Shown here: positions 1 to 64,000 of the stretch, one piece after another
Layout of the letters: the number at the start of each line of letters is the position of its first letter
How positions within the stretch are numbered: the stretch's first letter is position 1
Assembly (NCBI GenBank): GCA_018657065.1
Contig: JABHXU010000008.1
Span: 1-64,000, forward strand
Length of the DNA: 64,000 bases
Direction: 5' to 3'
DNA from: an archaeon
GTDB taxonomy: Archaea; Nanobdellota; Nanobdellia; Woesearchaeales; GW2011-AR15
Position numbers and translations under genes: made by a program
The notes under the pieces: model-generated
The model's input: the letters and a program-made list of their open reading frames with translations, nothing else
Databases searched by the model: none
What the model was told of the DNA's origin: nothing

Positions 1-324
1 ATATTCCTTATTTACTATTAATTCAGGTACTACATCAAAACTTCCTGAGAGAATATGATTTTCTAATGCGCTTGATGACACATCATTACTTAAAACAACA
101 ATTGTCTCTAAATTTCCAGTTTGTATTTCTGGAATATCTTCAACTTCTATCGCCTTAATTTCGGAAAATTCTCTAAATCTAAATGAACCAGATACATCCA
201 TAGATTGAAATTTAGCAATACCTATAGCAAATCCAAAATTATCTTCTTGAGTCTTTTTTATACTTAACAAATTATCCCCACCTAGAATCCTCATGCTCGA
301 AGGACTTGGTATTCCGACTTTCAT
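1..324 (-). CDS. Partial CDS (runs off left edge), N-terminus MKVGIPSPSSMRILGGDNLLSIKKTQEDNFGFAIGIAKFQSMDV...; family not recognised
   Basis: Open frame on minus strand from CAT at 322-324 to position 1 (108 codons, no stop); absent from ORF track because it is truncated. Confidence 0.7.
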   Translation of the reverse strand, partial: MKVGIPSPSSMRILGGDNLLSIKKTQEDNFGFAIGIAKFQSMDVSGSFRFREFSEIKAIEVEDIPEIQTGNLETIVVLSNDVSSSALENHILSGSFDVVPELIVNKEY

Positions 325-428
325 GTTACGCGACTAAAAAGTAATTTTGCGTAACAACTATCAAGTATAAATACTTGATATAACGGTTGCGGCACAGCTT
401 AGGAATTACACCTAAATTTCCCTTAAAA
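325..428 (-). promoter_or_regulatory. Cobalamin-riboswitch-like leader with TATA box upstream and start-proximal hairpin
   Basis: Minus strand reads AGGGAAATTTAGGTGTAATTCCTAAGCTGTGCCGCAACCGTTAT, close to the B12 element core AGGGAA..GGTGnnAATCC..GCTGnCCCGCAACnGT; hairpin GTTACGC/GCGTAAC (325-331/349-355) abuts the ATG and its loop AATTAC is complementary to GTAATT in the P5 loop. Confidence 0.65.
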
Positions 429-518
429 TTTTAATTATTTTTCTAGTATAAATAGTTTTTGCATAATTTTAAATATCAGTTTTAATTAACTAATCTAGAA
501 TAAAAAATAAGATTTAAA

Positions 519-1121
519 ATGAGCAATGATGAAACTCAAGATGTAATAATTGATGATCCTGAGTGGGATACAATTCTAAGAGAAAGTGAATTAAGTCCAT
601 ATAAAAGAGATGATATACATACATTTACAATAGACTTATTTTTTGTTTTTAATATTTTAAATAATTTAAAAGAAGAAATGTCTGAATCTTATAACTATGA
701 TAGAAATTATAAAAATTTTAAAGAATTAATTAAGCTTTGGAATAAAAAATATAAAACAGTTTTATTTCAAATTTCTGAAACAAGTTATAATTTAAAACTA
801 AAAGTTTTTGTAAACACTTCATTAGATGCTTCAAAAGCACTAATTACTAAAATGAGTGAATTTATACAGTTTAATAGTATGAGTGAAGATTCAGTTGAAG
901 CTGTTTTTCAAGGTGATAATACCATCAGCATAAATAATCAAGGTAATCACATTGAAGTTATTTACCTTGAAGAAGACATGTTAAATTATTTTAGTCCTGA
1001 ATTTAGATTTGTAACATATTTTGGACTATTAGGTGGATTTGAAAATTTAAATTTACAAAGTATTTCTTTTGGCTATGCTTCTAAGGCATCAATTCCTAAA
1101 TGTTATAAAAAATTACAATAA
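519..1121 (+). CDS. Hypothetical protein
   Basis: 200 aa ORF, acidic, no recognised motif. Confidence 0.6.
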   Translation: MSNDETQDVIIDDPEWDTILRESELSPYKRDDIHTFTIDLFFVFNILNNLKEEMSESYNYDRNYKNFKELIKLWNKKYKTVLFQISETSYNLKLKVFVNTSLDASKALITKMSEFIQFNSMSEDSVEAVFQGDNTISINNQGNHIEVIYLEEDMLNYFSPEFRFVTYFGLLGGFENLNLQSISFGYASKASIPKCYKKLQ

Positions 1122-1162
1122 ATTTATGTAATTTTAAATACTAAAAGAAACTTCTTTTTATT

Positions 1163-1837
1163 ATGAAACTTGCAGCATTATTCTCAGGAGGAAAAGATTC
1201 TACTCTTGCAATCTATAAAACAATGTTGGATCATGAAATAAGTTGTTTAATAACAATTAGATCACTAAATCCTGATAGTTATATGTTTCATACACCTGCT
1301 ATTGATTTAACTAAGTTACAAGCTAAATCCGTGAATATTCCTTTAATTACAGTTGAAACTAAAGGAATTAAAGAAGTTGAACTTAATGACTTAAAAACAG
1401 CTATTAAAAAAGCTATTAGTGACTATAATATTGAGGGGATTATAACTGGAGCAGTTGAATCAGTATATCAAGCAACAAGAATTCAAAAAATTTGTAATGA
1501 ATTAGATTTATGGTGTTTTAATCCAATATGGCAAAAAGATCAAATAGAACTTCTTAAAGAACTAGTTCAAAATAATTTTAAAGTTATTTTTACAGGAATT
1601 GCTGCCTACCCTCTTGATGAAACCTGGTTAGGTAAAGAAATCAATAACGAAATTATTGAAAAATTAATTGAATATCAAAAAAAATACAAAATTAATCCTG
1701 CTGGAGAAGGTGGTGAAACTGAATCATTGGTTACATATGCACCCTTTTTTAAAAAAAAAATTTTAATTAAAAATTATGAAATAGATTACGAAAACCATGC
1801 AGGTAGAATGAATATAACTGAGGCAGTTCTAAAATGA
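1163..1837 (+). CDS. Diphthine--ammonia ligase family ATP pyrophosphatase (Dph6-like)
   Basis: LAALFSGGKDSTLAIYK PP-loop, GAVESVYQ, NPAGEGGETESLV motifs. Confidence 0.88.
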   Translation: MKLAALFSGGKDSTLAIYKTMLDHEISCLITIRSLNPDSYMFHTPAIDLTKLQAKSVNIPLITVETKGIKEVELNDLKTAIKKAISDYNIEGIITGAVESVYQATRIQKICNELDLWCFNPIWQKDQIELLKELVQNNFKVIFTGIAAYPLDETWLGKEINNEIIEKLIEYQKKYKINPAGEGGETESLVTYAPFFKKKILIKNYEIDYENHAGRMNITEAVLK

Positions 1838-2358
1838 TTTTAATTATAAGCACTTGTTCTTATAAACTTCATGAAAATGAGTTTGTTAAACCTATTACAA
1901 AAACTCTTGAAAACTATAAAATAAAACATTATACTGAATCATTTGATCTTAATTCTTATGCAAAAATAATAATTTGTGGTACTGCCTTAAAAGATAATGA
2001 ATATCTAGAAAACTTAGAGTTGTTTGATTGGTTAAAAACAATTCAAATTCCTGTTTTAGGAATTTGTTCAGGAATGCAAATAATTGGTTTATTAAATAAT
2101 TCAAAAATTGAAAATAAGACTGAAATTGGTATGATAAATATAAAAACAATTAAAAAAAATTCTCTTTTTTCAGGTGAATTTCAAGCTTATAATCTACACA
2201 GTAATAATTTAACAAATTTGGAAAATTTTGACATTTTAGCAAAATCAAGAGATTGTATGCAAGCAATTAAATTAAAAAATTATGAGATTTATGGTATATT
2301 ATTCCATCCTGAAGTTCGAAATCTAAAAATAATAGAAAAATTTTTAAAAATTAATTAG
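1834..2358 (+). CDS. Class I glutamine amidotransferase (GMP synthase subunit A-like)
   Basis: LGICSGMQIIG nucleophile elbow (Cys) and LFHPEVR; overlaps upstream stop. Confidence 0.75.
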   Translation: MILIISTCSYKLHENEFVKPITKTLENYKIKHYTESFDLNSYAKIIICGTALKDNEYLENLELFDWLKTIQIPVLGICSGMQIIGLLNNSKIENKTEIGMINIKTIKKNSLFSGEFQAYNLHSNNLTNLENFDILAKSRDCMQAIKLKNYEIYGILFHPEVRNLKIIEKFLKIN

Positions 2359-2816
2359 GTATATTCAATTCTACCATATGATGTTTCCAATCTTCTATTT
2401 GCTTGCTCATTATACCTACAAATTGCATTATACTTTCGAACAATTGTGTCTTTTACTATGCCAACAGGTTCACCATTATTATTTACAAGAACCATTCTTG
2501 ATACTTCATGTTCATTAAAATGATTCATTAAATCATCAATATTTGTTTGTCTAGGAATTGTGATCACTGGTGAAGACATTACTTTACTTGCTTTCATGTT
2601 CTGAGGGTCCTTACTTGTTGACATTTGCCTTAAAAGATTATTTACAGTAATAATACCTATAACCTTTGATCCATCTTTAACAAGAACAGAACCAATGTTT
2701 TTTGTATGCATTAAATATGCAACATTAGATAAATCGTCAGTTAAACTACAAAAAAATACTTTTTTTCTAGAAAGATCATATGCAGATTTTACCCCAACCA
2801 TAACAACCACCTGCAA
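2355..2816 (-). CDS. CBS domain protein
   Basis: Two CBS repeats (IGSVLVKDGSKVIGIITVNNLL; VSRMVLVNNNGEPVGIVKDT). Confidence 0.85.
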   Translation of the reverse strand: MQVVVMVGVKSAYDLSRKKVFFCSLTDDLSNVAYLMHTKNIGSVLVKDGSKVIGIITVNNLLRQMSTSKDPQNMKASKVMSSPVITIPRQTNIDDLMNHFNEHEVSRMVLVNNNGEPVGIVKDTIVRKYNAICRYNEQANRRLETSYGRIEYT

Positions 2817-2944
2817 TATTAATACGCTATTTGTATATATAAATTATTTGGTTATAAAAACAATAATTTAATTCTAAACCTGTCATTTTTAAATATTGGG
2901 GTTAAAGATCAGTCTTTTAAACGAATGAGTAATTTTCATTTTAG

Positions 2945-3526
2945 GTGATATTAAAAATGGATTTTAAAATATTATTGGCTTTAGCTTTGGTGTTTGTTAC
3001 AGCTTGTTCACAAAGTGTAACACCAGAAACAAATGTTGAAGCTCAAGAGAATAACAATGTTGAATCTCAGCAAAATTTAGAAAATAAAATTGATTGGATA
3101 AATTTTGAACTGTTTGACATAAATTCAAATTCAAACTACAAAATTTCAGATTTTAAAGGAAAAACTGTACTTGTTGAAAGTTTTGCAGTATGGTGTCCTC
3201 TTTGTACAAAACAACAAGTTGTAAGTAAAGAACTACATGAAGAATTAGGGGACTCTATAGTTGCAATTAATATTGATACTGATCCTAATGAAGACGAAGC
3301 AGCAATAAAAGCACATGCTGATGAAAATGGTTTTGATTGGTATTATTCTGTTTCTCCTATTGAGTTTACTAAATCATTAATTGATGAATTTGGAAATGGA
3401 GTTGTTAGTGCACCTTCTGTCCCCATGATTTTAGTTTGTGAAGATGGTAATTATAGAATGTTAGGAAGAGGAGTTAAATCAGCTGAAACAATAAAAGATG
3501 AAATAGCTAAAGGTTGTAATTTATGA
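2945..3526 (+). CDS. TlpA/thioredoxin-like lipoprotein
   Basis: Lipobox-like VTACSQS, thioredoxin fold FAVWCPLCTKQQ. Confidence 0.8.
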   Translation: MILKMDFKILLALALVFVTACSQSVTPETNVEAQENNNVESQQNLENKIDWINFELFDINSNSNYKISDFKGKTVLVESFAVWCPLCTKQQVVSKELHEELGDSIVAINIDTDPNEDEAAIKAHADENGFDWYYSVSPIEFTKSLIDEFGNGVVSAPSVPMILVCEDGNYRMLGRGVKSAETIKDEIAKGCNL

Positions 3527-4188
3527 TTTTTTTAAATTTTTGGCTTTCTTTTTTAGCTGGGTTATTTGCTCCACTTGGAGCAGTATGTGTTTTACCACTT
3601 TACCCAGGTTTTTTATCTTATTTAGCTAATCAATCTGAGTCCAATAATAAAAATTCAATCTTAAAACTTGGAATAACTGTTGCATTAGGTGTTATTTCTT
3701 CAATGGCTTTATTTGGTTTAATTTTTACAAAGATTTTAGAACAAAGTTTAACAAAAGTAATTGGTATTATTTCACCAATAGCATTTGAAATATTAGGGAT
3801 AATTAGCATTTTTATGATACTAGGAATTGATTTAAGTAAATATTTTGGAAAATTTAATGCACCAGAATCAAAAAATCCAGTATTTAGTTCTTTTTTATTT
3901 GGTGCTTTTTTTGGTTTAATTGTTCTTCCATGTAATCCATCATCATTAATAATTTTATTTGCATTAAGTTCAAGTACAACTAGTTTTCTAATTAATTTTA
4001 TTGGATTTATTTTATTTGGACTAGGAATGGCTTTTCCTCTATTATTATTTGCAATTATTAGTAATAAAAAAAGTAGAAAAGTAATCTCTTTTTTAACTAA
4101 AAATCAAAGAATTATTAATTTAATTGCAGGAATACTAATGCTAGGAATTTCAATTTATTATCTATTTTTTGTTTTTAAAATTCTTTAA
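3523..4188 (+). CDS. CcdA/DsbD-like cytochrome c biogenesis membrane protein
   Basis: Six-TM-like, LAGLFAPLGAVCVLPLYPGFLSYL and VLPCNPSS; overlaps the TlpA-like gene. Confidence 0.8.
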   Translation: MIFLNFWLSFLAGLFAPLGAVCVLPLYPGFLSYLANQSESNNKNSILKLGITVALGVISSMALFGLIFTKILEQSLTKVIGIISPIAFEILGIISIFMILGIDLSKYFGKFNAPESKNPVFSSFLFGAFFGLIVLPCNPSSLIILFALSSSTTSFLINFIGFILFGLGMAFPLLLFAIISNKKSRKVISFLTKNQRIINLIAGILMLGISIYYLFFVFKIL

Positions 4189-4252
4189 CCCTCAATTTAT
4201 TTTTTAACCCTTAAAACTAGGTATTATGAACTCATTCATGTCAAAATAATAT

Positions 4253-5248
4253 ATGAAGAAAAAAATCATATTTACTTTAGGAATTTTAATTATTGTTTTT
4301 ATCTTTACTATTTCAACTTATTTTAAATCTGAAACAAATAATACTGTTTCAAATATTATAAATTCAAATGACAATGAAATTAAACTTCTTAAAGACGGAA
4401 CAAAATATCTTGTTCATCCAGATAAAATAAGAAGTGGTGGACCACCTAAAGACGGAATTCCTTCAATAGATAATCCTAAATTTGTTACTGTAAAAAATGC
4501 TGATGAATGGATACAAGATAATGAACTTGTTTTAGCATTAAATTATAATGGCGTTAAAAAAGTATATCCTTTACAAATTCTTGTTTGGCATGAAATTGTC
4601 AATGATTTTGCAAAAGACAAACCCATTTTAATTACATATTGTCCGCTATGTGGAAGTGGAATAGCTTATGAAAGAAAAATCAATAATGAAACTGTTGAAT
4701 TTGGAACATCTGGAAAATTATACAATTCAAATTTAATAATGTATGATAGACTAACGAGCACTTATTGGACACAAATTGATGGACTAGCGATTATTGGTGA
4801 TCTAACTGGATTTGAACTAAATGAAATATCAATTGATACTGTTAGATGGGATGAATGGAAAAATGAGCATCCAGATTCCTTAGTTTTATCTCAGGATACT
4901 GGATTTGACAGGCAGTATGGTACAGATCCTTATGGAAGTTATTATGATGAAAGCAATTTATTTTTTCCAGTTGAAAATACTGATAACTCAGTTCATCCTA
5001 AGACTGTTATTTATGGAATTGAGATTAATGAAACGTATAAAGCATATACTGAAAGTTTAGTTGATATTTTAGGCTCTTTTACAGATGAAATCAATGGTAC
5101 AATGATTAATATAACAAAAAATCCAGACGGTTCTGTATACATTTATGACATTAAAACTAATAAAGAAATTGTGAAGGAAAGAGATTTTTGGTTTGCTTGG
5201 TACGCCTTTCATCCTGAAACTGAGTTATTTAGATCTGATTTTTCCTAA
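4253..5248 (+). CDS. DUF3179 domain protein
   Basis: DGIPSIDNPKF..VYPLQILVWHEIVND..ITYCPLCGSGIAYER. Confidence 0.88.
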   Translation: MKKKIIFTLGILIIVFIFTISTYFKSETNNTVSNIINSNDNEIKLLKDGTKYLVHPDKIRSGGPPKDGIPSIDNPKFVTVKNADEWIQDNELVLALNYNGVKKVYPLQILVWHEIVNDFAKDKPILITYCPLCGSGIAYERKINNETVEFGTSGKLYNSNLIMYDRLTSTYWTQIDGLAIIGDLTGFELNEISIDTVRWDEWKNEHPDSLVLSQDTGFDRQYGTDPYGSYYDESNLFFPVENTDNSVHPKTVIYGIEINETYKAYTESLVDILGSFTDEINGTMINITKNPDGSVYIYDIKTNKEIVKERDFWFAWYAFHPETELFRSDFS

Positions 5249-5332
5249 CTTCAACTTTTTTTTAACAACTTCTTCAAACTCGGCAAGTATTACTTCAAAG
5301 TAGTTAAATATGATTTATTTTTCTTAAATTTT

Positions 5333-5968
5333 ATGTATATTGCATTATTTGGCCCACCTGGGGCAGGAAAAGGAACACAAGCAGGAGCAATTAGCGAAGC
5401 TTATGGAATACCTCATATTTCTACAGGGGACTTATTTAGAGAAAACATAAAAAATCAAACTAAGTTAGGACAACTAGCTCAATCGTATATGAATGAAGGA
5501 GAATTAGTACCTGATGAAGTAACAATTGATATGTTAAAAGATAGACTTTCTCATGATGACTGTTTAAATGGGTATCTTCTAGATGGAGTTCCAAGAACAG
5601 TTATACAAGCAAATTTATTAGCTCATCCTGAAGATGGAGTTACAATAGACGTTGTTTTAAATCTTGCTATTCCAGATGAAAAATTAATTGAAAGGCTATC
5701 TGGTAGAGTAGAAGGTCAAAGTGGAGCAATATATCATAAAGTATTTAATCCTGCTCCTGCTTGGGATTTACCATATAAACCTCAAAGAGATGATGACACT
5801 CCAGAAGCAGCAGCTAATCGAGTTAAAGTATATAATGAACAAACAGCTCCATTAATTGAATATTATGAAGAAAGAGGACTCTTAAAAACAGTTAATGGTG
5901 ATCAAAGTATAGAAGAAGTACAAGCAGAAATTAAAAAAACTCTAGATGAACATTTTGGAATTGATTAA
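5333..5968 (+). CDS. adk: Adenylate kinase
   Basis: FGPPGAGKGTQ P-loop, STGDLFRENI, LLDGVPRT, lid domain. Confidence 0.93.
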   Translation: MYIALFGPPGAGKGTQAGAISEAYGIPHISTGDLFRENIKNQTKLGQLAQSYMNEGELVPDEVTIDMLKDRLSHDDCLNGYLLDGVPRTVIQANLLAHPEDGVTIDVVLNLAIPDEKLIERLSGRVEGQSGAIYHKVFNPAPAWDLPYKPQRDDDTPEAAANRVKVYNEQTAPLIEYYEERGLLKTVNGDQSIEEVQAEIKKTLDEHFGID

Positions 5969-6070
5969 ACTTCTTCTTTAACATATTAATGTTTTTCTTT
6001 AAAGAGCAATTTTAAATAGGTAACTAGATTTGTAAATAAGTAAATTAAAATCACTCGGAGGAATTATAAA

Positions 6071-6634
6071 ATGGTTAAAATAGGAGAAAAAATTGAAGAT
6101 ATGAGATTTGAAGTATTTGTAAATAATGATTTTAAAAAAGTTAATTTTTCAGATTATAAAGGAAAATGGCTAGTATTATTTTTTTATCCTGCGGACTTTA
6201 CTTTTGTTTGTCCAACTGAATTAGAACAAGCAGCAGAAATGTATGACAAATTTAAAGAAGCTGGAGCTGAAATTATTAGTGTTAGTACTGATACTGTGTT
6301 TAGTCATTTAGCATGGCATGATTCATCTAAAGCAATAGGTAAAATTAAATTTCCTATGGCTGCAGATCCAACAGGAAAAATGTGTCAATATTTTGGCACA
6401 TATATTGAAGATGAAGGTTTATCTCTTAGAGGTACATTTATTATCAATCCAGATGGAATTTTAAAAGCAATGGATGTTCATGATAATAGTATAGGAAGAT
6501 GTTCAAGTGAAATACTAAGAAAATTACAAGCTGCAATTTATGTTGAAGGACATGATGGTGAAGTTTGCCCAGGATCATGGAAACCAGGAGACAAAACTCT
6601 CAAACCTGGCGTAGATCTTGTTGGAAAAATTTAA
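6071..6634 (+). CDS. Peroxiredoxin (AhpC/Prx1 type)
   Basis: FFYPADFTFVCPTEL peroxidatic Cys; EVCPGSWKPG resolving Cys. Confidence 0.93.
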   Translation: MVKIGEKIEDMRFEVFVNNDFKKVNFSDYKGKWLVLFFYPADFTFVCPTELEQAAEMYDKFKEAGAEIISVSTDTVFSHLAWHDSSKAIGKIKFPMAADPTGKMCQYFGTYIEDEGLSLRGTFIINPDGILKAMDVHDNSIGRCSSEILRKLQAAIYVEGHDGEVCPGSWKPGDKTLKPGVDLVGKI

Positions 6635-6705
6635 TTTTCTTTTTTATTTTACTAATATAGTATATTTTAAATAACTACTACAATTTAATTCTTTAAGGTG
6701 ATAAT

Positions 6706-7203
6706 ATGAAAATATCTAAAAAAATGCAAGACGCAATAAATGCTCAAATTAATGAAGAATTTGCTTCAAGTTATATTTATTTAAGTATGGCAGCTTATTT
6801 TGAATCTGAAAATCTTTCAGGTATGGCTACGTGGATGAAATTACAAGCAGAAGAAGAAATCGAACATGCTATGAAATTCTTTAATTATGTATTTGAAAGA
6901 GGAGGAGATGTTAAATTAACAGCAATAAAAGAACCTAAAGATAAATGGGAGTCTCCATTAAATGCTTTCGAAGAAGCATATGCACATGAACAATTCATTA
7001 CAAAAAAAATTCATGCATTAGCAGATGTTGCTGATGAATTAGACGACTTAGCTACTGAAAGTTTCTTAAAATGGTTTATAGATGAGCAAGTTGAAGAAGA
7101 AAACAATGCTTTAACAATTGTTGAAAAACTAAAAATCATGGGTGACAGTAAAGGTTCTTTACTAATGTACGATAGAGTTTTAGGTAAAAGAGGTCAAAAG
7201 TAA
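6706..7203 (+). CDS. Ferritin
   Basis: EEFASSYIYLSMAAYF..EEEIEHAMKFFNYV..WFIDEQVEEE. Confidence 0.93.
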   Translation: MKISKKMQDAINAQINEEFASSYIYLSMAAYFESENLSGMATWMKLQAEEEIEHAMKFFNYVFERGGDVKLTAIKEPKDKWESPLNAFEEAYAHEQFITKKIHALADVADELDDLATESFLKWFIDEQVEEENNALTIVEKLKIMGDSKGSLLMYDRVLGKRGQK

Positions 7204-7205
7204 TA

Positions 7206-7335
7206 AAAATCTGACATGAGAACGCTATTCTTGTCATAAATGACAAAGTATCACTCTCGCCCTTTTATTAGAATCAGATTTTTAACTATGGAAATCGACC
7301 TAAAGTCGGGGTTTTAAACCCTTAAATTTCCATAT
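7206..7335 (+). ncRNA. Candidate structured RNA element (long inverted repeat followed by compact three-way junction)
   Basis: AAAAATCTGA/TCAGATTTTT pair (7206-7215/7274-7283); then TATGGAAAT [CGAC-CTAAA-GTCG][GGG-TTTTAAA-CCC] ATTTCCATA (7288-7335). Confidence 0.4.
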
Positions 7336-7391
7336 AATTTTAATTAAAAAAGTAGAAACCTATTTATACTTTATTTTTTAATTTAATTCCT

Positions 7392-7964
7392 ATGAACATA
7401 AGTTTGTATAATTATTTTATTCAAAACAATCAGAATTATTCTATTGAAGTTCTAAAAAATCAAGCTCTTAAATCTGGATATAGTCAAATTGAAATTAATG
7501 AAGTATTAAGTGTAATTAATTCTCAAAAGAATATAGTAACTCAAACTAATAATCAAACTGAATCAATCATGTTTGGATTCCAAGCAAATTCAGGAAATAT
7601 TGCATGCGGCCTTTACTTTACAAATAATAGAATTATTGCTTCAAGATTTAAAGGTTCTTTTGGACTTTGTTTTTTTTTAGGATATATTGGTGAATTAATA
7701 TGTAATTTAAAAAATCAAAAAAAATTTAGAACAAATTTACAGCTAACTCCGCAAAACTTATATATGTCAAATAATCAAAACCTCCAAATTCCTGTTTCTT
7801 CAATTACAAATATAAAAATGAGAAAACCTTCTATTTTTTCACCTGGTCAAATGATGATTAAAGGTCATAGAGATTATAAGTTTTCATTTACATATAAAAC
7901 ACAATTTTTTCAAGCTCTTGAAGCTTTAAAACAATCATTTCCTAGTTTAATTAATGTTCTATAA
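7392..7964 (+). CDS. Hypothetical protein
   Basis: 190 aa ORF. Confidence 0.6.
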   Translation: MNISLYNYFIQNNQNYSIEVLKNQALKSGYSQIEINEVLSVINSQKNIVTQTNNQTESIMFGFQANSGNIACGLYFTNNRIIASRFKGSFGLCFFLGYIGELICNLKNQKKFRTNLQLTPQNLYMSNNQNLQIPVSSITNIKMRKPSIFSPGQMMIKGHRDYKFSFTYKTQFFQALEALKQSFPSLINVL

Positions 7965-8039
7965 ATTAAAGTTAAACAAATCTGTTTAAAATTTTTAAAC
8001 ACAAGTTTTTTATAGTATCTTTAAAAAGAAAGTTTTACA

Positions 8040-8246
8040 ATGAATAATAGAGGAAGATTAACAGTAATGATGCCGTTCATTTTATCTACTGCATTCACAT
8101 TTATTGATATTTTTTTATTTAGAGTAATTTCTGGATTTTATTTTATTAATCCTGCATTAGTAATAATGAGTTTTTTAGAATTATACTTACTTTCAGCTGT
8201 TACCTCATTATTTATTAAAAAAGAAATCGACAGAAAACATATATAA
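8040..8246 (+). CDS. Small two-TM membrane protein
   Basis: 68 aa, hydrophobic, upstream RBS-like sequence. Confidence 0.55.
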   Translation: MNNRGRLTVMMPFILSTAFTFIDIFLFRVISGFYFINPALVIMSFLELYLLSAVTSLFIKKEIDRKHI

Positions 8247-8269
8247 ACAATTAAATCAAATTATTTTTA

Positions 8270-8665
8270 ATGGAACCTATTTTTATTTTATTTATAATTA
8301 TTGGAAGTATTATATTTTTGTGGCTTGGCTTTAAAATAGGACAATTAACTAAAGATCAAGAATGGGTTGAAAAACTTCCTAAAATCAAACAAGATTCTCT
8401 TGACCGATCAAAAAGTGTTGTTAAAGGTCAAGTTTCTGAACAATTAGCTCCATTTCTACCTGATTTCCCATTTAATTCAAGCGAATGCAAATTCTTAGGA
8501 AAACCTATTGATTTACTTGTGTTTAAAGGAATGGACGATAATAACATCAATGAAGTAATTTTTGTTGAAGTTAAAACAGGAAAATCTACTCTTTCAAGTC
8601 AAGAAAGAAAGCTTAGAGACGTAATTAAAGAAAAGCGTGTGAAATGGCAAGAATATAGAATTTAA
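8270..8665 (+). CDS. Membrane-anchored Holliday-junction-resolvase-related endonuclease-like protein
   Basis: N-terminal TM plus IDLLVFKG...EVIFVEVKTGKSTLSSQERKLRDVI restriction-endonuclease-like motif. Confidence 0.75.
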   Translation: MEPIFILFIIIGSIIFLWLGFKIGQLTKDQEWVEKLPKIKQDSLDRSKSVVKGQVSEQLAPFLPDFPFNSSECKFLGKPIDLLVFKGMDDNNINEVIFVEVKTGKSTLSSQERKLRDVIKEKRVKWQEYRI

Positions 8666-8744
8666 AGGCTTTTTTTAAACTGTTTAGTTTAATTCTATTT
8701 AACTATGGATATTTAAATCTATTCACTACTCTAGAATAGGTAAG

Positions 8745-10520
8745 ATGCAACAAATTGCCACTTTAGATGACAAAATTCTTTCCATTAGAGCTACAGACAG
8801 TACTGCAAATCCAATTAACGAAGCTATTAATGCATTTGGACATGCTCTAAAACGAGCTGGTCTCTACTCCAGATTTAATAGAAGAGTTCCATCAAGAAAA
8901 ACTGGAGGATTTAAATTTGCTGAAGTTATGGCTTCTGAAAATTATGGATTAAATTTTCCAGCTGGCTTAGATGTTTTTATTGCTCTTGACCCAGAATCCA
9001 TGTCTGAAAATTTAGAATATTATACATCTAGATTTGATAATGGAAACACCTTAGTAATTTTAGATGATAAAAGATTATTAGATCCAGCTTTTGATCCAGT
9101 AAAAGAATATTTATCTGATTTTCAGTTAGATAACACCACATTTCAATTTATGCATCTTCCATTAAGTAAACTTTCTGATGGAGACAAAAATTTAATTAAT
9201 ACTGCTATAGGATATTTAGGTCAACAACTAGATGTTCCACTAGATATTCTTAATGATGTTTTTGCACAATCTTTTAGTGGTTTAAAACCTCCATTATTAA
9301 AAAAATTAAAAAATTCACTTGCTGCAGGATATAATCTTGAACAGGAAATTGAAAAATTTGATCTACCTAAGTTTGAATTTAATGATTTATCTGAATATGG
9401 ATATATGCACGCCAATCAAGTTCTTGCTGAAGCTTTGCTTGAATTAGGTGTTAATTTTACAGCTGCTTATCCAATTACACCAGCTACTAGTATTATAGAA
9501 GTTATGAAAAATGAATTATGGGCAAGATATGGACCTGGTTCTTTCGTTCAAGCTATGGATGAAAGATCTGCTCTTGCAATTGCAATTGGAAGAGTATGGG
9601 GAGGCATTCAAAAAGGAACTGAAAGAGTTGCAGTTGTTACTTCAGATCCTGGAATCTCTTTAATGAGTGAAAATCTTGGTGTAGCTTATGATTTACCAAT
9701 GTTAATTGTAAACGTAATGAGAGGTGGATATGTTAGTACTGGTGATCCTACTGGTGTTAAACAAGGTGCTCTTAGACAAGCAAAATCTCCAACTCATGGT
9801 GACGCATTATTTCCAGTAATTGCTCCTAGAACTGTTGACGAAATGTATAGTGCTGCTGCAAACGCATATAATATTATTGAAGAATTATGTATGCCAGTTA
9901 TGTTTTTAAGTGATGGTGGAATGTCAGTAAGAAACGAAACTATTCATTTAGATAGTTTAACTGAAGGATTAAAAATTCCTGAAATAAAGGCACATCCTGA
10001 CAGAACTGTCTTAACTGGATTATCTTCTAAACCTGATGGACGCCCAATAAAAGGATATCATCATGAAGATGCATTGGCTGAAGCAAAAAGATATAATGAT
10101 AGAATTCAAAAATTAAGAGATGATGACTTGTTAATTAATAAAAGAGAAGATTTAGATTTTTATGCTCCTGAAGGAAAAGACAAAAAAGATATTGCTGTCT
10201 TAGCTTGGGGTTCAACTTGGTACGCTGCTAGAGAAGCTGTTGAAATTCTTGGAAGGCAAGGATATAATGCTCATCTAATTTCAACTCAACAAGTATTCCC
10301 ATTACAAGATAGTCTAATTGATCAATTAGCTGAATATAATCATGTTATTTTACCTGAGCTAAACTTTACAGGACAATTAGCTGAAATATTGAAAACTGAA
10401 TGTGACTCAAGAATGGATATTAATAACATCTATTCAATTGATCCTCAATCCAATGAAATGTTTATTCCAGACGAAATAGTTGCTGAAGTAAAAGAAATAT
10501 ATAAAGGTGCAAAAAAATGA
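8745..10520 (+). CDS. 2-oxoacid:ferredoxin oxidoreductase, gamma-alpha fusion subunit
   Basis: Gamma-like N-terminus, then GVNFTAAYPITPATSIIE..VQAMDERSALAIAIG. Confidence 0.88.
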   Translation: MQQIATLDDKILSIRATDSTANPINEAINAFGHALKRAGLYSRFNRRVPSRKTGGFKFAEVMASENYGLNFPAGLDVFIALDPESMSENLEYYTSRFDNGNTLVILDDKRLLDPAFDPVKEYLSDFQLDNTTFQFMHLPLSKLSDGDKNLINTAIGYLGQQLDVPLDILNDVFAQSFSGLKPPLLKKLKNSLAAGYNLEQEIEKFDLPKFEFNDLSEYGYMHANQVLAEALLELGVNFTAAYPITPATSIIEVMKNELWARYGPGSFVQAMDERSALAIAIGRVWGGIQKGTERVAVVTSDPGISLMSENLGVAYDLPMLIVNVMRGGYVSTGDPTGVKQGALRQAKSPTHGDALFPVIAPRTVDEMYSAAANAYNIIEELCMPVMFLSDGGMSVRNETIHLDSLTEGLKIPEIKAHPDRTVLTGLSSKPDGRPIKGYHHEDALAEAKRYNDRIQKLRDDDLLINKREDLDFYAPEGKDKKDIAVLAWGSTWYAAREAVEILGRQGYNAHLISTQQVFPLQDSLIDQLAEYNHVILPELNFTGQLAEILKTECDSRMDINNIYSIDPQSNEMFIPDEIVAEVKEIYKGAKK

Positions 10521-11710
10521 CATCAATTGATGAAATTACAGCAGACAGAATACGAAGTGATAATTTAGCTTCAATTGTTGCAATGGGACCTCAAGCAGCA
10601 AACATACCATTTTCATTAAAAAAATTTCCAGAAATTTGGGATAGAAATGATCCAAAATTAAAAGAATTTAAAAGACCACCTGTTGAAAACATTTGGTGTG
10701 GTCTTGGATGTCAATATTATAATATTATGGATGCTATTTATATGGCAGCTTTAGCACTTGATTTAACTCCTGATGATGTAGAAATTGTAGGAGGAATTGG
10801 ATGTGCCGGAAGAAGTCCCTTACATGCTGATGTCGCTCAAACTGCAAATGTAACTCATGGACAAGGAGACGCTGTAGCAGCAGGAGTTGCATTAAGTTCA
10901 AATAAATTAACAATTTCAATTGGTGGTGACGGTGATAAATTAAATATTGGACTTGCATATGTTGTAGATGCAGGCGCTAGAAATATAAGATTTGTAAATT
11001 TAATTTTTGATAATAATGTATTTGCATTAACAAGTTTACAACCTCCCAGAGGGGCACAAAGTCATGAAAAAGGAATGCTAAAATTAGGAGACTCTAATGC
11101 TACACCAGATCCTGACTTCAAAATGAATGCAGCTGAAGTAGGATATTTAGGTAAAACAGGTTTTATAGCCAGAGGTTTTGGTGGAAATGTTCAAGAATTA
11201 GCTTATATGTTGTCACAAGCATTTATGTATGAAGGAAATTCACTTATTCATATATTAAGTAATTGTGTAAAAGGTAAAAATTTAAAAGATAATGTTGCAT
11301 TCAAAAATAAAGAATGGGTAAGTCCATATCACGATGTATTTGATGGAAATGCGTTACATAGTTTGACAGCTGAACCAGATAAATTATATGGTGGAATTCT
11401 TCACTTTAGGTCTGATAATCCAATGCCATATAATATTGAACCTGAAGGTTTCACACATTCTGAATTCCATAATGGAAAATTAAGAGATGTAAAATATGAT
11501 GTTCATGAAATTCCAATCCAAGAAGGATGGGAATTTAAAAAAGGAGTTTTACAACCTGAAGACACAAAACACATAACAAAATATGTAAGATCTGGTGCAG
11601 ATATTCATGATGGAAGAATAAGGCGAAGAAATTTAAAAGAATGGCAAGCTGAACACATAAAAAGTTTAGAACCTCAAACTGGTAGAGAAAGACTTCAAAA
11701 ATATGTATAA
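10517..11710 (+). CDS. 2-oxoacid:ferredoxin oxidoreductase, beta subunit (TPP-binding)
   Basis: IGCAGRSPLHADVAQTANVTHGQGDAVAAGVAL..IGGDGDKLNIG. Confidence 0.88.
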   Translation: MTSIDEITADRIRSDNLASIVAMGPQAANIPFSLKKFPEIWDRNDPKLKEFKRPPVENIWCGLGCQYYNIMDAIYMAALALDLTPDDVEIVGGIGCAGRSPLHADVAQTANVTHGQGDAVAAGVALSSNKLTISIGGDGDKLNIGLAYVVDAGARNIRFVNLIFDNNVFALTSLQPPRGAQSHEKGMLKLGDSNATPDPDFKMNAAEVGYLGKTGFIARGFGGNVQELAYMLSQAFMYEGNSLIHILSNCVKGKNLKDNVAFKNKEWVSPYHDVFDGNALHSLTAEPDKLYGGILHFRSDNPMPYNIEPEGFTHSEFHNGKLRDVKYDVHEIPIQEGWEFKKGVLQPEDTKHITKYVRSGADIHDGRIRRRNLKEWQAEHIKSLEPQTGRERLQKYV

Positions 11711-11730
11711 TTTGTTTTATTCAAATTTAT

Positions 11731-12300
11731 TCATCCAATACTTAGTTTTGTTATCTCAACAACATCATCAAACAATTTCTCAAACTTAGTAAATCCAGCA
11801 CTTTCATTTAAATGCCCACCATTTTCAATAAGAACTAATTCTGAATCTAATTTATCAGTCATTAATTTTGCGTTTTTAAGTGGAATATAAGGATCATTAT
11901 CTCCTATATAAGCATAAAACTTTTCACAGTTTTTTTTGATTTTTATCCAATCAAATTCTTTTCTAACAAAACTTTCATTAATTGAATCAAAAGTTGGATT
12001 TCCTAGTGTTCCTAAAGCTGGTGAAGCAAAAAAACATGCTTTTACTGGTTTATCAATTTTCTCTAAAACAGATAAAATAAATGCAGGACCTAAACTATGT
12101 CCAATAAAAACTGTATTTTCATCAACAAGATGTATATATTCATCAAAAACCTTCATCCAATTTTCTAATGTTTGACCTTTTGGTGTAGGAAATTTGGGAA
12201 CATAAACTGTGTGACCAAGTTTTTCTAACTTATTTTTTAACCAAGGAAACCAATTTTCCTCTGAATGTCCATATGCTCCATGTATTAAAAAAAAGTTCAT
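11731..12300 (-). CDS. Alpha/beta hydrolase (RBBP9/YdeN-like)
   Basis: FIGHSLGPAFIL nucleophile motif; LIHGAYGHSEENW. Confidence 0.8.
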   Translation of the reverse strand: MNFFLIHGAYGHSEENWFPWLKNKLEKLGHTVYVPKFPTPKGQTLENWMKVFDEYIHLVDENTVFIGHSLGPAFILSVLEKIDKPVKACFFASPALGTLGNPTFDSINESFVRKEFDWIKIKKNCEKFYAYIGDNDPYIPLKNAKLMTDKLDSELVLIENGGHLNESAGFTKFEKLFDDVVEITKLSIG

Positions 12301-13079
12301 GCCATCTCCACCAATAACTTAGCAGCTGTTGTAATAGTCAGTTCACTTATGTCTTTACTTGGATTAACTTCAACTAAGTCCCAAAGCTCAATATTCTTTA
12401 AATTTTTTAACCTTTGAATAAAATATATCAATTGTCTTGTAGTTAGTCCCCCTGGCTCAATATAACCGGTTCCTGGAGCAAAACTTGGATCTAGCACGTC
12501 AATATCAATTGAAACATAAACTGCGTCAAAAGTCCTTGCTACTGCCGTAAATGCATCAGCAACATCATGTAACCCATCTCTAGTGATTTCTCGCATATCA
12601 AAAAGCTTTAATTTGCTTTTTTTTGCATATTCTATTTCATTACTATGAAAATTTCTTAGACCAATATGTGCAACATTTTCAGGTTTTAGATGTTTTTCTT
12701 CGATTAGTACTCTTAAAAAATCCTCGTGAGTAGGAGGACTAAAATTATTTTCGCAATCTAAATGTGCATCAAAAATAATTAAACCAGGATTTTTATGTTT
12801 TTTAGAAAATTCTTTAAAACTTGAATAAGTAAGTGAATGATCTCCTCCAATAATTATTGCTGGAATATCTAATTCTTGAATTTTTTTTGAAATTGCTAAA
12901 TTACTTTTTTCAATATTTAAATTATCTATTTTAACTTCATCAACTGAAAAAAAAGGTAAGACTCCATTTTCTTTTAAATAAAAATTCTCAATTTTAGAAT
13001 GAATAACGTCAGGTCCTTTTTCAATTCCTTTTTTTTTTGATAATGCTCCAGCATTTAATGGAATTTTAATTAATTTCAT
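12297..13079 (-). CDS. Ureohydrolase (agmatinase/arginase family)
   Basis: IGGDHSL, FDAHLDCE, SIDIDVLDPSFAPGTG metal-binding motifs. Confidence 0.85.
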   Translation of the reverse strand: MKLIKIPLNAGALSKKKGIEKGPDVIHSKIENFYLKENGVLPFFSVDEVKIDNLNIEKSNLAISKKIQELDIPAIIIGGDHSLTYSSFKEFSKKHKNPGLIIFDAHLDCENNFSPPTHEDFLRVLIEEKHLKPENVAHIGLRNFHSNEIEYAKKSKLKLFDMREITRDGLHDVADAFTAVARTFDAVYVSIDIDVLDPSFAPGTGYIEPGGLTTRQLIYFIQRLKNLKNIELWDLVEVNPSKDISELTITTAAKLLVEMA

Positions 13080-13080
13080 C

Positions 13081-13602
13081 TTAAATTGGACTTATATTTA
13101 CTGCAATTAAAATTGCAATAACTATAACTAATACCATCATAATAACTGGTAACCATCTTAATTTTGAGGCTTGATAATAAATATCTTTTAATTTTTTAAT
13201 AATATCAGACTTTGTAACATATCCAACCACTTTACCATCATGCATTATAGGAAATTTACTTACCTTTCGACTTTTCATCAATGCTGATGTTGCTCTTATA
13301 CTAGTATTTGGTTTAATTGTTATAACTCCAGTACTCATGATTTGCTCTAATTTGACTTTTTTAGGATCTTTGTTTTTTGAATAAACTTTTCTAATTAGAT
13401 CTCCATCACTAATAATTCCAATTGGTATTCCTTTGTCATCGACAATTAAAATACTTGAAATATTTTTTTTAGCCATCATATCTACAGCTTTTTTTACTGT
13501 ATCATCATGTTTCATTGTTACTGGGTTTTTAGACATGATCTCTGAAACAGGGATCTCTCTAATCATTTTATCAATATCTTTGAAAATGTGAATTTTTGCC
13601 AT
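13081..13602 (-). CDS. CBS domain protein with C-terminal TM segment
   Basis: Paired CBS motifs; C-terminal VIMMVLVIVIAILIAV. Confidence 0.85.
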   Translation of the reverse strand: MAKIHIFKDIDKMIREIPVSEIMSKNPVTMKHDDTVKKAVDMMAKKNISSILIVDDKGIPIGIISDGDLIRKVYSKNKDPKKVKLEQIMSTGVITIKPNTSIRATSALMKSRKVSKFPIMHDGKVVGYVTKSDIIKKLKDIYYQASKLRWLPVIMMVLVIVIAILIAVNISPI

Positions 13603-13627
13603 TTTTTTATCTCTCCTACTTTATTCC

Positions 13628-14182
13628 TTATACTAAAGGTTGAACTAATATATAAATAATATTCAAAAGCTGCATTGTAATTATAACACTAAATATACTG
13701 TCTCCATATGCATGTACTAAATTTTCTAATTTATCTGAACTAATAAATGAAAAAATAAAATAACTTAAATTTGATGATATTAAAAATGAAATCATAAATG
13801 CAGGAACAAACTTAAATCCAATCATTGCAAATATTGCACCCAAAATTCCTGAAAAACCCATTAAAAGAGATTTAGTTATTGTTGTAAGCTTTACTAAACC
13901 AATGTAAATATATCCAGCTAATCCAGTTATAAAACCAAATGCAAACCCTAATTTCCAACCCCATATATATCCAAAGAATACTGCTGAAGCACTTATGGTT
14001 TCAATACTAATATGAGGAACAACTTTACTAAATCTTAGAGATAAAAGTCCCATAACAAGCATAAAACCAAACAACACAATAATTAATATGTATTCGTGGA
14101 ATACTATTAACAATATCAGAATCAAAAGAATATATTTCAGATTTTTTTTTAATAATTCTATTATATCAGTCTTATTTGCCAT
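13628..14182 (-). CDS. Multi-TM membrane protein (paralog of 40004-40564)
   Basis: VPHISIETISASAVFFGYIWGWKLGFAFGFITG matches VPHISIETVSASAILFGYVWGWKIGLIFGFGAG. Confidence 0.7.
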   Translation of the reverse strand: MANKTDIIELLKKNLKYILLILILLIVFHEYILIIVLFGFMLVMGLLSLRFSKVVPHISIETISASAVFFGYIWGWKLGFAFGFITGLAGYIYIGLVKLTTITKSLLMGFSGILGAIFAMIGFKFVPAFMISFLISSNLSYFIFSFISSDKLENLVHAYGDSIFSVIITMQLLNIIYILVQPLV

Positions 14183-14312
14183 TATCTGGAATTTAAAAGA
14201 CTAGAAAGTTTTTTTAAATACTTTTTGGTATTATACTAACAAAATCTTTAAATAATCCCTGATCTTTAAAATTTGGATAACCTTTAAATACTTGGGGTTT
14301 TTGCTTTCTTCT

Positions 14313-14480
14313 ATGCAAAAGTTAAAGTCATTTATAATTGAATGTAAAAGAGTACTTAAGGTTACAAAAAAACCAACAGGTGAAGAATTTAAGACGATTA
14401 TCAAAGTTTCTTTACTTGGTGCATTATTATTTGGTGCAATAGGTTTTACAATCTTTATAATTAAGGAGTTATTGATTTAA
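14313..14480 (+). CDS. secE: Protein translocase subunit SecE/Sec61 gamma (ORF track start 14292)
   Basis: Small single-TM protein KLKSFIIECKRVLKVTKKPTGEEF directly upstream of spt5. Confidence 0.85.
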   Translation: MQKLKSFIIECKRVLKVTKKPTGEEFKTIIKVSLLGALLFGAIGFTIFIIKELLI

Positions 14481-14969
14481 ATGGCAGATGAAATGGACAC
14501 AAAATTATTTGCAATAAGAACAACTGCAAATAGAGAAGACCAAGTTATGGATTTTTTAACTAGTAATGCTCAAAAAAAAGCATTAGAAGTTTACACAGTT
14601 ATAAGACCTCATGGAATGAGAGGATACATCTTTGTAGAAGCAGCAACTAGATCTGATGCTGAACAAGCAGCATTTAATATTCCTTATGCAAGAGGAGTTT
14701 TATCTAAAGAAGTTGGATATACTGAAATTGAACACATGCTTGAACAAGTTAAAAAGGAAATAAATATCCAAAAGAATGATATAGCTGAGATTATCTCAGG
14801 ACCATTTAAAAGAGAAAAAGCAAAAATTACTAGAGTAGATAAAATTAAAGAAGAAGTTGTTGTTGAATTACTTCAAGCAGCTGTTCCTATTCCTATAACA
14901 GTTAAACTTGATGCTGTTAAAGTTATCAGAAGAGATACTGATGATTCTGAGATAGGAAATACTGAATAA
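14481..14969 (+). CDS. spt5: Transcription elongation factor Spt5/NusG
   Basis: KLFAIRTTANREDQVMDFL..RGYIFVEA; KOW-like C-terminus. Confidence 0.88.
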   Translation: MADEMDTKLFAIRTTANREDQVMDFLTSNAQKKALEVYTVIRPHGMRGYIFVEAATRSDAEQAAFNIPYARGVLSKEVGYTEIEHMLEQVKKEINIQKNDIAEIISGPFKREKAKITRVDKIKEEVVVELLQAAVPIPITVKLDAVKVIRRDTDDSEIGNTE

Positions 14970-15078
14970 TTTACCCTAATTTTATTTTTTTATTTCTTGT
15001 AACTATCGAGTGGATTATTATAAAACTAATTTGTAGACAATAATCTATCAGTAAGCTTTATAAATCACTAGGATTTTC

Positions 15079-15354
15079 TTGAGGAAGATGGTAGATAATT
15101 TAGGCGATATCAAAAAAAATTTGAAGACAGATAAATTAGTGTTAGGTACAGAGAGGACTGTTAAATTAATGAAACAAGGAAAACTAAGCAAAATATTTGC
15201 ATGTGCTAATACAGAAAAAAGTTCTTTTGAAGATTTAGAAAATTATTCTAAATTAGCAAGTGTCCAACTAGTTAAACTTGAAGTTCCTAATGACGAACTA
15301 GGAATTATTTGTAAAAAACCATTTCCAATCTCAGTAATTGGACTAAAAAAGTAA
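15079..15354 (+). CDS. rpl30e: Ribosomal protein L30e
   Basis: LVLGTERTVKLMKQGKLSKIFACANTE, in the S12/S7 neighbourhood. Confidence 0.88.
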   Translation: MRKMVDNLGDIKKNLKTDKLVLGTERTVKLMKQGKLSKIFACANTEKSSFEDLENYSKLASVQLVKLEVPNDELGIICKKPFPISVIGLKK

Positions 15355-15355
15355 T

Positions 15356-15772
15356 ATGTCAAGAATATATAACGCCGAAAGCCTAAAAATTATGACCTTG
15401 TTTGAAAAAATAACAAGGACAAGAATAAAAGATTATTTTATAGATGATAATAATCTTCAAACATTCGTTGTTGACGAAATTGTGCTTGGAAAAGCCATAG
15501 GAAAACAAGCAGTAAATGTTAAAAAACTTCAAAAACTCCTAAACTCAAAAATTAGGATCGTTGGATTTTCAAATAATCCAGAAAAATTCACAAAAAACTT
15601 AATATATCCACTAAAAGCTGAAATTGAGCTTAAGGAGAATATTATCCTAATCAAAAGCACCGACACAAAAACAAAAGCTTTTTTGATTGGAAGAAACCAA
15701 GTAAATTTAAAGAACAATTTAAAGATTTTAAAAAAATATTTCAAAAATATTGAGGATTTAAAGGTAATATAA
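15356..15772 (+). CDS. NusA-like KH domain transcription factor
   Basis: [31 protein letters not shown]; between L30e and S12. Confidence 0.85.
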
Positions 15773-15773
15773 T

Positions 15774-16211
15774 ATGGGAAAAAAAGCTAACGGATTAAAT
15801 GCTGCTGTTAAACTAGTTAAGAGAAGAACAAAAGGTAATTGGCAAGATATCAAGTACAAAAGAAGAATTCTGGATCTAAAAAAGAAATCTGATCCTCTTG
15901 GTGGAGTATCACAAGCCAATGGTATTGTTATTGAAAAAACACAAATTGAGAGAAAACAGCCACATTCAGGTTTGATTAAATGTGTTAAAGTTCAATTAAT
16001 TAAAAATGGAAAGCAAGTCACAGCATTTTTGCCTGGTGACGGTGCAACAAAATTTGTAGATGAACACGACGAAGTCATGATTGAATGCATTGGTGGAGCT
16101 AAAGGGAGATCTAAAGGAGATATTCCAGGAGTTAGATGGTGTGTTATTAAAGTTAATGATCAGTCACTTACAGCATTATTACATGGAAAACTGGAGAAAG
16201 CTAGAAAATGA
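15774..16211 (+). CDS. rps12: Ribosomal protein S12
   Basis: [38 protein letters not shown]. Confidence 0.95.
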
Positions 16212-16807
16212 TAGAAATAAAAGTTTTTAACAGATGGTCAGTAGAAGGAATTAGTGTACATGACAAAGGATTAAAAAAATATATTTCTTTAAAACCTAAA
16301 ATGGTTCCTAAAACAGGAGCAAAGTACGCAGGTTCAAGATTTCATAAATCTAAAATATTTGTAGTTGAACGTTTAATCAATAGATTAATGGTTAGTGGCC
16401 ATAAATCTAAAAAGCATTTAATTTCATCAGGTAGAAATACTGGTAAAGCACATTCAGTATATGATATGGTTGAAAATGCATTTTTAAAAATTGAAAAAAC
16501 TTTAAACAAAAACCCAATTGAAGTTTTTGTACAAGCTATTGAAAATGCGGCACCTAGAGAAGAAATCATCACTATTGAATATGGTGGAGCTAGATATCCT
16601 AAAGCTGTTGAAGTAGCTCCTCAAAGAAGAATTGACATGGCACTTAAATACATGGTTCAAGGTATTTACCAAAAATCATTTAACAAAAAAAAGAGTGCAG
16701 TTGATAATATTGCTGATGAAATAATGCATGCATATAATCTTTCAACTAATTCAGTTGCAGTTGCTAAAAAATTAGAATTAGAAAGACAAGCTGATTCAAG
16801 TAGATAA
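16208..16807 (+). CDS. rps7: Ribosomal protein S7
   Basis: [55 protein letters not shown]. Confidence 0.95.
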
Positions 16808-16834
16808 TTATAATTTTTCTTAATATTTTTTATA

Positions 16835-18055
16835 TTATCCTTCTATATTTGCTTTAAGTCCATATCCATTTAGAACTAATATTTTAAACACTATTGGACT
16901 AATTATTGTGGTTAACAATGCCATAAAGACTATTGCACCAAAAATATTATCCGAAACAATACCTTGTGACCTAGCAATTAATAAAGCAAACAATTCTGTA
17001 GCTCCTCTAGCATTAAGTCCCCACCCAATTAATATTCCTTCTTTTATTGATTCTTTACAAAAATAATTACCCAAAACAGCCCCAATTAATTTTCCAGATA
17101 TTGCAAGAACAGTTAAAACAATTCCAAACCAAATATTACTAAACAAAAGTTGGGTATTTATAGTTAAACCTATCCAAATAAAAATTAGTGGATGAAATAC
17201 ACTAAAATCAAAAATTTCTAATGCCTCGGTAATATTATGCTCTTCAAAATATAGCATATCATCAGTTAATTTGTCTTTGAGCAAAATTCCTGCTAATAAT
17301 GCTCCAATTATTGCGCTAAAATTAAGAATTTCAGATGCTCCTGCCATAACTAGTAATATAACCATAGAAACTGTAAAATATTCAAATTTTGAGCCTTTCT
17401 TACCTACTAAATTAAGTAACCATTCAATAATATAAAATCTCATTAAAAGAGTTATGAGCAAAAACAAAAATAATTCAAATAAAAAACTATAAACTGTAAA
17501 TTTCATTGTTTGGGCTCTAATAAATAAACCTAGTATTGCTATAGCAAAAATTTCAAAAACATCACCAATAATTCCTGCTTCAATAATCAATTGTCCAATT
17601 CGTTTATGAAGTAAATTTAATTCATCCAAAATACTTATAGCAACTTCTTCAGCAGTTATAGCTAAAGCAATTCCTACAAAAATTGATTCAATCCAATTTT
17701 TTGTAATTAAAAAGGTAGCAAAACATCCAAGAAAAAAAGGTACATGTCCTGCATTTAAAGCCATAATTGACGAATTTCTAGATAAATCTTTCATATATCT
17801 AAAATCTACACCAAGCCCAACAAAAAATAATACAATTATAATACCAAAATTAGCAAAAATTGAAATAATATTTACAAATGAAGGAATAAAATCCAAATAT
17901 GAAATAAAACCAATATTAATTATTAAACCTATAAAAAGCGGTGCTATCATCTTTGGAAGCTGTAATTTCTTCGCTGCAACATTTAAAAAAAAAGTAGAAA
18001 CCAAACAGATTCCTATACTTAATATAATCTGTGCTTCAAAACTAAAATTCACCAT
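16835..18055 (-). CDS. Cation/proton antiporter (CPA2/KefB-like)
   Basis: Multi-TM, GLGVDFRYM, LNARGATELFALLIA. Confidence 0.85.
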   Translation of the reverse strand: MVNFSFEAQIILSIGICLVSTFFLNVAAKKLQLPKMIAPLFIGLIINIGFISYLDFIPSFVNIISIFANFGIIIVLFFVGLGVDFRYMKDLSRNSSIMALNAGHVPFFLGCFATFLITKNWIESIFVGIALAITAEEVAISILDELNLLHKRIGQLIIEAGIIGDVFEIFAIAILGLFIRAQTMKFTVYSFLFELFLFLLITLLMRFYIIEWLLNLVGKKGSKFEYFTVSMVILLVMAGASEILNFSAIIGALLAGILLKDKLTDDMLYFEEHNITEALEIFDFSVFHPLIFIWIGLTINTQLLFSNIWFGIVLTVLAISGKLIGAVLGNYFCKESIKEGILIGWGLNARGATELFALLIARSQGIVSDNIFGAIVFMALLTTIISPIVFKILVLNGYGLKANIEG

Positions 18056-18109
18056 CTTTTGAATTTTTATGAGTGGTTTTTGTATTTAAAATGTGTGGTT
18101 AAATTATAT

Positions 18110-18238
18110 CTAGAAACAGCCAAAAACACTTCCACATTTTTTACATTTATAACAATAAAATTCTTCATGTGAACAACATTCATCACATTTACATTTTGGA
18201 CAACTTATTTTTAAAAAAGTAATTTCTTGCATCATCAT
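18110..18238 (-). CDS. Cys-rich micro-ORF, MMMQEITFLKISCPKCKCDECCSHEEFYCYKCKKCGSVFGCF
   Basis: 42 aa with nine Cys in CxxC-type pairs; AAGGGA upstream; below the ORF track cutoff. Confidence 0.55.
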   Translation of the reverse strand: MMMQEITFLKISCPKCKCDECCSHEEFYCYKCKKCGSVFGCF

Positions 18239-18342
18239 TCCCTTTGTTCAAACCAAATAAAAAAATCATCATCCTCTTTTTTTTTAATTTTTTCATACAT
18301 AAATCCATTAACATATCCTTTTGATATCACCTTACTCTTCAC
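18235..18342 (-). CDS. Micro-ORF, VKSKVISKGYVNGFMYEKIKKKEDDDFFIWFEQRE
   Basis: GTG start; stop TGA overlaps the ATG run of the Cys-rich ORF (GAATGATGATG). Confidence 0.4.
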   Translation of the reverse strand: MKSKVISKGYVNGFMYEKIKKKEDDDFFIWFEQRE

Positions 18343-18348
18343 CCTTTT

Positions 18349-18447
18349 TTATGCATATGGATCCATTAGAGTTTCTTGCATGTATTGAACAACCATTGGT
18401 CTACCATTGTCGTATAGTGTGTATGTCATTAAATTTCCTTTTGTCAT
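18349..18447 (-). CDS. Micro-ORF, MTKGNLMTYTLYDNGRPMVVQYMQETLMDPYA
   Basis: 32 aa; AAAGGTGA Shine-Dalgarno-like sequence before ATG. Confidence 0.45.
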   Translation of the reverse strand: MTKGNLMTYTLYDNGRPMVVQYMQETLMDPYA

Positions 18448-18536
18448 GTATAATCACCTTTAATTTTATAGAATTAGATATATGACTAATGAATATGAAT
18501 CTTTCACAATAACAATAATTAAAATAATTATAATAA

Positions 18537-19100
18537 TTATAATTTCATAATGTGAACAATAAAATCCCCAAATGAGAGATAAATAAACACCCAAAACACA
18601 AAATTAAATATTCTTCTTGGAATTTGATGCACAGCTTTCATTGTACCTACATAATACATCTCAAAGGTCATTTGAATCATGTACCTAACCAATAAAAATC
18701 CAATACCTACAAATTTTATTGGAAGATTTGAAAAAAACGACACAAAATATCCTAAAAAATATAATAAAAATTGTGAAAACAAAATTCTTACTCCTACTCT
18801 AGCTGAAAAGAGTATACTTATCCACGAAGAGGAAACTACAATAATGGCCTCTGCAGGTCCATATACATATCCGGCCATTGTTGTAGCAAAAGATATGACT
18901 TCTATTGGTAGTTTTATACCTGTCCAACGTCTAAAATTTAAAACAATAAAATTCAAAATAATGTATAATACAACAAAAAAAAACTTCTTAAAAAAAAAAA
19001 TTGATAAGAAAATCAATAGTAAGTACACAATAACTTGTTTATTAACATACTTTATTTGTTTTTTTTTCTTACGCATATAAACCACCCATTGTCTGAGCAA
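18537..19100 (-). CDS. Multi-TM membrane protein, distantly like 13628 and 40004 proteins
   Basis: KLPIEVISFATTMAGYVYGPAEAIIVVSSSWI hydrophobic pattern. Confidence 0.6.
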   Translation of the reverse strand: MLRQWVVYMRKKKKQIKYVNKQVIVYLLLIFLSIFFFKKFFFVVLYIILNFIVLNFRRWTGIKLPIEVISFATTMAGYVYGPAEAIIVVSSSWISILFSARVGVRILFSQFLLYFLGYFVSFFSNLPIKFVGIGFLLVRYMIQMTFEMYYVGTMKAVHQIPRRIFNFVFWVFIYLSFGDFIVHIMKL

Positions 19101-21339
19101 GTTGCTTTGCTCCTTCTTGATATTGAGAATTTTGATTAAATAAGTGTAAATAAGCTATGGTATCACTTATAGCTCCCACTATAGGCTGTAATTCTGTTTG
19201 TGTCACAGATTCAAGATTTTGATACGCTTCTATTAAAAGTTCAGGAATACTAATATTTACATTTGAATCTTGCTCAATAATTGGAATAACTTCACTAATT
19301 TTTTCTAATGATGATGCAATACCTTCTGAAACATTTCCATCCCCAATTATTGTATCTGCTAAATCTTGAGCATAAACAAATGATGAATCAACAGCATTCC
19401 CTAATTCATCTCTAGCGCAAGTTAAATACCAATCTAGAATTTTAGTTTTTTCTGCAGGATCATAATGATTTCCATCAAGCACAATATCGGCCATCCTATA
19501 ATCTTGAACAAATCCTAAATGTGTTCTTCGATACTCCTTCACAAAATCTTCTGCCGTCAATGGAAAACTCTTTATATCCTCGCTATCATTATAAAACAAA
19601 TGTTTTTGCCACTGCTTTAAATTTTCAAAAATCTCTAATTGTTCAAGTGCCATTTCAACTTCTTCATACTTAACGTCTAAATAAATATCAGGTACATTAT
19701 CAGAATCTAGAGTATTTAAAAATGCAATTTCGTGTACAATTTCAAAAAAAATTTCAGCTTCATTTAATACTTCATCAAACAACTGTTCATTTTCTTCAAT
19801 TTGAGATGAATGTTCAAACATGTAAGAAATTGTTGCATTTCCCAAATGTAAACACAATTGACTTAATTTAGCCATTTCCTGTGTTTGTTCAAATTCTGAA
19901 TCAATTTCAAGTGAAGGAGTTCTAGAATGATGATGATACCAAACAGGCATTTCTAAATTAAAAGATGATTTGTTCTTCGAAGTTTGAACAACATCAAACG
20001 AATAATAAGTTTGCATTATTGAGTGAAATGTGTCTGCAAATGCACTTGGTCCTGAACTTATATCTCTTGCATTTATTTTTTTAAACAAATGATTAACTTT
20101 TTGATGATAAGTTTCTTGATCTTTTGAAAGTGAAACAGCTTTTGGATCAATATTAGTCAAATTTCTCAATTTTTTAGTTCCATAACTACCATCAAATTCA
20201 ATATCTGCAAAATTTCCTGGATTAATATCACTCTGAAAACTTGGAAACAAAAACATTGACCTTTCAACAGCTCCATTTTTTCCAAAAACTCTTTCATCAA
20301 CTAATTCATCTAATGTTGATAAAGCTACTGGAGATGTAATAAATGCTGCTCTTAATCTTTTTTCTGCATCTTTAAATCTTTTATTAAAATGATATGTTCT
20401 TTCAGGTGTAAATTCAGATATATTATTCAACAACAAAGACTCCAAAGCCAACCTTGAAGATGCCATTAAATCCAAACTTGATAGTAAGACATTTTTAAAT
20501 GGTGCTCTATCTGCTTTAATTTGCGGTAAAACTTCTGCTACAGTTAATACATTTTCTCCAGATCCCGTACTAAAATTATTCAACCAAAAAGGCTCAACTT
20601 GTTCTATATCATATGCATGCCATACATCTGTATATACTGGCATAGGCATAAAAGCAAATAAATTTTGAATTCTTTTACCTAATCCATAATTTTTTAGTGG
20701 ACTTTTTTCTTTTAATCTTTTTTTCCTTTCCTTTTTTGTTAATGGAAATAAGTTCTTAAATCCTTCATTTGTAAATGATGAATAAAAATCTAAATTAGAA
20801 TTCTCATTAGGTAATGTATTAATCCTAGCATTTCTAAAAGTACTACTAAGAACTCTTAACATTTTTGTAATTCTAGATTCAGCGTCCCGTTCTTCTTCTG
20901 TTTTGATTTTTTTTGTCCAAAAACCTCTTCGAAGTTCAGAAACTTGTGGATTATAAGGATTTGGAGTTACGTGAACTACTTTTTTTTGCTGAAGATATCC
21001 TGCTAGAGTAAAATAATATCTTTTTCTAAATATTGATTCTTCCTCTGCTAGTTCCATTAATTCTGAATGTAATTTAAACAAGTCAGAATTTTGAGAACCT
21101 AAAACATACCTGTTTATTGATTCTTCTGATTGTTTTGAATCATTACTTAAATAAATTAATGGCTTTGATTCTTCCACTGAAATTTCTGTTTCAAGAATTT
21201 CAAAGACTTGTTTTAATTTCTCATCAAGACTCAAGCCTTCCACAATTTGTGCCTCGATTTTTGATTTATCCTCAATATCTCTACCTAATTGAACTTTTAA
21301 ATCAACACTCCCATGAATATTTTGAGGCATTTTTACCAT
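19069..21339 (-). CDS. Large uncharacterised protein (track ORF to 21402; likely start MVKMPQNIHG at 21339)
   Basis: ~756 aa, no recognised domain; TATA-like ATTTATATATATT just upstream of 21339. Confidence 0.6.
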   Translation of the reverse strand: MVKMPQNIHGSVDLKVQLGRDIEDKSKIEAQIVEGLSLDEKLKQVFEILETEISVEESKPLIYLSNDSKQSEESINRYVLGSQNSDLFKLHSELMELAEEESIFRKRYYFTLAGYLQQKKVVHVTPNPYNPQVSELRRGFWTKKIKTEEERDAESRITKMLRVLSSTFRNARINTLPNENSNLDFYSSFTNEGFKNLFPLTKKERKKRLKEKSPLKNYGLGKRIQNLFAFMPMPVYTDVWHAYDIEQVEPFWLNNFSTGSGENVLTVAEVLPQIKADRAPFKNVLLSSLDLMASSRLALESLLLNNISEFTPERTYHFNKRFKDAEKRLRAAFITSPVALSTLDELVDERVFGKNGAVERSMFLFPSFQSDINPGNFADIEFDGSYGTKKLRNLTNIDPKAVSLSKDQETYHQKVNHLFKKINARDISSGPSAFADTFHSIMQTYYSFDVVQTSKNKSSFNLEMPVWYHHHSRTPSLEIDSEFEQTQEMAKLSQLCLHLGNATISYMFEHSSQIEENEQLFDEVLNEAEIFFEIVHEIAFLNTLDSDNVPDIYLDVKYEEVEMALEQLEIFENLKQWQKHLFYNDSEDIKSFPLTAEDFVKEYRRTHLGFVQDYRMADIVLDGNHYDPAEKTKILDWYLTCARDELGNAVDSSFVYAQDLADTIIGDGNVSEGIASSLEKISEVIPIIEQDSNVNISIPELLIEAYQNLESVTQTELQPIVGAISDTIAYLHLFNQNSQYQEGAKQLAQTMGGLYA

Positions 21340-21488
21340 TGTACAGTAGTTAATATATATAAATATTACTCTTTTTGACTTCTTTAAGTTAAAATAACGC
21401 ATGCAATTCTTAAAATTGTAGTAATATCAATAAGTAAAATAAGTATTTTCGAAATATTTAAGTATAAATTGCAATTAACCATTATAAA

Positions 21489-22460
21489 ATGATTAGAAAA
21501 GTATCAAAAGTTGGCCAAAGTTCATTAGTTGTATCATTACCTTCAAAATGGGTTAAATTATATGGGATAAAAAAAGGAGATGAAGTCGATATTAAAAGTC
21601 AAGGTCGATCACTTCAAATTATTACTGAAAAAATTTCAAAAGGAGATAAGACGCAAATTGACATTACTAACATGGGAAGCAGTCTTGTTTGGAAACATGT
21701 TGTTGGTGCTTATAAAAGAGGTTTCAAAGAAATTAAAATCAAATTTTCTGGAGAAAGCATTAAAGTTACTGATAAATTCTACAAACGAAAACATTTAGAA
21801 GTTATCTCACCTTATGAATTAATTAATCAAATATCTAATTCTTTAATTGGAATTGAAGTAGTTGATCAAGGATCTAATTTTTGTACAATTAAACAATTAG
21901 CAACTATTAATGATGATGAATTTAATACAACTTTTAGACGTGTATTTTTATTAATTAAATCAATGCTATCTGATATAATTTCTAACATGAAAAATTCGGA
22001 AAACATAAATTTAGATAGTATATTTTTTACAGATGAATCTATTAACAAATTTTCTATTTTTTGTATTAGAATTCTCTCACATAGAGGATATATTGATTCA
22101 TTGAAAGTAGAATTATTTTATGATTTAATCAACTCTCTTGAATCAATAGGAGATGAAATTAAAATTCTTGCTACAAAAATATCAAAGAAAGATACTACTT
22201 TAATTCTACCTATTCTTGAATCATTACTTGAATCATATGATTTATTTTATACTTGTTTTTACAATTATGAAAAACATAAAGTTGAAACTATTTTGAATTC
22301 AACTAGAGATATTAAAAGATCCTGCGATAAACTTTTAACCAAACATAATTCCGAGTCAATCAATAGTATCACCAACCATATAAAAAATATTACAAAAATA
22401 ATAAGAGATCAAACTCAAAGCATTATTGAATTAAATTTTAGTATCAATTCAATATTATAA
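21489..22460 (+). CDS. PhoU-like phosphate uptake regulator with N-terminal AbrB/SpoVT domain
   Basis: RKVSKVGQSSLVVSLPSKWVKLYGIKKGDEVDI AbrB motif; helical C-terminus. Confidence 0.82.
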   Translation: MIRKVSKVGQSSLVVSLPSKWVKLYGIKKGDEVDIKSQGRSLQIITEKISKGDKTQIDITNMGSSLVWKHVVGAYKRGFKEIKIKFSGESIKVTDKFYKRKHLEVISPYELINQISNSLIGIEVVDQGSNFCTIKQLATINDDEFNTTFRRVFLLIKSMLSDIISNMKNSENINLDSIFFTDESINKFSIFCIRILSHRGYIDSLKVELFYDLINSLESIGDEIKILATKISKKDTTLILPILESLLESYDLFYTCFYNYEKHKVETILNSTRDIKRSCDKLLTKHNSESINSITNHIKNITKIIRDQTQSIIELNFSINSIL

Positions 22461-22518
22461 TTATTATAATTATTATACTTGAATATTCTATATATTATGT
22501 TTTTCTCTTCTTTTTTAT

Positions 22519-23298
22519 ATGAATCAATTAGAAGATAGACTTTCAACAGGCAGATTATCTGTAATGGAAATAGGTTATGATCTTAGACATTACAACCCTC
22601 TTGTTAAATTAGATTTAGGACTTGATACAAAATTAGAAAGAGAATTTATCGATAAAGTATTAAATAAATTTCCTACAGATTCAATTCTTGGAGAAGAAAC
22701 AGGAATGACAAATGGAACTTCTAATTACGAATGGGTAATTGATCCAATTGATGGAACAAGATATTTAAACAGGGGTGGAAAAAGAGTTTCAATCAATTTA
22801 GCTTTAAAATACCAAGGAAATATTGTAGGTGCTTGGGTATACAATCCCTTCGTACAAGAGTTTTATTCATTTGAACAAAATGCAAATCCAACACTAGAAA
22901 AAATTGATAATATGGCTAAAGTAAGTTTACCAATAAAAACTTCAGAAACTTTAAGAGATATGCCTGTCGTATATCAAGGTTCAAGACATTATAGAGAAGA
23001 TTATAATTTGTTAGGTGAAGCATACAGCCAAGAAAAAATCCTTAAACTAGAAGAAACAGGAGGATCAATTGCATATAATGCTTTGCAAATAACTAAAAAT
23101 CTTGGTGCTTATATATACCACCAAACAACTCCTGCTAACGCCTGGGATATAGATGCTGCACTTTCAATTCTACACGCATCTAATTGTGTAGTTTCATCTT
23201 CTAATGAGGGAAATAGATTAATTTTTGCACAAAACCAATCCATTCATGATGAATTAACTTCAATTCTAAATATTACTGATGCAACATATGTAAAGTAA
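22519..23298 (+). CDS. Inositol monophosphatase family protein
   Basis: ILGEETG, WVIDPIDGTRYL, NAWDIDAAL motifs. Confidence 0.88.
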   Translation: MNQLEDRLSTGRLSVMEIGYDLRHYNPLVKLDLGLDTKLEREFIDKVLNKFPTDSILGEETGMTNGTSNYEWVIDPIDGTRYLNRGGKRVSINLALKYQGNIVGAWVYNPFVQEFYSFEQNANPTLEKIDNMAKVSLPIKTSETLRDMPVVYQGSRHYREDYNLLGEAYSQEKILKLEETGGSIAYNALQITKNLGAYIYHQTTPANAWDIDAALSILHASNCVVSSSNEGNRLIFAQNQSIHDELTSILNITDATYVK

Positions 23299-23330
23299 TT
23301 TATTTAAACAAATATCAATTATCTTTAACT

Positions 23331-23999
23331 ATGAAAACCCTTTACATAGAAGCTAAGTATGAAAAACAAGTTACTGTTCCTAAAAAAATCATAGAGAAAT
23401 TAGAGAAAAAAATTGCAATTTTCACAACATTACAATTTATTGATTCTCTTCCAGGAATTAAAAGAGAAATTGAAGAAAGTGGAAGAACTGTTAAAATTTT
23501 TAAAACAACTCACACAAAAAACCCTGGACAAATTTATGGATGTAATATGGATAAGTTTCCCGGGGTTGACAGTTTTTTATATATTGGAGACGGATTTTTT
23601 CATCCTAAAGCAATAATTGTAGGAAATGATAAACCAGTCCACACATATAATCCTTTTTCAAATAAATATAAACTTTTTACTAGAGAAGACGCAAAAGCAG
23701 ATTTTCAAAGACAAAAAGCAGGATATTCATTATTTATAATGAAAAAAAATATTGGAGTTTTAATTTCAACAAAAATTGGTCAAAGTTATCCTGTGCTTGC
23801 ATTAAAATTAAAAAAAGATTTCCCAGATAAAAATTTTTATTTTATTGCTTTTGATACTGTTGACCTAAATAGAGTAAATGATTTCCCATTTATTGATGTA
23901 ATAGTTAATACTGCATGCCCTAGAATAGGATGGGATGATAAGACAGATAAGCCAATGGTGGATCTGCAAACCATATATTTTTATAGTAAATTAATTTAG
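23331..23999 (+). CDS. Dph2-like diphthamide synthase protein lacking the N-terminal domain
   Basis: NPGQIYGCNMDKFPGVDSFLYIGDGFFHPKA and NTACPRIGWDD; only 222 aa. Confidence 0.78.
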   Translation: MKTLYIEAKYEKQVTVPKKIIEKLEKKIAIFTTLQFIDSLPGIKREIEESGRTVKIFKTTHTKNPGQIYGCNMDKFPGVDSFLYIGDGFFHPKAIIVGNDKPVHTYNPFSNKYKLFTREDAKADFQRQKAGYSLFIMKKNIGVLISTKIGQSYPVLALKLKKDFPDKNFYFIAFDTVDLNRVNDFPFIDVIVNTACPRIGWDDKTDKPMVDLQTIYFYSKLI

Positions 24000-24008
24000 A
24001 AAAAGCAT

Positions 24009-24506
24009 ATGGATGATCTTAATTTACCTAAACAAAGAGTTATTAAAACAAATGCAGGAATTTGGAAACGAACATTAGCTTTTTTTATTGATTTTATAAT
24101 TATTAGAATTATAATCTTAAATCCATTTGCAAATGCTATATCACAAAAATTACCTATTCCTGAAGACTTAGGAACATATTTCCAATTTTTACAATCAAAT
24201 CAAGAGCTAGTGCAATCTTTTGCTCCAATGATGTTTGCTATGTCTGCTTTAACTTTAGCTTATTTTGTGCTATTTGAATATAAGATGTTTCAGACACCCG
24301 GAATGATGTTAATGAAACTAAAGGTAGAACCAGAAAAACATATTAAATTAAATTTATGGAGAGTTATTCTTAGAAATTTATTTGCTTTTCCTATTGGTCC
24401 ATTGTTTTTACTTTGGATAATTGAACCAATATATGTTATAGTAGCAAAACGAAGAATGACTGAAATCTTTTCTAAAACAAATACTGTAATGGAGGTAGTA
24501 ATATGA
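24009..24506 (+). CDS. RDD family membrane protein
   Basis: GIWKRTLAFFIDFIIIR.., FQTPGMMLMKLKV. Confidence 0.8.
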   Translation: MDDLNLPKQRVIKTNAGIWKRTLAFFIDFIIIRIIILNPFANAISQKLPIPEDLGTYFQFLQSNQELVQSFAPMMFAMSALTLAYFVLFEYKMFQTPGMMLMKLKVEPEKHIKLNLWRVILRNLFAFPIGPLFLLWIIEPIYVIVAKRRMTEIFSKTNTVMEVVI

Positions 24507-25387
24507 AAGACAATAAAACAAAACTTTGGAAAACCTTGAAAATTATATTTAGTATTTGGATTTTAAGTTTTTTAGTCTCTAGTTTTTTTAGTTTTAATAC
24601 TGAATTTGATATTGCTGGAGGAAATGTTGCAATTATTCCTATAACTGATATTATTTTAACTTCATCAGGCGGTTTTAATAATCCTGCAACAAGTAGTGAG
24701 ACTGTTATTTCATTTTTAGATCAAGCGCAAAACAATCCTAATATTAAAGCAATATTACTTGATATAAATTCTCCAGGTGGAAGTGGTGTTGCAGCTGATG
24801 AAATTGGACAAAAAATAAAAGAAATTAATAAACCCACAATTGCAGTTATTCGAGAAATGGGCGCTAGTGCAGCTTATTGGATTGCTTCATCTTCAGATTA
24901 TATTTTTGCTAATAGATTATCACTAACTGCTAGCATTGGTGTAATTGGATCTTATTTAGATTTCTCTGAATTAATTGAAGAATATAATGTTTCATATCAA
25001 CGATATGTATCAGGTGAGCTTAAAGACATGATTTCACCTTTTAAAGAAGATACCCCTAAAGAAGAAAGATTATTTCAAGAAATTATTGATCAATCACATG
25101 AATTTTTTATAATGGAAGTTGCTCAAAATAGAAATATGAGTAAAGAAGAAATTAGAAAGCTTGCAGATGGAAGAATAATGCTAGGCAGTCAAGCTTTTGA
25201 AGCCGGATTAGTTGATGAACTAGGAACCAAACAAGATGCTATTAAATATATAGAATCATCATTAAATATAACAGCGGTCACTGTTGAATATAAAGAAAAA
25301 GTATCGATTACTGAACTATTATACGGTTTTACTTCAAGCAAAGGCGGAAAATTTATAAACTCTAACATACCAATTCAGTTTAAATAA
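24503..25387 (+). CDS. sppA: Signal peptide peptidase SppA (S49)
   Basis: LLDINSPGGSGVAADEI, MGASAAYWIASSSDYIFAN. Confidence 0.9.
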   Translation: MKDNKTKLWKTLKIIFSIWILSFLVSSFFSFNTEFDIAGGNVAIIPITDIILTSSGGFNNPATSSETVISFLDQAQNNPNIKAILLDINSPGGSGVAADEIGQKIKEINKPTIAVIREMGASAAYWIASSSDYIFANRLSLTASIGVIGSYLDFSELIEEYNVSYQRYVSGELKDMISPFKEDTPKEERLFQEIIDQSHEFFIMEVAQNRNMSKEEIRKLADGRIMLGSQAFEAGLVDELGTKQDAIKYIESSLNITAVTVEYKEKVSITELLYGFTSSKGGKFINSNIPIQFK

Positions 25388-25399
25388 AAAGGGGTTAAA

Positions 25400-25720
25400 A
25401 TGTTTGGTAGAAAAATAAACATATTTGAAAAAATACTTTTGCCAGTAGGTATAGCATTAACATTTTTAGGATTTTATCTAATTCTTTTAGCTGAACAATC
25501 TAGTTCATTACTCAATTGGATACGATTAGCTACTTTATTTTCATGGATGATGCTTTTATTCATTATAATTGTAACTGCAACTACTGAAGATATGAAAGAA
25601 GAACTTGCACTTATTCAAAAAGAACATGTCACTGAAATTAAAATACTAAAAGAAATATCACATGATCAATTAAATGAAATAAAATTACTTAGACAAGATC
25701 TACAAAAGCGTAAAAAATAA
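25400..25720 (+). CDS. Small membrane protein with C-terminal coiled coil
   Basis: Two TM segments plus Lys/Glu/Leu-rich tail. Confidence 0.6.
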   Translation: MFGRKINIFEKILLPVGIALTFLGFYLILLAEQSSSLLNWIRLATLFSWMMLLFIIIVTATTEDMKEELALIQKEHVTEIKILKEISHDQLNEIKLLRQDLQKRKK

Positions 25721-25743
25721 TTTTATTTTGAATAATTATACTC

Positions 25744-25875
25744 ATGGCTCAAGAATGTATTATTTGTGAAAACAATAATGCAAATTATTGTATAAAAGGA
25801 ATGGATAATTATAGTTATTGTAAAGAATGTGCACTACAACAGTTCTCTGATGTGTCATTATTACAAAGACTTTAA
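25744..25875 (+). CDS. Zinc-finger-like micro-ORF MAQECIICENNNANYCIKGMDNYSYCKECALQQFSDVSLLQRL
   Basis: 43 aa with two CxxC pairs; below ORF track cutoff. Confidence 0.5.
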   Translation: MAQECIICENNNANYCIKGMDNYSYCKECALQQFSDVSLLQRL

Positions 25876-25945
25876 CCTATATTTTTCATTATAACTATTA
25901 ATTTCCAAGTATCTTTAAATATCTATTTCACCATTTAATAATTGA

Positions 25946-25993
25946 TCACAAGATATTGTGTATTCTTAAAATTAAACATACAACATATTGTAT
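25946..25993. promoter_or_regulatory. Two tandem NrdR-box-like palindromes
   Basis: TCACAAGATATTGTGT (25946-25961) and ATACAACATATTGTAT (25978-25993), 32 bp centre to centre, upstream of nrdJ start at 26018. Confidence 0.65.
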
Positions 25994-26017
25994 ATTAGTA
26001 GAAAACGGTGGGGAAAG

Positions 26018-28105
26018 ATGGGAATTAAAGAAGATTTTGAAGATTACATCAAAGAAGTTCCTAAAGAAGATAAATTAGGATTAAATGATAATCAACTTAG
26101 AATCATATATGCAAAATATTTAATGAGAGATCCAAAAGGTAATGTTATTGAAACACCTAAACAAATGTTTCAAAGAATTTCTAAAACTATTGCTATGCCT
26201 GAATCAATGTATAAGACAGATGAAGAAGTAGCAATAATTGCTGATAAATTTTATAACATGATGTCAACTTTGGATTTTTTACCTGGTGGAAGAACAATAG
26301 CTAATGCTGGAACTCCAGTAAAAAATTTGGCAAATTGTTTTGTTATTCCAGTTGAAGATAGTATGGAAGGTATTTTTGAAGCAGTAAAAAAAGCTGCTTT
26401 AATTCAAAAAAGAGGAGGAGGAGTGGGATATTGTTTCTCAACTTTAAGACCTAGAAATTCTTGGGTTTCAGGATGCAGTGGAGTTGCATCAGGTCCAATT
26501 TCATTCATGAGAGTATTTGATGTTATGTGTTCAACAATTATGCAAGGAAATAGAAGAGGAGCACAAATGGCAACATTCCATGTTTCTCACCCAGACATCT
26601 TAGATTTTGTAACAGCTAAAGACGATTTAACACAATTAACTAATTTCAATATTTCTGTTATGGTTGATGACAAATTTATGACTGCTGTTGAAAATGATGG
26701 ACCTTACGATTTAGTTGATCCTCATTCAAATAAAGTAGCTACTACTCTACGAGCTCGTGATTTATTTGACAAAATTGTATATCATGCTTGGAAAACTGGT
26801 GAACCAGGACTTCTATTTGTTGACACAGCTAATAGATATAATACAGTTAGACATTTAGGGGAATTTAAAGCAACAAATCCTTGTGCTGAAATTTGGTTAC
26901 TTGATCACGAAGTTTGTAATTTAGGTAGTATAAACCTAAATAAAATGACAAAAATTGTTGAAGGTAAAACACAAGTAGATTATGAAAAAATTAAAAATAT
27001 TACACATCTAGGAATTCGCTTTTTAGATAATGTTATTGATGCTGGTGAATACCCAACACCTGAAATTGCTATGATGGCTAAAAAAACCAGAAGAATTGGC
27101 CTCGGTGTCATGGGTTTTGCAGATTTATTATATCAATTAGGTCTTCCTTATTCTAGCGAAGAAGGTAGAAAAATTGCTAAGGAAGTAATGAAAATTATTA
27201 ATGAAGAAGGTTGGAAAGCAAGTGAAGAAATTGCTAAAGAAAAAGGTGCTTTTCCTGCAATAAGAGGTAGTGATTTTGAAAAACAAGGTAGAATTGTCAG
27301 AAATTGTGCTATAACTGCTATTGCCCCAACTGGAACATTAAGTATGGTTGCAAATACATCTGGAGGATGTGAACCTAATTTTGCTTTAGCTTATATTAAA
27401 AATAGTCATTCAATTAAAGAAACATTTACTTATGTTAATCAACATTTTGAAAATATAGCTAAACAAAGAGGCTTTTATTCTAAAGAATTAATGGAAACAA
27501 TTGCAAACCAAGGCACTTTAGATGGAATTGATGAAGTTCCGCAAGATGTTAAAAAAATCTTTGAAGTTTCTTTTAATATTTCTGCAGAAGAACATATTTT
27601 AATGCAAGCAGCATTTCAAGAACATGTTAGTAATGCTGTATCTAAAACTATTAATTTTTCAAATTCAGCTACAATTGACCAGGTTAAAGAAGGTTATATG
27701 CTAGCTTGGAAATCAGGTACAAAAGGCGCTACTGTTTATAGAGATGGTTCAAGAGGAAATCAAGTTTTAAATATTAAAGAAGTTAAAAAAGAAGCTAATA
27801 AAGAAACTCCAAAAGTTGAAGAGATTAAAATTCAAGAAAAACCTTCTGAACCTATGGTCGAATCAATTTTAAAAAATAATGAACTTGAAACTGATGAATC
27901 CGTTGAAAATTCTACAGAGATGCCTTCAACAATTCAAGTTGCACAAATGACTGCAACTTCTGGTGATGCTTCAGTAGTTTTAGAACAGCCTCAAATTTTA
28001 AGTTCAAAACAAATGACTGATTGTCCAGAATGCAAAACAGATCTTGTTAAACAAGAAGGATGTGTTTTATGTCCTGATTGTGGCTGGAGTGCATGTAGTC
28101 ATTAA
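26018..28105 (+). CDS. nrdJ: Adenosylcobalamin-dependent (class II) ribonucleotide reductase, catalytic (track ORF start 25988)
   Basis: NCFVIPVEDS, NPCAEIWLLDHEVCNLGSINL (N..C..E..C), APTGTLSMVANTSGG, C-terminal Zn ribbon CPECKTDLVKQEGCVLCPDCGWSAC. Confidence 0.9.
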   Translation: MGIKEDFEDYIKEVPKEDKLGLNDNQLRIIYAKYLMRDPKGNVIETPKQMFQRISKTIAMPESMYKTDEEVAIIADKFYNMMSTLDFLPGGRTIANAGTPVKNLANCFVIPVEDSMEGIFEAVKKAALIQKRGGGVGYCFSTLRPRNSWVSGCSGVASGPISFMRVFDVMCSTIMQGNRRGAQMATFHVSHPDILDFVTAKDDLTQLTNFNISVMVDDKFMTAVENDGPYDLVDPHSNKVATTLRARDLFDKIVYHAWKTGEPGLLFVDTANRYNTVRHLGEFKATNPCAEIWLLDHEVCNLGSINLNKMTKIVEGKTQVDYEKIKNITHLGIRFLDNVIDAGEYPTPEIAMMAKKTRRIGLGVMGFADLLYQLGLPYSSEEGRKIAKEVMKIINEEGWKASEEIAKEKGAFPAIRGSDFEKQGRIVRNCAITAIAPTGTLSMVANTSGGCEPNFALAYIKNSHSIKETFTYVNQHFENIAKQRGFYSKELMETIANQGTLDGIDEVPQDVKKIFEVSFNISAEEHILMQAAFQEHVSNAVSKTINFSNSATIDQVKEGYMLAWKSGTKGATVYRDGSRGNQVLNIKEVKKEANKETPKVEEIKIQEKPSEPMVESILKNNELETDESVENSTEMPSTIQVAQMTATSGDASVVLEQPQILSSKQMTDCPECKTDLVKQEGCVLCPDCGWSACSH

Positions 28106-28169
28106 TTTTTTTCTTTAATTTATTCTTTAACGTACTAAAACTTTAAAAATACATAAACAATCTTTTTTT

Positions 28170-30200
28170 ATGGGGTGTATTATGGGAGTTTCTAAAGTTA
28201 GAAAGAGAGATGGAACTATAGTTAGATTTAAACCTTCAAAAGTTTCAACTGCTATTGAAAAATCTATGCTTGCTGTAGGTATGGATGATGATAATTTATC
28301 TAAAGATCTAGCTGAAAAAGTCATTGATTACGTTAACGAAATCCATGATGATGATTATATAATTGATATTGAAGAAATTCAAGATATTGTTGAAAAAATT
28401 TTAATTGATGACAACCAAGCTAAATTAGCAAAAGCTTATATTCTTTATAGACAAAAAAGAGCAGAAATTAGAAGATTAAAAGAACATATTCTAGGAAGAA
28501 TTGAAGATTCCAAATTAAATGTTAATGGACTTCTTATAGCCAAATCAAGATATTTATTAAAAGATGATCAAGGTAAAGTTATTGAAACTCCTAAAGAAAT
28601 GTTTAGAAGAGTAGCTAAACATATTGCAAGTGCTGAAAGCTTATATAATACACATGAAGTTGATATTGAAGAACTAGAAGAAGAATTTAACGAAATGATT
28701 TATTCTTTAGAATTTATACCTTCAGGTAGAATTCTTGCTAATTCTGGAACAAAAAATAGTATGTTGTTTAGTAGTTTTGTTATTCCTATTGAAGATAGTA
28801 TGAAAGGTATTTTTAGAGCTCTTTATTATAAAGCTTTGATCCAAAGATTAGATGGTGGAACAGGTTTTTCATTTTCAAGACTTCGACCAAAAGGAATGAA
28901 ACTTTCAACTACTTCAGGATATGCGTCAGGTCCAACTGCTTTTATAAAATTATTTGATCATGCTAGTAGTTTAAGGGTAGCCGCAGGAAACAGAAAACCT
29001 GCTAACATGGGATCATTAAATGTTGAACATCCCGATATTATTGAATTTGTTACCATGAAAGACAGAAGAGAAATTAAAAATTTTAATATCTCAGTAGAAA
29101 TGACTGACAGATTCATGGAAGCTGTCAAAAATCACACTCAATATCCTTTAGTTGATCCTAATACTAATGAAGAAATAGATAAGGTTGACGCAAATAATAT
29201 TTTTAATTTAATTGTAACAATGGCCTGGAAAAATGGAGATCCTGGTGTTTTATTTATTGATAGAATAAATAGTGATAACCCTCTTCCATCAATTAGTAAA
29301 ATAGAAACAACTGATCCTTGTGGTGATCAAATGCTCTTACCATATCAGGGAGGAAATTTAGGTGCAATTAATTTAAGTAAATTTGCAAGAAATAAAAAGA
29401 TTAAATGGAAACAACTAGAAAAAGTAACTAAACTAGCTGTAAGATTTTTAGATAATACTATTGATTTAAGCAAATTTCCAGTTAAACAAATTGATGATAT
29501 TGTTAAAGGAAGTCGAGCTATTGGCCTAGGTATTATGGGCTTTGCTGACATGCTTTATAAATTAAGGATTCCCTATAATAGTGAAAAAGCTTTAGAAACT
29601 GCTGACAAAATTATGAAATTTATTTCACAATCAGCAATGGAAGCATCTAAAGAATTAGCTAATAAAAAAGGTGTTTTTCCTTTTATTGAAAAAAGTATTT
29701 ACAAAAATAAAATTAAGCTTAGAAATTCTTCATTAATTGCAATTGCTCCAACTGGATCAAGAAGTATTTTAGCTGAAACCTCACCAGGTATTGAACCAAA
29801 TTTTGCATTAGGTTATACTAGAAAAATTTTAGGTAGTACTGAAATAGTTCAAATAAATAAAATTCTTGAAAATTTGCTCAAAGAAAAAGATATTTATTCA
29901 GAAGAAGTTGTTAGAAAAATTGTTAAAAACAGATCTTTAGATGAAATTGAAATTGAAGAAAATCTCAAAGAAGTGTTTGTAACTGCACATGATATAAATC
30001 CTGAGTGGCATATAAAAATGCAATCTATTTTTCAAAAACATATTGATAATGGAATTTCTAAAACAATTAATTTTCCTAAAAATGCTACAATGGATGATAT
30101 TAAAAAAGCATTTATCATGGCTTATGATTCTGGATGTAAAGGTATAACTGTTTATAGAGAAGGAAGCCTACAAGAAGAGGTGATTTCTTTTGGAAAATAA
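28170..30200 (+). CDS. RNR large-subunit paralog with N-terminal ATP-cone; redox Cys absent, possibly non-catalytic
   Basis: ATP-cone VRKRDGTIVRFKPSKVSTAIEKSM; SSFVIPIEDS; DPCGDQMLLPYQGGNLGAINL; no C-terminal Cys domain. Confidence 0.85.
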   Translation: MGCIMGVSKVRKRDGTIVRFKPSKVSTAIEKSMLAVGMDDDNLSKDLAEKVIDYVNEIHDDDYIIDIEEIQDIVEKILIDDNQAKLAKAYILYRQKRAEIRRLKEHILGRIEDSKLNVNGLLIAKSRYLLKDDQGKVIETPKEMFRRVAKHIASAESLYNTHEVDIEELEEEFNEMIYSLEFIPSGRILANSGTKNSMLFSSFVIPIEDSMKGIFRALYYKALIQRLDGGTGFSFSRLRPKGMKLSTTSGYASGPTAFIKLFDHASSLRVAAGNRKPANMGSLNVEHPDIIEFVTMKDRREIKNFNISVEMTDRFMEAVKNHTQYPLVDPNTNEEIDKVDANNIFNLIVTMAWKNGDPGVLFIDRINSDNPLPSISKIETTDPCGDQMLLPYQGGNLGAINLSKFARNKKIKWKQLEKVTKLAVRFLDNTIDLSKFPVKQIDDIVKGSRAIGLGIMGFADMLYKLRIPYNSEKALETADKIMKFISQSAMEASKELANKKGVFPFIEKSIYKNKIKLRNSSLIAIAPTGSRSILAETSPGIEPNFALGYTRKILGSTEIVQINKILENLLKEKDIYSEEVVRKIVKNRSLDEIEIEENLKEVFVTAHDINPEWHIKMQSIFQKHIDNGISKTINFPKNATMDDIKKAFIMAYDSGCKGITVYREGSLQEEVISFGK

Positions 30201-30852
30201 AAAAGTCAATGATATGCAAAGCTTATCAGGACATAAAAATTCAAAAGAAACTTCTCGTGAAAAACAGTATACTCTCAAAATTTATACAAAAAGGGGTGAC
30301 GGTGGAGAAACTTCTTTATGTAATGGATCTAGAACTTTTAAAGATTCATTAAGAGTTGAAGCATATGGTAGTGTTGATGAAGTTAGTTCATATATTGGTC
30401 TAGCTATTGTTAAAACTTCTCAAGCAGATCTTAAACATCATTTAATGGAAATTCAAAAAGATTTATTTTCTGTTGGAAGTAATTTAGCATTACCTGGAAT
30501 TTTGGCACAATCTCAAATAGGAAAAACATCTCCAATTGAACAAAAAATTCCTAAAATTACTGATGAAATGATTACTAAATTGGAAAATTTAATTGATAAA
30601 TATGATAAAGAACTACCTCCACTACACAAATTTATTTTATCTGGTGGAATTGAAGTTTCAACTTTACTTCATGTAGCTAGAGCAATTTGTAGAAGAGCTG
30701 AAAGACGAGTTGTTTCTTTAAAAAGAAGTGAAGAAATTAATAAAAATGTTCTAATATATATGAACAGGTTATCTGATTATTTATTTACAGCAGCAAGACT
30801 TGCCACTCATAGATCTGGAAAAGAAGATCATAAGTGGAATCCTAAAGGGTGA
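30190..30852 (+). CDS. Cob(I)alamin adenosyltransferase (PduO type)
   Basis: [49 protein letters not shown]. Confidence 0.92.
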
Positions 30853-31790
30853 AAAACATGGATGAATATCTTAAATTATTAAATCATATTATGCAAAATG
30901 GGTCTGAAAAAGACGATAGAACTGGAACAGGCACAAAAAGTGTTTTTGGTTATCAAATGAGATTTGATTTAAACAAAGGTTTTCCTCTTTTAACTACTAA
31001 AAAAATGTATATTAGAAGTATTATACATGAACTATTATGGTTTTTGACAGGTAACACAAATATTAGATATCTAGCGAAAAATAAAGTTCATATCTGGGAT
31101 GAATGGCCATTTCAAGGATATTTAAATTCAAATGATTTAGAAAAAGATTTTCCAATGTATTCAGATAGCTGGAAAGAAAAAAAAAAGTGGTTTATTAACC
31201 AAATAAAGGAAAATGAAGATTTTGCTAAAAAATATGGTGATCTCGGTCCTGTTTATGGAAAACAATGGAGAGATTTTGATGGTGTTGATCAAATTTCTTG
31301 GGTTTTAAAAGAAATTAAAAAAACTAAAGAAAATAGTAATCATCCTAGTTCTAGAAGACTTCTTGTATCAGCTTGGAATGTTTCGGATATTCAAACCTTA
31401 ATTAAAGGAAAAACTTCAGCACCACCTCTTTGCCACACTATGTTTCAGTTTTATGTAAGAAACAATAAACTATCTTGTCAATTATATCAGAGAAGTGCGG
31501 ATGTATTTTTAGGAGTTCCGTTTAACATTGCTTCATATTCTCTATTAACAATGATGATTGCACAAATAACTGAATTAGAATTAGGTGACTTTGTTCATAC
31601 CTTTGGTGATGCACATTTATACAACAATCATTTAGAACAAACAAATCTACAATTAAGTAGAGAACCTAAAGAACTTCCAAAGATGATTCTAAATCCAAAT
31701 GTAACGAATTTATTTGACTTTAAATTTGAAGATTTTGAATTAAAAGATTACAACCCACACCCTAGAATTAAAGCACCTATCGCCGTTTAA
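30849..31790 (+). CDS. thyA: Thymidylate synthase
   Basis: [50 protein letters not shown]. Confidence 0.95.
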
Positions 31791-31850
31791 TAGGAGCGCG
31801 GGGAACGGCGCATAATTTAAAAAATTAAAAAATAATTAAATGAGGAAAAA

Positions 31851-32333
31851 ATGACTTTATCAATGATTTGGGCAATGGGAAAAAATAGAGAATTAGGAAA
31901 AGGATTAAAGATTCCTTGGCACATACCTAGAGACTTTAAACATTTTAAAAAAATTACTTCAAGGCATAGCATTATTATGGGACTCAAAACTTATGAATCT
32001 CTAGATAAACCTTTACCAAATAGAAGAAATATTGTTTTAGATTTCAAAATTCATGACATTAAAGATGTTGAATTTGCTACTTCAATTCCTATGGCAATTG
32101 AAATGGTCAAAGATGAAGATGAAGCTTTTGTTATTGGAGGAGCTTCAATATATAAACAATTCTTTCCTTTTGTCAATAAATTATACATCACTCATATTGA
32201 ACATGAATTTGATGCAGATATTTTTTTTCCTGAGTTTGATTTAAATAAATGGGAACTTGTTAGTGAAACCAAAGGAATAAAAGATGAAAAAAATCCTTTT
32301 GATTATTTTTTTAGAGAATATGTCAGAAAATGA
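31851..32333 (+). CDS. folA: Dihydrofolate reductase
   Basis: MIWAMGKNRELGKGLKIPWHIPRDFKHFKKIT; VIGGASIYKQFFP. Confidence 0.93.
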   Translation: MTLSMIWAMGKNRELGKGLKIPWHIPRDFKHFKKITSRHSIIMGLKTYESLDKPLPNRRNIVLDFKIHDIKDVEFATSIPMAIEMVKDEDEAFVIGGASIYKQFFPFVNKLYITHIEHEFDADIFFPEFDLNKWELVSETKGIKDEKNPFDYFFREYVRK

Positions 32334-32614
32334 ATTCAATTAAACTTGGTAAATATCAACATCCTAAATAAAAGCTCTGGCTTTTATTGGGATCCTAGAA
32401 ATCCAAAGATTTCTATGATTTTAAAGGTAATTTTTACAATGTTTTAGGTGTTGCTAGACATAGTGAAACATTAGAAGAATATGTAGTATATCAAGGATTA
32501 TATGATTCAAAAGAATTTGGGAAAAATCCAATTTTTGCTAGACCTATTAATATGTTTAATGATTTAAAAGAAATTAATGGAGAAAAAATTCATAGATTCA
32601 AATTTATTAAATAA
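32330..32614 (+). pseudogene. DUF1653 protein gene interrupted in frame by a 54-57 nt two-hairpin insert (pseudogene or recoded gene)
   Basis: MNSIKLGKYQH then insert with TAA (32369) and TAG (32396), then same frame resumes YDFKGNFYNVLGVARHSETLEEYVVYQGLYDSKEFGKNPIFARPINMFNDLKEINGEKIHRFKFIK*. Confidence 0.8.
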
Positions 32615-32615
32615 T

Positions 32616-33002
32616 TTATTTATGTTTTCTAATTACCTTAACTAAATTAATAATTAAAACAATAATCATAGCAAAAAATAAGGGAATAACAATTATGTTA
32701 AATTTCATTGCTTCTTTTATATCTCCATGAAGAAATCTATTCATTCCCCTAGTAATTCCACAAAAAGGACAATTGCATTCAAAAAATAATCCTGAACTTG
32801 GACAACTGCCTTTAAAAACAATTGGCAATAAAAAATATTTAAAAACACATCTCACAGGTAAATAGCTTAAATCTGAAACTGGAAGAATTGCAAGAATAAT
32901 AAGTATTAAGGAAATATTAAAAACAATTGCCTCAGGTGTATTAAAACTAAGACAATTAAGAAAAAAATAATAAAGTTTTTTTAAGCTTTGTCTGTCACCC
33001 AT
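32616..33002 (-). CDS. DUF2752 membrane protein
   Basis: CNCPFCGITRGMNRFLHGDIKEAMKFN. Confidence 0.8.
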   Translation of the reverse strand: MGDRQSLKKLYYFFLNCLSFNTPEAIVFNISLILIILAILPVSDLSYLPVRCVFKYFLLPIVFKGSCPSSGLFFECNCPFCGITRGMNRFLHGDIKEAMKFNIIVIPLFFAMIIVLIINLVKVIRKHK

Positions 33003-33220
33003 TCTATTCCTTCAAATTTATGTTTTTGGGCAATTAATATAATATCAACAATCCACCAAATACCACAACCTCCTCCTGTAAGAAGTTTTAATATTCCCAT
33101 ACCTACTTGACCCATAATGAATCTATCTACACCTAGTGTTCCAAATAGGACTGACATAATGATTGCTAATGTCCAATTTACTTTTTTAACTGGTGTTGCA
33201 TTTGAACTTTTTTGTGCCAT
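32981..33220 (-). CDS. TM2 domain protein
   Basis: FGTLGVDRFIMGQVGMGILKLLTGGGCGIWWIVDIILI. Confidence 0.88.
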   Translation of the reverse strand: MAQKSSNATPVKKVNWTLAIIMSVLFGTLGVDRFIMGQVGMGILKLLTGGGCGIWWIVDIILIAQKHKFEGIEWVTDKA

Positions 33221-33342
33221 TTTTTTAACCTCGTCCTCTTGAAATATATTATAATATATTTTTACTTTGTTAAATTAAGTATTTAAGTCTTTCTACACAA
33301 ATCTCAATATCTTTTTAAAATAAACCAAATTACAATTGATCC

Positions 33343-34125
33343 ATGAAACTAATTGATGTTCATTGTCATCTTGATAATTTTTTTTATAAAAATGATATAG
33401 AAAAAATTATAAAAAATTGTAAAAAAAATAATTGTATTGTTATTCCCGCAGGAATAACTCCTGATACTAATAGACAAGTTCTTGAATTAAAAGAAAAATA
33501 TCCTGAAATTATATTTCCAACATTAGGCATGTATCCACCTGATGCATTAAGTAAAGATAAGGAATCAAATTCTAATTTAGAAATTAATTATGATATTGAT
33601 GAAGAATTAAAATTTATTGAACAAAATGCTGATAAAATTGTAGGAATTGGGGAAGTTGGAATGGATGGTAAAGATGGAATTGATTTAGAAAAGCAAGAAA
33701 TCATATTTAGAAAAACAATTCAGCTTGCAATTAAATTAGAAAAACCTCTTGTCATCCACTCAAGAAAAACTGAAAGTAAAGTTATTGAAATCTTAGAAGA
33801 ATATAATTATAGAAAAATAGTTATGCATTGTTTTGGTGGAAATCATAAACTAGTTGAAAAAATTAGACAAAACCAATGGATGTTCTCAATACCAACAAAT
33901 GCTGTAAGAGACGGTCATTTTCAAAAAATAATCAAAGAAACACCAATTCATTTATTATTAACTGAAACAGATTCACCTTTTTTATCCCCATTTAAAGAGC
34001 AAAAAAATGAACCAATTAATGTTATTGAAACTATTAAAATTATATCAAAAATTAAAAGATTACCTATAGAAGATGTCGCCAATATTATTTATAGAAATGC
34101 AACAAAAACATTTACCTTCAACTAA
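33343..34125 (+). CDS. TatD family hydrolase
   Basis: LIDVHCHLD, IGEVGMDG, LTETDSPFL. Confidence 0.9.
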   Translation: MKLIDVHCHLDNFFYKNDIEKIIKNCKKNNCIVIPAGITPDTNRQVLELKEKYPEIIFPTLGMYPPDALSKDKESNSNLEINYDIDEELKFIEQNADKIVGIGEVGMDGKDGIDLEKQEIIFRKTIQLAIKLEKPLVIHSRKTESKVIEILEEYNYRKIVMHCFGGNHKLVEKIRQNQWMFSIPTNAVRDGHFQKIIKETPIHLLLTETDSPFLSPFKEQKNEPINVIETIKIISKIKRLPIEDVANIIYRNATKTFTFN

Positions 34126-34724
34126 TTCTTAAAAACTATAACTGTGTGAAATATTTTACTTTGCCTATTTAAAAAAGTAATATTAGTTTTTTTAATTAGT
34201 TTAGGTTTATGCTTAATATTTTTTAAAAATCTGTTAAGTTTAGTTAAGTCTGCTTTTCTAATTAACATAAAAACTGCGCCATCTTTAGTAATGTTATCTA
34301 AGGATTTATTTAGAACTTCTTCCCAATTATTTCTTTCAAATAAATCTGGAAATCTAATATATACCAAATCAAATTTTTTTATTCCTAGTTTTTTCTTTGC
34401 ATTCTCCCACATTAATTCTTTACTTGCGTCACCCTTAAAACCACCAAATCTATAATCATAGTTTATTGAATGCATTAAATAAATAGGTAAAATATTACAA
34501 GCACTAACAATTGAACTTTTAATATTATAATTTTTCTTATGAAATAATTTTATTAAATCATGTTCTCCATACATACCACCAATACATATCACATAATTTT
34601 TAGATCTAGGTTTATATAATTTAAATAAAAATGTTTCAAGAACATATAAATCAATTTTTTTAATTGGTAAAAATAATGAAATTTTTTTTTTATATTTCAT
34701 TAAAATCTCAAATAATTTAGGCAT
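34122..34724 (-). CDS. SAM-dependent methyltransferase-like protein
   Basis: VICIGGMYGEHDLIKLF Rossmann start; DLVYIRFPD; low similarity. Confidence 0.45.
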   Translation of the reverse strand: MPKLFEILMKYKKKISLFLPIKKIDLYVLETFLFKLYKPRSKNYVICIGGMYGEHDLIKLFHKKNYNIKSSIVSACNILPIYLMHSINYDYRFGGFKGDASKELMWENAKKKLGIKKFDLVYIRFPDLFERNNWEEVLNKSLDNITKDGAVFMLIRKADLTKLNRFLKNIKHKPKLIKKTNITFLNRQSKIFHTVIVFKN

Positions 34725-34754
34725 AAATAATAAAAAATAGAAACTAGATATTAA

Positions 34755-36134
34755 TTACTTTCTCTTTTTTGAATCAATTTCAAAAAAACCTCTATGTGGC
34801 ATAATAAAAATTTCATCTTCTTTTCCTTTGAATTTAATATTAATAAAACGTTCATCTCTTAGTTTAGGAATAAAATAAAATGAAATACATACTCTAATAA
34901 CAACAGATAATCCAAAAACTAAGTGATAACTATTAATAAAAAAATCTTTAGGAATAAATTGCATAATTAGACCTCCTAACATCGAACCTGCAAAAATAAA
35001 TACACCTAAAAAAAAATGATAATATGCATTTAAAATAATTCTAGATTTTCTATCTGTAGCATCCATAATAAATGTTGCTGTGCTTAAATCATAAGCTGCC
35101 CATATTGCTCCAGTAATAAACTGAAAAAATAAAAAATAAATTGGTTCTTTAAAGAATATCCAAAGTAATGGAAAAAAAGGAATCAAAAGTCCTGATATTG
35201 AAAGCATCCATCTACTTCCTCTTTTATCAATATGTTGTCCCCATGCTTTTAAAACAACCAAGCTTGATATAATTGATGCACTAGTGATTAGAGTAAAAGT
35301 CATCATATTCCAACCTAAATATTCAAGCATATATGGTGCAAAAAAAGGTCTAGATACTCCGAGTGCAAATTGAATTAAACTTGAGAATAAAACAAATTTG
35401 CCAAAATTAGTTTTTCTTAAATTCTTACCAAAATTGAGTAATGATTGCATTTTATTACCCATATCTAATGGCTTATCAGTATATCTTGCTCGAACAGTAG
35501 CTGCAAATGTCCTAAGAATTGCTTGAATAAAAAATATAATCGCAAACCCCATAAAAATGTTTATGTTCTCAAATAAGCTTAAAATAAAACCAAATAATAA
35601 ATTTCCAAAAAAAGCAGCACCACTTGAAATCATATTCATATTACCAAGTATCTTTCCTCTTTTGTAAATAGGCATAATGTCACCAATTAAACTATTATAA
35701 AAAGGCCTAAGAAGTGATAATGCAATTGACTGTAAAATTATTATATTTAGTAGAAGTACATAATTATTGTTCCATAAAAAGGGAATCAATAAAATTGGAA
35801 TCCAAAGCATGGCATCTAAAAGTGAAGTAAAAACAATTATTTCTTTTCTTCTTCTAACTATTTTCATTAAATCAGCAACAAATAATTGAAAAAAGCTTCC
35901 TACTAAAAGTGGAACTGAACTAATTAAAGCAATAAATGCCGGTGGTGCATTAAGTGCTAAAGCAAAAGGAATTATAAAAGTTGAATTGAATCTATTTTTA
36001 ATAGCTGTTGTAGCAGAATCAGTACCATAAAGTGAATCTGTATATAGAATTTTTTCAGTTTTATTTAGACCACTAATTTTATTCTCTATAAATGATTTTA
36101 ATTCTGATTTTTTTTTTGTTTTTCTCTTTGACAT
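34755..36134 (-). CDS. MFS transporter
   Basis: 12-TM-like pattern with loop motifs RGKILGNMN, WGQHIDKRGSRW. Confidence 0.8.
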   Translation of the reverse strand: MSKRKTKKKSELKSFIENKISGLNKTEKILYTDSLYGTDSATTAIKNRFNSTFIIPFALALNAPPAFIALISSVPLLVGSFFQLFVADLMKIVRRRKEIIVFTSLLDAMLWIPILLIPFLWNNNYVLLLNIIILQSIALSLLRPFYNSLIGDIMPIYKRGKILGNMNMISSGAAFFGNLLFGFILSLFENINIFMGFAIIFFIQAILRTFAATVRARYTDKPLDMGNKMQSLLNFGKNLRKTNFGKFVLFSSLIQFALGVSRPFFAPYMLEYLGWNMMTFTLITSASIISSLVVLKAWGQHIDKRGSRWMLSISGLLIPFFPLLWIFFKEPIYFLFFQFITGAIWAAYDLSTATFIMDATDRKSRIILNAYYHFFLGVFIFAGSMLGGLIMQFIPKDFFINSYHLVFGLSVVIRVCISFYFIPKLRDERFINIKFKGKEDEIFIMPHRGFFEIDSKKRK

Positions 36135-36313
36135 TTGCTATATTAATATAGAATTTAGTATATTAGAATACATTTTAATTTAAAAACTTTATTCTTTAAT
36201 AGTTTGTAGTTTTGTAAATAAAGTAAAAGTATTGGAATGCATTACACTACTTTTATGATAATAAGTTATAATCAAAAATTTTATATACTTATTAAAAATT
36301 AAATATTTTTATC

Positions 36314-36775
36314 ATGAAAAAAAAATCAATTGATACTCCACTTTGTGAAATTACATTAAGAAGATATGAAAAACCATATAACCTAAGTAAAAGAGAAATT
36401 GTCAGAAAACTATGTTTAAGTTTTGGTCTTTTAAATCCTGGAGATTCTAGAGATGTTATCGTGGATGTATTATATGTATTTTTACGAGCAAAAAAAACAA
36501 ATGAATTTATTAGTAGTGAAAAAGTTAGAGAACTTGTTATTGAATTTAGAACTTCAGAAAAACTTGATCTAAATGGAAGTGCTGCTTCAAATATTAGAAG
36601 ACAAATTCGTAGACTTCGAGAAGTATTATTAGTTGAAAAAATTAAAAATGATTATAGAATAACTGAATTTGGAAATTTAATAGATATTTATGAAGATAAA
36701 ATTGAGAAATTTTTAATTCCAAGCATTATAAATAGAGTTAAAGAATATTTAAAAACAATTGACGAGGGATTTTAA
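36314..36775 (+). CDS. Hypothetical protein, HTH-like
   Basis: 153 aa, helical, basic; directly upstream of RNase H. Confidence 0.55.
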   Translation: MKKKSIDTPLCEITLRRYEKPYNLSKREIVRKLCLSFGLLNPGDSRDVIVDVLYVFLRAKKTNEFISSEKVRELVIEFRTSEKLDLNGSAASNIRRQIRRLREVLLVEKIKNDYRITEFGNLIDIYEDKIEKFLIPSIINRVKEYLKTIDEGF

Positions 36776-36776
36776 A

Positions 36777-37583
36777 ATGGTAAGTATTGACAATGTTAAC
36801 GAATCAAGTTTAAAAAAAATCAAAAAATATGGATTTAGTGAACTCCCTATAAAATCTGAAAAAGAAATTGCTAGATATAAAGGAATTTCAACTCTTGTTC
36901 TATATAAAACTGGAAAGCTATTAATTCAAGGTTCAAGTAATAATATTAAAGAAACTAAAAAAATTGCTGAATATTTAGGTATTGGAAAAAAACCAAAATT
37001 TTCAGGAGTAGCTGTAGGAACTGATGAAACACTAAAAGGAGATACTTTTGGTGGACTTGTTGTTTGTGGATTTAAAGCCGATGACCAAATTAGAAATAAT
37101 TTAAAAGAACTTGGTGTAAAAGATTCTAAATCAATGTTAAATCCTGACATAGTAAAATTAGCAAAAACATTAATTGAAAAATATCCAAAAAACTATCACG
37201 TAGAAAACTTATCTCCTAAAGATTATAACAAATTAAATGTTAAAATGAATGTCACCCAAATTATGGATTTATTACATAAAAAATGCTATACTAAATTAGC
37301 CAGAACAGCCGTCCATATTGTTGATAAATATCCTGGGTGTTCTGTAGGAAATATAATGGAGACTAAAGCTGAGTCAAAATACTATGAAGTTGCAGCTGCT
37401 TCAATTATCGCTAGATATTTTGGACTTATGCAAATAAGGACACTTGAAATGAAAGCAGGATTTTTTATTCCCTTTGGCAGTTCTAATGTAGAATCTGCCT
37501 TACTTGAAATTAGAAAAAAATCTCTAGATCCAAGTAAACTCGTTAAGATGAAGTTTAGAAATGTTATTCGCTTTTTTGAATAA
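36777..37583 (+). CDS. Ribonuclease HII/HIII family (track ORF start 36759)
   Basis: VGTDETLKGDTFGGLVVCGF; LGVKDSKSML; ETKAESKYYEVAAASIIAR. Confidence 0.85.
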   Translation: MVSIDNVNESSLKKIKKYGFSELPIKSEKEIARYKGISTLVLYKTGKLLIQGSSNNIKETKKIAEYLGIGKKPKFSGVAVGTDETLKGDTFGGLVVCGFKADDQIRNNLKELGVKDSKSMLNPDIVKLAKTLIEKYPKNYHVENLSPKDYNKLNVKMNVTQIMDLLHKKCYTKLARTAVHIVDKYPGCSVGNIMETKAESKYYEVAAASIIARYFGLMQIRTLEMKAGFFIPFGSSNVESALLEIRKKSLDPSKLVKMKFRNVIRFFE

Positions 37584-37980
37584 ACACTTCTCTTATAAAA
37601 TATTCTAGACCTAATAATAAAAATATTATCCCCATAATACTTATAGACGCAGACATAATATAAATGATCAAGTGAATTTTTGCGTACTTAATTAAAACTG
37701 TAAGTCCAATAAAAACTAGTACCATGCCAATTCCTAAATAGTTAGGAAAATGATTTTGCTTTGTCTTTTCAAAAAAAGGTTTTTTATTTTCTACATGCCA
37801 AAATAAAAGCATTCCTAGTCCAATAATACTAATAATAATACTTCCAAAAAATGCTAAAACATATATTGAATTTAAATATGAAAATATGAGAATTTTCTGA
37901 TTCACCATATTAAGTGTAAAAATCAAAAATCCTAAAAACATTATAAATATTGATATAAAAAGTGAATCTTCATGTTTCAT
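37564..37980 (-). CDS. Membrane protein
   Basis: Four hydrophobic segments. Confidence 0.6.
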   Translation of the reverse strand: MKHEDSLFISIFIMFLGFLIFTLNMVNQKILIFSYLNSIYVLAFFGSIIISIIGLGMLLFWHVENKKPFFEKTKQNHFPNYLGIGMVLVFIGLTVLIKYAKIHLIIYIMSASISIMGIIFLLLGLEYFIREVFIQKSE

Positions 37981-38043
37981 AATAGAAGATGTTTACTTAA
38001 TTAAGTATAAAAATCTTATTAATTAAAAAAAATAAAGAAGATA

Positions 38044-38502
38044 TTACGAAGTATCATTTTTTGATCGATATTCTCTTACTTTACTGATCCCATCCTTAAT
38101 CAAATACGGAATATTTAGTATTGCTGAACCCATATGGCCATTACCTTCTGATAAATTATTGATTGTTGCGTTCTCCAATAACAGGTCTTCTTTTTTTTCA
38201 TAACCTGATGCAATAAAATTTGCAACACCATCAAAAATTAAAACTGCTCCTAAAGTTAGGTGATCTGTAGCTATTGCGCCTACACCTACTCCAACTTCAA
38301 CAATTGAACCAACTGTTGAATAAGTTCCATCTCTAAAACCTTTTAATCGTTCTTGAACAATATCATTTACCCAATCATATTCATTTGATAAATATTGAAC
38401 ACTTTCAATAGGTAAATTACCTAAAACTACTCCTGAAAAAACTTCTTCTGCTATTCTTCTTCTTAATGATTTTTCTTGATTTTGATTATCCATAATTATC
38501 AC
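38044..38502 (-). CDS. Hypothetical protein
   Basis: 152 aa ORF divergent from 38600. Confidence 0.6.
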   Translation of the reverse strand: MIIMDNQNQEKSLRRRIAEEVFSGVVLGNLPIESVQYLSNEYDWVNDIVQERLKGFRDGTYSTVGSIVEVGVGVGAIATDHLTLGAVLIFDGVANFIASGYEKKEDLLLENATINNLSEGNGHMGSAILNIPYLIKDGISKVREYRSKNDTS

Positions 38503-38599
38503 CTAATCCTAAATCATAACTACATATATATAAATATTTCTATTTTATTGTCACTGTAAAGTAATAATATTTATATATTAGTTAAAATAAAACATCTAC

Positions 38600-39073
38600 A
38601 TGGGAAATGTCATAGCAAATTTGTCATCAAAAGTAAAGGAGCACTACAAAGATAATGAGAAGTTTAGAAAATTTGTAAATTATAGTGCTGCAACATTGGG
38701 TTCTCATCTAGCTTTTAAAGGTGTAGGACACTTGGCTACTATGATTACTGGAAATCCAGATTTTGCTGTATATGGTGATTTACTTGCAACAAATACTTCA
38801 GCTGCTCTTGCTTTTGTTGGTACAAATCAAATATTGCCTCATGGAAATAAATTTAGAAAATTACTTCAAGTAGGTATAGGCTTTTATGTTGGTGCAGACA
38901 TGGCACATATTCTTTCAAATTATGCAGGTAATAATGATGTTTTACAAATGGGTCAAGATTTAGTAAACACTGTTAACCTAGAATATATTCAATATATGTT
39001 TGGAAATTCTTATCCAAGATTAAGTGGTGGAGTATTAGGTGCAACAACCACTGCTTTATTTAGTAAAGGTTAA
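38600..39073 (+). CDS. Hypothetical membrane protein
   Basis: 157 aa ORF with TATA-like promoter. Confidence 0.6.
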   Translation: MGNVIANLSSKVKEHYKDNEKFRKFVNYSAATLGSHLAFKGVGHLATMITGNPDFAVYGDLLATNTSAALAFVGTNQILPHGNKFRKLLQVGIGFYVGADMAHILSNYAGNNDVLQMGQDLVNTVNLEYIQYMFGNSYPRLSGGVLGATTTALFSKG

Positions 39074-39074
39074 A

Positions 39075-39587
39075 TTACATATCCCATTTAATTTTTCTTC
39101 TATCTAAATTAAATACTGCTAGAACTTTTTCAGGTTTTTGTAAGACTACTTTTAAAACAATTGTCATAGTAATAATAAATAAAATACAACAAAGGATAAT
39201 TATATCAGTCATAAGTGGAAATTTATTTAGTACCATAGCCATTGAGAGACCTAATGCTGGAGCGTGTTGAAATTCCAAAAGAGTCATAATAACAAATGAA
39301 GAAACTGTAGCTAAAGTTAAATTTAAAGAGGCTATTGTAGTAATCTTTGAAAATAAAAAACCAATAGCTGCTGCTAACATATAAGAACCATATACTTTTT
39401 TCTTTGACAAATTACTTCTTGACAAAATCATAAATATTGTTGCTCCAAAAGATGCAATTGTTATTCCATAATCTGAAACATTAAATAAAAGCATGATTAC
39501 AAAACCACTAATTACAAAACCAAAAGCTAATAAAAAATAGGTCGCAAGTTTCCTCTTTAGTTCATTTTGGTTTTTATTTACCCCCAT
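39075..39587 (-). CDS. HPP family membrane protein
   Basis: SYMLAAAIGFLFSK...LEFQHAPALGLSMA. Confidence 0.75.
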   Translation of the reverse strand: MGVNKNQNELKRKLATYFLLAFGFVISGFVIMLLFNVSDYGITIASFGATIFMILSRSNLSKKKVYGSYMLAAAIGFLFSKITTIASLNLTLATVSSFVIMTLLEFQHAPALGLSMAMVLNKFPLMTDIIILCCILFIITMTIVLKVVLQKPEKVLAVFNLDRRKIKWDM

Positions 39588-39716
39588 TCTATAAATTAAG
39601 AGTCAAGGTAGATATATAAATATTTCTATATTTTCGTATATTAATATGGAAAAATGTATACTAAATATTACAAAATTACAAAAAAATAAAAAGAATCTAA
39701 TAGTTTCCTCCAAATA

Positions 39717-40007
39717 ATGAATAACTTAATCACTGAAGAAAAGCTAAAAAAATACTTTTCTGTAACTAATGAAGCTTTACAAAAAGTTAAAGATAATTTT
39801 GACAATACAAGATTAGATCAAGCAAAAGATTTCTTTGATATGGCTTCTAGGTATTTTTCTGATGCAAATTTTTTTTATAAAAATAAAAATTATGTAAATG
39901 CTTTTGCAGCATTAAATTATGCACATGGCTGGCTTGATGCTGGAGCTAGAATTAGACTCTTTAAAGTTAATGATTCTAGACTCTTTACTGTAGACGATGA
40001 ATCTTAA
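39717..40007 (+). CDS. DUF357 protein
   Basis: AKDFFDMASRYFSDANFFYKNKNYVNAFAALNYAHGWLDAGARI. Confidence 0.8.
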   Translation: MNNLITEEKLKKYFSVTNEALQKVKDNFDNTRLDQAKDFFDMASRYFSDANFFYKNKNYVNAFAALNYAHGWLDAGARIRLFKVNDSRLFTVDDES

Positions 40008-40564
40008 GCAATTGGAAGAATTAACCTATAGATTGCTGCCATAATTTGACTTACAATTAAAACATTAAAAAGTGCGTCTCCATATGAATGAATAACATTT
40101 TCTAGTAAATCCGGTTTAATTAATTGAAATACAAAAAAACCTAAATTCGCTCTAACTATGTATGTTAATAAAAAAGCCCACCAAAATGAAAAACCTAGTG
40201 ACGCAAATATTGCGCCAAAAATTCCACAAACTCCCATGAACATAGCATTAACCATAGTTGTTAATTTCAAAAAACCATTATAAATTGTTCCAAACATTCC
40301 CGCCCCAAATCCAAAAATTAGTCCAATTTTCCAACCCCATACATATCCAAATAAAATAGCTGAAGCACTAACTGTTTCAATACTTATATGAGGAACAAAT
40401 CTAGTTATTCGTAGTGTAGCTGTACCAAGGATAGTAAATACTAACATTAAAACAATTATAATAAAATATTGTCTTAAAATTATTAATATTACTAAACCAA
40501 ACAAGACTAACTTGGTTTTTTGATTTAATATTGCATTTTTTTTCCTACGTCGCTTACGAACCAT
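40004..40564 (-). CDS. Multi-TM membrane protein (paralog of 13628-14182)
   Basis: VPHISIETVSASAILFGYVWGWKIGLIFGFGAG. Confidence 0.7.
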   Translation of the reverse strand: MVRKRRRKKNAILNQKTKLVLFGLVILIILRQYFIIIVLMLVFTILGTATLRITRFVPHISIETVSASAILFGYVWGWKIGLIFGFGAGMFGTIYNGFLKLTTMVNAMFMGVCGIFGAIFASLGFSFWWAFLLTYIVRANLGFFVFQLIKPDLLENVIHSYGDALFNVLIVSQIMAAIYRLILPIA

Positions 40565-40711
40565 TGTAAAGAATTACTATAATACCCCCTGTAGTAAACA
40601 ATATTTTATTGTCAACGTAATATAAAAATGTTTCTTAAGAGATTTATAAAGAAACAAAGATAAAATAAGACTACTACGGCAAGACAAAAAATGACTAAAA
40701 AATTCTTTTAT

Positions 40712-43700
40712 TTATTTAAAATTTTTAAGAACATGTTCTATAACATCTTTAGGTAAATTAAGTTGTTCCATATATGTTTTTGCTTGATCTTTGTTTGCAA
40801 AACCTTGAGCTTTAATTCTGTCTTCCCAATGATATTTCAAAGCTTGTATAGTTTCTTCATTGCTTCCTGTTTTAGGTTTATTAAATCCTAAATGAAGTTT
40901 ATTAAATTTTACTTCCATCCAAACAGTCGCAACAATTGCTAAAACTATTAAAACACCTATTAATATAGGTGTCATTGGACTAGGTTCAGTATAATCAATC
41001 ATATCTGCTATAGCCATTCCTTTAATATTTTCAAGACAATCTTTTGATATCTTTCCTTTAACCCTATAATTAAAATTTGCAGGTCTATCCATTTCTGCAA
41101 AATGCCAAGCAATTATTGAGTCTTCCTTAATTATTTTATAATCTTCTACTTCAAACTCAATTTCATCAATATATTCTGCTAAACATTTAGGAATATATAA
41201 GTGATAATTTGCTTCACCTAGATTTTTTTGAGGATTTAAATTAATTTCAATATCAGTCATTCCAGATTCTTCATCATAACTAAAACTATATGATTGTTCA
41301 ATGTGTTTTCCTGTTTCTTCACCTTTTAATAAATCTTCATCTGAGTAATATCCGTCACCTTCTTCTTCAAATGTGTCAATTGTATCATCATCAACAACAC
41401 TATCTACTTGTTCACAACTGTCTTGATTGATCAAATGAAATATGATTGATTTTTGTGTATCTCCACATTTTAATGTTAAATCATTTTGTCCTTTTTTTGC
41501 TTTAATTGTGTCAGTTACACCTTTATATTGTCCTGTATTTAACTTATATCTACATGAATCACTTCCATCAAAATCATAATCAAGTTTAATATAAGTTTCA
41601 TCGTAGCAAGTTTTATATGTAAGATCTGCAACAGGAACATTAATTTCTAAATTATAACTCTGCACAATATTATCACCACAATCTGCAACACATTCATTTC
41701 CCCATTCATTATTTTCACATTTAAATGATCCTTGAATTTGTTTTTTGTCTGCACAGGTTTTAATACAACTCTTAGTAGCACCAGTACTACAACAATTTGC
41801 TAAACCATCTTCTTGATCTATTTTTCCATCACAATCATTATCTTTTCCGTCACACTTTGTTTCTGTTACTTCATAATCTAATAAACTAGAATAATCACAA
41901 GAAGGAATAAACCCATCTAACCCACAAAATAATTCTAATTCAGCACATACTCCGTCTGGATCACAGCCAATTGGATCTCCTTCATTACATTCACATCCTT
42001 CAGCGACTTGCCCATTACAATTATGATCAATTTGATCACAAATTTCTTCTTGTCCTGGATACACTACATTATTTGAATCATCACAATCTGTTCCAAAGGT
42101 ATTACATGCTCTTTCTATATTATTTCCATCAATAAATGAATTAATACAATCAATAGAAATATTAGCGTAATTATCTTTATCTAAATCACAAGTCTCATCT
42201 ATTTTTCCATCGCAATCATTATCAAGTAAATCACAAGTTTCATTTTGTTTTATGTCTAAACAAATAAATTCTCCGCCTACACAAGTCTTTTTTTGATCTT
42301 TACAAATTCCTAAACCACTAGATGCTTCATCACATAAAGGTATATCTTTATCAGCAAGATCATCAATAACTCCATTACAGTCATTGTCATCTCCATCACA
42401 TTTTTCTTTTCCAAAATTAGTGATTTCACATTCACATCCATCACTTGCGTCTTTGTTTGCATTACCATATCCAGATTCACAACTGATGTCACCAGGAGAA
42501 TATTGACATGGATAAAAGTGAAGTGCTTGTTCAAAAAAAGAAGTGCAATCTTCAATATCAGCACAATCAATAAAATCATCACAATCATCGTCTTGATCAT
42601 TATCACAAACTTCATTTTGTGCTGCTGGACATCCTTGCCATTGGCCGTTCACACAATCTGCTTGTCCTACACCACAAATTCCATGAAATATTTCTGAGCA
42701 AGGTTTAGAGTCACCAGGAGTACAAGTAAATCCTTCATCTGTTTGCCCATCACAATCATTATCTTTTCCATCAGGTATTTCAGTTGCACCATCATAAATA
42801 GTATTGTCTGAGTCATCACAATCTTCATTATTGTTGTTTGATGTTACATAATGGTCATCATTATCTAAATCTTCACCAATTTGAAATGTTTTAACTTGAG
42901 ATGTTGATGTTCCAAAATTATTACATTTATTGGTTGTATCAATAGAAACTACTGATAAATTTGCACTATAATCACCTGGATTAGTTGTTTCCCATGAAAC
43001 TGTAAAATCTTGAGGTGTATTAGATACTGCGTTTTTTCCAAATCTATCTGTAACAGTATAAGCAACTGCGTCAGAATCTCTATCAGTTATAGTTAATGTA
43101 TAATCTGACATAAACATAAATACTTCAGCTAAAGAAGTATCTTGTAAATTACATTCATCAATATAAGTATAATCCCAATCTTGAAACTCCATTAGTTTTT
43201 TTCCATTAAAATTAACCCTATAACTTGTATCAGTTAATTCACTTTGAGAAACAGAAAAATCACTTATTTCACATCTACATGTATCTGGTGAAGGTGATAA
43301 AGTTATGGTCATTGTTTGCTCAACAGGAACCATTGTTGCTTGATCACACTTATTATCAGGAACAGTTGAAATCATTGTAATTTCATATTGACCTGGTGCA
43401 GTGTCTTTACTTGTTTCCCAGAGGAATTCGAAGTCGTGAGTTGTACTTCCACTTATTCCCCATGTATCAGTTTTAGGAAATCCACTTTCTGAAGTAGATG
43501 CACCAACTTTTTTTACATCTGCGAACATGTTTGTTGTTGCATTAATCCAATCGTTATATTCTGGAGAGGGATAATGAGATGTACCAGTGGAAAGTGCAGA
43601 TTGGGTTGTTGCTTCAAGTTCAGTATCTGTTAAAATACTAATCGGAAATCCAGCTTCCGCGCAACTTTGAATTGCTTGTGTAAATTCTGCTTTGCAATTT

Positions 43701-44074
43701 TGTGCTATTTTCAAAGAGTTAATTGTATAGTCACTTTTCCTTCCTGTACCTGAAACTGCAAATTTTACTCTTCCGGACAAATAATTCGAGGGAAAAAATC
43801 TTAGTAAATATATACCTGGCTCAGCAAGTGTAACATCATAAAAACTATTACCACCTGAAGATTTTCCATTTGGAGCTAAAGAAGGAATCATTGAAGTAAC
43901 ATCAACACAACTCTCATCAACACATTTCCAGCCAATTACAATTACATCTGTAACTGGTTGATTTTGTTCATTCTCCCAAATGAATTTTTTATAAATTTCT
44001 GCATAAGAAAAACTAGAGATTAATATCATGTAAAACAAAAATAGTAGTGATAAAATAACTCTTTTTTTTAACAT
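40712..44074 (-). CDS. Large secreted, C-terminally anchored protein with MopE-like CDGxDNDCDG repeats
   Basis: Signal peptide; repeats DGKDNDCDGQTDE, CDGDDNDCNGVIDD, CDLLDNDCDGKIDE, CDGKDNDCDGKIDQ; C-terminal TM. Confidence 0.85.
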   Translation of the reverse strand: MLKKRVILSLLFLFYMILISSFSYAEIYKKFIWENEQNQPVTDVIVIGWKCVDESCVDVTSMIPSLAPNGKSSGGNSFYDVTLAEPGIYLLRFFPSNYLSGRVKFAVSGTGRKSDYTINSLKIAQNCKAEFTQAIQSCAEAGFPISILTDTELEATTQSALSTGTSHYPSPEYNDWINATTNMFADVKKVGASTSESGFPKTDTWGISGSTTHDFEFLWETSKDTAPGQYEITMISTVPDNKCDQATMVPVEQTMTITLSPSPDTCRCEISDFSVSQSELTDTSYRVNFNGKKLMEFQDWDYTYIDECNLQDTSLAEVFMFMSDYTLTITDRDSDAVAYTVTDRFGKNAVSNTPQDFTVSWETTNPGDYSANLSVVSIDTTNKCNNFGTSTSQVKTFQIGEDLDNDDHYVTSNNNNEDCDDSDNTIYDGATEIPDGKDNDCDGQTDEGFTCTPGDSKPCSEIFHGICGVGQADCVNGQWQGCPAAQNEVCDNDQDDDCDDFIDCADIEDCTSFFEQALHFYPCQYSPGDISCESGYGNANKDASDGCECEITNFGKEKCDGDDNDCNGVIDDLADKDIPLCDEASSGLGICKDQKKTCVGGEFICLDIKQNETCDLLDNDCDGKIDETCDLDKDNYANISIDCINSFIDGNNIERACNTFGTDCDDSNNVVYPGQEEICDQIDHNCNGQVAEGCECNEGDPIGCDPDGVCAELELFCGLDGFIPSCDYSSLLDYEVTETKCDGKDNDCDGKIDQEDGLANCCSTGATKSCIKTCADKKQIQGSFKCENNEWGNECVADCGDNIVQSYNLEINVPVADLTYKTCYDETYIKLDYDFDGSDSCRYKLNTGQYKGVTDTIKAKKGQNDLTLKCGDTQKSIIFHLINQDSCEQVDSVVDDDTIDTFEEEGDGYYSDEDLLKGEETGKHIEQSYSFSYDEESGMTDIEINLNPQKNLGEANYHLYIPKCLAEYIDEIEFEVEDYKIIKEDSIIAWHFAEMDRPANFNYRVKGKISKDCLENIKGMAIADMIDYTEPSPMTPILIGVLIVLAIVATVWMEVKFNKLHLGFNKPKTGSNEETIQALKYHWEDRIKAQGFANKDQAKTYMEQLNLPKDVIEHVLKNFK

Positions 44075-44119
44075 TACAGAAAACAGTATTTTAAAACTTT
44101 AAATATTTTAGTATTTAAA

Positions 44120-45535
44120 TTAATCACAGTCCACTCCTTCTGTACAATCATCAATGATAATATCATCTCCAGGATCTACCGGAGGATCTGGATCTGTGAT
44201 AACAACTGTTGTTGTAGATCCATCATCAGCTGAATAAGTTACAGTGGTTGACCCATCATCAGCAACATTTACTAAAGGAACTGCAGGTTTCAAAGTTAAA
44301 ATATCTGGGCTTGGTTCAACTTGGATATATACATCATCCCCGTTTATTGCTGCAATAGGTAATTCTATTCCTTCAAGTTGGCATTCAGCATATTCATTTG
44401 AAGACATTTTTCTAAGAACTTTAAAATCAGCCATATTTCCTAAACCTGCTATATCAAACTGTAATTTATCTTCTAAAACCTCACCTACAAATTCAAGAGG
44501 ATTAGCAAAATCATATTCTAATGCTCCATTAAGTTTCATAAGTACATAATCTATACCGGGATTTAGAACCAATGCTGGATTAGTATATGTAAAGGATCCT
44601 GCTGCAGGACCTGCATTATCGTCACCTGTTTTTTGAAAATATAATGAAAAATGCCATCCTCCATTCAACCACTCTTGTTCAGATCCCTCAACAGGTTCGT
44701 ATGTTGGTGATGGTGTAGCAACTTGTGTAGCAACTTCTGTAGGTCCTACTGCTTCTGTTGTTGGTGTTGGTGTACAATATGGTGGTGGTTCAGGAACTGG
44801 TTCAACTTCAGGTACAATTGCTGTCGGATCAGGTTCTACACTTTCTATTGGAACACCAGCAGTATCAATTTCTGTATCTGGAGTTGGTGCTTCATGAATT
44901 TCAACAGGTCCTCGTGTTGGAGTTGGTTCTGGTTCTGCTACGGGTTTATATCCTTCAGGTTGAGGTGTTTCACTTGGTGCCGGTGCACATCCAGATTGTA
45001 AATACAATGTAAGTAATATAGTTCCTAATGCAGCTACTCTATGTCCTTTTCCTTTAATATTTCCTAAAAACATTGCACCTACAGGTGCTCCAGCTCCAGC
45101 TCCAGTTCTAATTGCATAATCTTTCCCTAGTTCTGCAGCTAAATCTCCTACATCCATTTGACCTACAGTTTCTGCATTTGCATGCATTTGTTCAGTTACT
45201 GCATCAATTGTTAAATATCCTGCATATAATCTTGCTATGTTAGTTAATCCATGAACCCATTGATCTGCTTTTTCATTTTTAGATTTTATAAATTGATTTG
45301 ATGCAGCATCAATTAATGAAGATCCTGCTAAAATTCCTGCAGCTAATTTACTATAATTTAAAGCAATTCCTGCTGTAATTAATCCTGTTGCTGTTAAAAC
45401 AAATTCATTTTGCGCTGCATCAGCATCTGCTTTTTTATTTCTAAGTTTATCAAATAAAACTCCTGTTGCAGCTGTATTTGCAAAATATAATAATGAATTT
45501 GCAGCAGCACCTATTAAAGGTGCATATTCAGCCAC
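44120..45535 (-). CDS. Uncharacterised membrane protein with Pro/Thr/Glu-rich linker
   Basis: Hydrophobic N-terminal half; LLTLYLQSGCAPAPSETPQPE...; compositional bias. Confidence 0.65.
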   Translation of the reverse strand: MAEYAPLIGAAANSLLYFANTAATGVLFDKLRNKKADADAAQNEFVLTATGLITAGIALNYSKLAAGILAGSSLIDAASNQFIKSKNEKADQWVHGLTNIARLYAGYLTIDAVTEQMHANAETVGQMDVGDLAAELGKDYAIRTGAGAGAPVGAMFLGNIKGKGHRVAALGTILLTLYLQSGCAPAPSETPQPEGYKPVAEPEPTPTRGPVEIHEAPTPDTEIDTAGVPIESVEPDPTAIVPEVEPVPEPPPYCTPTPTTEAVGPTEVATQVATPSPTYEPVEGSEQEWLNGGWHFSLYFQKTGDDNAGPAAGSFTYTNPALVLNPGIDYVLMKLNGALEYDFANPLEFVGEVLEDKLQFDIAGLGNMADFKVLRKMSSNEYAECQLEGIELPIAAINGDDVYIQVEPSPDILTLKPAVPLVNVADDGSTTVTYSADDGSTTTVVITDPDPPVDPGDDIIIDDCTEGVDCD

Positions 45536-45550
45536 AGCTTCATTTTGTCC

Positions 45551-46138
45551 TCAATATTGTTGACCAATTGCAACACCATTTGTTGCCCAAAGACCTAGAC
45601 CAATTGCTTTTTGTGTAGCATGTAAAACATAAGGGTTAAGAAGAGTTCGCTCTGCAGCAAAATGAATTTTTCCTCTTGCATTTACTAATTGCCTATAAAT
45701 AGGTAAATCTGTTTCTTTTCCAAGTTGTCTTGCAACTTGATTTCTTAAATGTGATGGAATTTTTGCTTGATCTAACGCACTAGCACCAATATAAGCTATA
45801 GCTTCATCAACTGTTCCTAAACCTTGTAAATCTTGAATCGTAACTCCTAGAGGCAGAGTCATTCCTTCAGGTATTTGCCCATCAATTATTTGTTGAAATT
45901 GTGGCCTATATTCTTGAACTCCTTGCACTAAACTATAAACTTGATCATGAAGTGCTTCTTTAGCAGCAATTTCATTAGGAGAATTAGATAAAGGTCCTAA
46001 AATTGCTTTTTTTGCCGGAGTTTTCCAATCGTATTTCATTGTGCTTTCTAGAGTATTATCTCGTTCTATATATTTTTTTCTTTGGAATGATCTTGTTCCC
46101 CATGTAGGGGCGTTTAGCATATTTTGTACCTCTGGCAC
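45551..46138 (-). CDS. Hypothetical protein
   Basis: 195 aa ORF with a promoter motif shared with 38502. Confidence 0.6.
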   Translation of the reverse strand: MPEVQNMLNAPTWGTRSFQRKKYIERDNTLESTMKYDWKTPAKKAILGPLSNSPNEIAAKEALHDQVYSLVQGVQEYRPQFQQIIDGQIPEGMTLPLGVTIQDLQGLGTVDEAIAYIGASALDQAKIPSHLRNQVARQLGKETDLPIYRQLVNARGKIHFAAERTLLNPYVLHATQKAIGLGLWATNGVAIGQQY

Positions 46139-46378
46139 GTATTTTTACAAATATTAGTGGATTTGAGTATTTAAATCTTTCGATTTTGTTGTCACTATGA
46201 AATTACAATCACTTATTAGTTGAAAAAAGTTAAACTTTTATGTTTTAGTATATAAAAATTACTCCTAATTTAAAATAAATTCAAAATAATGTCTAAACCA
46301 ATCAGTTTACTATTATTTAGAAAAGATTAATCTACTCAAGCAAAACTTTAAATAATATTAGTGCGTAACTCTTCAAGA

Positions 46379-47227
46379 ATGGGAAATGAGATAACTATTG
46401 GCGGACAAGCTGTAATGGAAGGAGTTATGATGCGCTCTTTAGATAAATATGCAATAGCTGTTAGACAACCTGATAAAAAAATTAAAATTAAAAAAATTAA
46501 AATTAAAAAAAACAAAAATAAAATTGCAAATTTACCAATTATTAGAGGATGTGTTAGATTTATTGAAACAATGAATATTGGAATCAAAGCATTATCTTTT
46601 TCTGCTTCAGTTTCACAAGGTGACGAAGAAGAATCACTTTCAACTTTGGAATTAATTTTTACAATAACTCTATCAATTGCTATGACTATTTTACTATTTT
46701 ACATTGCTCCATTATTTTTAACTAGATTTATTACAGATAAAGTAGGAATTTTATTTAATATTATAGACGGTGTATTTAGATTACTCATTTTTTTTGCTTA
46801 TTTATTATTAATTTCATTAATGCCTGATATTAGAAGAATCTTTCAATACCATGGAGCTGAACATATGACTGTTTTTGCCTATGAAAATAAAGAAAAACTA
46901 ACAGTTAAAAATGTAAAAAAATATACAACACTTCATCCTAGATGTGGTACTAGTTTTTTATTATTAGTATTTGTCTTATCTGTATTTTTCTTTACATTAA
47001 TTAAAGTTGAAGGTTATTTTCCTAGATTAGGTTTAAGATTGCTATTATTACCTTTAATTGCAGGCGTATCTTATGAAATTTTAAAATTTGCTGGAAAACA
47101 TACAGACAATATTTTTGTTAAAATTTTAATTGCTCCTGGACTTTTACTTCAAAAAATTACAACAAGAAGGCCAACCGATGATATGTTAGAAGTAGCTATC
47201 AAATCACTTAAAGCTGCTCTTTCTTAA
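46379..47227 (+). CDS. DUF1385 membrane protein (track ORF start 46361)
   Basis: IGGQAVMEGVMMRSLDKYAIAVR; YHGAEHMTVFAYE; HPRCGTSFLL. Confidence 0.88.
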   Translation: MGNEITIGGQAVMEGVMMRSLDKYAIAVRQPDKKIKIKKIKIKKNKNKIANLPIIRGCVRFIETMNIGIKALSFSASVSQGDEEESLSTLELIFTITLSIAMTILLFYIAPLFLTRFITDKVGILFNIIDGVFRLLIFFAYLLLISLMPDIRRIFQYHGAEHMTVFAYENKEKLTVKNVKKYTTLHPRCGTSFLLLVFVLSVFFFTLIKVEGYFPRLGLRLLLLPLIAGVSYEILKFAGKHTDNIFVKILIAPGLLLQKITTRRPTDDMLEVAIKSLKAALS

Positions 47228-47572
47228 AAATTCATCTTTAGTTATTAAATTTTCAAAATTCATTCTATCAACATTATTTTCAAGTTTTCTTAAATCATCT
47301 TTATCAGCTTTTAATTTAAATTCTCTAACATTTGATAAAAAAACAGACTTAAAGTTTTCTACACGTCTTTTTAAATCACTTACCTGATTTTTAAAAAAAT
47401 GAATTTCTCTTTTAATTTCAGAAATATGTGTATCCCATTCTAATTCACGCATATTCATAAAAGCAGATCTGTCTTTACTTTCTTGCTCTAATGCTTCAAC
47501 CCTAACTAGAAATCTAAGTAGATCTGGTTCTAAATTATTTTCATAATCATATACAGGTGCTTGTTTTTTCAT
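47204..47572 (-). CDS. Coiled-coil hypothetical protein
   Basis: Charged heptad-like sequence. Confidence 0.55.
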   Translation of the reverse strand: MKKQAPVYDYENNLEPDLLRFLVRVEALEQESKDRSAFMNMRELEWDTHISEIKREIHFFKNQVSDLKRRVENFKSVFLSNVREFKLKADKDDLRKLENNVDRMNFENLITKDEFLRKSSFK

Positions 47573-47613
47573 TATTAATTTTTAATCTAAAGAAGTATAA
47601 ATATTTTATTATC

Positions 47614-48954
47614 TTAACAAGGATAAATCTCTTGAATCATTTTTTTAGTTATAACTAAATTTTTAAAAATTGTTTCACTAGTTTTAACAGCAAAATCTTG
47701 GACTGTTTCAGGCAAAATTTCTTTGTAATCACTATAACCTTGCCTTTTTTTTACAAAACTAATTATTTCATCAGATTTACTCTTTTCATCCATAACACTT
47801 TTTTGAAATACTCTAAAAGGTGCCATCATTTCTACACTAACAATTGTCTTTAATAATTTTAAAAGTGATTTACAATATCTTAAAACTCTTTGAGATTCAA
47901 ATCCATAAATTGCAGATTCTTTTTGTAGATTAGATAAATACGCTTGATCAGGTACATATAAATTTCCATCTTCTAATTTGAATGGATCATTATTACCGAT
48001 TATACCAGGGATAATTTTAATAAAATTTTTTTCAACATATTTAGAAACATTATTCATAAGAGTTGAAAGAGCAACAACTTTTCTAATTGAATTCATATCT
48101 GGTCCTCTCATTTCAATTGTTCCATGAGGACTAATCTTTATTGGTTTCCATGATGAGTCTAGTAATGACGCACCCTTTCTTTTAGCAAAATCCGAAAATG
48201 ATGAGTTATTTGCTGCAAGAAGTTCTTTCCATTTAGAAGTTCTATTTGTAATTGTTTTAATAAATGAATTAAAATCAGGAGAATATTCATTCAAGTTCCC
48301 AAACTCAGGATGATTTGCATAAAGTGAATCTGGATATTCAAAACTTTTGTCCCCCCTATAAACCATAATTCTTGAATCTTTTCCCATTAGTTTTCCTTCA
48401 AAATAAGGACTAGATTGCATTAATGTTGTAATTGCAGGATCTAAAGCAATATATAAATTATACAAACTAAGAATTTTTTGTTTTTTTCTATCATTTAAAT
48501 CAGGATATAAGAACAAAATATTTGGATTAAACGAATTTCTAGGAAGCGAATAATGATAATGAAAACCAATACATTTTCCTGCATTGACAAAATTTTTCTC
48601 ACCAAGAATATTTTTCTTAACATTATATCTACTTTCAGTTCTCATCTCATTATTATTTATGCCTGGATAAGTTCCAAAATTATAGATTCCTAAATCATTT
48701 ACATCTAATTCATATAAAAAAGTTTCAAAATCTTGAATATATTTAATAAAAGTTTCTCTAGATGATCTATGAGGAAAACTAACTAGTTCCAACATTGATT
48801 TACCACATTCCAAAGTGATATCTGTTTTAGTTAATTTACTTTTTAAAGCTTTAACTATACTGTCTGCTTTGTTAACAAGTTTTCCCTCTCTATCTACCAA
48901 GAAAAATTCTAATTCTATTCCAAACATCTTAGTGATACTAGGTAAACCATCCAT
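47614..48954 (-). CDS. Glutamate-cysteine ligase GCS2/YbdK-like carboxylate-amine ligase
   Basis: FGIELEFFLVDREGKLV; GFHYHYSLP; ISPHGTIEMRGPD. Confidence 0.78.
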   Translation of the reverse strand: MDGLPSITKMFGIELEFFLVDREGKLVNKADSIVKALKSKLTKTDITLECGKSMLELVSFPHRSSRETFIKYIQDFETFLYELDVNDLGIYNFGTYPGINNNEMRTESRYNVKKNILGEKNFVNAGKCIGFHYHYSLPRNSFNPNILFLYPDLNDRKKQKILSLYNLYIALDPAITTLMQSSPYFEGKLMGKDSRIMVYRGDKSFEYPDSLYANHPEFGNLNEYSPDFNSFIKTITNRTSKWKELLAANNSSFSDFAKRKGASLLDSSWKPIKISPHGTIEMRGPDMNSIRKVVALSTLMNNVSKYVEKNFIKIIPGIIGNNDPFKLEDGNLYVPDQAYLSNLQKESAIYGFESQRVLRYCKSLLKLLKTIVSVEMMAPFRVFQKSVMDEKSKSDEIISFVKKRQGYSDYKEILPETVQDFAVKTSETIFKNLVITKKMIQEIYPC

Positions 48955-49055
48955 ATAAGGAATGAATATAACCTGGATTAAAAAGGTTCCGCAAAAAGTA
49001 GGACAATATATTATCTACAAAATATTTATATACTACAAAACCATATATGTAAATA

Positions 49056-49210
49056 GGCCTGATCAAGATGAGGGGGAGGCTAAATTTAATACAACAGGCA
49101 AGTGCCTTAGGGAATTGTTAAAGCTCATAAAAACTTTGACACACAGGAAACGTAAGTGACTGTGTTTACCCATACTTTACCTCAGAAACTCATGATACAC
49201 AGGCTTTTTT
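49056..49210 (+). ncRNA. Unrecognised ncRNA candidate (~155 nt)
   Basis: TTTATATA at 49025-49032; end pairing GCCTG (49057-49061)/CAGGC (49200-49204); ATGAG/CTCAT and GAGGcTAAA/TTTACCTC; poly-T at 49205-49211. Confidence 0.55.
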
Positions 49211-49300
49211 TAATTTTATAATAAGAAAAAAATTATTTGTCAAAAAACAACAAACCTATAATTTAGCTTCTTGATCATGCTCAAAAACCTTACTTATTAG

Positions 49301-50548
49301 TCAGTCGGTTTTTGACATTTGAATGATACCAAATCCAATTAATCTAAATCGTGTTCCCATTCTTCGTGATATTGTTACTCTTGCACCAATATCAGCACAA
49401 ACAGGTAATTTTAATTTACATTCAACAACATCTTTGCTTAATTTAGAGATTATACCTACAGTTGCAGCACTATTTACATTAAGCATTAACATTTCACCCA
49501 TTTTAAGAGCATCAACTTTAGTATCTTCTGCACTACCTACAACTCTTTCAAGTAAATTAGTTTTTAGTTTTAAATTATCCCACACAGGAGGCAATTTTCC
49601 TGGATATCCTACAACATTCCCTGTAAATCTATCAGATTTAACTACTGAAGGATCTAAATTTGTAAGCAATGCCACAGATCCACCTGGTGTTACTTCATCA
49701 ACAGTTGAACCTCCTGTCATCATACTAACAACTTTAGTTGTTATAGGTTTCCAAACTTTTTTATTTGCTTCTTCATATACATGCCCAGGCCTAATTTCAA
49801 CTTCATCTCCTTTTTTAATAATCCCTTGACCTAAAGCACCGCCTAAAACACCACCTTTAAGATTTTTAATTTCTTGACCTGGTTTATTAACATCAAAGGA
49901 TCTTGCAACAAACATTCTAGGTTCAACTTTTAAATTTCGTTTAGGTGTTGGTATGTTTTTTTCAATTGCTTCAATTACATACCCTGTATTAATATTATGT
50001 TGTGCAGAAATAGGAATTATTGGAGCATCTTCATAATCTGTTCCTTTTAAAAATTCTTTAATTTTATTATAGTTTTCAAGTGCTTTTTCTTCTGTAACTA
50101 AATCAATTTTATTTTGAATTATTACAACATTTTTAATTCCACTAATTTTTAATGCCATTAAATGTTCTCTTGTTTGAGGTTGAGGACATTCTTCATTAGC
50201 TGCAATTAAAAGCATTGCTCCATCCATTAATGTTGCTCCTGCAAGCATAGTAGCCATCAAAGATTCGTGACCTGGAGCATCTACAAAACTAACTTTTCTT
50301 AAAACTTTATATTCTTTTTTTTGTTTTTTAGCATCAACTTCAGTCATTAATTCTTTATCTTTAGTTTTAACAAAAACAGAATCAGCATAACCTAGCCTAA
50401 TTGTAATTCCTCTTTTTAATTCTTCAGAATGAGTGTCTGTCCATTTTCCTGATAGACATTCAGTAAGTGTTGTTTTTCCGTGATCAACATGACCAACAAG
50501 TCCAATATTAACTTCTGGTGCTAAAATTTTTTCTTTTGCTTTTGCCAT
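49301..50548 (-). CDS. eif2g: Translation initiation factor aIF2 subunit gamma
   Basis: VNIGLVGHVDHGKTTLTECLSGKWTDTHSEELKRGITIRLGYAD. Confidence 0.95.
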   Translation of the reverse strand: MAKAKEKILAPEVNIGLVGHVDHGKTTLTECLSGKWTDTHSEELKRGITIRLGYADSVFVKTKDKELMTEVDAKKQKKEYKVLRKVSFVDAPGHESLMATMLAGATLMDGAMLLIAANEECPQPQTREHLMALKISGIKNVVIIQNKIDLVTEEKALENYNKIKEFLKGTDYEDAPIIPISAQHNINTGYVIEAIEKNIPTPKRNLKVEPRMFVARSFDVNKPGQEIKNLKGGVLGGALGQGIIKKGDEVEIRPGHVYEEANKKVWKPITTKVVSMMTGGSTVDEVTPGGSVALLTNLDPSVVKSDRFTGNVVGYPGKLPPVWDNLKLKTNLLERVVGSAEDTKVDALKMGEMLMLNVNSAATVGIISKLSKDVVECKLKLPVCADIGARVTISRRMGTRFRLIGFGIIQMSKTD

Positions 50549-50583
50549 TCAATCAAATTGAAAACTCAAGACATTTATAAGAA

Positions 50584-52008
50584 TTATCCTTTAATTACTC
50601 CTATTGGCCTAACTTTGGCAACTAAATTGCTAATTCCTGCTTTTTGAGTAATTTTTACTACTTCATCAATATCTTTATAGACTTGAGGTGCTTCTTCAGA
50701 AATACCTCTCCATGAAGCACTTTTAATAAAAATGTTTTTATTTTTTAATTCTGTTTTGATTCTTTCTCCTTTAAACTCTTGATTTGCTTGATGTCTTGAC
50801 ATAACTCTTCCTGCACCATGAGCTGTACTTCCAAATGCAATATTCATTGTATTTTTTGCTCCTACCATTACATATGATGCTGTTCCCATACTTCCTGGAA
50901 TTATTACAGGATGACCTACTTCCTTATAATCTTCAGGTAAGTCGCAGTGATTTGCTGGAAAACATCTAGTTGCTCCTTTTCTATGCACAATTAACTTTTT
51001 TTGTTTTCCATCAATTTCATGATCTTCAATTTTTGCTATATTATGTGCTACATCATAAACCGTACTTATTTTTACATCACCAAAAACTCTTTCAAAAGCT
51101 TTTCTTACATTATGTCCTATAACATGCCTATTAGTCCATGCATAATTTGCAGCACATGCCATTGCCCCAAAATAATCTTGACCAAGTTTAGAATCAAAAG
51201 GTGCGTATGCTAAATCTTTTTCAGGAAGCTTAGCAATTATATCTGCATATTCATCTTCCATTTTTCTTAAATAATCTGTACATATTTGATGTCCAAATCC
51301 TCTACTTCCACAATGAATCATAACAACTACTTGACCCTTTTTTTCAATTCCAAATATCTTTGCAATTTTTTTATCATAAATTTCATCCACAAACTGTATT
51401 TCTAAAAAATGATTACCTGCACCAAGTGTTCCTAACTGTTTTTTACCTCTAGCTTTTGCTTTTTGTGAAACACAACTAGGTTTTGCCCATTCTAATAATC
51501 CATTAGATTCACAATGCTTAACATCTTCTTCAATACCCATCCCTTGTTCAACTGCCCATCTAGGCCCCATAGTCATAACTTTATTTAAAGTCTCATCATC
51601 AATTTTCAAAGTTGATCCTCTGCCTATACCACAAGGAACTCTTTTAAATAATTGATTTATCAATTCTTCAATTTTTTCTCTAACTTTTTTTTCTGTTAAA
51701 TTTGTAGCAAGAAGTCTAACTCCACAATTAATATCAAATCCTATTCCCCCCGGTGTAATGATCCCTTTTTCTAAATCAAAAGCAGCTACTCCACCAATTG
51801 TAAATCCATATCCTTGATGCATATCAGGCATAGCATATGCAAATTTTTGTATCCCTGGTAAAGATGCAACATTTGATACTTGTTGCAAAGACTTATCTTG
51901 TTTAACTAAATCAAGCAATTTTTTTGATGAAAAAAGTTTTCCAGGTACTTTCATTTGACCTTTTTTTGGTAAATCAAATTCATAAGGTGTTATTTTCTTT
52001 ATTTCCAT
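50584..52008 (-). CDS. rtcB: tRNA-splicing ligase RtcB
   Basis: GGVAAFDLEKGIITPGGIGFDINCGVRLL; HCGSRGFGHQ; RKGATRCFP; GSTAHGAGRVMSR. Confidence 0.95.
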   Translation of the reverse strand: MEIKKITPYEFDLPKKGQMKVPGKLFSSKKLLDLVKQDKSLQQVSNVASLPGIQKFAYAMPDMHQGYGFTIGGVAAFDLEKGIITPGGIGFDINCGVRLLATNLTEKKVREKIEELINQLFKRVPCGIGRGSTLKIDDETLNKVMTMGPRWAVEQGMGIEEDVKHCESNGLLEWAKPSCVSQKAKARGKKQLGTLGAGNHFLEIQFVDEIYDKKIAKIFGIEKKGQVVVMIHCGSRGFGHQICTDYLRKMEDEYADIIAKLPEKDLAYAPFDSKLGQDYFGAMACAANYAWTNRHVIGHNVRKAFERVFGDVKISTVYDVAHNIAKIEDHEIDGKQKKLIVHRKGATRCFPANHCDLPEDYKEVGHPVIIPGSMGTASYVMVGAKNTMNIAFGSTAHGAGRVMSRHQANQEFKGERIKTELKNKNIFIKSASWRGISEEAPQVYKDIDEVVKITQKAGISNLVAKVRPIGVIKG

Positions 52009-52192
52009 ATAAATCTAAGAAGTTAAGACCTGTTTAAAAAAATTACCTTAAACAAATTGTTTATAATTGTTAATTTGAAAAAAATCATCTTGATTTTACA
52101 TATTTACAACTATATTTTTAAAAAACTTTATATAGGATTAATACATCTTAATATATTGTAAGTTATACCAGTATACAAAAGAGTATATTAAA

Positions 52193-53074
52193 ATGAGAAA
52201 TTCTATAAAGAAAAAAGTTGATTTCATATCATTAATAGAAAAAACTTCATTTTTGAAAATCTTCTTTGTTTGGATTATGTTAATTATTGCTTTTGGTTTA
52301 TTTTATCATGTCATTAGTGGAACTTCTGGAACATTGATCAATGCACAGGGAAATAAGGTTACAGGAATGTTTGATTATGTTTACTATAGTTTTATCACTG
52401 CAACTTCAACAGGTTACGGAGATATTATTCCTCAAGGTCCAGGTATGAGAGTAATGGCAATAGCAAATATCATAATTGGTATGCTTATGATGGCAGTTGT
52501 AACTTCAAAATTAGTTTCAATTAAACAAGATAGACTTTTAGAAAAAATTTATCATTTATCTTTTTCAGAAAAAATAAACAGAAATATTTCAGGAATTGCA
52601 CTTTTTAATGCTGAAAGTGATAAAATTATTGAAACACTTAAAGAAGAAGAAATTGTTGATAGAAAAAATTTATTTGCAATTAGAATGTCTCTTTCCACCC
52701 TAAAAAATAATTTAGTTGATTTAAAAAGAGAATTTATGGATGAAAAAAGAATCATAAAAATAGACAAACTAATTGTTGAACAAACTCTATCAGGTATAGA
52801 CCAATCATTTGAAAATTTAAATCATATTATTCAAACATTAGACAAAAATGAGGTCTCATTTAAAAATCCTAAATTATTGGAAGATATTTATGAAATAACA
52901 AATATTGGAAGTCAACTTGTGAATAAAGCAAAAGATGAATTTCCAGTTTTCACTTCTAGAATTAAAAAAATATTTCACAATATTACTGAAGTCAGAACTA
53001 AAATTATGAAATTTAAAATTGTTGATTTAAGTAAAGATATTGAAATAAATGTTCACTTCCCTATTGCAAATTAA
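52193..53074 (+). CDS. Two-TM potassium-channel-like protein
   Basis: Selectivity filter TATSTGYGDIIP flanked by two TM segments. Confidence 0.88.
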   Translation: MRNSIKKKVDFISLIEKTSFLKIFFVWIMLIIAFGLFYHVISGTSGTLINAQGNKVTGMFDYVYYSFITATSTGYGDIIPQGPGMRVMAIANIIIGMLMMAVVTSKLVSIKQDRLLEKIYHLSFSEKINRNISGIALFNAESDKIIETLKEEEIVDRKNLFAIRMSLSTLKNNLVDLKREFMDEKRIIKIDKLIVEQTLSGIDQSFENLNHIIQTLDKNEVSFKNPKLLEDIYEITNIGSQLVNKAKDEFPVFTSRIKKIFHNITEVRTKIMKFKIVDLSKDIEINVHFPIAN

Positions 53075-53114
53075 ATAATTAAGTTTAAAAAACTACATTA
53101 TTTTAGAATAATTT

Positions 53115-53933
53115 ATGACTTGTCCAGATTGTGGTTCTAATGAAAAAAATTTAGCATCAGATGGTGTATACTGCAAAAAGTGTGGTTTAGAACTTGATGA
53201 ACTTGTAACATTAAAAGATAGAGGAAAGACTTTAAGTGTAGTTCAAATACCTAAATTAATTTGGAAAGCCAGTTCAAAACATGAGTTATTTGCTTTAAAA
53301 TTAGGATTAAAACATAAAAAGTTACATCCTCTTTGGGAGCAAAGATTAGGTTTTACTGTTGATTATTTAAAGCCTGAACACAAACAAAAAGCTCTTCAAT
53401 TAATTAATCTCGCTTTTGATAAACATAAACCTGAATTAATTTTAGCTAAAAAAAAATTGGATACTAACTGGCAAGAAATTAACAATAAATTTTTTTTTGA
53501 AATTGAAAACTTAATGAATTTTAAATGGCCAAATTATGACATTGATGTATTTTTGAGTCTATGTGCTAAATATGGTTTTCATAATTCATCTAAAAATTAT
53601 ATAATTTTACAATATTCACTTGAAAAAATTGGAAACTATGTCATTGCTCATGAATTATTTCATATTATTTATCGATCATATGTAAATAGATTTTTTAAAG
53701 AAAAATTTACTCCTATTGATGATAAAATGTTAAAAATAATTGCTGTATTTGTCCTCTTAGATTATTTGAACTGTTTTTCTGAAATGAAATTTTCTATGGA
53801 TATATTCCAAGATGAATATAAACAAATTGCAACGAGATTACTTGAAATTTGGAAACAAAAAACTTCATTTAAAGAATTCATGATTAATTCTTATAAAAGT
53901 CTAGGCCATAATAAAAAATGGGTTAGTTATTGA
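53115..53933 (+). CDS. TFIIB-type zinc ribbon fused to HExxH zincin-like domain
   Basis: CPDCGSNEKNLASDGVYCKKCGLELDE; VIAHELFHIIYRSY. Confidence 0.6.
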   Translation: MTCPDCGSNEKNLASDGVYCKKCGLELDELVTLKDRGKTLSVVQIPKLIWKASSKHELFALKLGLKHKKLHPLWEQRLGFTVDYLKPEHKQKALQLINLAFDKHKPELILAKKKLDTNWQEINNKFFFEIENLMNFKWPNYDIDVFLSLCAKYGFHNSSKNYIILQYSLEKIGNYVIAHELFHIIYRSYVNRFFKEKFTPIDDKMLKIIAVFVLLDYLNCFSEMKFSMDIFQDEYKQIATRLLEIWKQKTSFKEFMINSYKSLGHNKKWVSY

Positions 53934-53938
53934 TAATT

Positions 53939-54700
53939 TTATTTTTGACAAATATAAAAAACAGGTGGATGTTTACGAATATCGTTCTTAGAAACCTGAT
54001 AATCACCATTTACTTCTAAAAGATTAAAATTTGTTTTTTGAATAATTTTTTTAACTTCACGAACTGAAGGTATATGAATATATTGCCTAGTTTTGTAAGT
54101 TTTTTTATTATCACTAGTTTCTCTTTCAAAAAATCTATCCCCATAATCAATTTCTTCAATTTTAAATCCCATAGGTTTTAACAAGTAAAATCTACCCCAC
54201 TGTTTAATCCAAAAAAATGTAAATTGTCTAGATAAGACCCTAGGATGTGTTGTAAAAATAAAAATTCCCTCTTTTTTTAGGACCCTATAAATTTCTTTAA
54301 GTGCATTTAATCGTTTTTCATTTCCAGGAATTTGCGTCCAACCTTGATTTGAAAAAATAGCATAATCAAAAGAATTATCTTCAAATTTTAAATTTGTAGC
54401 ATCGCCAATTTTATAATTAATTTTCAATTTTTTCTTTTTTGCAATTTTCTTTGCATTTTGTATCATGTTTGGAACTAAATCAATTCCAGTAACATTAAAA
54501 CCTTTTTTAAACAAAGAAATAGTAGTTCTTCCTGTACCACAACCAACATCTAATAATTTACCTTTTTTTATGAAATATTTATTTATAAAATGTTTTTCAG
54601 AAATCCATAAACCATCTTCTGCTTTTTTTGAATATAGTATTTGTGCATTTTTTCCTGAAAATTCTTCAATAATTTTCTTTTGCAAATTATTACTCATCAA
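53939..54700 (-). CDS. Class I SAM-dependent methyltransferase
   Basis: [49 protein letters not shown]. Confidence 0.88.
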
Positions 54701-54740
54701 ATTAATAAGACTAAGAAAATATATTAATGTTTAGATTTAA

Positions 54741-54760
54741 AAAATGAGCCTGCGAGGATT
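54741..54760 (-). repeat. Duplicate of tRNA-Arg 3' end
   Basis: AAAATGAGCCTGCGAGGATT identical to 54888-54907 across the tRNA 3' end. Confidence 0.85.
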
Positions 54761-54891
54761 ACAACCAACTGATACCGGTTGACATGTCAGAAAGCAACTG
54801 ACAAATTGACTAGCTTTCTGATCATCCTTGAAATCTTTGATTTCTATGAGCTAGCGTTTGCTAGATATAAAATCTAGCTTAGAATAAAAAA

Positions 54892-54997
54892 TGAGCCTGC
54901 GAGGATTTGAACCCCGGTCATCCGGTCCGAAGCCGAACGCACTATGTGCACTATCGTGACCAAATCGTACACGATATCCAGACTATGCTACAGGCCC
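54892..54997 (-). tRNA. tRNA-Arg(TCG) with ~32-nt D-loop insertion (likely intron, 54943-54974)
   Basis: Acceptor GGGCCTG/CAGGCTC; anticodon arm TTCGG-CTTCGGA-CCGGA; T arm CGGGG-TTCAAAT-CCTCG. Confidence 0.82.
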
Positions 54998-55045
54998 ATG
55001 TAATTTAAACTAATTATTTATATATATATAAAATTTAAGAAAAAA

Positions 55046-55336
55046 TTATTTCTTGTTTTTAGACATAAGTATTTCAATTGTACTTACTCTAACTTGTTTT
55101 CCTTCTTTATTTTCAAACTCTTCACTATTAATATTTACATCATCTACTTTAGCTTGACCTTCAAGAAATCTTTTACATGCTACTTCAGCAACATCAACTG
55201 CTCTACTAATAAATTTTCCCCGAGCTTTGATAATAACTTCAGAAGCATTTTTTGTTGTGAACTGCATTACAACTCCAGTAACATAGTTCATAAATGGTTT
55301 ACCACCTATAAAGATACTATTATCTTTGTCTGTCAT
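55046..55336 (-). CDS. albA: DNA/RNA-binding protein Alba
   Basis: FIGGKPFMNYVTGVVMQFTTKNASEVIIKARGKFISRAVDVAEV. Confidence 0.92.
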   Translation of the reverse strand: MTDKDNSIFIGGKPFMNYVTGVVMQFTTKNASEVIIKARGKFISRAVDVAEVACKRFLEGQAKVDDVNINSEEFENKEGKQVRVSTIEILMSKNKK

Positions 55337-55347
55337 TTCTTACCACC

Positions 55348-55542
55348 TCAAAGTGTTTCTCTAGACTTAACTCTTCTAGTAACATAACCGGTAATAATAT
55401 TTCTTAATTTTTTTGATGAGATCTCTGCGTGTTTTTCAACAATTGCTTTATTTTGATCAAAATCTTCTGTAAAATCATCAAAATGATTATCTACTAGTTC
55501 CTCTGTAATTCTTTTAGCTGCTTTAGTTTTAATACGTCCCAT
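55348..55542 (-). CDS. rps17e: Ribosomal protein S17e (track ORF start 55602)
   Basis: MGRIKTKAAKRITEELVDNHFDDFTEDFDQNKAIVEKHAEISSKKLRNIITGYVTR. Confidence 0.9.
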   Translation of the reverse strand: MGRIKTKAAKRITEELVDNHFDDFTEDFDQNKAIVEKHAEISSKKLRNIITGYVTRRVKSRETL

Positions 55543-55639
55543 AGGGTCTAAAGAAATCGTACCTTGTTTATAAATATTATTGAAATAGGGTTTATTTATC
55601 ACAAACTTAATAAATCATCTTTTTTTCTCAGAATATTAC

Positions 55640-55711
55640 GCGTCTGTGATCTAATGGCTATGATCCTGGCCTTCCAAGCCGGGTATCCGGGTTCAAATCC
55701 CGGCGGACGCA
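55640..55711 (+). tRNA. tRNA-Gly(TCC)
   Basis: Acceptor GCGTCTG/CGGACGC; anticodon loop CTTCCAA; GGGTTCAAATCCC. Confidence 0.93.
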
Positions 55712-55776
55712 TAACTTTCTTTAGGATTTGAACACACGGTCACTATCGTTCTCGTGCCACTCGCTTTGCTCGATGG

Positions 55777-55794
55777 AATCCCGGCGGACGCATA
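55777..55794 (+). repeat. Duplicate of tRNA-Gly 3' end
   Basis: AATCCCGGCGGACGCATA identical to 55696-55713. Confidence 0.9.
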
Positions 55795-55918
55795 TCTTTT
55801 CTTTATATGAACATAAACATTAGAAATCAAAGGTTTTAAAACTTTTCAACTCCTAGAATTAAAAAACTTTATAAACGTCCATTAAATCCAACACTGTATA
55901 TTTTGAGGTGTTTTTATT

Positions 55919-56146
55919 ATGGAAAACCAACAAAGGCCTTTAGATGCCTTAAACCAAGCAAGAAACAAAAGAGTCATTTTAGACTTAAAAAACGGTAAAC
56001 AATTAATCGGAGATTTAAAAGCATTCGATATTCACATCAACGTAGTTTTAGAAAATTGCGAAGAAAGAGTGGATGGCGAAGTTAAAAGAAAATTAGGTAA
56101 AGTCTTTGTTAGAGGAGACACAATTATCATAATTTCAACTGAGTAA
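55919..56146 (+). CDS. LSm/Sm-like RNA-binding protein
   Basis: [44 protein letters not shown]. Confidence 0.92.
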
Positions 56147-56148
56147 AA

Positions 56149-56331
56149 ATGTCAAAAGGAACTGCATCCCACGGAAAGAAATCTGGAAAAAAGACACATA
56201 TTAGATGTAGAAGATGTGGAAACAAAACTTATCATATGAGAGATAGTGTCTGTAGTTCTTGTGGATATGGTAAATCCTCAAAAACAAGATCTTATGCTTG
56301 GCAAAAGAAAAAATTACTTACTCATTCTTAA
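56149..56331 (+). CDS. rpl37e: Ribosomal protein L37e
   Basis: [51 protein letters not shown]. Confidence 0.95.
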
Positions 56332-56399
56332 TTTTTTTATTAATTTTTATAGCAAAATATTTAAAACAATCATTGTTCTTCCTGAATTATTCTTAGCAT

Positions 56400-56483
56400 G
56401 CGGAGTTGCCGGAGCGGTCAAACGGGATAGGCTTAGGACCTATTAGCTTAGTGCTTACGCAGGTTCGAATCCTGCACTCCGCA
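56400..56483 (+). tRNA. tRNA-Leu(TAG)
   Basis: Acceptor GCGGAGT/ACTCCGC; anticodon arm ATAGG-CTTAGGA-CCTAT; long variable arm; GGTTCGAATCC. Confidence 0.93.
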
Positions 56484-56578
56484 TATTTTTAAATAAAATT
56501 TCTCTAGGATTTAAACGATCATTTATTAAAAAATTCAAAGATAAACTTAATATGCAATGATAACTTTTGTATATATTT

Positions 56579-56944
56579 ATGTCACGTTATCCTAAAATTT
56601 CTAATACGCCAAATAAATTTGATAGTCTAGGAAATAAACTTTGCAGAAATTGCGAAAATAAAATTGCAGAAAATAGAAGACATTATTGTTCTAAAAAATG
56701 TATGAATGAGTTTAATAGAAACAATTCTTGGTTTTGGGTTAGAAAAGATGTTCTTAGAAGAGATAGATATACTTGTCAGATATGCAAAAACCGAATGAGA
56801 AAAATATTTCTTGATGTTGATCATATAATTCCTATAAATATGGCAACTCATCGCAATCCTTATGACAAAAACAATCTTAGAACACTTTGCAAAGAATGTC
56901 ATAAAGCAAAAACTAAATTAGATAGAGAAGTATTTTCAAATTAA
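56579..56944 (+). CDS. HNH endonuclease (track ORF start 56567)
   Basis: RDRYTCQICKNRMRKIFLDVDHIIPINM..NLRTLCKECHKAKT. Confidence 0.88.
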   Translation: MSRYPKISNTPNKFDSLGNKLCRNCENKIAENRRHYCSKKCMNEFNRNNSWFWVRKDVLRRDRYTCQICKNRMRKIFLDVDHIIPINMATHRNPYDKNNLRTLCKECHKAKTKLDREVFSN

Positions 56945-57793
56945 TTATTTCTTAATCTCCTTCTCAAACTCTTCAAAGTTCATACAAATTTCACTGGCAA
57001 ACTGATACATAACATCCCATCTTGTTTCAGGTTCCTTATCAAATAAAATATAACCTTTATTTCCTACACCAACTGCATAGCCAAGCTCAAGATGACCTAA
57101 TTTGCTTCCTGGCTGATAAAGAATTGTTATTCCACATTCTTTTAAAAGTTTAGGATCAAAATCCTTTGGACCAAGTTTATGCCAATCTTCAATCACATCA
57201 AAACCATATCCTCTTATCTTTTCAGCCATTTTCGAAGCTTTTTTTATTGTTTCCTCGCTTGTTACATCTCCAATCAAACAAATTTTCTTTTTGTCTCCAG
57301 AATGAGTTAATTTGTCTTCAGATAAAATTTTATTCTTTGAATTTTCAAGTTCTAATTTAAGTTCATTTTCTAATTCAGTCACGCTAGAAACAACTTTTTT
57401 AGGTAATTTGTAAATTACTTCTCTTTTAGTAGAATCATCATCAAATAATACATAGCCTCTTTTTCCTTGACCTATTGCATAGCCTAATTCAAGATGTCCT
57501 GATTTACCACAGGGCATATACATTACAACAGCGTCACTTCTATCAATATGAAATTTATCAAATTCAAACACATGAGTTGCTGACCAATCTTTTAATGCTT
57601 CTCTATATGTCAACCCTCTTAATTTAGAATATTTTTTCCAAAAATCATCTGCTTCAGGTCCAGGTGAAATCCATGAATCAAATATTTCCACTCCTGGAAA
57701 TTGCTTTCTTAGATGATTTGATAAATCAATAACTTTCCAATTTTTTAAACTTCCAATAATATAAACAGTTTTCATATTGTCGCCTCCTATCAT
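56945..57793 (-). CDS. Tandem nucleoside 2-deoxyribosyltransferase-like domains
   Basis: Two copies with KSGHLELGYAIGQGKRGYVLFDD and KLGHLELGYAVGVGNKGYILFDK. Confidence 0.75.
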   Translation of the reverse strand: MIGGDNMKTVYIIGSLKNWKVIDLSNHLRKQFPGVEIFDSWISPGPEADDFWKKYSKLRGLTYREALKDWSATHVFEFDKFHIDRSDAVVMYMPCGKSGHLELGYAIGQGKRGYVLFDDDSTKREVIYKLPKKVVSSVTELENELKLELENSKNKILSEDKLTHSGDKKKICLIGDVTSEETIKKASKMAEKIRGYGFDVIEDWHKLGPKDFDPKLLKECGITILYQPGSKLGHLELGYAVGVGNKGYILFDKEPETRWDVMYQFASEICMNFEEFEKEIKK

Positions 57794-57803
57794 AGAATTT
57801 TAA

Positions 57804-60800
57804 TTAATAATCTTTCAATATATCAAAAATAACATTGTAACTTGGGTTATCCCATGTACTTCCACCGAATGCTCTAAGTGTTGCCTCAGCTTGAGAATGA
57901 GACCAGCCTAAATTTTTCATGCCATAATACCCAACAAACATTCCAGTTCTATGAACTCCATATGTACAATGTACATATGATTTTTGACCAGAAGATGCAA
58001 TGTTAATTGCATTTCTAACTCTACTGATTAATTCTGCTTCAGCTGCACTTTCTCTAGGATATCTAATATAACCTCCTAATGCAATACATGTATGGCTTAA
58101 ACCTGCTGCTTGCGCATTTGCAGCTGCATTAGGATCTTCACAAGCCAAGTCAACAATAGTTGTAAATCCTTGTTCTTTTAATGTTAGAAAATCATCTGCA
58201 TTAGGTTGTCCACCTACAAAAATTGAACTTGTTAAGGACCTATAAGTTAACCACATGTCACTATTACCACTACCACCTCCACCTAACCCTAATCCCCCCA
58301 TAGTTCCTGAAGCAGATCCTCCACTAACACCAACACCTAAATGATTAGCTACACCTCTTTCACCACCAGGATCTGATGGTGTGTTTACAAGTAACGGTGT
58401 TCCTCCTTGATCAGCAACTAAAGTTGTTGAACCTCCTCCATCCATATTAACTCCATGTGTTGCTTTATGATGAACAAATATTTCTCCTAATTCTCTTAAA
58501 TTTACTCCTTCACTACTTTCTGCTCCTCTACCATTAACAACAACGATATACATTAAATCATTTTTTTCATCTAATCCAATACCTGTTCTTGGATCAGCTA
58601 CTGCGTGCCCATCTTCAATCTTATCAGGACTAAATCTATCTAAAACCCCATTTTCATCTGAAACTGTTTGAAAACCTGTAACTGCATGATAAGGGTCAAC
58701 AGAATTACCAAATCCAACTTTATTTTCTTTACTTGCAACAAAGGTAGCATCATTAATTTTAAGATCAGGACTTGAATATACATCACCAGATGACATTGCA
58801 TAATATCCTACATTCTCATTCCCTCCACCATATTCAAAACCTCCACCATTAATAGCTAATACTAAATCATTAACTGGTCCGTACATAGATAAAAATTGTG
58901 ATGTTTGCATTAATGTTTCTTGTCTAGGTGTAACAAAAAAATTTGGATCTTTTGTTAAGTCAATTTTTACAACATAATAAACAACGTGTCTAGGAATATC
59001 AATTTCTGGATTAACTGAATTATCAACTTTTTTCATCTCAATTCCAGGATATAATTCTTGGAAATCACCTGGAGGTATATCTAAAAATCCACCTGTTCCT
59101 CCACCTAACTCTGAAAATCCGCCTCCTCCATCTGAATTTAAATCATCTGGATTTCCTGATACAGATATTCCTTCTCCTTTAAAATGTAAGTAACCTGAGG
59201 CATAAGCTTTTTGATCTTTATTTAAATTTTCAACTTCAACTATTAACGTGTTTTCGTTAGCAACCAATTCACCTTTAGAATTTCCTTCTAAACTCCAACT
59301 ACATTTATCTTCTTTACTACAATCTCCAGTAGCTTCACTAAGGGATTTTAAAGTCTTATCTTCTTTACCTATCACATACCAACTATCAACACATGCATCA
59401 CCACCATCTTTAAGATCAATTATAAATTTTCCAGAACCTCCAACATCTTCAAAACTTGGATAACCATAAGTGTAAGGAGTTGCAAAAAATCTAGTTTCTT
59501 TTTCAAGAGTTCCTTTAATATTTTTATCATCTTCTATTGGTTCATACGAAATTGAATCGGATGGAATATCACAAACATTTCCTGTACATGATAAAGATGT
59601 ACCACCTATAAACATATTTTCATAACTAAGAAGCATTTTATCAATTGGACTATACCACCAAGATGGATTTTTAATTGCAGACAAACTCTCAGAACTACAA
59701 GAGTCAAGACCATAGTAACATTCTAAAAGAGCTTCACCTAAAGTTAAACAAGAATTCCTACATGTGTCATCTCCTGAAATAGTATATACTTCTTTTGTGT
59801 CTTCATCCCAATCTTTAATCATACTATCACAAGTTCCCTTATAATTATATATCATTGAATCATCATATTTAGTACATGATGCATTTCCCATAGCTTCAGG
59901 AATTAAATGCAATCCTTCCGGATTTTCTCCAGTATCTGGATTATTTCTCCAATACGTGTCTTCTGAAGGTTTAATTAAATGTCTATATACATATCCCATA
60001 AAATATGGTTCAGGTTTAGTTGATCCACCACAAGTCACAACAGCCATAGGTGTAAAATGTGAAACTTGAGCACTATAATAATAATAATTTTCATCTTCAT
60101 CAAATCCCAAGCTTGGATATGTTCTCCATATATCTCCTAATTCATCATAATAAGCTATTTGTGGTGCAATTTTGGGATATGCTAAAGGTAATTCTTCTTT
60201 TCTTAATCCAATAGTAACTTTTAATGGAGGATCAAATATTGCTCCACTAGGAAGCCCTTCATAAACAATATTTCCTAAAACAACTTCATTACTTAATTCG
60301 TTAAAATTTTTATCAAGTAAATTAAATGCAATTTTTTCAATAGGTTTTCCATTTTCATCAATAGCAACAGTATCTTCACTAACTGACACAACCATATTTT
60401 CATCACTAGAAAAAAATGTAGATCCTGCAGAGATTGATCCCTCAATTTTAAAACTACTCAATCGTTTTAAAGAATATTGAAATTCTTCAATTTCTACTGA
60501 AGTATTATTTCTAAAAATTTTAACTGGAAAATTTAGATCAACAAAAACAACTTCTTCATTAATCAAAACATTTGATGATGGTTTTCCGTATTCAACATTA
60601 TAATCTTTAATAAATGAAAAATTTCCAACACATGAAACTAATTTTAAATCTACATAAGAAGCAACAGCATTTTCTGAATTAAAACCAAACAATTCAACAG
60701 CATTTGTTGTAGTATGATCTAAGCAAGTATCAATATAATATTTAGTATTTGTTTTTTCTAAAGATAACCCTTCACTAGGTGCTTCAACCCCTCTAGGAAG

Positions 60801-60881
60801 TTTATAAGCTAAGAATGACACTGAAATTAAGATAATAAATCCAATTAAAACAAAAATTGAAATACTATGAGCCCTACCCAT
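57804..60881 (-). CDS. Membrane-anchored protein with phosphodiester glycosidase (NAGPA-like) and C-terminal tyrosine/dual-specificity phosphatase-like domains
   Basis: N-terminal TM; LVLAINGGGFEYGG..DPRTGIGLDEKNDLMYIVVVNGR..HGVNMDGGGSTTLV; HCTYGVHRTGMFVGYYGM P-loop. Confidence 0.8.
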   Translation of the reverse strand: MGRAHSISIFVLIGFIILISVSFLAYKLPRGVEAPSEGLSLEKTNTKYYIDTCLDHTTTNAVELFGFNSENAVASYVDLKLVSCVGNFSFIKDYNVEYGKPSSNVLINEEVVFVDLNFPVKIFRNNTSVEIEEFQYSLKRLSSFKIEGSISAGSTFFSSDENMVVSVSEDTVAIDENGKPIEKIAFNLLDKNFNELSNEVVLGNIVYEGLPSGAIFDPPLKVTIGLRKEELPLAYPKIAPQIAYYDELGDIWRTYPSLGFDEDENYYYYSAQVSHFTPMAVVTCGGSTKPEPYFMGYVYRHLIKPSEDTYWRNNPDTGENPEGLHLIPEAMGNASCTKYDDSMIYNYKGTCDSMIKDWDEDTKEVYTISGDDTCRNSCLTLGEALLECYYGLDSCSSESLSAIKNPSWWYSPIDKMLLSYENMFIGGTSLSCTGNVCDIPSDSISYEPIEDDKNIKGTLEKETRFFATPYTYGYPSFEDVGGSGKFIIDLKDGGDACVDSWYVIGKEDKTLKSLSEATGDCSKEDKCSWSLEGNSKGELVANENTLIVEVENLNKDQKAYASGYLHFKGEGISVSGNPDDLNSDGGGGFSELGGGTGGFLDIPPGDFQELYPGIEMKKVDNSVNPEIDIPRHVVYYVVKIDLTKDPNFFVTPRQETLMQTSQFLSMYGPVNDLVLAINGGGFEYGGGNENVGYYAMSSGDVYSSPDLKINDATFVASKENKVGFGNSVDPYHAVTGFQTVSDENGVLDRFSPDKIEDGHAVADPRTGIGLDEKNDLMYIVVVNGRGAESSEGVNLRELGEIFVHHKATHGVNMDGGGSTTLVADQGGTPLLVNTPSDPGGERGVANHLGVGVSGGSASGTMGGLGLGGGGSGNSDMWLTYRSLTSSIFVGGQPNADDFLTLKEQGFTTIVDLACEDPNAAANAQAAGLSHTCIALGGYIRYPRESAAEAELISRVRNAINIASSGQKSYVHCTYGVHRTGMFVGYYGMKNLGWSHSQAEATLRAFGGSTWDNPSYNVIFDILKDY

Positions 60882-60996
60882 ACATAATTTCAGAAGGTTT
60901 CTACTATATAAATTTTAGCAATATTTATAAACAAAAGTTGATTCTTTTAAGGAAGAGAGAGAAGAAACTGGAAGTTTGTTTCTCAGTGGCGGATTA

Positions 60997-61359
60997 ATGA
61001 AAGGAAAACCACTATTACCTGTACTTCGTACAAAGAAAAGATATATTGTCTATGAAACAATATCAAGAACTAAAACCAAACACAATGAAGTAGTTAATGC
61101 GATAATAGAATCACATAAAAATTGTTTTGGAATGTTTGGACTCGGTAATGCAGGAATAATGGACACTAAAATATTTAAAGAAAATAAAGGAATATTAAAG
61201 GTCAATAATAAATACTTAAATGATCTTAAAACATCAATTGCTATGATAAATAATATAAATGGAAAAGAAGTCATAGTAAATATTATACTTGTATCGGGGA
61301 AAATAAATAAAACAAAATTAATGGTTAACAGAGGATATGAAAAGCAACAAACACGTTGA
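60997..61359 (+). CDS. rnp2: RNase P protein component 2 (Pop5-like; track ORF start 60976)
   Basis: Length and KKRYIVYET..., position directly upstream of psmA as in archaeal exosome/proteasome superoperon. Confidence 0.65.
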   Translation: MKGKPLLPVLRTKKRYIVYETISRTKTKHNEVVNAIIESHKNCFGMFGLGNAGIMDTKIFKENKGILKVNNKYLNDLKTSIAMINNINGKEVIVNIILVSGKINKTKLMVNRGYEKQQTR

Positions 61360-61404
61360 TTACCTTTTCAGTACACCTCATAAAAACACTCGGAGGACAA
61401 TAAA

Positions 61405-62124
61405 ATGCAACCACTACAACATCAAATGATGGGATATGATAGAGCAATTACAATGTTTAGTCCTGATGGTAGATTACTACAGGTTGAATATGCAAAAAAA
61501 ACAGTCAGACAAGGAAGTACTGCTATAGGAATAACATGCCAAGATGGAGTTGTTCTTGTAACAGATAAACGAATTGTTGATAAATTAATTGTACCTAAAT
61601 CAGTTGAAAAAATTTGGCAAATTGATTCTCATATTGGTGCAACAGCATCAGGTATTATTAGTGATGCCAGAGTTCTTATCGAAAGATCTCAACTTCAAGC
61701 TCAACAACATAGAGTTACATATGACTCACCAATTGACATTATTTCAATTGTTAGAGACATTGCAAACTTAAAACAATTAACAACTCAATCTGGTGGATAC
61801 AGACCTTTTGGTGTATCTTTACTAATTGCAGGTGTTGATAATGGAAAAGCAAAATTATATGAGACAGACCCAACTGGAATTTATTTCCAATATAAAGCCT
61901 GTGTAATAGGTGAAGCTGAACCTGAAGTAGAAGAAATACTAAATAAAGATTACAAAGAATCTATGAAAATGGATGAAGGATTTAAGTTAGCAATTAAAGC
62001 ACTTAAAAAATCACTTGACAAAAACTTTGATCCAGAAAGAATAGATGCAGCTTACGTTTCAAATAAAGATCAGAAATTTAGTAGGCTAACAAAAAACGAA
62101 ATTATGAACTACATGAAAAAATGA
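61405..62124 (+). CDS. psmA: Proteasome subunit alpha
   Basis: GYDRAITMFSPDGRLLQVEYAKKTVRQGSTAIGI. Confidence 0.96.
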   Translation: MQPLQHQMMGYDRAITMFSPDGRLLQVEYAKKTVRQGSTAIGITCQDGVVLVTDKRIVDKLIVPKSVEKIWQIDSHIGATASGIISDARVLIERSQLQAQQHRVTYDSPIDIISIVRDIANLKQLTTQSGGYRPFGVSLLIAGVDNGKAKLYETDPTGIYFQYKACVIGEAEPEVEEILNKDYKESMKMDEGFKLAIKALKKSLDKNFDPERIDAAYVSNKDQKFSRLTKNEIMNYMKK

Positions 62125-62834
62125 AATCATTCAAAACATTCGACAAGGAAAAAGTATCTTTCAACTTAGCTAAGCTAAAAAAAGGCGGAGAAATGTTTGA
62201 AGTAATTATTGATCCTGACAAAATCCTTGAGTTCAAAAAAGGAAAACTTAAAGCAAAAGAATCTGTAATGTATGAAAAAGTTTTTTTTGATGCAAAAAAA
62301 GGTTTAGAAGCTTCAAGCGAAATAATGAACAAAGTGTTTAACACAGAGAATGTAGTTGAAGTAATTGATGTAATACTTAATGACGGTGAAATTCAATTCA
62401 CTCAAGAGTATAGAGAGGAAAAACAAAAAGAAAAGTTTAATAGAATTTTAGAGATTATTTCTAGAAATGCTATTGACGCAAAAACAGGACTACCTCATCC
62501 AAGAAATAGAATAGAAAGTGCTATGGAAGAGGCTCGTGTTAAAATTGATGTATTTAAAGACGCAGAAGAACAAGTTGATGACATTGTTCATAAACTTAAA
62601 CCAATTATTCCTATAAAACTTGCAATGAAAGAAATTCAAATAAAAATTCCAGCTCAATATACTGGGACTGCATATGGAGTTGTTTCAAAGTATGGAAAAA
62701 TATTAATGGATAACTGGTTAAATGATGGATCATGGCTATGTTCTGTTGAAATTCCAGCTGGAATTCAAAATGATTTTTTTGATGCATTAAATAGATTAAC
62801 ACAAGGTACAGTTGAGTCCAAAGTTTTAAGATAA
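62121..62834 (+). CDS. Ribosome maturation protein SBDS
   Basis: GEMFEVIIDPDKILEFKKGK..RNAIDAKTGLPHPRNRIESAMEEA. Confidence 0.94.
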   Translation: MKSFKTFDKEKVSFNLAKLKKGGEMFEVIIDPDKILEFKKGKLKAKESVMYEKVFFDAKKGLEASSEIMNKVFNTENVVEVIDVILNDGEIQFTQEYREEKQKEKFNRILEIISRNAIDAKTGLPHPRNRIESAMEEARVKIDVFKDAEEQVDDIVHKLKPIIPIKLAMKEIQIKIPAQYTGTAYGVVSKYGKILMDNWLNDGSWLCSVEIPAGIQNDFFDALNRLTQGTVESKVLR

Positions 62835-62909
62835 CTCAGAATCAAAAGATTCTGTGGGATCTGAAAATTCGAGCAAAGCTCAAATTTAAAGATAAATTAT
62901 GGTGAAAAA

Positions 62910-63611
62910 ATGGAAAAAGGAAAACTATTAATCAAAGATAAAGAAGTAGTAGTCCCTGGAGAAGTATTGGCACAAGGTATGTCTTATTTACCTAGCCAAG
63001 GCACTTACAGAAAGGGAAACGATGTTATTGCCTCAAAATTAGGCTTAGCAAGAGTAGAAGGAAATGTTGTTAAAATCATTCCAGTATCTGGGAGATACCT
63101 ACCAAAAAAAGGAGATGTGATCATTGCAAAAGTCACAGACATCAATATTGCTGGATGGACTGTTGATACAAATTCAGCATATAGAGCTATGCTATCAATG
63201 AAAGATGCCACATCTGATTTTATTAGAAGAGGTTCTGATCTAACAAGATATTTTGACATTGATGATTACATGGTTACAAAAATATTTAACGTAACCAGTC
63301 AAAATTTAGTTGATTTAACAATGAAAGGACCTGGTTTAAAAAAACTTGAAGGTGGAAGAATAATGACTGTAAGTCCTTCAAAAGTTCCTAGAATTATAGG
63401 AAAACAAGGTTCAATGGTCAGTATGATCAAACAAGCAACTAGTTGCAACATAATTGTTGGACAAAATGGAGTTGTTTTTGTAAAAGGAATTAATCCTGAA
63501 GATGAAATTTTGACTGTCAAAACAATCAAAAAAATCGAAGAAGAAAGCCATGTTGCTGGATTAACTGATAAAATCAAAGAATTCCTTGATAAAAAGAGTA
63601 AGAAAAGGTGA
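62910..63611 (+). CDS. rrp4: Exosome RNA-binding subunit Rrp4
   Basis: VVPGEVLAQG..SGRYLPKKGDVIIAKVTDI S1 domain; IIGKQGSMVSMIKQ KH motif. Confidence 0.93.
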   Translation: MEKGKLLIKDKEVVVPGEVLAQGMSYLPSQGTYRKGNDVIASKLGLARVEGNVVKIIPVSGRYLPKKGDVIIAKVTDINIAGWTVDTNSAYRAMLSMKDATSDFIRRGSDLTRYFDIDDYMVTKIFNVTSQNLVDLTMKGPGLKKLEGGRIMTVSPSKVPRIIGKQGSMVSMIKQATSCNIIVGQNGVVFVKGINPEDEILTVKTIKKIEEESHVAGLTDKIKEFLDKKSKKR

Positions 63612-63620
63612 ATGATTAAA

Positions 63621-64000
63621 ATGGCTTATAAAAAAAGATTAGATGGTAGAAAATTTGATGAGCTAAGACCAATAACAGCAGAAGTTGGTGTTATCCCTAA
63701 TGCGATTGGTTCTGCATATTTTAAGATTGGTAAAACTGGAGCTTACGCTGCAGTATATGGACCTAGAGATTTATATCCTAGATTCTTAAAAAATCCTAAA
63801 AGAGGAGTCTTAAGATGTAATTACAATATGATGCCTTTTTCGGGCGCTGGTGACAGAGTCAGACCTGGTACAAGTAGAAGAAGTAAAGAAATTAGTTTAG
63901 TAACTAATCAAGCTTTACTACCTGTTGTTAACCTAGATGATTTTCCTAACTCAGTTGTTGATGTTTTTGTTGAACTAAATGAAACTGATGCAGGATCCAG
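63621..64000 (+). CDS. rrp41: Exosome complex exonuclease Rrp41, partial (runs off right edge)
   Basis: MAYKKRLDGRKFDELRPITAEVGVIPNAIGSAYFKIGKTGAYAAVYGPRDLYPRFLKNPKRGVLRCNYNMMPFS. Confidence 0.93.
   Translation, partial: MAYKKRLDGRKFDELRPITAEVGVIPNAIGSAYFKIGKTGAYAAVYGPRDLYPRFLKNPKRGVLRCNYNMMPFSGAGDRVRPGTSRRSKEISLVTNQALLPVVNLDDFPNSVVDVFVELNETDAGS

Follow-up and report, generated by a model that had tools for sequence, protein, structure and literature searches.

Is the leader on the minus strand at the beginning of this contig an archaeal cobalamin riboswitch and, if so, how would it act on the gene behind it? The element is encoded on the minus strand of contig JABHXU010000008.1 of assembly GCA_018657065.1 (genome G000, 1.49 Mb in 25 contigs); the window, meaning the whole 64,000-nucleotide stretch that was analysed, is the start of this contig (C10). 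A sequence-only reading had proposed a compact, cobalamin-riboswitch-like leader here, and this central idea is supported by the covariance-model match, by conservation among relatives, one of them an archaeon with a closed genome, and by target genes related to B12. We consider it about 90% probable that the element is a corrinoid (B12) riboswitch of the cobalamin clan, nearest to AdoCbl-II (class II type), that works in this archaeon as a translational OFF switch through L5-L13 and P13. The evidence comprises homology in sequence and structure, covariation, L5-L13 complementarity, presence in a closed genome and B12-linked genes downstream of the copies in relatives.

The Rfam AdoCbl-II model (RF01689) matches its full length at window positions 438..302 (minus strand) with 35.5 bits (E=6.5e-7, 351 bases searched), one bit short of the gathering cut-off of 36.5 bits. 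A paralogue, the second copy in this genome, lies on contig C8 ahead of a DUF4346 gene and scores 34.1 bits. The low score of the window copy is attributable to ~60 inserted bases in loop 6 and to a P3 with two standard pairs. As it misses the threshold by that one bit, a scan of the whole window against Rfam at gathering thresholds lists two tRNAs and nothing else. Among the models of cobalamin clan CL00101, AdoCbl-II is the top-scoring family in every case, and six other genomes of the order have between them seven loci that score above the RF01689 cut-off (38.4-57 bits). On the Rfam check suggested by the sequence-only reading, the window copy falls narrowly short of the cut-off, and these seven loci in relatives lie above it. 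One of the above-cut-off copies is in archaeon GW2011_AR15 (G002, hereafter AR15), which is of the same genus as the window and has a closed, single-contig chromosome (CP010425.1). NCBI lists this organism as ‘unclassified Archaea’; we take it to belong to Woesearchaeota.

Custom models extend the family. One built from nine copies found four new copies at 60-69 bits in 295 genomes, none of the four being in the training set. This brings the total to 13 loci in 11 genomes, two in G000 and 11 in ten others of the order, from a sample of roughly 300-360 species of Woesearchaeales. A model built solely from the 11 copies outside G000 (R3) finds the window copy at 429..302 with 48.5 bits (E=2.4e-12, 78 kb searched) and recovers the C8 paralogue at E=3.7e-7. 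Conservation of the core in relatives, on which the proposal had been made to depend, is therefore clearly in its favour, and the sequences quoted in its support are all present on the minus strand, including AGGGAAATTTAGGTGTAATTCCTAAGCTGTGCCGCAACCGTTAT. The class-wide Rfam search scored few candidates per genome and overlooked members that the custom models recovered. Among 382 genomes sampled across the phylum, no copy was found outside the order; few candidates were scored per genome there too, so this absence is weak evidence. Low matches of 18-21 bits (L027-L030, L033) were dismissed on reading.

The features of the locus, all on the minus strand, are as follows.

443..455, minus: TATA-like box CTATTTATACTAG of the leader promoter, from the sequence
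286..428, minus: whole riboswitch (aptamer and P13), delimited by RF01689 (438..302), R3 (429..302) and, for P13, folding; its start is the probable transcription start at ~428-424
421..425, minus: P3 5' strand TAAGG, from the R3 alignment; its standard pairs are two G-C pairs with 309-308 only
411..415, minus: P4 5' strand TTAGG, with compensatory changes in the paralogue and relatives
404..410, minus: L4 TGTAATT, named following PMC9600662 and PMC10653944
399..403, minus: P4 3' strand CCTAA, from covariation counts and the R3 alignment
387..397, minus: P5/L5 CTGTGCCGCAA, with the L5 kissing bases GCCG at 393-390, from the sequence and the L5-L13 comparison
384..386, minus: P6 5' strand CCG, pairing with 316-314, invariant in 13/13
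360..379, minus: insertion hairpin 1 in loop 6, ATCAAGTA/TACTTGAT (379-372/367-360), by folding; in the G000 copies only, absent in AR15
325..355, minus: insertion hairpin 2 in loop 6, GTTACGC/GCGTAAC (355-349/331-325), holding AATTAC at 346-341, from the sequence and folding
308..318, minus: conserved 3' box GTCGGAATACC, comprising P6 3' strand CGG (316-314), J6/3 (313-310) and P3 3' strand CC (309-308), from the R3 alignment
286..306, minus: P13, AGTCCTT (306-300) and GAGGATT (292-286), with L13 and its kissing bases CG(A)GC at 299-295, predicted by folding (as AGUCCUU/GAGGAUU) and L5-L13 complementarity
279..283, minus: Shine-Dalgarno-like AGGTG; the genome carries the anti-Shine-Dalgarno sequence GGATCACCTCCT
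268..270, minus: probable start codon TTG, from Shine-Dalgarno spacing and paralogue comparison; the alternative is ATG 294-292 within P13/L13
1..270, minus: 5' part of the controlled gene, whose frame runs onto contig C22 through a 141-base identical overlap (~790-798 aa in total)

The helices of this architecture covary, as a comparative test of the original proposal would have it. In the 13-sequence alignment, with the insertion taken out of the two G000 rows for pair counting, 85.1% of cells are paired versus 70.3% in shuffles, 10 of 16 pairs have changes on both sides, and every one of the slid controls has far lower pairing. Pairing of the four-way core P3-P6 is kept; P3 is weak in the window copy and, as in AR15, down to two standard pairs. 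P4 reads TTTAGG/CCTAAG in the window and TCCAGG/CCTGGG in the paralogue, a compensatory difference, and all core bases are intact in both G000 copies. The minimum-free-energy fold of the window copy is no better than those of shuffled sequences (z -0.89) and is not diagnostic. By the convention of the literature the UCCCG loop is called L5 (PMC10653944), so the helix and loop first labelled P5 and L5 (TTAGG/CCTAA and GTAATT) are P4 and L4. The imperfectly pairing P4 (GGG/GCC) that had been seen as a weakness was a mis-assignment, and the real P4 pairs well. The extent first given, 325-428, is too short: the 3' box and P13/L13 lie 3' of the supposed start codon.

In the paralogue, ATA stands in place of that start codon, an ATG at 324. 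The codon also comes before the conserved 3' box, and we consequently regard it as part of the RNA. The hairpin abutting it, originally taken to contain L13, is a lineage-specific insertion in loop 6. When the window copy is aligned with those of C8 and AR15, CCGT-AAAGCCGG is continuous in AR15 at the site where both G000 copies have two hairpins; relatives have a short loop 6, and the two-hairpin insertion is confined to G000. The second insertion hairpin takes the form GTCACGC/GCGTGAC in the paralogue, again a compensatory change. The gene itself probably starts at TTG 270 rather than at ATG 294, judging from the sequence. Upstream, the TATA box noted earlier is present, and a transcription start near the AGGGAA is plausible. 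TATA-like sequences occur ~31-40 bases before the aptamer GG in most of the 13 loci, a position-specific enrichment that is statistically weak (68 of 2000 shuffles are as high).

A predicted pairing interaction would connect the aptamer to the region following it. At every one of the 13 loci a TCG(A/T)G(C/G)-like loop occurs 3' of the 3' box, and in the window L5 GCCG can pair with its CG(A)GC. L5 and L13 are fully complementary in 13/13, in three base combinations: GCCG with CG-A/T-GC (five loci), CCCG with CG(A/T)GG or CGGG (seven loci) and CGCG with CGCG (one locus). By exact reshuffling, such agreement would arise with a probability of 1e-4, or 0.002 when each family and type is counted once; the bulged L13 base was omitted by hand, so the test covers four paired positions. 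In the kiss of env8HyCbl a mismatch and a bulge are reported (PMC10653944). Complementarity thus supports L5-L13 kissing between the aptamer and expression platform. The kissing loop first proposed, GTAATT with AATTAC, does exist as a hexamer complement but is at chance level and not conserved. In dinucleotide shuffles the exact hexamer recurs in 7% and some six-base complement of that loop in 17%, the complementarity is lost in the paralogue, and AR15 is without the whole hairpin.

Transcription would probably begin just upstream of the aptamer, and the RNA would fold as P3-P4-P5-P6. With a corrinoid bound, L5 (GCCG) would kiss L13 (CG-A-GC) and the P13 hairpin would be stabilised, which may block the adjacent ribosome-binding site and start codon and turn translation OFF. 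In the established mechanism of btuB and env8HyCbl, the kiss stabilises P13 and hides the ribosome-binding site (PMC10653944). In the paralogue, the P13 3' strand is itself a Shine-Dalgarno sequence, AAGGTGAT (CCUU..AAGGUGAU), a few bases before an ATG; in AR15 it is AGGGTGA (UCCUU..AAGGGUGA), similarly placed. The anti-Shine-Dalgarno sequence, the same in G000 and AR15, is complementary to both. Hiding of the ribosome-binding site by P13 is likely on this analysis. The arrangement is clear in the paralogue and AR15 and is presumed by extension for the window copy, where P13 ends two bases short of the Shine-Dalgarno sequence, so that it would either obstruct this site sterically or act directly on ATG 294. 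Three parts of this explanation are our inference: that a ligand binds, which way the control runs, and that the block in the window copy is steric. Platforms of the CCCG type differ: their P13 is GGA..TCC, and beyond it seven loci share a conserved UUUCU motif. This motif (often GGAUUUCU) lies ~5-15 bases after P13 in L006, L008, L009, L011, L012, L022 and L023, with different genes downstream.

Corrinoid-related genes occur downstream of the element in relatives and behind the paralogue, and the target of the window copy is without recognised function. The element precedes a CobA/BtuR corrinoid adenosyltransferase in two genomes (G059, G004) and an ECF transporter S component in three, as the first gene in G179 and after another protein in G424 and G021; in G424 a DUF4430 protein is encoded behind the S component. 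The S components match generic ECF models and not a B12-specific one; what points to B12 uptake is the riboswitch together with DUF4430, a domain presumably related to the B12-binding transcobalamin C-terminal domain. In G000 (C8) and AR15 the element is ahead of DUF4346, the C-terminal domain of some MtrA proteins. Its match to the C-terminal portion of an MtrA model suggests that these proteins have to do with corrinoids or pterins. They stand alone under the riboswitch (L001:1660-2004 and L010:1599-1937, respectively). One Woesearchaeota metagenome-assembled genome has DUF4346 without the element (L014), so the gene can occur apart from the switch. In G466 the element precedes a protein with an ATP cone and a class I ribonucleotide reductase beta domain, a B12-independent enzyme. 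This genome also encodes the B12-dependent reductase NrdJ (662.7 bits). Control of the B12-independent enzyme by the switch is therefore logical, since the B12 enzyme would be used when B12 is present.

The window's target protein has no Pfam or NCBIfam match and no homologue in 80 relatives besides its own continuation. A weak local match joins it (window 1-270 plus G000:C22:1-2244) to the C-terminal part of a 1283 aa protein of G424 (E=0.002 in a 14-protein search), encoded at L039:2132-5980 ahead of the ECF S gene. Elsewhere, three genomes encode, behind the ECF S gene, membrane-anchored proteins of ~450-470 aa that form one family and have no Pfam match (L039:7028-8440, L041:2983-4362 and reverse-complement bases 3400-4749 of L042; mutual BLAST E 1e-15 to 1e-52); these are possible corrinoid-capture proteins. 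The class II reductases and adenosyltransferase mentioned early on as giving B12 a role in this organism are indeed encoded on the window's contig: two adjacent class II ribonucleotide reductase genes of B12-dependent type, one with an ATP cone, are followed by a PduO-type cobalamin adenosyltransferase (window 25988-30852). In G021 (C17:16995-19808), NrdJ is interrupted by ~1125 in-frame bases that look like an intein, the profile matching at 2-282 and 281-606 within one 1124 aa frame.

Among known riboswitches, the archaeal element most resembles RF01689 (‘AdoCbl-variant’), a family described from marine sequences (metagenomes; PMC2864571). The two share the four-helix core P3-P6, the GGAAA junction, the P4 loop GNG..AAUUC, CCGCA(A/G)CCGU and, in most relatives, a compact P6. 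The archaeal element differs in its host, in a P3 that is often very short and probably starts near the first transcribed base, in the L5 GCCG subtype, in the two-hairpin loop 6 insertion of G000 and in lacking UCU in J6/3. AdoCbl-selective class IIb is marked by GGAA in J3/4 and UCU in J6/3 (PMC11260477). In the archaeal element GGAA is present, and J6/3 reads AANN, never UCU, so we do not file it as class IIb and give it neither a IIa nor a IIb label. With class I (RF00174) it shares the clan, core consensus, a variable P6 accessory region and, presumably, a P13 that governs translation in the manner of E. coli btuB. However, no class I P7-P12 peripheral domain is apparent: loop 6 of the relatives is short, and the G000 insertion, absent from them, is two hairpins. 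The predicted L5-L13 kiss with its bulged L13 base is a further feature shared with RF01689, of the sort reported for env8HyCbl (PMC10653944). The fluoride riboswitch of Thermococcus kodakarensis is, according to PMC8241225, the natural archaeal riboswitch that has experimental support; it too is cis-acting with presumed translational control in an archaeon, but differs in ligand, fold and lineage.

Could the archaeal attribution be an artefact of a mis-binned bacterial contig? Most of the genomes are metagenome assemblies, and one contaminant-like case did turn up in the searches, a Bacteroidota-like class I element in G511. For AR15, a closed chromosome of the same genus, contamination is rejected; the window contig encodes aIF2 gamma, proteasome alpha, an exosome Rrp4-like subunit and archaeal Spt5, and a proteasome beta gene lies beside the riboswitch operon in three relatives (both read by eye). 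We consider contamination extremely improbable. The G511 element (C9:3261-3330, L026) precedes a secreted beta-propeller-like protein in a genome with 6% contamination, and its contig is probably a contaminant. The gating first envisaged, in which the loop at 410-404 kisses AATTAC and controls ATG 324, is scarcely credible either: its perfect six-base complementarity in the window copy has to be set against a 7-17% chance expectation, its loss in the paralogue, the hairpin missing from AR15, a start codon that is not conserved and sits before the 3' box, and a different L5-L13 pair that is complementary throughout.

It is also conceivable that the G000 copies are relics of a duplicated former riboswitch that has lost its ligand response, as the two-pair P3 (here and in AR15), the sub-threshold score and the large insertion might indicate. 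Yet the diverged copies have kept P4, both insertion hairpins and L5/L13 paired via compensatory changes, with the core bases intact, and we think degeneration unlikely. An RNA of the same fold that has come to recognise a non-corrinoid ligand would account for those controlled genes, the window's included, that are without a known B12 link. Against this, CobA (twice), ECF with DUF4430, DUF4346 and the B12-independent reductase are B12-linked or plausibly so, and the core consensus is kept, making a change of ligand very unlikely. A corrinoid riboswitch remains our preferred reading of the locus.

This is a known kind of riboswitch, newly exemplified in a domain in which it is little documented. 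The literature searched, few subscription papers among it, describes no specific archaeal cobalamin riboswitch. One paper briefly mentions both bacteria and archaea as hosts of the class (PMC9600662), and automatic Rfam annotation may already flag the AR15 copy, so we do not claim absolute priority. On balance, we think it probable that Woesearchaeales have a B12 regulon under class-II-like riboswitches, the first described in Archaea in the literature searched, that covers adenosylation, probable ECF/DUF4430 uptake, DUF4346, class I ribonucleotide reductase beta and large unassigned proteins, and that operates partly by P13 sequestration of an archaeal Shine-Dalgarno sequence. Given that the element precedes genes for B12 activation, probable B12 uptake and B12-independent replacement, these archaea probably rely on RNA to regulate how they use B12. 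DPANN archaea rarely have complete cobalamin synthesis (PMC8421398). If true, the finding would show how small, probably dependent DPANN archaea manage a scavenged vitamin, and the riboswitch would link DUF4346, DUF4430 and the large unassigned proteins to B12 use.
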